A stretch of 35,364 bases of DNA from Bacillota bacterium (GTDB lineage: Bacteria > Bacillota > Limnochordia > DTU087): positions 1-35,364 of the forward strand of contig JAAZMF010000095.1 of NCBI GenBank assembly GCA_012798955.1. Reading direction: 5' to 3'. The position numbers and the translations under genes are program-made. Shown here in pieces: positions 1 through 35,364 of the stretch. How positions within the stretch are numbered: the first letter of the stretch is position 1; each line of letters begins with the position of its first letter. Below the pieces are notes generated by a model that was not told the origin of the DNA, made no database searches, and worked only from the letters and a program-made list of their open reading frames with translations.

Positions 1-1302
1 AGCCAAATACTCTCCCTGAGGAGATAGTTGCACTTTGTGCTGTCCATCATTGGCTACTACCTCTGCCTTCAGGGTGACATCTTTTTCCCCCGCCTTAACC
101 TTTGCTCTCAAGGTACCCAGCAGATCATCTAACTCCACGGTCACCCTATTGGTCTTGCCAGCATCGAGGCTAACACCTGTTACCGTTTTCTCAACAGAAA
201 TACCACCTGCATATGTTACCTTTAGATCGACTTGGCCCGGCACACCCTTATAACTAAACACCTGGGCACCGGTACCAAAGGCAACTTCCTGCTTATTCTG
301 GCGGGAGATCACAAGTTTTGTATCAGACGTGACATTGGCCTGACGGTATGTCACTTCTACCTCGAGCTTAGCCTCTAGTTCACCAAAATCCAAACGAATT
401 CGTTTGGATTCCCCTTCACCTAACTTGATACTGGATTGGGTGGCTTCTAAGACAGTAGAGCCAAGCTGGAAAACTCCCTTCACCCCATAGCTTCCTTCAG
501 GAAGTTCTTTTCTAAAGAAATCGCCCTTTCCTTGTTGACTATCCACAAGGGGACTTCCCGACCCATCGGCTATGGTAAACACCGTTTCAGAGGTAACATT
601 CCGCCCTCCTGCCCAGGCTTCAATTTCGAGCTCGGCGGGGGCTACCACCTTACGCATAATAGATGCCAATGCTTCGCTCAAGCTTTTCCTGTCTTTGGCA
701 CTATAGTATGTACCTATGCAGCTTACTCTTGATTCCTCCGCCGCGGACATCGCGAAGCCCACCACATGGGGTTTGTAGATAATACCCTGTGCTTGCAGAT
801 AATACGAAACTGCACAGGGATCTCCGCCACAGCTTTCCTGCCCATCGGTAATTAACACGATGATGTTGCGATCATCTTTGCTAGGAAAGTCCTGGGCCGC
901 CTGCTCCAAAGAATACGCAATGGGCGTTTTCCCCTTCGGCTTTAAGCCCTTCACTATACTTAGTATGTTGCTTCTCACCGCATCCACGGGGCCAAAGTCT
1001 TGGACCAAAACCGAATCATCACAGTTAGTGTTCTTGGCACCATATACCCGAAGGCCTACCTCTAATCCTGGCCTATCCTCTAGATTCTGAATAAGGTCAA
1101 TCATGACCTCCTTCGCTACGTCCATGCGAGACTTGCCTTTTTCCACTTCCTCATTCATGCTAAAAGATGCATCAAACACGAATTCTATGTAGGTTTTCTG
1201 CGATTCATCAGCGGCCTCTACAACAAAGCCACCACTCCCAAGGATCACAACACCAATCAAAAGCACCCATCGCCAGATTTTGCCATGGAAAAACCCAATC
1301 AT
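1..1302 (-). CDS. VWA-domain secreted protein (C-terminus truncated by window edge)
   Basis: Own minus-strand translation from ATG at 1302, open to base 1 (434 codons): MIGFFHGKIWRWVLLIGVVILGSGGFVVEAADESQKTYIEFVFDASFSMNEE...; signal-peptide-like N-terminus, MIDAS-like DxSxS (FDASFSMN), IVLITDGQESCGGDPC. Not in the supplied ORF track because it runs off the edge. Confidence 0.85.
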   Translation of the reverse strand, partial: MIGFFHGKIWRWVLLIGVVILGSGGFVVEAADESQKTYIEFVFDASFSMNEEVEKGKSRMDVAKEVMIDLIQNLEDRPGLEVGLRVYGAKNTNCDDSVLVQDFGPVDAVRSNILSIVKGLKPKGKTPIAYSLEQAAQDFPSKDDRNIIVLITDGQESCGGDPCAVSYYLQAQGIIYKPHVVGFAMSAAEESRVSCIGTYYSAKDRKSLSEALASIMRKVVAPAELEIEAWAGGRNVTSETVFTIADGSGSPLVDSQQGKGDFFRKELPEGSYGVKGVFQLGSTVLEATQSSIKLGEGESKRIRLDFGELEAKLEVEVTYRQANVTSDTKLVISRQNKQEVAFGTGAQVFSYKGVPGQVDLKVTYAGGISVEKTVTGVSLDAGKTNRVTVELDDLLGTLRAKVKAGEKDVTLKAEVVANDGQHKVQLSPQGEYLA

Positions 1303-1752
1303 TGACCAACACCCCCATATTTACGCTTGGCTATGCTGTATACCAAACCATCGAGGTATTTTTGCTCTCCCCTCCTTAGTGAGCCCATACGAGGGAATTT
1401 ATCTTGATCAATTCCAGCATATTGCAGAATCTAGCATAAGTAAATAGCCTGAAGCCAAAAAACATCCGATGGCAACTGCCTTTTCTTTGGGTGCATACCT
1501 TGAGCAGGCAAGATATCTGATTGCTTTGCGAACTATCTTCCCCCTCTTCATACTTTCACATTGCCTACACGGCATATACATCGCTATGGATCACTCTTTC
1601 AAAGAATGGAGGGAACGTGGGATCATATTAGTTGGGGTTTTGCTATAGTCTAAAAGAAGGAGTTCTCGGGTATAGATCGAAGCAGAAGCATATAATAGTG
1701 GGAGCGGAGCTAGGGGGTAACTAGCTCCGAGGCGATAGCTCTCAAAGTGGGT

Positions 1753-1793
1753 ATAGATGGCCTTCCTGGTCGGGGAGGCTATCTATTATTTTT
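1753..1793 (+). terminator. Strong plus-strand intrinsic terminator with no annotated upstream plus-strand gene
   Basis: ATAGATGGCCTTCC-tggtc-GGGGAGGCTATCTAT stem (about 14 bp incl. G:U) followed by TATTTTT. Confidence 0.65.
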
Positions 1794-1853
1794 GCAGGCG
1801 TCATTAACGCATACAATTGCATTTGGCATTGCCGCAAGAGCAGAGATAAGAAA

Positions 1854-2948
1854 TCACTCACCACTGGCCCGATCCCGAAGCTCCATATATCCAAGGAGCC
1901 TAAGCTCATCTGCCCGATGGCAAGCTACAAACCGCCCGGGCTGGTCCTTCATCTTAACCAATTGTGGTACCTCACCCTCACATAACTTGGTAGCGTAAGA
2001 GCAACGGGGATGGAAGTTACATCCCGGGGGCGGATTCGAGGAATCTGGTACAGAGCCCGCTAGGTGTATACGTTTTTTACGAAGCAGCGGATCCCCTGTA
2101 GGAATAGCAGATAGCAAAGCCTCTGTATATGGGTGTAAGGGTTTATCATATAGCGGTCCCGATTCCGCCATCTCCACTATTCTACCAAGATACATCACTG
2201 CCACTCGGTGACTAATATGCTCTACCACATTGAGGTCATGGGCGATAAAGAGATAACTAAGCCCCATCTCCCTTTGCAGCTCTTTTAACATATTTAGTAT
2301 TTGGGCCTGAACCGATACATCAAGCGCTGAGACCGATTCATCACAGATGATCACCTTGGTGCTTAGGGCAAGGGCCCTAGCCACACTGATCCGCTGCCTC
2401 TGCCCTCCGGAAAACTCATGGGGATAGCGGTTAATCATGTCGGTGGTCAGATTCACTCGCCTAAGTAGCTCCCGCACCCGTTCATCTCGCTCACTAGGAG
2501 AGCAGACCTTGTTAACCTTCATGGGCTCCCCGATAATCTCCCCCACGGTCATGCGAGGATTCAAAGATGAGAAAGGATCTTGGAAGATTACTTGAATCTC
2601 CTGTCGCACTTGCTTTAGCTCTTCCCGATTCAACTCAGTTAGCTCTACCATTTTGCCACCTAAGTTATACTGGATACTGCCCGCGGTTGGCTCAATCAGC
2701 CGAGGGATACACCTACCGGTTGTAGTCTTACCACAACCACTTTCCCCGACTAATCCCAGGGTCTCTCCTTCCCTTAAGAAGAAGCTCACATCGTTGACCG
2801 CCTTAACATCGCCCACTACTCGCTTGAAAATCCCCGCCTTAAGAGGGAAGAATTTCTTCAAGCCCTCAACTCTAAGAATCGTCTCCCCGCAAACAGTCTG
2901 CTCAGCCAACCCGTTCGCCTCCTTCGTATAACCAGCATCTAGCTCCAT
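1854..2948 (-). CDS. oppF: Oligopeptide/dipeptide ABC transporter ATP-binding protein (OppF/DppF-like)
   Basis: Walker A GESGCGKTT, signature FSGGQRQRISVARAL, Walker B VIICDESVSALD, C-terminal oligo_HPY PPPGCNFHPRCSYA. Confidence 0.9.
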   Translation of the reverse strand: MELDAGYTKEANGLAEQTVCGETILRVEGLKKFFPLKAGIFKRVVGDVKAVNDVSFFLREGETLGLVGESGCGKTTTGRCIPRLIEPTAGSIQYNLGGKMVELTELNREELKQVRQEIQVIFQDPFSSLNPRMTVGEIIGEPMKVNKVCSPSERDERVRELLRRVNLTTDMINRYPHEFSGGQRQRISVARALALSTKVIICDESVSALDVSVQAQILNMLKELQREMGLSYLFIAHDLNVVEHISHRVAVMYLGRIVEMAESGPLYDKPLHPYTEALLSAIPTGDPLLRKKRIHLAGSVPDSSNPPPGCNFHPRCSYATKLCEGEVPQLVKMKDQPGRFVACHRADELRLLGYMELRDRASGE

Positions 2949-3906
2949 GCCCCGGTCCGAAGCTAAAGGTGGGTGGTTCCTTTATGCATTTATCCATGGC
3001 AAATTCACATCTAGGGGCAAACCGACAACCCGGTGGCAAATGATAAGGGCTAGGTACACTACCGACAATGGAGGATAGATCACCCTTCTGCCCAATCCTA
3101 GGTCTAGATTCTAGGAGCTTTTGCGTGTAAGGGTGCTTGGGGTTATAGAATATCTCCACACAACTACCAGTCTCCACAATCTTGCCTGTATACATCACGA
3201 TCACTCGATCAGCTATTTCCCCAATCACTCCCAGATCATGGGTAATAAACAGAATCGACATATCCATATCTTCTTTGAGTTGCTCCAAAAGCTCCAAAAT
3301 CTGGCTTTCAATAGTCACATCTAGCGCGGTGGTAGGCTCATCGGCGATCAATAGTCTGGGATTACAGGCTAGCGCGATAGCAATCATCGCCCTTTGTCGC
3401 ATACCACCGGAGAACTCATGGGGGTATTTATCCACCGCTTGATCCGGTGAAGAGATGCCTACTTTCTCTAGCATCTCAATAGCCCTCTCCCGGGCCTCTG
3501 CCTTAGAAACCGGTTGATGAAGCAAGATAGCCTCCATGATCTGCCAACCTATGGTATAAACCGGGTTCAAAGATGTCATGGGCTCCTGAAAGATCATAGA
3601 GATTTCCGCACCTCGAATCTGACCCATCTCTTTGCCAAAAGGATCCAGCGACAAAATGTCTACCTTTGGCCCATTGTCCTTATGTAGCCAGATCTCGCCC
3701 CCATGGATACGCCCCCGGGGACGGGGAATCAGGTTGAGTAAGCTCCTAGCTGTCACGCTTTTCCCACAACCACTTTCCCCTAGCACACCTAGGGTCTCCC
3801 CCCGGTTAACGTGAAAACTCACTCCATCTACTGCCCGCACTATACCTTCATCGGTGTGGAAATATACCTCCAAATCTTCCACCCGCACGAGTTCGTTTTT
3901 GCTCAT
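2902..3906 (-). CDS. oppD: Oligopeptide/dipeptide ABC transporter ATP-binding protein (OppD/DppD-like); start taken at MSKNELVRVEDLEV, ORF is open to 4008
   Basis: Walker A GESGCGKSVTARSLL, signature FSGGMRQRAMIAIAL, Walker B LLIADEPTTALD, PPGCRFAPRCEFA. Confidence 0.9.
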   Translation of the reverse strand: MSKNELVRVEDLEVYFHTDEGIVRAVDGVSFHVNRGETLGVLGESGCGKSVTARSLLNLIPRPRGRIHGGEIWLHKDNGPKVDILSLDPFGKEMGQIRGAEISMIFQEPMTSLNPVYTIGWQIMEAILLHQPVSKAEARERAIEMLEKVGISSPDQAVDKYPHEFSGGMRQRAMIAIALACNPRLLIADEPTTALDVTIESQILELLEQLKEDMDMSILFITHDLGVIGEIADRVIVMYTGKIVETGSCVEIFYNPKHPYTQKLLESRPRIGQKGDLSSIVGSVPSPYHLPPGCRFAPRCEFAMDKCIKEPPTFSFGPGHGARCWLYEGGERVG

Positions 3907-3940
3907 AGAGCACCTGCTCCTTCCTGCCCTTGCGGCACTC

Positions 3941-5080
3941 CTACGACAATTGATATGGATCGGCCGCATCCCGCAGTCCGTCCCCAACAAAATTGAAGGC
4001 CAAAACAATTATTACTACTAAAGCTCCGGGAATAAGTAGCCACGGATGCATAGATACTGTCTGCAAATCCTGTGCCCTACTCAATAGAACACCGAGGCTA
4101 ACAGCAGGTGGCCGTAGGCCAAGTCCCAAAAAGCTAAGGGATGTCTCCGCCAGGATCATATCTGGAATCGCCAAGGTCAGATTGACGAATACATAACTTA
4201 GGAAGTTGGGAATCAGGTGCTGCACGATGATGGTGCTCTGTGGTGCATTATACCCCTCGGCCGCTGTGACAAAGTCCATTTCCCGAAGAGAGATGAACTT
4301 ACTGCGCACAACTCGGGCCAGCCCTGTCCAGCCCACTAGGGATAGGATAATAGTAATGGCAAAATAGACTTGCGTAGCACTCCAATCCCTAGGCACAGCC
4401 GCGGCCAAAGCCATCCAGAGGGGAATAGTAGGGATACTCATCATCACCTCAATCAATCGTTGGATGAAGTTATCCACTACTCCACCGGCAAGACCGGAGA
4501 TGCCACCTATGACTAATCCCAAGACTAGACTAATAAGAACTCCCACTAGGCCAATGGTTAATGATATCCGCAAGGCAAATATGGAACGACTGAGCATATC
4601 CCTCCCTAGGTTATCTGTCCCCCAAAGGCACAGTACTCCACCTTCATCAACTCCGATTAGGTGGAAATCACCGGGTATCATTCCCCAGAGCTTATAAGAA
4701 GACCCTTGAACAAAGAGACGAATGGGATACGTCTTAGCAGTATCGGGCTTGTATGTAGTCTTGAAGGTTCTGCGATCAAGCTCCTTTTTCCAGCTATACA
4801 CAAATGGCCTTATATGAAACTTACCCTCAGCGTCAACGAATCGCACCCTTTGCGGTGGTAAGTAGCTATCAAACCGGGTATTTACCGAATGGGGCGCAAA
4901 GAACTCAGGGAAAAACACCCCAACAAAATACAGAACAACCAATACAAATAGGCTGACTAAAGCCATACGATGGCGGATAAATTGTCTCCAGATCAACTGC
5001 CACTGGGTTTTCGATTCGACTTGAGTGACTGTCATGTCGGCAGTTTCCAACATTGTGCTCATGGCGTCCTCCTTATGCAA
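3941..5080 (-). CDS. oppC: ABC transporter permease (OppC/DppC-like)
   Basis: Permease with LGTDNLGRDMLSR-type motif (LWGTDNLGRDMLSRSI), EAA loop, ...FNFVGDGLRDAADPY C-terminus; in Opp operon context. Confidence 0.9.
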   Translation of the reverse strand: MHKEDAMSTMLETADMTVTQVESKTQWQLIWRQFIRHRMALVSLFVLVVLYFVGVFFPEFFAPHSVNTRFDSYLPPQRVRFVDAEGKFHIRPFVYSWKKELDRRTFKTTYKPDTAKTYPIRLFVQGSSYKLWGMIPGDFHLIGVDEGGVLCLWGTDNLGRDMLSRSIFALRISLTIGLVGVLISLVLGLVIGGISGLAGGVVDNFIQRLIEVMMSIPTIPLWMALAAAVPRDWSATQVYFAITIILSLVGWTGLARVVRSKFISLREMDFVTAAEGYNAPQSTIIVQHLIPNFLSYVFVNLTLAIPDMILAETSLSFLGLGLRPPAVSLGVLLSRAQDLQTVSMHPWLLIPGALVVIIVLAFNFVGDGLRDAADPYQLS

Positions 5081-5114
5081 GCAAGGTCTCGGATAGTCCA
5101 GATTCTACCCGCAT

Positions 5115-6128
5115 CTAGTCATAGCGAATCCGAGGGTCAATCTTTACCAACAGAATATCGGAAATCAAAGTACCGATCACCGTGAGAACGCTGAAAACAA
5201 GAATGCAGCTTCCAGCTAGATACATATCCTGATCTCGAAGTGCCGTATACATGGAGAGTCCGATGGTAGGCAGATTAAGCACGATGGCAGTTACAGTCGT
5301 GCCTGAGAAAATACCCGGCAGAAGCCATCCGATGGTACTGACAATGGGTAGCATGGCCACCTTTGTGGGATGTGTCCAAACAACTCGCCATTCAGGCACT
5401 CCCTTGGCCCGGGCAGTCTGCACATAATCCTTACCCAATTCATCGAGCATAGTGGCCCTAAGCACCCGGACTATACTAGCCATACCCCCGGCCCCAATGA
5501 CAATAACAGGTACAACCAAATGCTGCAGAAAATCCACAAACCTCGCCCAGCTCCAAGCCGAATTAACGTGTTCAGCCGAAAACATGCCACCTAAGCTCCA
5601 GCCAAAGTTGACATACCCGATATACATCAGGACCAAAGCCAAGAGGAAGTTGGGTGTGGAGCGACCGACAAAGGCAAGAAACGTAAAGAAGTAATCAAAA
5701 AATGAATGCTGGCGCGCAGCCGAATAGACAGCTATGGGGATAGCAAATATCCAAGTGAAAGCCAAGGTCAACAGACTAATCAAAACAGTATAAGGCAAGC
5801 GCTCTATCAGTATATCTTTAACCGGTCGCTGCTCGATCACATATGCACCGGAAAAAGACATACCGAAATCTCCCCGCAGAACAATCCCCTTCATCCAAGT
5901 GAAATACCGTTTGTATAGCGGCTGATCGAGCCCATAGCGTGCCCTAAGCGCCTCTACCTGCTGTTCGGCGGCTGCACCGTATTTTTGCTCAAGTTCCTCG
6001 ATCTGGCTTGTTAAAATATCGCCAGGTGGTGCGTTAATCACCACAAAGGAAATCACTGAAATCAATAACACTGTTGGGATTAGGTAGATCAGCCGACGAA
6101 TAATATAGTTGCCCACCGTTATCCACAT
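5115..6128 (-). CDS. oppB: ABC transporter permease (OppB/DppB-like)
   Basis: N-term IIRRLIYLIPTVLLISVISF, YGLDQPLYKRYFTWMKGIVLRGDFGMSF; EAA loop RATMLDELGKDYVQTARAKG. Confidence 0.9.
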   Translation of the reverse strand: MWITVGNYIIRRLIYLIPTVLLISVISFVVINAPPGDILTSQIEELEQKYGAAAEQQVEALRARYGLDQPLYKRYFTWMKGIVLRGDFGMSFSGAYVIEQRPVKDILIERLPYTVLISLLTLAFTWIFAIPIAVYSAARQHSFFDYFFTFLAFVGRSTPNFLLALVLMYIGYVNFGWSLGGMFSAEHVNSAWSWARFVDFLQHLVVPVIVIGAGGMASIVRVLRATMLDELGKDYVQTARAKGVPEWRVVWTHPTKVAMLPIVSTIGWLLPGIFSGTTVTAIVLNLPTIGLSMYTALRDQDMYLAGSCILVFSVLTVIGTLISDILLVKIDPRIRYD

Positions 6129-6153
6129 CCCTTTCTCAAGAAACCGGATAGGA

Positions 6154-6183
6154 AGGTGCCAGCGTTTTTACACCCTGGCACCT
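6154..6183 (-). promoter_or_regulatory. Stem-loop in the SBP-oppB intergenic gap
   Basis: Perfect 9-bp inverted repeat AGGTGCCAG ... CTGGCACCT (12-nt loop) between the SBP and permease genes; no U-tract. Confidence 0.6.
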
Positions 6184-6245
6184 ATCGTAACCACAATTGG
6201 CGTACTGTCTTTTAGGCCTTTTTTGGGTCTCTCTAGATCAAATCT

Positions 6246-8243
6246 CTATTCGATGGGATCTAAGAAGAACTGCTCTGGGAAGTACACACTACCCCAGTCC
6301 ACGTCATCGTTTAGCATTCCATAGCGAGGTACGTTATGGAAGTTATTGGCCACGATGATGGGCACAGGTGCTTGCCCTACAGTACCAATCGTCCAGAGGT
6401 TATCTGCCTGAGCCTGTAAGAGGTTCTTAGCATACATTTCCCTGTCAGCCTCATCGACGCTCTGAATAAGTCCATTGGACCATTCGACGAGCTGTTTAAT
6501 CTCTGCCGGTGGTTCATCCCCTGCTGTGCCGTCACTATTTACCCATGCCATCCACCCTGGCCAAGGCGAATACTCTGCTCCACTACCAATAGGAGCAAAC
6601 GTCTTGGAAGGGGTTGTGCCGAAGTAGATATCTGTAACATAATCAAGGTGCCACTGGGATAAGTCAAAATTCTGGGCAAGCCTGCGCTCTGTCAGAAGCT
6701 CACGGCTGACCATATCTAACTTGACTTCAATCCCGATATCCCGGAAGAACTCCAAGGCCAATTCAATAATAGCGGTAGCCGGGCTATCTAGATAGAGTAA
6801 GGTTAGGCTCAAGCGCCTACCGCTTGGCAACTCTCTTAGGCCATCGCCATTGGTATCTACTATACCCATCTCATCAAGCAACTGCTTGGATAGCTCAGGA
6901 TTATACTCAATGTGGGCTGTAGCATAATGGGGCTCAAAGTACATACTTGAGTCCACTACAGTTGTCTGCCTAGGAGTTGCCATACCAAAGAAACAGCGAT
7001 CATTGATTTCATCTCTATCTAGAGCATGGGACAGAGCCTTTCTGAAGCGAACATCATTGAAAACCTCTCTGATCTCGGGATCCAAGTGAGTTAGATTCAG
7101 TTGAATGGCTGACTCAGCTCCAAGACCAGAGGACCAGATATAGGTCTCGTAGTTGCCCCGCTCTTCGCCTTCGATATAAAGTGGAATATCACTGCTGAAG
7201 AGATGCGGGCCAGCTATGGCCGCATTGCCTTCAAAAGCTTTTACTCGCTTCATGGCTCGATCGGCAACTAAGTTTATCCGGACCCCATCAAGGTATGGTA
7301 ACTGATTACCTTCCGTATCCACAAAGGGGTAATAGGGATTACGCTCAAAGTCGATGTAGGTTAATCCTCTTTCCTTAACAACGTAAGGATCGAGAACAGG
7401 ACGCTTTCGCTCAGGATAGTTTTTGTTGAGCATATGGTCATAGTACTGATCCCAGGAATCGAATCCAGCTTTAGCAGCTTCCTCTAGTAGCTCGTCCTTA
7501 TTTCGAAAAGCTATATGGAACTGCTTCATGTAATGGGCGGGATTGTCAGTGGCCCGATCCCCCACTTTATGAAAAGTATTATGCACTAGAGGAGATGGAG
7601 CAGTGAAAGTGAAAACCACAGTATAGTCATCGATCTTCTCAACGTTCAGAATCCCAGGCTGCCAAAGCTTTGGCGGAATGGGATTTAGATCCTCGTTAAG
7701 AGCGACATGTTCCCACCAAAACGTAAAGTCATCAGCGGTAAAGGGATGACCGTCAGACCACTTAACACCCTCACGCAAGTAGATCGTGATCTGGGTAGCA
7801 TCCTCGGAATACTTCCAGTCCTTCGCCAAGTTAGGCAATACCTTTTGGGCATCAGGCGTAACCCGGCCCAGCAAGTAGTTGCCAGACAAACCGGCGAGCA
7901 TGCGGCCATCACCAACACCCATGTCTAAGCCTCTCGCCCAGACGTGGGCAACGCCACCATAATTACCAGTTTTCTCGTAAGGCTCAATTGTAGGTGGGTC
8001 TAATGGTAGTCTTTCCCTGACAGTGGGGAGCTCGCCCTTGGCAACCTTCTCTGCCAACATGGGTGATTCGTTGAACTCACTAATGCCTAGCTCAGAAGCT
8101 AAGGGCCGCTCGGCAAACCAGCTATCAGGCAAGTTCGGGTCTACGGAGAGCACACTATCTGCCCACACAGTGCTACTGCCTAGCATAAAGCCTACGGCCA
8201 ACACGAAGATTACGCACAATACAGATTTTCTGGTTGTCTGCAT
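6246..8243 (-). CDS. ABC transporter substrate-binding protein, family 5 (oligopeptide/oligosaccharide type)
   Basis: Signal peptide; LAKDWKYSEDATQITIYLREGVKWSDGHPFTADDFTFWWEHV and RFRKALSHALDRDEI are SBP_bac_5 hallmarks. Confidence 0.9.
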   Translation of the reverse strand: MQTTRKSVLCVIFVLAVGFMLGSSTVWADSVLSVDPNLPDSWFAERPLASELGISEFNESPMLAEKVAKGELPTVRERLPLDPPTIEPYEKTGNYGGVAHVWARGLDMGVGDGRMLAGLSGNYLLGRVTPDAQKVLPNLAKDWKYSEDATQITIYLREGVKWSDGHPFTADDFTFWWEHVALNEDLNPIPPKLWQPGILNVEKIDDYTVVFTFTAPSPLVHNTFHKVGDRATDNPAHYMKQFHIAFRNKDELLEEAAKAGFDSWDQYYDHMLNKNYPERKRPVLDPYVVKERGLTYIDFERNPYYPFVDTEGNQLPYLDGVRINLVADRAMKRVKAFEGNAAIAGPHLFSSDIPLYIEGEERGNYETYIWSSGLGAESAIQLNLTHLDPEIREVFNDVRFRKALSHALDRDEINDRCFFGMATPRQTTVVDSSMYFEPHYATAHIEYNPELSKQLLDEMGIVDTNGDGLRELPSGRRLSLTLLYLDSPATAIIELALEFFRDIGIEVKLDMVSRELLTERRLAQNFDLSQWHLDYVTDIYFGTTPSKTFAPIGSGAEYSPWPGWMAWVNSDGTAGDEPPAEIKQLVEWSNGLIQSVDEADREMYAKNLLQAQADNLWTIGTVGQAPVPIIVANNFHNVPRYGMLNDDVDWGSVYFPEQFFLDPIE

Positions 8244-8356
8244 TTAACTGCCTCCTCTGACACTGAGTTCTCCACCTAGATTGACGACAAGTTATATTCT
8301 GACATTTTCTGATAAAAGGACTGCCTCACCTCCCTGATATGCCTTGTTCTCCTCGC

Positions 8357-9106
8357 TTACAACTGGGCTAATACTTCAGCTACTCCCAGACTATATGTAG
8401 AAGCAGCGATCACACCGTTTTTTTGTCGGACCGTATCTTTAATCTCATCATCGGCATTTTGTGTGGTCGCTGCATTAAATCGGGTTAACATACCTAGATC
8501 ATTATGTGAATCTCCCATGGCTAGTATCTCGTGGGGCTCTAGCCCTAGATACTCTGCAACTTTAGACAGAATCAAGCCTTTGCCCACTTCCTGCCACCGG
8601 AAGGCAATCAGACGATTATTGCGCACCGGCTTAACGGGCTGACCTTGAAGCTTGTCCACGAAATGGACGAAGGCCTCCTCAGCCTCTTCCCGGGACCAAT
8701 AGAAAATCTCAACAAAGCCTCGATCTCCTTGCATAAAACTATTATTAACTAGGAACTCACTGCCATGGGTCTCTGCTATCTCATCTACTGCCTCTCGACT
8801 TATAGGGAGTAAAGACAGCTCTATTCGACGGGCATCATCATTCCACGGTAACCATGACTTATAGCCATTACCATCGAGAAAATACGCTTCCCGTTCATCA
8901 CAGATTAAGATTTGTGGAAAACCATCCCCTGCGGCTAGCCCATTGTTAGCCAGAATTTCTAACGTGGTTTTGTAAGGACGCCCCGTAGCAATTGCGACAT
9001 AGGACCCTTTAGTATGAAGACGCCGCATCTCTTTGATCGTCTCTTCTGCAATACTGCCATCACGGTTAAGTAGTGTTCCATCAAGATCTAGTGCAACAAG
9101 TTTCAT
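8357..9106 (-). CDS. Cof-type HAD-IIB family hydrolase
   Basis: MKLVALDLDGTLLNRDGSI; AMGDSHNDLGML. Confidence 0.92.
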   Translation of the reverse strand: MKLVALDLDGTLLNRDGSIAEETIKEMRRLHTKGSYVAIATGRPYKTTLEILANNGLAAGDGFPQILICDEREAYFLDGNGYKSWLPWNDDARRIELSLLPISREAVDEIAETHGSEFLVNNSFMQGDRGFVEIFYWSREEAEEAFVHFVDKLQGQPVKPVRNNRLIAFRWQEVGKGLILSKVAEYLGLEPHEILAMGDSHNDLGMLTRFNAATTQNADDEIKDTVRQKNGVIAASTYSLGVAEVLAQL

Positions 9107-9918
9107 CGTTCATCTCCTTCGTATATGAGCTGAGCACCACACTCTTCCGCAACTTGCAGTATGAGAGTGGATGTAATTGCTTCAAAACCTGCTTTAATGA
9201 CAGCTAGCCAATTCTGGTGCACCGCGGCACGGGAATAGGCAAATAGACAAATATCCGCCCTTTGGGCAAGCCATGAAAACGGCTTGGATGTGATCACAAT
9301 GATGAGCACTCCAAGGGCCTTGGCTATTTCCAGTGGTCTATGGAAATACTCACCCTCTCCCGAGCGAGAAATCAAGATCAACACATCGGTCCCTTTTATA
9401 AATGAGCTCATGCCCATAAAGCTACTCTCATCTTGGCAACAATATGAATTAATGCCCAAATACCGGCATTTGTGGTTAGCCATTTCGGCCTGGAAGCCCG
9501 ACTCCCCTAATCCATACCAAACAATCTGATTGGCCTTAGCACAGCACCGGACCGCCTCTTGGAAGTGAGCTAGATCAATGGCTTGGAAAGTCTGCGAGAT
9601 CGCTGCCTGACTAGCTTCAAAACACCACTCCAAGTTACCATGCTCCTCGGTGAACAACGGTTGTTGTTTCAGATATTTTTGCTGTAGTTCGCGATACCCC
9701 GACAGGCCCAGTGACTTGCAGAAACGGATCACACTTGAACGAGATGTCTTTGTGGCATCGACAAATTCGGCCAAATCCATTTGAACCATATCATGGGGAT
9801 AATCCAAGACAAACCCAGCGATTTTCCTGTTTGTCTGACTCATGGTTGAGTGCTTTGCTGCTATTAGGTCGAAGAGACAATCCGACGTATTAACCATTGT
9901 TGATACCTCAAGTTCCAT
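9103..9918 (-). CDS. MurR/RpiR family transcriptional regulator (HTH + SIS domains)
   Basis: KTSRSSVIRFCKSLGLSGYRELQ HTH; SIS-like IVWYGLGESGFQAEMANHK ... DVLILISRSGE; 4-bp overlap with the HAD gene. Confidence 0.9.
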   Translation of the reverse strand: MELEVSTMVNTSDCLFDLIAAKHSTMSQTNRKIAGFVLDYPHDMVQMDLAEFVDATKTSRSSVIRFCKSLGLSGYRELQQKYLKQQPLFTEEHGNLEWCFEASQAAISQTFQAIDLAHFQEAVRCCAKANQIVWYGLGESGFQAEMANHKCRYLGINSYCCQDESSFMGMSSFIKGTDVLILISRSGEGEYFHRPLEIAKALGVLIIVITSKPFSWLAQRADICLFAYSRAAVHQNWLAVIKAGFEAITSTLILQVAEECGAQLIYEGDER

Positions 9919-10040
9919 AATTAACTATATCTACTCATTATTGAACTCTTTCGTTCTTTGTGCCCGAATCCCTGCTTCAGATTCAGTTTTTGCAGATCGG
10001 TTTAGGGGTCGGAATATTGTTAACAAGTCCAAGCCCCAGC

Positions 10041-10763
10041 CTACACTCCGTTCCGGGGCCCTAGACGGAACATATCCCAAGGGGTAATAATCCCCATGAG
10101 CCGTTCATCGGATCTGCCATTGGCCGTAATCAGGATGGCTTCCAAGCGGGGATATTCTGTAGCCATATGACACTCAAACTCATGGTAGGCATCGAACACC
10201 GTAGCATTCTGAGATAGGAAAGTGACATTAGCCCCTTCGGTCTTATCATAAACCATGACCTGTGCCACTTGTGTTGCTTGGAGCCCTTGGGCCAATGTTT
10301 CAAACTCAAAGGTAAGCCATCTAGCAAGACACCGATCAGTGAGTAACCCCAAAAACTCACTCTCTCCGTCATATACTGGGAACTGGGTGTATCCATACTG
10401 CCTAATCAAATCCATCACTCGCAAGATGGAATCATCGGCCTGTACCGTGTAAACCTGTCGCTCAAATCGGGGGATTACCAGGGGAGGGCGCTCCAAAATA
10501 GCCGCTATCTGCTCTATCCTCTCCACAACACTAGCATGGGGCTCCGCAATAATACGGGCCGGTTCTACCAGCTCATGGACGATGGCATTCCTGAGTTCTG
10601 CATACTCTAGCAAGTCATCCTCGAACTCGGCAAACATCGGGTCAGCCCGGGCAACCCGCCTTACTAGCTGAGAAAAGCCCATATACCCTTCTATGCCTGC
10701 CCTTTTTTCTAGCTGCCGGTCGATTTTGTTATACGCCATAATAAACCGCTCTGATAATTGCAT
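10041..10763 (-). CDS. CBS-domain-pair protein with N-terminal HEPN-like domain (ORF open to 10823; preferred start MQLSERF)
   Basis: CBS motifs VQADDSILRVMDLIRQYGYTQFPVYDGESEFLGLLTDRCLARWL and NVTFLSQNATVFDAYHEF...RLMGIITPWDMFRL; N-terminal helical region with LRNAIVHE (RNxxxH). Confidence 0.8.
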   Translation of the reverse strand: MQLSERFIMAYNKIDRQLEKRAGIEGYMGFSQLVRRVARADPMFAEFEDDLLEYAELRNAIVHELVEPARIIAEPHASVVERIEQIAAILERPPLVIPRFERQVYTVQADDSILRVMDLIRQYGYTQFPVYDGESEFLGLLTDRCLARWLTFEFETLAQGLQATQVAQVMVYDKTEGANVTFLSQNATVFDAYHEFECHMATEYPRLEAILITANGRSDERLMGIITPWDMFRLGPRNGV

Positions 10764-10843
10764 TTTCATCACCTGTTTATATACTTCGCTCAAGCCTAAC
10801 GGCCATCCTCTAACTTGCCCCATGCCGGGCTCACTGCAAATTC

Positions 10844-10864
10844 AAAAAGGCCCCAGCGGGGGCC
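10844..10864 (-). terminator. Rho-independent terminator of the 10897-11316 gene
   Basis: Minus strand GGCCCCcgctGGGGCC-like stem followed by TTTTT. Confidence 0.8.
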
Positions 10865-10896
10865 CTTCCCTAAAAAAAGCGTATTCAACCATCAAG

Positions 10897-11316
10897 CTAT
10901 TTTGCTTTTTTCGTTTTCACTTTCGCTGTGTTCCCATCTTTCAAGGCCTTAAATTCTGCTGAGCCAGGCTTGATGCCTAACTCTTTTGCTAAAGCCCCCC
11001 AGCCCTTTGTCTTGTTCACCTTGTAGACCTCAACCACTTCATCTACTGGTTTTTGCGATATCCGAGCCAACTCGAAGGTAACATATACATCAGCAGGTTC
11101 CATTGTGGCCTCTATCATCAGCTGTTCTATACGAGTACCCGGTACACCAAACTCCACACTGAGTTCTGTCCTGAATACTCCCAAATCAGCCTTGGCTTCA
11201 ATATTCAACTGTTCTAGCCAACCACCCACAAAATCGCCGCTTCCTCCAATGCTTAGGGCAGAAGCAATACCGGAAAACCCCAGCACCAAGATGAGCGCCC
11301 AACCTATCCTTCTCAT
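10897..11316 (-). CDS. Small secreted hypothetical protein
   Basis: Signal peptide MRRIGWALILVLGFSGIASA; C-terminal GWGALAKELGIKPGSAEFKALK, Lys-rich tail. Confidence 0.8.
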   Translation of the reverse strand: MRRIGWALILVLGFSGIASALSIGGSGDFVGGWLEQLNIEAKADLGVFRTELSVEFGVPGTRIEQLMIEATMEPADVYVTFELARISQKPVDEVVEVYKVNKTKGWGALAKELGIKPGSAEFKALKDGNTAKVKTKKAK

Positions 11317-11400
11317 ATTCTACACTCTCCCTTTCCACAGGAACTTGGCCCCTACCCCCCTGTCCAGGTCAAAGGCCTAAGCAGACTACCATCTTCCACT

Positions 11401-12588
11401 CTAGGAAAGACTGTCTGCCAAGATCTGTGCCAAGACACCCTCGGTCACATCTCCTTGGGAGTAGGCAGCATTATTGGTCTTAATGGCCTTCCCGGCATAA
11501 AGTTCCATCTCCCCACGGTCAAGGGTCACTACTTCCCCAAACAAGTGATTGATCAGATCTTTGAACTCGTCAATGTCGGATAGTCCCAGCCAATCCAGTA
11601 CATGCTTAACCCGCTGGGGAGCATGTTTTTCGGTAAATCGCAAGTATTCACCCATCAAGACACCGTTGGCCCGGCCATGGGGCACATCGTGATAATACGT
11701 AAGCGAATAGCCCAATGCATGGACTAATGTAGTGCCGGTGTGGGAGATGGTAATACCTCCCAAAGCCGAGGCAACTAGCAACCGTTCCCGATCAACTGGG
11801 CTAAACTCGCCCTTTCGCAGCGCCGGTATGCATTCACCCCAGATCTTAATACCCTGTTCGGCAAAGGTATCACTAATTCCGGTAGCTCGCCGGGACAAAT
11901 ACCCCTCCACAAGATGGGACAATGCATCTACCCCAGTATCTCTCGTAATATGTGTAGGTAGTCTGTCAGTATAGCGCCAATCCAAAATCGCTACTTTTGG
12001 AAATAACTCCGGCGTGGTAAATGACCTTTTAGTCTCTGCCTCCGGTACTGTCAGTATAGAGTAGGGGGTTACCTCACTACCGGTACCGGCAGTAGTGGGA
12101 ATGGCCACAATCGGTAATGGCAAATGATCGAATTTGTTACGATATAACCCCTCGGGAGTAATATCGTTAGTTGCTAAGGTGGCTATGGCTTTTGCGGCAT
12201 CGAGGGGAGAGCCCCCGCCAATGGCCAAGATAAAGTCCGGTCTATACTCCCTTGCTACTTCCCCACCCCTTGCCACATTTTCAAGGGAAGGGTTATTTTC
12301 CACTTCATCAAAATGCCTGTAATCGATCCCTTGGGCCTGTAACACCCGAAAGGCATCATCGAGGGCCCCACTTAACCTTGCAGAATTTCTGCCTGTTACC
12401 AGAAGACATTTCTTGCCATATTGAGCAAATTGCTCTCCCATGGCCAGCAAAGCCTTTTCTCCGTGAACTACTTTGGTCGGCATGAAAAAGCTATAATTTT
12501 CCAATGACATACCCCTTTCATGTGATGCTATGCTAGTAATCCCCAGCTTCTCCCAACCGTCCTCATTATACCATTTTTGATGTTTCAT
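11401..12588 (-). CDS. Iron-containing alcohol dehydrogenase
   Basis: GGGSPLDAAKAIA, IPTTAGTGSEVTPYSI, HALGYSLTYYHDVPHGRANG. Confidence 0.92.
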   Translation of the reverse strand: MKHQKWYNEDGWEKLGITSIASHERGMSLENYSFFMPTKVVHGEKALLAMGEQFAQYGKKCLLVTGRNSARLSGALDDAFRVLQAQGIDYRHFDEVENNPSLENVARGGEVAREYRPDFILAIGGGSPLDAAKAIATLATNDITPEGLYRNKFDHLPLPIVAIPTTAGTGSEVTPYSILTVPEAETKRSFTTPELFPKVAILDWRYTDRLPTHITRDTGVDALSHLVEGYLSRRATGISDTFAEQGIKIWGECIPALRKGEFSPVDRERLLVASALGGITISHTGTTLVHALGYSLTYYHDVPHGRANGVLMGEYLRFTEKHAPQRVKHVLDWLGLSDIDEFKDLINHLFGEVVTLDRGEMELYAGKAIKTNNAAYSQGDVTEGVLAQILADSLS

Positions 12589-12767
12589 GATTGGTTCTTG
12601 CCATCGAAGGATTTCTTCCGGCTGGCCTAGGACTAACGAAATGCTTACTCATGGTTTCTGATCTCGTATTATTCTACAAATTGCAGGTATTTTCCAAAGT
12701 ATGGAGTATTTGGTAAGTGCAGGCATTCCTACTAGACACACTAGAAACACAATCTGGGGGTAGGTAT

Positions 12768-14348
12768 ATGGTGTTCGCGGAAAACTGGTCAGTGCAACGA
12801 AAAATTCTGCTGGTGACTCTCGTCTTGACTATGATTAGTGCATTCATCGGTCTTACCGGCTACTTGGGGATTAGCCGCGTTATCGTTAGCATGGACACGA
12901 TTTATGATACTACACTGGCCCAAGAGCGGTTTTTAGGAGCCATGGAAAGCCAGTTATACCGCCTTGATCGAAATCTTCAAGCAGTGACTATGGCTGGCTC
13001 CCACGCTGAGATGCTAGATGCCACCGACAATTTCAATGGACACCTGCATGATGTCCGTCAAACTTGGTTGGAGTATATGCAAACGGCACATGACGACACG
13101 GCAAATGGGGAAAACCTTTACGCCCGCTTTATAGGCCTCCTTGATGAATACGCAGAGCAAAGCGATGATGTCATCAACGGCAGTGTTGTGACTGCCATGG
13201 AGACTGCCAAAGAAGCCTCAAAGACAATTGATAGTGCCATTGGTATTCTGCAAGACATTGCAGGCGAATTCATGGATGATGCCCTAGCCCTACAAGCCCA
13301 CACCCAAGATGTACAGTACAAGGCCTATAGGATTTTAGTTATACTTGTCATGGCTGGGGTCGCCCTGGGCCTGCTGCTAAGTTTTTGGGTTGCAGTTTCT
13401 GTTTGTCGGCCTTTGGAGATCGTAGTGCAGGGTCTTGATCAGATCGCCTCAGGCAATCTGAATGTAGATCTACCTACCACCTCCCGTCAAGATGAAATGG
13501 GCCACCTGCTTATTCAACTCCGGGATATGTGCGGTTCCTTGCAACAAGCGGTGGGAGGTATTTTGGCCGCCGCAGGCAACATAGAGACTGGTACTGCCGA
13601 GGCTGCAGCTGGCATCAGCGAAGTCGGTGCTTCTATACAAGAAGTTGCGTCTACAGCCAACCAATTTGCCCACAATGTGCAGCAAGTCAGCGAACATGCC
13701 AAGCTTATGGAAGAGGAGTCCCGTGGGGTGACAGATATGGCCGATGAGGGCATAAACCGCCTCGTTGAGACTGCAGATCGCATGCGAGCTATCGACACAC
13801 AAACCCAGGCGGTTACCAAATCCATTGCCGAGCTCCAAACCCGTTCACAGGAAATCGAGCATATAGTTACACTGATTTTGGATATTGCCGCACAGACAAA
13901 TCTCTTAGCACTGAATGCCGCCATAGAAGCCGCTCGAGCCGGAGAGTTTGGTCGGGGATTTGCTGTTGTGGCGGAAGAGGTCAGGAGCCTAGCCAACCAG
14001 ACAGATTCGGCAGCAGCCCGTATCAGTGAACTGGTACAGCAAATTCAAGCAGAGACTCTAGAAACTGTTGATCAAAACAGGGAAATGGTGCGGGAAGTCC
14101 AAGGTGGCACCCGAGCCATGGAAGCTACCGACCAAGCCTTTGCCGGCATTAAAGCCGCTATTGAGAACATGGGATTGCGCATCGGCGAAGTGGCAGATGC
14201 AGCTGCACAAATTGGCACCGGTAGCCAACAGATAGCCGGTGCTACAGAAGAGCAGTCTGCCTTTATCTTGAATCTAGCTGAAGTTACAGAAACCCTAACC
14301 CGCAGTGCGGAAGAGCTCAAACGAGCTGTTGAGACATTTGAGCTATAG
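12768..14348 (+). CDS. Methyl-accepting chemotaxis protein (ORF open from 12717)
   Basis: Two TM segments, 4HB_MCP-like sensor, [41 protein letters not shown] hairpin. Confidence 0.93.
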
Positions 14349-14482
14349 AATATCTAGACAGACCAAAAGCTACAAGGTAGCGTTACCATGGCCAATGGCA
14401 GGATTAAGTCGCTTTTGCTAGAAGTTTCCTTAGAGTCTGCTAATGGGCACAGAACATAAGGTATGCACGTCAAATTTACGAG

Positions 14483-14527
14483 CGAGGGCCACTTGGCAAA
14501 GTCAGAGCCTAAGCCCTCGTAGTTTTT
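14483..14527 (+). terminator. Possible rho-independent terminator
   Basis: CGAGGGC ... GCCCTCG followed by TAGTTTTTA; long loop. Confidence 0.4.
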
Positions 14528-14595
14528 ATACATTAGGTCATCAAAACACTAAACATGGGGGGGCAAGCTTCAGCCAAGGGGCTTGAAGCAGTCTT

Positions 14596-14934
14596 ATGAA
14601 CGATGGGCAAACATGCCTTCAGGAAATCAAAGACAGGGTACGGGAATTCCAGACGGAGCGCGGCTGGACAAAACATCATTCACCGAAAAGCTTGGCCATG
14701 TCCATCGGCATAGAAGCCGCGGAGCTCATGGAGATTTTTCAATGGAGCACCACCGAAGACGCCTGGGCGATTGGAGAATCCGATGAGTTCGAACACCTAC
14801 AAGAGGAGCTAGCCGACGTTCTGATCTACTGTATGTCTCTAGCCAATGAGCTAGATATCGATGTGGCTGCGGCTATAGATGACAAGATGAAAAAGAATGC
14901 CCGCCGCTGGCCAGTACCGGCCAAATCTGTCTAG
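14596..14934 (+). CDS. MazG-like nucleotide pyrophosphohydrolase
   Basis: SLAMSIGIEAAELMEIFQW ... EELADVLIYCMSLANEL (EExxE...ExxD). Confidence 0.9.
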   Translation: MNDGQTCLQEIKDRVREFQTERGWTKHHSPKSLAMSIGIEAAELMEIFQWSTTEDAWAIGESDEFEHLQEELADVLIYCMSLANELDIDVAAAIDDKMKKNARRWPVPAKSV

Positions 14935-14988
14935 ATCCCGTCTCCCCAAGGAGCGGGCATAGAACGAGTGGATGTGAAATGGCATGGC

Positions 14989-15537
14989 CTATACCTTGCC
15001 ATGCAGCTCACGCCATTCCGAGGCGAGGATAGCATAGAGTAGTGAATCCCGCCACTCGTTGCCCTTTAGCAAATTGGCACGTAAGTGTCCTTCTTTGCGC
15101 ATCCCGATTTTCTCCATGACCCTAGCTGAGCCAATATTCTTGGGATCGCAGGTGGCATAGACCCTATGGTAGTCTTCTTCTGTGAAGGCAAATTCTAGGA
15201 GGGCCTGGGCGGCCTCTGTCATATAACCCTTGGACCAATAGCTACGGTGGAGGCAGTAGCCCATCTCGCCTTCCCTGAATTTCCTTCGATAGATACCGCA
15301 ACCACCGATCAGCTGGTCACCATTCTTCAAAATAATAGCCAAATCGTAGTTCTGGCGAGGTTCTGCATTCTGCCCCTCCATCACTGCCTGGACAAAGGCC
15401 TTGCTTGCCGCCTCATCGTTGGGCCCCCATGTCATGTAGCGAATCACTTCAGGGTCCGAAGCATAAGCATGGACTGCTCGCCAATCGTCTTCGCAAAAAT
15501 CCCGCAGGATTAATCGAGGAGTATGTAAAACCACCAT
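14989..15537 (-). CDS. GNAT family N-acetyltransferase (RimJ/RimL-like); ORF open to 15675
   Basis: MVVLHTPRLILRDFCEDDWRAVHAYASDPEVIRYM; NIGSARVMEKIGMRKEGHLR. Confidence 0.9.
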   Translation of the reverse strand: MVVLHTPRLILRDFCEDDWRAVHAYASDPEVIRYMTWGPNDEAASKAFVQAVMEGQNAEPRQNYDLAIILKNGDQLIGGCGIYRRKFREGEMGYCLHRSYWSKGYMTEAAQALLEFAFTEEDYHRVYATCDPKNIGSARVMEKIGMRKEGHLRANLLKGNEWRDSLLYAILASEWRELHGKV

Positions 15538-15858
15538 AGGATCACCGCCCCACAATTTAGTTAGGAGCCCCCTAAGGGTCTTCCTATCTGCCCTTTTCCC
15601 GTGCTTGTTGGGCTCTTGAGCCCAGGCATTTTTCCTGCTTACTAGTCCCCTCATCTCTAGAGACGAGACTAACACTTAGACCCCCGGGATATCCCCAATA
15701 ACCTGCTACGCCACAAGATGGCTTAACCATATAGCTAAACTCTTGCTAAGCACAAGGAAGCTCCTTAGTGGTGTCGAATTCTACTTATGTGACGTCTGTG
15801 ACGTGCACTAAGGGCGCCCACGGACAATCCCATTCATCTAGCATTAGGAGGCTAACTA

Positions 15859-16491
15859 ATGTTATTTATCGGTGTTGCCGGGGGCACAGGCTCTGGCAAA
15901 ACTACTTTGGCTAAGACTCTTTGTAGCCAGCTAAGTGGTGAGATTGCCGCACTGATTCCCTATGATTCCTACTACAAACACCTGCCCCACCTATCCCTAA
16001 GAGAGCGCAGTCAGCTTAATTACGATCATCCTGATGCCTTTGAGACTGATCTATTGGTATCCCACCTGCGGCAACTCAAATGCGGGACTACCATCGAGAT
16101 GCCCACCTATGATTTTACTACCCACCTACGTAAGGTAGACACGATATCCATAAAACCCAAGCCCGTAATCATAGTGGAGGGTATCTTGATCCTAGCCGAA
16201 GCCTCCATCAGGGAACTACTAGATATCAAGGTCTATGTTGATACCGATGCCGATGTGCGGGTCCTTAGGCGCATGATGCGGGATATAGCAGAACGAGGCC
16301 GCACCTTAGAGTCTGTGCACCAACAGTACCTAGAAACAGTGAAGCCTATGCATGACGCTTTTGTGGAACCCTCAAAACGCTACGCCGATATTATCATCCC
16401 CAGGGGTGGCCATAACAGTGTAGCCCTGGGGATACTTTCGTCACGGATCAACGAGTTTCTGTCAGAAGCCGCATCATGGGCTGATTACTAA
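15859..16491 (+). CDS. udk: Uridine kinase
   Basis: IGVAGGTGSGKTTLAK, IPYDSYYK, NYDHPDAFETDLL, EGILILAE, RRMMRDIAERGR. Confidence 0.93.
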   Translation: MLFIGVAGGTGSGKTTLAKTLCSQLSGEIAALIPYDSYYKHLPHLSLRERSQLNYDHPDAFETDLLVSHLRQLKCGTTIEMPTYDFTTHLRKVDTISIKPKPVIIVEGILILAEASIRELLDIKVYVDTDADVRVLRRMMRDIAERGRTLESVHQQYLETVKPMHDAFVEPSKRYADIIIPRGGHNSVALGILSSRINEFLSEAASWADY

Positions 16492-16493
16492 AG

Positions 16494-16946
16494 CTAGGGG
16501 CTAGGCATAACCCTAATAGTCCTAACTGACCAAGCCTTGTCGCCTTTGACAAAACCCACCTTCATAGTGCCGGATACCTGGAAAAAGTCACCGTCTACAA
16601 CCACATTAGCCTCAAAGGGTGCTGTGAGAAAGGCCGATTGGCCAGCAATCTCAAGCTCTCTGGTGTCAGATAGATCTGCCCACAAATCCCCGGAGACTAC
16701 ATCCCTAATAAACTGATGCCGACTCACCAACATATCCATGGCATCGAATACAAAGTCCTCATGCAGCACTTCCTGTAAAACCTGCTCATCACCCTTCATC
16801 ACTGCCGAGATCAATGAATCGGCCAATGCCTCAACCTGAACCTTGTCCGAGGGGCCACCCACTTTGCCAGTAGAGGTAAGGTGAACTATCACACCTACGG
16901 CAATCAATCCACAGATCATCAGAATGGATAGCTTGCGATTCACCAT
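16494..16946 (-). CDS. Membrane-anchored/secreted NTF2-like hypothetical protein
   Basis: N-terminal TM; ALADSLISAVMKGDEQVLQEVLHEDFVFD ... SVRTIRVMPSP; ORF open to 16964. Confidence 0.7.
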   Translation of the reverse strand: MVNRKLSILMICGLIAVGVIVHLTSTGKVGGPSDKVQVEALADSLISAVMKGDEQVLQEVLHEDFVFDAMDMLVSRHQFIRDVVSGDLWADLSDTRELEIAGQSAFLTAPFEANVVVDGDFFQVSGTMKVGFVKGDKAWSVRTIRVMPSP

Positions 16947-17060
16947 GATTCTCCTTTGCGCCATAGCCTTGCTAGGACCTTATCTAGCCGCTACCAAGGC
17001 GGACGATCACCTGTTTACCTATTTCTAGTTCACCGACTGGCAGATAATTCCTCCACTACA

Positions 17061-17096
17061 GCACAAAAGCCACCCAAATCTGAGCAGCTTTCGTGC
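17061..17096 (-). terminator. Hairpin downstream of the radical SAM gene
   Basis: GCACAAAAGC ... GCTTTCGTGC, 10 bp with one G:U; no clear U-tract. Confidence 0.35.
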
Positions 17097-17117
17097 CATA
17101 GCAGTATTTGTTTGTGT

Positions 17118-18479
17118 CTATCCAACCCTACTCTCCCTCGCCGCCTGTTCCTCCCGGGTAATAGCTTCAGCCAGCTCTCCCCAAGCATTGGCATAGTCCT
17201 GCAGCTTAGCGGCAAATTCATCGGCTGTTTCATCTACATGAGCCTCAGTGGAATGAGCATTAGACTCCCGCACCATATCCCGCATAGCGTCGGGGTTATC
17301 TATTAGGGGACAGGGTCTTAGGTGGTTCTCATTGAAGGGTTGCCGTCTCTGATATGCCTTAAAGAGCGGTGATTGTAGTGCCTCTTTAAGTGATACATCA
17401 TGAATATTATGGGTAGCATAGTGGACAAACGCGCACGGCTCCACTTCTCCGGCGGCGTTAATATGCAGATAACGGCGGCCACCAGCGATGCAACCACCAG
17501 AGACTATACCGTCATTCCAAAAATCCATGAGGAAGATTGGTTTGCGAAGCCTCAGTTCACTGGTGCGTTTATGCATGAAGGCCCGTTGCTCGGGTGTGGC
17601 CATTAGATCAAGATCAGCACTGGCACCCACAGGGATGTAGGTGAAATACCATACAAACCGGGCACCTTTGTCTATGAGTAAATCAACAAATTCTTCAGAG
17701 CCTACATGTTCTACATTCTGGCGAGTGTAGGTAACAGAAGCACCAAAGAGACATCGATGTTCATTTAGTATATCCATGGCATCCATGACATCTTGGAAGA
17801 CTCCAGAGCCCCGCCTGGCATCGGTATATTCCTCCATACCTTCCATACTGATGGCCAAGGTTACATTGCCTACATCCACGATCTCCCGGGCAAACCTCTC
17901 ATTGACCATGGTACCATTGGTAAATAGGTGAAAAACTTGTTCGGGATGTCGCCTAGCTAACTCAAAGATATCCTTTTTGCGCAAAGTGGGCTCTCCGCCA
18001 GACAGTACTATAAAGTACACACCCAGTTCCTCTGCTTCAGTCAGCACCCTATCCATAACTTCTAATGATAAATCTTCGCCTTTGTATTCGCCGGCCCAGC
18101 AGCCAGTACAGCTGAGATTGCATCTAGCCGTGGGATCCATCAGGACAGCGAAGGGAACTGAGGCGCCTATCTCTTTAGCCATCTCATTTTGCTTGGGCAC
18201 CCCTAAGAAGCATGCGTTAATAAAATAGTTGATCAAAATCGTGTCCCGGATATGGGGATCAATATCCTGAAAGGCGCTGACCATAAATTCTGGCCAAGGG
18301 CTACCAGGATCCTGTAGTACATTTCTTACGCTTTCAATTAGCTCCTTGTGATATGGATCTCGGGCAATACGTTTGGACCAGTCCAGAATCTTGAATAGGT
18401 TTTTCTCCGGCGATTTAGAGATATAACCTAACACTTGACGAATCGCCGCTTCCCCTACGTATGCAACTGCCGTTCTCAT
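17118..18479 (-). CDS. Radical SAM protein with SPASM-like C-terminal cysteines
   Basis: CNLSCTGC (CxxxCxxC), SGGEPTLRKKDI, GGCIAGGRRYLHINAAGEVEPCAFVHY, CPLIDN. Confidence 0.9.
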   Translation of the reverse strand: MRTAVAYVGEAAIRQVLGYISKSPEKNLFKILDWSKRIARDPYHKELIESVRNVLQDPGSPWPEFMVSAFQDIDPHIRDTILINYFINACFLGVPKQNEMAKEIGASVPFAVLMDPTARCNLSCTGCWAGEYKGEDLSLEVMDRVLTEAEELGVYFIVLSGGEPTLRKKDIFELARRHPEQVFHLFTNGTMVNERFAREIVDVGNVTLAISMEGMEEYTDARRGSGVFQDVMDAMDILNEHRCLFGASVTYTRQNVEHVGSEEFVDLLIDKGARFVWYFTYIPVGASADLDLMATPEQRAFMHKRTSELRLRKPIFLMDFWNDGIVSGGCIAGGRRYLHINAAGEVEPCAFVHYATHNIHDVSLKEALQSPLFKAYQRRQPFNENHLRPCPLIDNPDAMRDMVRESNAHSTEAHVDETADEFAAKLQDYANAWGELAEAITREEQAARESRVG

Positions 18480-18508
18480 CTTGCCTACCTCCCTATCTCT
18501 TCCTCTTC

Positions 18509-19102
18509 CTAAAAGGCTGGGGACAATGCGACTCCCTGGAAAAAGAGTTCCTGCAAGGTCATCTCCACATGCTCTAGCTTTGCTTCACACGTAATATCTT
18601 TGGCGTACAAGGCAACTAGACTCACCATACCATACAACGCTGTAGCCACTGTCTCTGAATCAAGAGCCCGCAGTTCCCCTGCTTCAATACCCTTGTCAAT
18701 CACCTCCTGTAGCATCTTGATGTAGCTAGAACGAATTCTATGGGCAATAGATGATGAGCCCAACTCCTGACCCCATGCCTCCCGACTTAAGAGGCGCATC
18801 AGGGGACGATTATTGTGAAAGTACCGTAGCTGCTCCCGCAATATAGCCCGTAGCTTCATGCCACTATCGGTAAGTAGCTTGATGCGCTCCTCTATATGCT
18901 TGCCCATATGGGCTAATCCCTCGTCTAGTAAATCGATAAGTACATCCTCTTTAGTAGCAAAATACGTGTAAACGGTGCCTTTACCTACTTTGGCCTTGGC
19001 TGCGATCTCTTGGACAGTGGTATTGGCAAACCCCTGGGTAGAGAAGATTTCTAGTGCTGCTGTCAGGATACGCTCCCGTTTACAATCTGTTACCATATCC
19101 AT
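18509..19102 (-). CDS. TetR/AcrR family regulator
   Basis: RILTAALEIFSTQGFANTTVQEIAAKAKVGKGTVYTYFATKEDVLIDLL. Confidence 0.93.
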   Translation of the reverse strand: MDMVTDCKRERILTAALEIFSTQGFANTTVQEIAAKAKVGKGTVYTYFATKEDVLIDLLDEGLAHMGKHIEERIKLLTDSGMKLRAILREQLRYFHNNRPLMRLLSREAWGQELGSSSIAHRIRSSYIKMLQEVIDKGIEAGELRALDSETVATALYGMVSLVALYAKDITCEAKLEHVEMTLQELFFQGVALSPAF

Positions 19103-19127
19103 ATAGCCTCCTTGTCACCGGTGTACA

Positions 19128-19145
19128 GAACCGACCGGTCAGTTC
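19128..19145. promoter_or_regulatory. Candidate TetR operator
   Basis: GAACCGACCGGTCAGTTC, 18-bp palindrome with one mismatched pair, 26 bp upstream of the TetR start. Confidence 0.7.
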
Positions 19146-19268
19146 TCTGCTATGATCTACTCTACCCATCTTGGCTTTTCCTGCCACTCCCGTAGAAATC
19201 CCAAGTTAAGAGTGGATGAACCTAAAACACCTATTAACCACTATTCCAACGATTTCTCCTTAATACCC

Positions 19269-19297
19269 TTGTGCTCCAAGTATTTTGGGGGTATACT
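19269..19297 (+). promoter_or_regulatory. Candidate sigma-A promoter of the riboswitch transcript
   Basis: TTGTGC-N17-TATACT just upstream of the aptamer. Confidence 0.55.
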
Positions 19298-19303
19298 ATT
19301 GTA

Positions 19304-19404
19304 TAGGCTTAATCCAACCACTGGAACGGGGGACCCCTCGGGTGAATCTGCCTGTGGCAGAAGGGCTACCCGGCCCTAACCGCTCAGCTAACCTCGTAAG
19401 CGTA
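19304..19404 (+). ncRNA. c-di-AMP riboswitch, ydaO/yuaA type
   Basis: Recognised conserved blocks: GGCTTAATCC (5' P1), GGAACGGGGGACCC (19323-19336), GGGTGAATC (19340-19348), CAGCTAACCTCGTAAGCG (19385-19402, 3' P1). Confidence 0.88.
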
Positions 19405-19429
19405 GGGACTATGCTGAGGAGGGATAAAA

Positions 19430-19588
19430 ATGGCCAAATGTGTTGATTGTGGTGAACGCATTGCAGTGTGGGAGGACTACTGCCCCAAATGTGGGGCCCG
19501 GAAAGCAGTAACGGGCCAAGCGAACAAAAAGGCCCATGGCAAGAAGAAAGGACTCGGGTTTTTCGGTCGCTTGAAAAAGACCCCCTAG
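19430..19588 (+). CDS. 52-aa zinc-ribbon protein (not in ORF track)
   Basis: Own translation MAKCVDCGERIAVWEDYCPKCGARKAVTGQANKKAHGKKKGLGFFGRLKKTP*; two CxxC knuckles, SD GAGGAGGG 6 nt upstream; follows the riboswitch. Confidence 0.85.
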   Translation: MAKCVDCGERIAVWEDYCPKCGARKAVTGQANKKAHGKKKGLGFFGRLKKTP

Positions 19589-19664
19589 TCCACCGTTAAA
19601 GACCTTACCCCCGTGCAAGATATGGCTAGGGCATGATCACAAGATTCTATGTACGGAAATGTGT

Positions 19665-19703
19665 AACGGGATCACCTGCTCTTTATGAGCTTGTGATCCC
19701 GTT
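19665..19703. terminator. Strong hairpin, probably shared bidirectional terminator between convergent genes
   Basis: AACGGGATCAC-ct-gctc-tttat-gagc-tt-GTGATCCCGTT: 11-bp perfect outer stem plus 4-bp inner stem. Confidence 0.7.
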
Positions 19704-19757
19704 TGTGTCTTTCCTAATGGTCTTTTCCTATTTTTCCTAGAGTAATTTGGCTACCCC

Positions 19758-20141
19758 TTATGCTGGCTGCCCTTTCCATAGGAAATGCAGATTACAGTAT
19801 GCTCGAGCATGAACGTCGGTAGCATCTATGCAGAACTCGGCTTCTGGTAAGTCTCCTGCCTGCAAGTACTCACGATAGACAATACCATCGGCGATTAACT
19901 CAATCCACTCGATGTAGTGGGCATCTACCATGGGATGTGCTTCACTACCCACAGTAACTTTATAGCCGTTAGCAGTCTTTGTTACAACCGGTACATGCTT
20001 CTCCCGAGATGCATCAAAGGTATTCTCCTCTTGGAGTGTCATGGGCTCCCCGCAACAGACCAAAGTGCCGGCCCCAGTGTGCAAGACTTCCACGATATTA
20101 CCACACTTCTCGCAAAGGTAAACTTCATTGAGCTTAGTCAT
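19758..20141 (-). CDS. dfx: Desulfoferrodoxin / superoxide reductase
   Basis: CEKCGN...LVCCGEPM desulforedoxin centre; [30 protein letters not shown]. Confidence 0.93.
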
Positions 20142-20264
20142 TGTACCATTGCCTCCCCCTTAAACTGATCAATAGACCATGTCTGCCTAACAAGGTATGC
20201 TCTAGACAAACACCACTGTTAGGCTCTTACTCATAATCATTACCAAGTTGGAGAGGATCTAAAC

Positions 20265-20696
20265 CTATTCTTGCCCATCTTCCCGGTTAACAATCTCATC
20301 CAGGACCCTAGCGGCCTCAATAATCACTGTCTGGCATTTGAGTTCTTCGGTGCGGTGTGCATCCTTTAGGGGAGCGCAACAGATACTGCCCATGGCCTCA
20401 GTGTAGGTGGCAAACAGCTCTTTCGTGAGCTCCTTGATCCGGTCACTTTCATGGGCCCTTTCTCTTACAAAGAGCCTACCTAGAACCATGATTGCCCCAG
20501 TTAATGCACCACATACACTCTCAATAGCCATACCACCACCGAAACCCGCCGCTACCTTCAAGTCCTCAGCATCAAATCCTAGCTGATACGCGATATTAGC
20601 GCCATACAGAATCTTCTCTGCACAATTGAGATCCTGATCCTTACCGAAGCCTTGTTCTAGCAGTTCTTGTAACGCCATTGTTGTCCCCCACCCCAT
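20265..20696 (-). CDS. C_GCAxxG_C_C family protein
   Basis: LNCAEKIL, GFGGGMAIESVCGALTGAIMVLG, CCAPLKDA. Confidence 0.85.
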   Translation of the reverse strand: MGWGTTMALQELLEQGFGKDQDLNCAEKILYGANIAYQLGFDAEDLKVAAGFGGGMAIESVCGALTGAIMVLGRLFVRERAHESDRIKELTKELFATYTEAMGSICCAPLKDAHRTEELKCQTVIIEAARVLDEIVNREDGQE

Positions 20697-20774
20697 GTCC
20701 TAGGCTCCTAACCTCATACGGCCCGATGCCTATGATAGTTCTTGGTATGCTCCACAACCCCACAGGAAGATTAT

Positions 20775-21392
20775 CTACGAGCCTGTCTGCCGCTTCTCCT
20801 GCTGAACCTGGGTAAGCCCGGGCCCGAGGATGTATTCTATATTCCGGGCAATATCGGCTAGTATAACCGGCTGATCATCTAAAAGATAAGTCCCCACAGT
20901 ATAATCGATTGCCCCATTGACCACCGCAGCCACCTGAGCAGGATCAACTGGGTAATCCTTAGGTAGAACTCGATTCAGTACATCGATAGTAGGTCGCTCT
21001 AGCTCCCGGCGGATATTCCATACCCGCAACTGCAATTCCTTGGGAAAACCCAACATAGAATGGGACGCCGACTCTGCTAACCGCTGATTCCTAACGAAGA
21101 ACTGACCCCGCAAAGTCACTAAAACATGCATACACTCATCAGCTGATTGAATATCAGCAAGCCAACCATCTACGGTCCTAACGTATTCTTCAGTCCGGGC
21201 TTCTAGTAACGAGACAAATAGTTCTTGTTTGCTACTAAAATACAGATACAGCGTCCCTTTGGCTACACCGGCAGCTTCCGCGATATCATCCATGCGGGCG
21301 GCTGCATATCCTCTGCTAGTAAATATTAGTTCGGCGGCCTCTAATATTTCAGTGCGCTTATCCTGCACCACATCATCATTCTTCAGATTCAC
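20775..21392 (-). CDS. TetR/AcrR family regulator, last gene of the RND operon
   Basis: EILEAAELIFTSRGYAAARMDDIAEAAGVAKGTLYLYFSSKQELFVSLL; overlaps the end of the upstream TolC gene by 17 bp. Confidence 0.93.
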   Translation of the reverse strand: MNLKNDDVVQDKRTEILEAAELIFTSRGYAAARMDDIAEAAGVAKGTLYLYFSSKQELFVSLLEARTEEYVRTVDGWLADIQSADECMHVLVTLRGQFFVRNQRLAESASHSMLGFPKELQLRVWNIRRELERPTIDVLNRVLPKDYPVDPAQVAAVVNGAIDYTVGTYLLDDQPVILADIARNIEYILGPGLTQVQQEKRQTGS

Positions 21393-23007
21393 CAGCTCCC
21401 CAATCTGCCATTGGGTTTTCCCACTGGTTTCTCGTTATCGCTTGGATCAAAATCTGACCGTCAACACCTATAGTAGCCGCTACTTTTGATTTTTGAGCTT
21501 CGTATCGAAGTCCTGCATCTAGCACCTTGTTGCTGGCTTGGGCCACCATTAATTGGCCTTCCCGCACTTCTTTGTTTGTCACTGAACCGAGCTCATACAT
21601 TAGCTCTAGTTGTGCCAATGTCTCTCGGGCGGCTTGCTCACCCTCTAGGGCCAACAAGTATCCCCGCCACAGCTGGTTTAACTGCTGGATTGCACCATTT
21701 AGCTCGAGATAAAACCCATCTTCGGCCATGGCCACCTGTAGTCTAGCCTTTTCCAAGGCTGCTTCCTTAGCGACAATCTGGGCCTTTTTGGCACCTCCGT
21801 CACCAAAGCGGTAAGAGACGTTTAAGTCTACTTGCCACGGGTCGACATCAATGCCTTCCATGATTGACGTGTAATCCATGGCACCACCCATGCCCCCAGC
21901 GCTCCCTGGAGGTATTTCCGGTAGTTTCGGTGGTTCTGTCCGGACCACCGTGGATACCCAAGTCTGATTGGAGTCAACTGATGATTGCACCATGGTCTTT
22001 TCGTCAGGAGCATACTGACCACTAAGCTTCACGGTCCAATCCCGCTCTCCCTTTACTTGGTTCAAGGCGATCTCGGCCATGGTCGCTTGTTTCCTAGCCA
22101 TAGCTAGCTCCGATCGGTGCAAAGTCATATACTGGAAAGCTGCGCTTACATCAACCTCCCAAGGCTGAACCATCATCTGATGGGAGGTGGCTAACTGCTT
22201 AGCCCAACCTAGAGCTGTATCGGTATCAACGGTCTCTTGGCCCATGGTCTGTAAAAGGGCTAAGACTGCCATTTCAACTCCCATCTCAGCGGCTTGAGCG
22301 GCCTGCTGTGCCTCTAGGTAAGTATTTTTCTCTTTAAGCACATCTAAAGGCGTAGCTGTGCCAAGGCTTTGTCTAGCCTCTTCTGCAACTACATTTAATC
22401 TTGCATGTTCCTGGGCTTCCCTAGCTAAGGCAAGACCATTGTACGCCCGCAGGACTCCATGGTAACCAGCCTCAATCGCTACAACTAGCTCCTTGAGGGC
22501 CTGCTCCTGCCGAAGCAGAGCGATGTCTGTGCCAACCTCCGCTTGCCCCAAAGCACCCTTGAGCTGAGCATTAGGACCTAATTGCTGATACCATGTCAAA
22601 GACCCTATGGTAGTGTTTAGGCGGTCGTCAGGGTCCATGACACCGGCCCCTATAGGCCCAATGGTCAAGTTGGGACTGTTGACAGCATTCTCCACCCTAT
22701 GCTGCCCAGCGATAGTCAGTTGAGGCTTGAGGGCGGCACTAACTTGCCGTTTGCCGGCAAGGGCTTCCTCTTGCTCCATCTTAGCAATCTTTAGGCTAGG
22801 GCTGTTCTCCATGGCTACCTTGAGGATATCTGCAAGGCTTGCTAACTCGGCAAGTTCTGTCGACCCCTCCAAGATCCCTACTGACTCCATAGCATTCACC
22901 GGGAGTGTAGTCGTGATCACAGCCATGGTCAGTAGGATAGCCAATATTGATATTGTCCGTGGGACATGCCCACGATGGGATATTACTTTAACTCTTCGCA
23001 GCATCAC
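21376..23007 (-). CDS. TolC family outer membrane efflux protein (second copy)
   Basis: Signal/TM N-terminus, SLADILKVAMENSPSLKIAKMEQEEA, repeated OEP helical region, ELMYELGSVTNKEVREGQLMVAQA. Confidence 0.85.
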   Translation of the reverse strand: MMLRRVKVISHRGHVPRTISILAILLTMAVITTTLPVNAMESVGILEGSTELAELASLADILKVAMENSPSLKIAKMEQEEALAGKRQVSAALKPQLTIAGQHRVENAVNSPNLTIGPIGAGVMDPDDRLNTTIGSLTWYQQLGPNAQLKGALGQAEVGTDIALLRQEQALKELVVAIEAGYHGVLRAYNGLALAREAQEHARLNVVAEEARQSLGTATPLDVLKEKNTYLEAQQAAQAAEMGVEMAVLALLQTMGQETVDTDTALGWAKQLATSHQMMVQPWEVDVSAAFQYMTLHRSELAMARKQATMAEIALNQVKGERDWTVKLSGQYAPDEKTMVQSSVDSNQTWVSTVVRTEPPKLPEIPPGSAGGMGGAMDYTSIMEGIDVDPWQVDLNVSYRFGDGGAKKAQIVAKEAALEKARLQVAMAEDGFYLELNGAIQQLNQLWRGYLLALEGEQAARETLAQLELMYELGSVTNKEVREGQLMVAQASNKVLDAGLRYEAQKSKVAATIGVDGQILIQAITRNQWENPMADWGAGESEE

Positions 23008-23018
23008 AACGCAGCTCC

Positions 23019-24113
23019 TTAATGCTGGACCCGCTGGCCCGCAAGGGACCGGCCCACTGCATGGAAGTACCGGGTTTTCGCTAGATTATAATCATACAGA
23101 GCATTAACCAGATCGTTTTTGGCAGCTTGCACTCCCAGTTGTGCATCTTCTAAATCGTTGGCAGTAATCATATCCGCCTCGTAAGATAGCTCCGATAATC
23201 GTAGCATCTCTGTGGCTTCTTCAACACCTTTTTGCAGCACTGGGATCCGCTCTTCGGCGTCCTTAAGTGCTGAATGGCTTTGCTTAATCTGTAGTGCTAG
23301 TCCCTGGCGAGCCTGGGCCAGCTGCCTTTCTAGTTTGGCTAGATTTAGCTTAGCCTGCTGCAACGTCAGTGCCGGTGTATAATCATTATCAGATATCTCT
23401 ACGTTTTTCCTAGCGACTTCCACTGCTAAGAGTAGCTGCTTGATCTCATCTCGATTCGCCAATGCATGGGCCATGTCTGCATCTAGATCGATTTCCACTG
23501 GTTCCACGTCTAGAGTAATCTCTTTTGGCAAGATCAGCCCATCCAGGTCTATACCTAAGGTCTGACGGAATTTCATCTGGGCAAGCTCTAGACCATGCTT
23601 GGCTTGGGAAATACCAGATTGGCTACTCAAAACGTTGCGACTTGCCCGAATTACGTCAAGGCGAGTGGCTGTCCCAGCGGCCAGCTTTTTCTCAGCTACC
23701 CTTTCGTGGCGCTCAGCTGATTCTAATCCTTCCTGGGCAATACCTAGGAGGTTTTGTGTCCGCAAGGCATTAAAAAAGTCTGTGCGAACTTCCAATGCCA
23801 GCTGATCCCGGGCTGTTAGGTACTGCTGCCTAGCTACATCCAGTCCCCCTTGGGCCTGCATCAAGAGCACCGGCGAAGGCTTCATAATCATAGCTGCTTC
23901 CGCCTGCCTATGCTGGAACTCTGCTTCCTCTACAGCTAGTTTGGCAAGTTGCAGGCTAAGGCTGTTTTCAAAGGCAATCTCTTCTGCTTCCTCCAAAGTT
24001 ACATACTGAATACCCTCGGCCTCCAAGCTAGCGGCAGTGGCCAAGCCTCCCATCGCCATTACCAGCGTCATCACTAGCCCTGCCATAAACCATTTCTGCT
24101 TTCTCAATCCCAA
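23019..24113 (-). CDS. TolC family outer membrane efflux protein (first copy)
   Basis: Signal peptide, VTLEEAEEIAFENSLSLQLAKLAVEEAE, KLAAGTATRLDVIRASRNV, YEADMITANDLEDAQLGVQAAKNDLVNALYDYNLAKTRY. Confidence 0.87.
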   Translation of the reverse strand: MGLRKQKWFMAGLVMTLVMAMGGLATAASLEAEGIQYVTLEEAEEIAFENSLSLQLAKLAVEEAEFQHRQAEAAMIMKPSPVLLMQAQGGLDVARQQYLTARDQLALEVRTDFFNALRTQNLLGIAQEGLESAERHERVAEKKLAAGTATRLDVIRASRNVLSSQSGISQAKHGLELAQMKFRQTLGIDLDGLILPKEITLDVEPVEIDLDADMAHALANRDEIKQLLLAVEVARKNVEISDNDYTPALTLQQAKLNLAKLERQLAQARQGLALQIKQSHSALKDAEERIPVLQKGVEEATEMLRLSELSYEADMITANDLEDAQLGVQAAKNDLVNALYDYNLAKTRYFHAVGRSLAGQRVQH

Positions 24114-24188
24114 TCACTCCCGTACTCATTCTTCTATTAATGCATACCAGCTTTTTTGCTGCCTACTCCTTGAACTTCATTTCCCCGT

Positions 24189-27100
24189 CTACTTACCCAA
24201 GCCAGCACCTGTATCCACAGCTATCTGCTCCGAATCCCCGCCTCTACCAAATAGGCGCATAATCCGGCGACTCACACCATCCATAAGGGTATATACTACC
24301 GGTATGACTAGCAGAGTTAGCAATGTGGAGGTGATCAGCCCACCAATAACGGTAAAAGCTATTGGTTTTGCCATCTCACTACCTTCCCCGGTGGCAACAG
24401 CCATGGGAATCATGCCTAATACTGTAGTTAGAGTGGTCATCAAAATTGGCCTTAACCTGACCTTACCGGCCGTAATCACTGCCATGGTACGCTCCATGCC
24501 TTCTGCCCTTAGCTGATTGATATAGTCAATTAGGACGATGGCGTTATTGACCACAATGCCTGCTAACATGATAGCCCCAACAAAGGCAATCACGTTAAAG
24601 GTAGTTTTCCCGATTAACAGACCCAAGATCACGCCGATAATCGCCAGGGGTAAAGTAACCATGATGATCAAAGGTTGCAGAAGTGACTCAAACTGAGACG
24701 CCAAAATCATGAACACCAATAGGATTCCCAGTAGCATCGCTTGCCCAAGGTCTGCAAATGATTCTTGCATGAGCTGATCCTGGCCTGCATAAGTGACCAG
24801 CATACCCTCAGGAAGGTGGAATCCGTCAACTAGCTGGCGAATATCGTGCATGACCGCATTTAGAGGCCTGCCAGCAATATCGCCAGTGATGGTCACGATT
24901 CTGCTTTGATCACTGCGAACAATCTGTATTGGGCTTTCGCCATAACGGAGTGTCGCCATATCCTGCAATGGCACCAATGTGCCCCGGGCTGTCTGCACAG
25001 GTACACTACCGACAGCATCTAGATTACCCCGCCATGCTTCACCTAACCGGACAACTACGTTAGTTTCCTTGCCTTCACTTCGCAACTTAGTAACGGTGGT
25101 CCCGCTTACGGCTGTACGCAAAGTCGAGGCAATTTGGGCGACACTAAGCCCATGGGCGGCCGCCTTGTCCCGGTTTATCTCCACCAGAATCTCCGGTGAG
25201 CTCTCGTCAAGGCTACTACTTAGCTGTCTAGTACCCTCGATCTCCTCCAGGGCATGGATGAGCTCCTCTGAGGCCAAAGCTAGAAGATCCATATCATTGC
25301 CCCTAAGCTCTATTTGGATTAACTGGCCAAAGGATCCCATCATCATGTCGCCACCGGATACGGAAATGGTGGCCCCGGGAATTCCAGACGCAAATTCCCT
25401 CACTTGAGCCAGGATCTCCTTCACATCCCGATCCCTTTGGCTAACTGGGACTAGACTAAGGCCGACACTACCTCGCTCGCCACCACCGGGGGTAATGCCC
25501 ATAGACGAAACGCCGCTGCCACCAATAGAAGCATAAGCAGCTTGTATTTCAGGAAGAGTAGCCACATATTCTTCTATCTGCTTGACTATCTCGTTAGTCT
25601 CCTCAAGTTTGGTACCCTTGGGCATTGATACTGAGATCTGTATCTCACCTTGATCCATGCCTGGCATAAACTCCATGCCCACTTTGGGAATTAACATTAG
25701 GGAGATGACTAAGGTAGCGACTGCAATAGCAATCGTTGCTCCCCGATGACGGAGCACCCAAGCAATCAATCGTCCATAGATCTCTTGCATGCCATCACTA
25801 ATCTTGCCCATAAACCTTAGAAACCGGATTCCACCAGACTTTGAATCGATCTTGCCATTACCCATAATCTGTGAGGCTAGCATGGGCACTAAAGTTAAAG
25901 CAACTAATAGTGATGCCATGAGAGAAAAAGTAACAGTTAAGGCCATGTCTCTAAAAATCTCTGCGGCAATACCCGACACAAAGACCACCGGTATAAATAC
26001 TGATACCGTTGTTAGAGTAGATGCCGTGATGGCCATACCTACTTCCTCTGCTCCTAGTTGGGCGGCTTCCTTGGCATTTTTGCCGAGCTCCCGCTGCCGA
26101 AATATATTCTCTAGGACGACGATGGCATTATCTACCAACATCCCCACACCTAGAGCTAGACCGCCTAAAGACATCATGTTGATCGTGGTTTTACTAAAAT
26201 AGATCATGGTAAAGGCGGCTACTATAGAAATGGGAATGGCCAAACCGATAACAAATGTGGGCCTTAGACTTCTTAGGAAGACCAAGAGCACCAGCATGGC
26301 CAGGAGCCCACCGATAACGGCATTATTGGTTACACCTTTGATTGAATCCTTAATAAACAGCGACGTGTCCTGGGCAATCAAAAGCGAGATGTCGGTGCCA
26401 AGTTCTTTGGCTAATTTGTCTACTTCGGCTCTAACCTTCTCCGCCACCCGTACACTGTTGCTACCGGCTTCCTTTTGCACAGATAGCATAATACTTGGTT
26501 GGCCGTTATAACGGCTTAAGCTAGTCGCTTTTCTGTAGCCATCTTCAACTTCGCCGATATCTGTCAGGCTAACGAGTCCGCCTCCCCGGGTTGGGATCTT
26601 GATGGAGCGGATTTGATCAACGCTAGTGAGCTCACCGGCTGTCCGTAGCACGTATTCATGACCATTGTCTTCGATATTGCCGGCTGGCAAATTCATACTA
26701 GATGCTCTAATCATCTGGCTAACTGCATCAATAGAGACCCCATGGGCTGCTAAAAGACCTGGGTGTAGCACTATGCGAATCTCCCGCTCTTGCCCTCCGG
26801 ATACACTTACCGAAGCTACACCTTCCAGCCGCTCGAGCCTGTTCTTAATGGTATGTTCAGCAATATAGCGCAGTTCGTGCTCAGGGCGGGCTCCGTTTAG
26901 CACCAACTGCATGACGGGCATGGCCATGGGATCGAACTTAACCACCATGGGGTTTTCTGCTTCATCGGGCATAAAGAATTTCGCTTGATCAATCTTTTCC
27001 CGAACATCTAGGGCCGCGAAGTTCATATCGATGCCCCAATCAAACTCAGCCACAACTATAGATGAGCCTTTGCCTGATATCGAGCTCACGCTCTTGATAT

Positions 27101-27326
27101 TGTTAACAGCCCCGAGAGCTTCCTCCATAGGGCGAGAGACTAAGGACTCAACCTCATAGGGCCCGGCATCTGGATAACTGGTAATAATGGCAACAACAGG
27201 CACTTCAATACTGGGAAAAAGATCGATGGGCAACCGGGAAAGGCTCACCCAACCCAATACCAGAACAATGGCCACCATCATTAGGATGGTGACTGGTCGC
27301 CTAACTGCCATTGCAGCAAGTTTCAT
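24189..27326 (-). CDS. RND efflux transporter permease (HAE family)
   Basis: 1045 aa; RRPVTILMMV..., GLALGVGMLVDNAIVVLENI, internal duplication of the 6-TM block. Confidence 0.95.
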   Translation of the reverse strand: MKLAAMAVRRPVTILMMVAIVLVLGWVSLSRLPIDLFPSIEVPVVAIITSYPDAGPYEVESLVSRPMEEALGAVNNIKSVSSISGKGSSIVVAEFDWGIDMNFAALDVREKIDQAKFFMPDEAENPMVVKFDPMAMPVMQLVLNGARPEHELRYIAEHTIKNRLERLEGVASVSVSGGQEREIRIVLHPGLLAAHGVSIDAVSQMIRASSMNLPAGNIEDNGHEYVLRTAGELTSVDQIRSIKIPTRGGGLVSLTDIGEVEDGYRKATSLSRYNGQPSIMLSVQKEAGSNSVRVAEKVRAEVDKLAKELGTDISLLIAQDTSLFIKDSIKGVTNNAVIGGLLAMLVLLVFLRSLRPTFVIGLAIPISIVAAFTMIYFSKTTINMMSLGGLALGVGMLVDNAIVVLENIFRQRELGKNAKEAAQLGAEEVGMAITASTLTTVSVFIPVVFVSGIAAEIFRDMALTVTFSLMASLLVALTLVPMLASQIMGNGKIDSKSGGIRFLRFMGKISDGMQEIYGRLIAWVLRHRGATIAIAVATLVISLMLIPKVGMEFMPGMDQGEIQISVSMPKGTKLEETNEIVKQIEEYVATLPEIQAAYASIGGSGVSSMGITPGGGERGSVGLSLVPVSQRDRDVKEILAQVREFASGIPGATISVSGGDMMMGSFGQLIQIELRGNDMDLLALASEELIHALEEIEGTRQLSSSLDESSPEILVEINRDKAAAHGLSVAQIASTLRTAVSGTTVTKLRSEGKETNVVVRLGEAWRGNLDAVGSVPVQTARGTLVPLQDMATLRYGESPIQIVRSDQSRIVTITGDIAGRPLNAVMHDIRQLVDGFHLPEGMLVTYAGQDQLMQESFADLGQAMLLGILLVFMILASQFESLLQPLIIMVTLPLAIIGVILGLLIGKTTFNVIAFVGAIMLAGIVVNNAIVLIDYINQLRAEGMERTMAVITAGKVRLRPILMTTLTTVLGMIPMAVATGEGSEMAKPIAFTVIGGLITSTLLTLLVIPVVYTLMDGVSRRIMRLFGRGGDSEQIAVDTGAGLGK

Positions 27327-28600
27327 TGGGCAGTCCCCCGTTCCACCACCCGGACAACGGCACCGTCTGTGACAAACTCACGCCCCCGGGTAATCACCTC
27401 ATCATCCGGCTCGATTCCAGACTTTATTTCTACGAAATTATCTGCCTTTGTACCAAGTTCCACCGGTGTCAAATGAGCCACATCATCCCGCACAATGTAG
27501 ACTGCAGATCTGCCTTCAGAGGTAAATACAGCCCGCTCGGGTATGGATAGCACATTTTGCATTTCCTTGACAACCACATGGGCAGTACCATACATGCCTG
27601 GCTTGAGCATGCCTGCATCGTTAGCCAATTCCACAGTGGCGGCAAACAGACCAGTCCTGGCATCGGCCGCTGGTGTGATATTACTGACATGTCCCTCCAC
27701 CAGTACATCTGGCTGTACATCCAATGCCACCCGGACGCTTTGCCCTGGGCTTAGCCGCACTACTTCCCGCTCACTTACCTGCAAATTTAGCTTGACCTTG
27801 GCGATATCCACTATGTGCACTACAGGCATCCCAGCTCCAGCCATATCACCTATTTGTACATTAACTTGATTGACAACACCTGATATGGGTGCCTTAATGG
27901 ATGCATTCTGGCGGCTCAGTCGGGCTAGGCCAAGAGCGGCTTCTGCTTGGGCAACTCCTGCCCTAGCTGTAGCAAGGTCCTCAGTCCGGGCACCTTTTTT
28001 TACTAACTCTACAGTCTTTAAAGCCGCATGTCTTTGAGCTTGTGCAACTTCATATTGAGCTTTAACCGCGTCCCAGTCTTTGCCAGCCATGACCCCAGCT
28101 TCATGGAGCTTGGCTGCCCTCTCATAGCCTAGTCGGGCATTCTGATACCCTGCCTCGGCTTGCTCCAAAGTGGCCTCAGCTTGCTCGACCTCTTCCGGTC
28201 TAGCACCTGCCTGCATCCTAGCTAATGCTGCTTGGGCACTAGCTACCGCGGCTTCGGCCTGCTTGACCTGCAAAGTCAGCTCCTCATCTTCGAGCCGCAC
28301 CAATAGATCGCCAGTACTCACTTGATCGCCTACTTCAACTAACACCTGGGCAACCTTGCCTGGAATCTTGGGAATCACATTAACTTCTGCCCAAGGTGAG
28401 ATTAGGCCATGCAAGGCAAGCCTCTCCTGCATAACTCGATAGGTGGCTGGCTCAACACTGACTGCTTGACGCCGTACTTCTGTAGGCGCCTCTGGTAAGG
28501 TCTGGGCCTCTTTGGCTCCGGGCCCTAATCGGGCAACAAAAAAGCCAATACCGGCCACTAGCAAAACAACTATAACACCGAAGATTACCCATCTTTTCAA
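27323..28600 (-). CDS. RND efflux periplasmic adaptor (membrane fusion) protein
   Basis: TTG start with GGAGGAGA SD; VNVIPKIPGKVAQVLVEVGDQVSTGDLLVRLED; coiled coil; IKAPISGVVNQVNVQIGDMAGAG. Confidence 0.93.
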   Translation of the reverse strand: MKRWVIFGVIVVLLVAGIGFFVARLGPGAKEAQTLPEAPTEVRRQAVSVEPATYRVMQERLALHGLISPWAEVNVIPKIPGKVAQVLVEVGDQVSTGDLLVRLEDEELTLQVKQAEAAVASAQAALARMQAGARPEEVEQAEATLEQAEAGYQNARLGYERAAKLHEAGVMAGKDWDAVKAQYEVAQAQRHAALKTVELVKKGARTEDLATARAGVAQAEAALGLARLSRQNASIKAPISGVVNQVNVQIGDMAGAGMPVVHIVDIAKVKLNLQVSEREVVRLSPGQSVRVALDVQPDVLVEGHVSNITPAADARTGLFAATVELANDAGMLKPGMYGTAHVVVKEMQNVLSIPERAVFTSEGRSAVYIVRDDVAHLTPVELGTKADNFVEIKSGIEPDDEVITRGREFVTDGAVVRVVERGTAQ

Positions 28601-28625
28601 GATATCTCCTCCAACTCACCGCCTG

Positions 28626-28643
28626 TGACTGACGGGTCAGTCA
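28626..28643. promoter_or_regulatory. Candidate TetR operator of the RND operon
   Basis: Perfect inverted repeat TGACTGAC-GG-GTCAGTCA just downstream of the -10 box. Confidence 0.85.
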
Positions 28644-28654
28644 TTTACTTGTCT

Positions 28655-28683
28655 ATTGTACCTTGGCTTTACTCTGCTGTCAA
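28655..28683 (-). promoter_or_regulatory. Sigma-A promoter of the RND operon
   Basis: Minus strand TTGACA-N17-TACAAT. Confidence 0.85.
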
Positions 28684-28797
28684 CAACTAGTCACGGGCCC
28701 AAATTAAAGCCCTTTCGCCCTATATCTCCCGGCTTCCAACAGCGTCAAGGACATATTAGTAGATTACTGGCAAAGGGTGGGATATATTCCAGAGACG

Positions 28798-28826
28798 TTG
28801 ACACAAATTGCTAACTGCGCTATAAT
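28798..28826 (+). promoter_or_regulatory. Consensus sigma-A promoter of the divergent tetR
   Basis: TTGACA-N17-TATAAT, exact consensus in both hexamers and spacing. Confidence 0.9.
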
Positions 28827-28830
28827 TTAG

Positions 28831-28844
28831 TTAACGTTCGTTAA
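28831..28844. promoter_or_regulatory. Candidate operator at the tetR start site
   Basis: Perfect inverted repeat TTAACG-TT-CGTTAA immediately downstream of TATAAT. Confidence 0.7.
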
Positions 28845-28910
28845 ATCTTCATTGAACTGCAATGACATTGCACAAATGGTAGCGACGTCCATCGGGAGGC
28901 TCGAGTAAGA

Positions 28911-29558
28911 TTGAACTATTCCAGACAAGATGAGCCCCATGGTCCCCCTGGAAAAACAACTCAAGAAAGCCCTGTAAAACAGGCCATCAGCAGCGCCGGT
29001 CTAGAACTGTTTGCCAGACAGGGCTATGCCCAGACATCGGTAAGGGAAATCGTTAGTATGGCAGGCACCACACTGCCCATGATCTATTATTACTTTGAGA
29101 GCAAACAAGGTCTTTACACTTACATACTACAGCAATCCGCCCTTCATCTTCTGCAATCCATGGACCCCAAGCAAGGTGGCATTGATACGGCATATGGTTC
29201 GGCAACGCAACGTCTTGAAGCCGGTGTAAGCTCGTTTTTGCGCTTTTGCCAGGAGAATAGGGCCGAAGTCCAACTGGTATTTGCCGCTTGGTTTGGCGGT
29301 GACCTGCCACCGGAGGGCCCCTCCGTAATCACTGTATATGAAAAAATGGTAGAACAGATCGTACTTCTCCTGCAATCCGGGATCGACTCCGGTGAGTTTA
29401 GGACCCTAGATGTGTGGGAAGCAGGTCAGGCTCTGATCGGGATTATGACCAATTTCGTTGCTCGGATACTGGTAGGCAACGAGACCTTTGATCCGGTAAG
29501 CCAAAGTCACCAAACTGTGGAGCTACTGGTCAGGGGACTCGAGAGAAAAGCCAAATAG
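28911..29558 (+). CDS. TetR/AcrR family regulator, divergent from the RND operon
   Basis: AISSAGLELFARQGYAQTSVREIVSMAGTTLPMIYYYFESKQGLYTYIL. Confidence 0.92.
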   Translation: MNYSRQDEPHGPPGKTTQESPVKQAISSAGLELFARQGYAQTSVREIVSMAGTTLPMIYYYFESKQGLYTYILQQSALHLLQSMDPKQGGIDTAYGSATQRLEAGVSSFLRFCQENRAEVQLVFAAWFGGDLPPEGPSVITVYEKMVEQIVLLLQSGIDSGEFRTLDVWEAGQALIGIMTNFVARILVGNETFDPVSQSHQTVELLVRGLERKAK

Positions 29559-29576
29559 ATGGGGGAGGTGAATTGG

Positions 29577-29882
29577 ATGGCTGAGGAGTTCAACTATAAG
29601 CTGGAGGCGGAGTTAACCCCTACCACCGCAAAGGTAGGCACCACTGTTACGTTAATAGCCCGTATCGCCGACGTAGTCGGTGGGGAGATCAACACAGTGC
29701 AGGCATCACTACCTGAGTATGGCTGGTGGGGTAGCCTGCGCAGTGTCGGGGAAGGTACTTGGCGGGCAAGTGAGTCGGTACCCTATGGCGCACCCTTTGG
29801 GAAGGTAAACCTACGGGTCTATGCAGTGAGTAAAGATGGTAAACGAGGGCCCCAGACTACTGTGCCTCTAACTATCTCTTAG
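29577..29882 (+). CDS. Small hypothetical protein, Ig-like beta-sandwich look
   Basis: SD GGGGGAGG then ATG at 29577: MAEEFNYKLEAELTPTTAKVGTTVTLIARIADVVGG...LRVYAVSKDGKRGPQTTVPLTIS; no signal peptide. Confidence 0.75.
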   Translation: MAEEFNYKLEAELTPTTAKVGTTVTLIARIADVVGGEINTVQASLPEYGWWGSLRSVGEGTWRASESVPYGAPFGKVNLRVYAVSKDGKRGPQTTVPLTIS

Positions 29883-29923
29883 CATGCATACATGCTCAAG
29901 AGCGGTAACTAGCAAGTGTAGAA

Positions 29924-29967
29924 AAACACATCATCCCGGCAGATACTTTCCCCGGGGTGATGTGTTT
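29924..29967 (+). terminator. Intergenic hairpin, likely terminator between convergent genes
   Basis: AAACACATCATCCC ... GGGGTGATGTGTTT, 14-bp stem with one G:T. Confidence 0.7.
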
Positions 29968-30113
29968 GCCATGGTTCGGTATCTACGAAAAAAGCAGCCT
30001 TTTCGGACTAATTGGTACCTTTGAAAGGCCAACGGACTTGGCCGAAAACCATGGCACCCCATATGGATGATTCATAGGTGTTGAAACCCATAATTGCCGA
30101 CACCTCTACCCAA

Positions 30114-31877
30114 TCATCTAATAGGCTCAGCGAACATGTTCCTGATAAAAACCACACCGATACCGAGCATCCCGCCTAGGACCGCCGCGATAGCCACATT
30201 GAGCCTGTTATCTGGACCCGATGGTGAACGAGGGGCTACCGCCTGGGATACAAACCTAACATCCCCGGTAGCCTGCAACTCGGCTAAACGTGCGCTTTCG
30301 GCTCTCCCCGACAATGCACTATGGGTGCTCCTTAAGGCTTCTACGTTACGATTTAGCCAGTCCTCTTCTAATCGTAAGGCCAGCAATTCCCGCTCTGCCT
30401 GAGCCACTGCCTCTTCATATTTGCCCAACTCCGGCAGGGCAAGCTGCAACTCAGTTTCTAGCCTCGCCACCTCTAACTGCAAACGGGTGGAGTTCTGCTT
30501 TAACGAAATATACTGCTCTTTTAAGGAATCATACAGCTGTCTGCTCAAGATAACCTGATCCTGGAAAGCTTTTTTCTCTTGTTGTAGTTCCCGAAGCCTA
30601 GATTCAGAATCAGAAATGATCTCAGTAGACTCGCTCACTAACTCTTCATAGGCTGCGACTTTCTTAGGTATGTTCGCCAACTGAAGCTGGGTATCGATAT
30701 ACATCCGTTCCACATAACGATAGTTCTGATTTACTGATTCATCCACCAAACGTAGATTTGACAAGTCTTCCAAAGACAAAGGGGCTTCATCTTTTCGATT
30801 GCCTAGGGTGTTCCAAAGAGCATCTGTAGTGACGCTTCTAAGCATGACCAATTTGGGATCTTGCTGTTCCAGACTAACCGCTAGGCTAGCTAACTGAGCT
30901 TCCAAGCGGGGCTCTTCTATCCTAAGGTTTGCCAATTTGTCCTTATAATTGGACAACCGAGTCATCTCTGCATCCAAATCCTGCTGAATCATGGACATAC
31001 GAGCTGCATCTTCAAACGATGCAAAAGCTGCCTCAGAGCGCAGAACTTGCCCTATTGCTTCTCTCGTTCGGTTGCGTATGGGGTGTCCATCATCCTTGAA
31101 GCTACTCACATCACGAGTCAGCAGACCTATCCATTCGCCCTCGTGCTCCAGTGCATTTACCTGCTTTTCAAGGGTGGTCAATTGGTGACGCTTCATCTCC
31201 AGTTCAGTCTGTGTATTGAGGATGTACTTCCTTCGCTCTCCTAACTGCGCCCGCAACAATTCTATCTGTTGGCTGGCTAGGGGTATGCTATAGGTAGCTT
31301 TGAACTGCAAGAGGTCTCGCTCAGCCTCCTTGAGGGCCATCTCCGTCGAATCAAACTGCTTAAGAATTACTTGAGCCACCCCATCCGATTCACTCTTGCG
31401 GATACTAGAGGTACTCATCATGAACACATCTGCCCAGGTATTAGCGACATCTCGGGCTAGGTTAGGATCGCTCCAGGAAACCCTTATTCTCAGTATCCCA
31501 GCGCTTTGCGCAATCTCATCGCGTTTGGGCTGGGGAGCAGAAACCTCCACGCTGACTTTACGTAAGATGTCGTCAGCAGTTAAGGGTTCGTTGTCTTTAT
31601 TAGTCAGTTGAAGGTGAGCTATCACCTGAGTCGCAATGGAGGGTGTCAAAGCTAAGTCCCTGTATGTCTCCAAAGCTAGAGTTTCCGGCTCTATGGCAGT
31701 CTGATAGGTAGGTGGCATGATGAGCAACGTTGCTACCGCATTATAGGTAGGTGTCAGTAATATGCGTCCACCCAAACCCGCGGCCACGGCAGCGACAAGC
31801 ACCAATGCTACGATAACCCATTTCCCTTTCCATAGAACTATGAAAACCTCTCGTAGGTCGATCTCATCATCTCTCAT
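30114..31877 (-). CDS. Wzz/GumC-like polysaccharide chain-length determinant (ORF open to 32039; start at MRDDEIDLREVF)
   Basis: EIDLREVFIVLWKGKWVIVALVLVAA N-terminal Wzz domain, long coiled coil, C-terminal VSQAVAPRSPSGPDNRLNVAIAAVLGGMLGIGVVFIRN; no Walker motifs. Confidence 0.88.
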   Translation of the reverse strand: MRDDEIDLREVFIVLWKGKWVIVALVLVAAVAAGLGGRILLTPTYNAVATLLIMPPTYQTAIEPETLALETYRDLALTPSIATQVIAHLQLTNKDNEPLTADDILRKVSVEVSAPQPKRDEIAQSAGILRIRVSWSDPNLARDVANTWADVFMMSTSSIRKSESDGVAQVILKQFDSTEMALKEAERDLLQFKATYSIPLASQQIELLRAQLGERRKYILNTQTELEMKRHQLTTLEKQVNALEHEGEWIGLLTRDVSSFKDDGHPIRNRTREAIGQVLRSEAAFASFEDAARMSMIQQDLDAEMTRLSNYKDKLANLRIEEPRLEAQLASLAVSLEQQDPKLVMLRSVTTDALWNTLGNRKDEAPLSLEDLSNLRLVDESVNQNYRYVERMYIDTQLQLANIPKKVAAYEELVSESTEIISDSESRLRELQQEKKAFQDQVILSRQLYDSLKEQYISLKQNSTRLQLEVARLETELQLALPELGKYEEAVAQAERELLALRLEEDWLNRNVEALRSTHSALSGRAESARLAELQATGDVRFVSQAVAPRSPSGPDNRLNVAIAAVLGGMLGIGVVFIRNMFAEPIR

Positions 31878-32265
31878 ATACTGTTGCTGTAGCTCCAACG
31901 TAGAGCCCCCTCTAGAACAGATTGATCGCCTCAATAGCCAATAAGCCCTGCACCCATACACCAAAAACCCCAATCTTTGCATAGATCTTTCAACGCCAAC
32001 GTAGGAAAATCCTTCCAAAATAAAATCTTGTCTCGCCAACCATGATAAGTCATCATAAAACTATAATAAATTCAATACTTCCTCTATACTACGCTATAGG
32101 TAAGATGGAAAGCTAACTCGAACTATGGCTGAGAAAAACAATCCTCAAGTTCCTAATACGTAGCTCATGGATCTCAGAGTTGGTTACTCTTCAGCCGACA
32201 TTCTACCAACTAGTGAGTACTGGACCAAGGCTTACCGCAAAGGGAGGCCGTCTATCTAAGCACAC

Positions 32266-32309
32266 AAAAAAGGCCCCCGACCCGCACTTGTTTGCTGGCC
32301 TGGAGCCTT
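32266..32309 (-). terminator. Rho-independent terminator of the 32362-32892 gene
   Basis: Minus strand AAGGCTCC ... GGGGCCTT followed by TTTTTT. Confidence 0.6.
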
Positions 32310-32361
32310 CTATGGTATTGCCAGTCTAGATCATTTCTTTGCGCCTACCTACCTCACCGGC

Positions 32362-32892
32362 TTAGCTAGCAGCGGTTACGGTAATCGTGATCTTGTCATT
32401 GTACTCCCCAGCCGTGTATTCTTCCCAGTTTTCATATGTCCATGTGCCATTGGCCTTTACGTGACCATGCCATTTGCCCTGGCCTGGTCCAACAGTTGCC
32501 GAAGTCTTTGGGCTAATAGTCGCATTGCCCCAGCCGGCGGCTCTTGCATCCTCTAGCCACCCAGGATACAGGGAGACATAGTAGCTAATCCAAGCGTTGG
32601 CAGCCTCAGGATCAAATCCATCGGATGTGAAGGTCAACTTGACTGGAGTATTGGAGCGACCGTTGAACCTTAGATCATTATTGCCACTTAGCGCTTCCCC
32701 AGGTCTGCAGTAGCCAATTACCATGTTGCAGCCATCTAGCAAAGTTAACTCCGCCCACTGAACAACCTTCAGCTTAATATTGATCTCTTTCTCCTGTGGC
32801 AGATTGCCCTGGCAACCATCACATGCCGCCGCGGCAAATCCAATACCCAACACAAGACCCATTACTAACACCCATATTGCAAGCTTCCTCAA
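32362..32892 (-). CDS. Secreted hypothetical protein, beta-sandwich look
   Basis: Signal peptide MRKLAIWVLVMGLVLGIGFAAAA; CDGCQG, C...C; C-terminal EYTAGEYNDKITITVTAAS as in spore-coat-U/fimbrial-type beta-sandwich domains. Confidence 0.75.
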   Translation of the reverse strand: MRKLAIWVLVMGLVLGIGFAAAACDGCQGNLPQEKEINIKLKVVQWAELTLLDGCNMVIGYCRPGEALSGNNDLRFNGRSNTPVKLTFTSDGFDPEAANAWISYYVSLYPGWLEDARAAGWGNATISPKTSATVGPGQGKWHGHVKANGTWTYENWEEYTAGEYNDKITITVTAAS

Positions 32893-33304
32893 CTCTGACT
32901 CCCCCTAATAAGTTGTAGCGCTGCGACACGAGCCGGCACCCCCTCTTACCACAATTCACCTCCTTTTTTGTGGCACCGCACCGGACGTGCATACAGCATT
33001 ATCATGATCCCCTCAGCACATAGGCTAGCCCCATAGCCCTGGAGAACAATGATCACCAAAACATCCCTAGAAGCATCATCATACTACCCAGTAGCGTCTC
33101 TTACTCCCACACACAGGTTGTCTATCAATCGCTACAGTATATGGCGTGGCTACCAAGAGTATTCCTATTGTTTTGGGTTTTTTTGGATCGTAGTGACCTA
33201 GTTGTGTCCGAAGACACAGACTATATTATGCAGATGGGGGTAGCAGATTGACTGTTTCGTAATCTAAAGTCAGGGGGAAAGCGAGGGGGTTTTCTTGGAA
33301 GCAA

Positions 33305-33344
33305 AAGAGCCACAGCAAAGATGTAGAGGGTCGCTGTGGCTCTT
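33305..33344 (-). terminator. Rho-independent terminator of the MscS-ParB gene
   Basis: 12-bp perfect stem AAGAGCCACAGC ... GCTGTGGCTCTT followed by TTTTGCTT on the minus strand. Confidence 0.8.
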
Positions 33345-33371
33345 AGGTGCTATGCAGTTGTTAGGCTCTCA

Positions 33372-34637
33372 CTACAGTCCAAAGGTCTGGCCCGAGCTCG
33401 AAGTTCTGGCACCTTTTGAGCGAAAGGGTTGAATCTCTGATCCGATGGGGTTTTGCACAATTGCTGGGACCATATCCCAACCCAGATACATGCAGGCCTT
33501 TAGGCGCTGGTGACCGGTGATAAGCGTGTATGTGTCCTCACCGGGATTGCGGGTAACGATAAGGGGCTGAAGTAGTCCTTTGTCTGCTATGTTGCGAGCT
33601 AGAGGCTCAATGGCCCCGGGGTCCTGTCCAAGTTCTACCAATAGTGCGGAACCATCAGTGATACTTTGGATGGGAATAAGCTCTGCTTGCTTTTCTGCAA
33701 GGCTACTACTGTGGCTTTCTGAGGCCAATTTGCCCCGCTTGAAGGAATAGACATAGGGAATGGCAAAATCCACATTCTGATTATCCTGAAAATGCTTGAA
33801 CACCTGTTCTAAAATCAGTGAGGATATGCGGGGTCGGTCAGTAGCCAATGTTATGTAGCGTAGTCGCATATAGACTCCATAGTCATAGTTGTCTGCCCGG
33901 ACATAAGGCTCTTGACCAGTATCTCGGATAATATCTGCTGTGACCTCCCTAGCAGCCTGAGTAAGTATCTGCACAGCTGTATCCCAATCCGAGTCATATG
34001 TAATGCGAATCACAACCTCATCCAAAATATACGAAGTCTCTTGCTGAGCAGTATAATTGATCACAACGTTACTAAAGAGCATGGCATTGGGGATGAGAAT
34101 ATTGCGACCTACCGCTTCTTCGCTGCCAATAGCACCTCCCACTTGATTTAGTGTAGTGTACATCGCGGACAGGTGCATCACATCACCGGTAAGCCCCAAA
34201 GAAGGAAACTGCACCCGATCACCTATGCGGAAGGGGCGCTTTATCGTGACTAAAATCCATGCAGCCACTCCACTCACCGGGGCCTGCAGGGACCAGCCCA
34301 AGAGCATACCCCCGAATAAAGAGAAGAAGCTACCAAATACGGCGAGTTTGCCTTGGATGTACACAAAACCAGCTAACAGTCCAAAAAAGGCTAGCACCCG
34401 GTAAAGACTTTCTAGCATCTTCACCTCACCAGGCATCCCATGGCGCCTTTCCACAGCGAAAACGGTCCAGGACACCATGGCATAATAAAGGGCCATTACA
34501 GCAAAGGCAATGGCCAAAAACCCTGTCAATGTGTGGGTACTAGATATTTGAAGTAGCCCTATCCCCACCCTATCTGCGACGATTAGCGCGATTAGCAGAG
34601 CAGTGCTCGTCACTAGCCTGTTTAAATATCTCGCCAC
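33372..34637 (-). CDS. MscS-family mechanosensitive channel with C-terminal ParB-like domain (ORF open to 34724; GTG at 34637 has SD GGAGG, alternative ATG 34652)
   Basis: MscS: GGMLLGWSLQAPVSGVAAWILVTIKRPFRIGDRVQFPSLGLTGDVMHLSAMYTTL, NILIPNAMLFSNVVINYT; ParB: LARNIADKGLLQPLIVTRNPGEDTYTLITGHQRLKACMYLGWDMVPAIV. Confidence 0.9.
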   Translation of the reverse strand: MARYLNRLVTSTALLIALIVADRVGIGLLQISSTHTLTGFLAIAFAVMALYYAMVSWTVFAVERRHGMPGEVKMLESLYRVLAFFGLLAGFVYIQGKLAVFGSFFSLFGGMLLGWSLQAPVSGVAAWILVTIKRPFRIGDRVQFPSLGLTGDVMHLSAMYTTLNQVGGAIGSEEAVGRNILIPNAMLFSNVVINYTAQQETSYILDEVVIRITYDSDWDTAVQILTQAAREVTADIIRDTGQEPYVRADNYDYGVYMRLRYITLATDRPRISSLILEQVFKHFQDNQNVDFAIPYVYSFKRGKLASESHSSSLAEKQAELIPIQSITDGSALLVELGQDPGAIEPLARNIADKGLLQPLIVTRNPGEDTYTLITGHQRLKACMYLGWDMVPAIVQNPIGSEIQPFRSKGARTSSSGQTFGL

Positions 34638-34759
34638 AGTAAAATCCTCCATCCTTTTTGTCCTATAGTGATACTTACACGGATGTCGGGGTTTTCCTGC
34701 GATTGTGTATATTCCCCGCTGCAAGATATATGCTAGCCGCGAGATTAATGCGGCAAACC

Positions 34760-35364
34760 TCAGTGATGCTCACCAATCACTGCGATATTCCCTCCTACGT
34801 TTTTCGCCCTAACACTACTAGTCCCACCGCCAATTATTTCATCGAAGGTCTTCCGTGTGTTACTAACCGTGGGTTTATACGTTGCTAAAGCACCCCGAAG
34901 GACCAAATCACCATTTTGCACTTCTAGGGTAAGATGGTGATCTAGCGTTCCTAAGGTCAGATTCACATTGGAGTATTTCGCATCAATGGTAACATCACCA
35001 CCCACATCCTCAAGCAGAATAGCACCATACTTGGTGGTAGCCTTGGCATCGCCACCAATGGTCTGCCCGGCAACGGTGGCAAAACTCCCTTCTGCGGTAA
35101 AGTCACCCCCTATATCCGCGGCGGTAACGTTACCATACTTAGTCCCGACAGATACAGAACCACCAACACTCTCTACATCTGTTTGGCGAAAATTCGACTC
35201 AACAATTACATTACCACTGATTCCCCTTATTGAGCTCTGACCATAACTGCCTCCTACATCCAAGTCTCCAAAAACATCGGATACGCTCAAAGTACTATAG
35301 GGGGCATGCACATCAAGATTCCCATCCACATGTTTGACAGAGGTGTTCTTATAGCGATTTTCCA
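34760..35364 (-). CDS. DUF4097/adhesin-like repeat protein (N-terminus truncated by window edge)
   Basis: Frame stays open to the window end (ENRYKNTSVKHVDGNLDVHAP...); seven 18-aa repeats. Confidence 0.8.
   Translation of the reverse strand, partial: ENRYKNTSVKHVDGNLDVHAPYSTLSVSDVFGDLDVGGSYGQSSIRGISGNVIVESNFRQTDVESVGGSVSVGTKYGNVTAADIGGDFTAEGSFATVAGQTIGGDAKATTKYGAILLEDVGGDVTIDAKYSNVNLTLGTLDHHLTLEVQNGDLVLRGALATYKPTVSNTRKTFDEIIGGGTSSVRAKNVGGNIAVIGEHH
34976..35353 (-). repeat. Seven tandem 18-aa (54-nt) repeat units inside the DUF4097-like protein
   Basis: YKNTSVKHVDGNLDVHAP/YSTLSVSDVFGDLDVGGS/YGQSSIRGISGNVIVESN/FRQTDVESVGGSVSVGTK/YGNVTAADIGGDFTAEGS/FATVAGQTIGGDAKATTK/YGAILLEDVGGDVTIDAK. Confidence 0.88.

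Follow-up and report, generated by a model that had tools for sequence, protein, structure and literature searches.

Riboswitches for cyclic di-AMP (c-di-AMP) have been reported mostly in front of transporter and cell-wall genes, which they turn OFF. A locus in which an aptamer of this class appears to stand directly before an open reading frame (ORF) for a tiny zinc-ribbon-like protein raises the question whether this association is real and, if so, by which mechanism and in which direction the gene would be controlled. The locus lies in the window, that is, the whole stretch of 35,364 nucleotides of Bacillota DNA analysed here, where an initial annotation from the bare sequence had placed a promoter, a ydaO aptamer, a Shine-Dalgarno (SD) sequence and a previously unlisted 52-amino acid ORF. 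The coordinates and sequence blocks given there proved correct, and SD and ORF are present as described (Table 1). Taken together, the window and nine orthologous loci support the presence of a predicted c-di-AMP-class riboswitch dedicated to this single zinc-ribbon ORF.

Table 1. Positions of the predicted regulatory and coding elements in the window, in 5' to 3' order.
Feature	Position	Strand	Basis and remarks
Sigma-A-type promoter TTGTGC-N17-TATACT	19269-19297	+	Sequence; identical spacing in 9/9 orthologous leaders
c-di-AMP-class (ydaO/yuaA) aptamer, short subtype	19296-19414	+	RF00379, 63.4 bits, E 1.3e-12; relatives 57-70 bits
P1 5' strand GCUU	19307-19310	+	Pairs with AAGC 19398-19401; Rfam structure, pairs counted
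P2 5' strand ACGGGG	19326-19331	+	Pairs with CCUCGU 19392-19397; Rfam structure
P2/P1 3' strand CCUCGUAAGCG, proposed switching strand	19392-19402	+	Alternative partner UGCU plus SD; RNAalifold consensus
UGCU box, candidate anti-P1 element just 5' of the SD	19412-19415	+	Invariant in 9/9; pairs with AGCG in the consensus fold
Shine-Dalgarno GAGGAGGG	19416-19423	+	Sequence; within it, GAGG 19419-19422 pairs in the alternative hairpin
52-aa basic mini zinc-ribbon-like protein, Cx2C-x10-Cx2C plus basic tail	19430-19588	+	Orthologs in 9 genomes; third-position-dominated substitutions
Terminator-like hairpin 3' of the ORF	19666-19703	+	T run weak; hairpin faces the convergent desulfoferrodoxin-like gene too

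The assignment to the ydaO/yuaA family is borne out by a significant RF00379 match that covers the full length of the model (positions 1-134), scores 63.4 bits where the gathering threshold is 38 and is the sole Rfam match in the whole window. Equally, nine of nine orthologous leaders exceed the gathering threshold, with scores of 57-70 bits as compared to mostly 75-110 bits for other RF00379 switches. In all nine, the hairpin between P2 and P3 is shortened (CCC-NN-GGG), three instead of four G stand before UGAAUC and AACCG replaces AACCCG (AACCA in G001), whereby the loss of one G before UGAAUC together with the AACCG exchange leaves a weak P3. Apart from the departures that weaken P3, the core blocks and helices P1-P5 of RF00379 are present, with P2 paired in 100% of the cells in the nine sequences. 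Such common departures, the low scores and the new target gene might indicate an aptamer variant whose ligand or affinity has drifted, with, for example, one site weakened or another dinucleotide bound, resembling rare variants in other riboswitch families. However, the remaining Rfam core is kept in nine of nine leaders, and the P2-P3 bubble of the crystallised Thermoanaerobacter pseudethanolicus RNA is partly unresolved too (PMC5393176), so that the short subtype alone does not predict a loss of binding; drift of this kind is considered improbable. A diadenylate cyclase (DAC) domain (PF02457, 99.7 bits) is encoded in the same genome, as in a c-di-AMP-producing host, and the ligand of the predicted aptamer is very likely c-di-AMP. 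Decay of the element into an aptamer without regulation, a merely structured 5' UTR of the ORF, could be read from a score below that of its paralogues, but the leader retains a mean column identity of 85% over nine species with variable parts only in loops and spacer, and promoter, core and spacing are all preserved, which makes decay highly improbable.

Does the association extend beyond the single locus? Orthologs of the ORF, sought in 61 genomes (its own and 60 relatives), were recovered from nine of the eleven genomes in its taxonomic family, a group of uncultured Bacillota. Their identity with the window protein is 56-77%, and each directly follows an RF00379 match, so that the pairing initially proposed from one sequence recurs in relatives. 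G008 and G009, which are 82% and 90% complete, lack the ORF; the adjoining TetR ortholog is missing there as well (best matches 28-34% identity), which renders loss and an assembly gap indistinguishable. A profile built from the nine proteins and run on 73 genomes of the class gave no further convincing member, merely two weak matches (2e-5 and 6e-5) that are short and partial. Distant zinc-ribbon-like matches in G014 and G028 have no RF00379 nearby and were discarded. Across the phylum, a DNA pattern that joins the aptamer 3' end to two CxxC knuckles behind it returned from 399 genomes family members and two extra matches only. The latter, in G100 and G294, belong to true RF00379 sites, but the readable residues after them did not resemble a zinc ribbon; they are ordinary RF00379 sites whose downstream sequence apparently fits the pattern by chance. 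Within the family the locus is syntenic, with a radical-SAM-like gene and a TetR gene, divergently oriented, to the left and a convergent desulfoferrodoxin-like gene followed by more shared genes to the right, the names of the neighbours being assigned by reading of the sequences. The same locus is found in named Bacillota MAG records including 'Clostridiales bacterium DTU087'. The desulfoferrodoxin-like gene (window 19758-20141, minus strand) lies convergent with the zinc-ribbon gene, on the opposite strand, in most family members and was not seen beside the G003 copy.

Judged by its substitution pattern, the ORF is a real gene. Pairwise differences in the first 25 codons amount to 78, 98 and 446 at codon positions 1, 2 and 3, respectively, and dN is far under dS wherever dS can be estimated. 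The four cysteines of the two CxxC knuckles (C4, C7, C18 and C21) are invariant in all nine orthologs, as are W14 and D16-Y17 between the knuckles, while the tail is variable, basic and ends in a short hydrophobic/basic stretch. The proteins are 51-53 amino acids long with a pI of 9.4-10.0 and a tail net charge of +5 to +8. The window protein stays below the curated cut-off of every Pfam and NCBIfam family, with DZR at 18.3 against 27.3 bits and Zn_Ribbon_1 at 18.0 against 25 bits of the Pfam gathering score; all nine members match DZR weakly, and the window protein is classed only as zinc-ribbon-like. It has the Cx2C-x10-Cx2C knuckles in common with DZR (PF12773) and Zn_Ribbon_1 (PF13240), and differs from them in its sub-gathering scores and in standing alone, with a basic tail but without any further domain. 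A search for a PDB relative of the window protein found none, and the AlphaFold model is of low confidence (pLDDT 61, about 76 in the ribbon part), with a moderately confident knuckle region and a disordered tail. The four invariant cysteines let us infer that the protein binds zinc. It probably serves as a small binding module that zinc stabilises and that carries a flexible basic tail; that this tail makes it an adaptor for nucleic acid, membrane or protein is a speculative guess based on composition.

The architecture around the ORF points to a regulatory unit of its own. The promoter was located as annotated, with the -35 element TTGTGC at 19269-19274, a 17-nt spacer and TATACT at 19292-19297, and TTGnnn-N17-TATA(C/A)T is kept in all nine orthologous leaders; transcription should consequently begin at the 5' edge of the aptamer. 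From the aptamer end to the start codon there are 15 nt in the window and 15-17 nt across the nine orthologous loci. An intrinsic terminator between aptamer and ORF, the hallmark of a transcriptional OFF switch, was found in none of the nine leaders checked, so that its absence, initially noted for one leader, holds throughout, whereas the remaining RF00379 leaders in the class mostly do have a terminator before the gene. A terminator-like hairpin follows the ORF in nine of nine loci, being weakest in G006. The conserved promoter, the terminator-free leader and the hairpin after the ORF combine to a dedicated one-gene unit. The family's other RF00379 leaders stand ahead of genes for SulP-type transporters, peptide-ABC binding proteins or a TrkA-like protein, and there the aptamer is mostly separated from the gene by about 90-230 nt and terminator-like hairpins.

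Since the start codon is 15 nt from the aptamer and the leader has no terminator, control is most likely exerted at the SD, and translational control, as the initial annotation had suggested, is the only layout that fits and is strongly favoured. The switch helix proposed there has fared differently: the sequences CTCAGC (19383-19388) and GCTGAG (19413-19418) do exist, but their 6-bp pairing is not conserved, with AGC/GCU only in most relatives, and it was dropped in favour of CCUC/GAGG and AGCG/UGCU. In the RNAalifold consensus of the nine leaders, P1 and P2 are missing and an SD hairpin takes their place. In this hairpin, CCUC (19392-19395) in the P2 3' strand pairs with the SD segment GAGG (19419-19422), and the UGCU box pairs with AGCG (19399-19402) in the P1 3' strand; 97% of the hairpin's cells are paired in the nine sequences. 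UGCU and GAGG thereby follow each other as the 5' strands of P1 and P2 do, and compete with them for one 3' strand. In nine of nine leaders, which are not independent, the duplex of the P2/P1 3' strand with the spacer beats shuffled spacers (fraction 0.000-0.112), and the SD is unpaired to 0.53-0.89 with the aptamer fold imposed versus 0.08-0.44 in the free ensemble.

As the SD hairpin excludes the ligand-bound fold, c-di-AMP would switch translation ON. Without ligand, the CCUC and AGCG segments of the P2/P1 3' strand would pair with GAGG and UGCU and hide the SD; upon binding of c-di-AMP, P1 and P2 would form, the SD would be released and the protein be made. A compact c-di-AMP riboswitch with translational ON control of one monocistronic zinc-ribbon gene is a balanced proposition, and the ON direction, as derived from the folds, has approximately an even chance. 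That we deal with a family-specific short aptamer subtype of inverted sign, in which the ribosome-binding site replaces the terminator as the partner of the P1/P2 3' strand and a zinc-ribbon effector is made at high c-di-AMP, is put forward tentatively, as it falls somewhat short of an even chance. In five of the nine leaders, the free fold hides the SD no better than with dinucleotide-shuffled aptamers, and in leaders as rich in GC as these, chance alone would often pair the SD just as well. The nine leaders, being too alike, gave no covariation for the aptamer, for the SD hairpin, which varies too little, or for a pairing of the SD with the P2-P3 loop. Equally, the SulP leaders of the same family combine a terminator with similar complementarity between SD and aptamer, so that complementarity alone leaves the sign unfixed.

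The P2-P3 loop offers a competing partner for the SD, with AUCCC facing GGGAU in six of nine leaders, and would be the basis of a translational OFF switch with the same riboswitch and target, in which a loop that is free in the ligand-bound form, for example CCC(U/A)(C/U) between P2 and P3, catches the SD, or the SD is blocked sterically. The c-di-AMP riboswitches described in the literature examined are OFF switches, including nlpC of Corynebacterium glutamicum, a presumed translational one for which a CTCC-RBS pseudoknot has been proposed (PMC9960051). However, the loop nucleotides GGGA.CC are part of the conserved aptamer core and probably occupied in the ligand-bound state, G000, G001 and G003 do not preserve the AUCCC/GGGAU pairing in this form, and the invariant UGCU is left unexplained; OFF control is a possibility that we regard as less likely than ON control.

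Among known systems, the kimA/ktrA switches of Bacillus subtilis and the kdp type of B. thuringiensis share aptamer family, conserved core and helix order with the window element, but possess a terminator downstream of the aptamer and transporter targets (PMC6488665, PMC9337991), whereas the window element is terminator-free, 15 nt from the start codon of a mini zinc-ribbon gene and shortened in the P2-P3 region. More alike is C. glutamicum nlpC, where a canonical terminator is equally missing and control is most likely translational; unlike the window gene, it encodes a cell-wall peptidase in an operon, has been shown to be switched OFF and follows another model of SD pairing (PMC9960051). 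A terminator-free, presumed translational c-di-AMP riboswitch thus has one precedent. The terms 'c-di-AMP riboswitch' and 'zinc ribbon' were not found together in the literature examined, relative to which the shared shortened subtype with its zinc-ribbon target is new, the aptamer family itself being known. That so small a zinc-ribbon protein has a conserved, terminator-free unit dedicated to it points to a new effector in the physiology of c-di-AMP; should the ON direction hold true, the element would be an activating member of this riboswitch class.

Several other loci deserve mention on their own. SulP c-di-AMP leaders (L001 1615-1735 and the same position in L061, L065, L066, L070, L072, L075, L076 and L081) have a terminator-like hairpin after the aptamer and a conserved RBS box GGUACCACUACUAUAnACGGGGUG complementary to the aptamer P2/P1 3' strand; the L076 leader keeps the pairing via two-sided changes, AGUGAU/AUUACU for AGUGGU/ACCACU. 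The own genome harbours two near-paralogous loci (L001 and L002), each with a PatB/MalY-like aminotransferase, a c-di-AMP riboswitch and a SulP transporter, which represent a duplication or, given 5.1% contamination, two strains. Elsewhere in the window (21376-28600, minus strand), two TolC-like outer-membrane factors and a large RND-type efflux protein were recognized by reading of the sequence and suggest a two-membrane (diderm) envelope for this Bacillota genome. Veg-like small proteins (MAVEKQTTIEDIKHHLESNLGKKVFIRASKGRRRFLESEG...) follow RF00379 in another family of the class, either by themselves or behind another small ORF (L098, L110, L113 and L116), and in other families of the class RF00379 precedes opine/octopine-dehydrogenase-like genes, named from sequence reading (L095, L101, L106 and L083).
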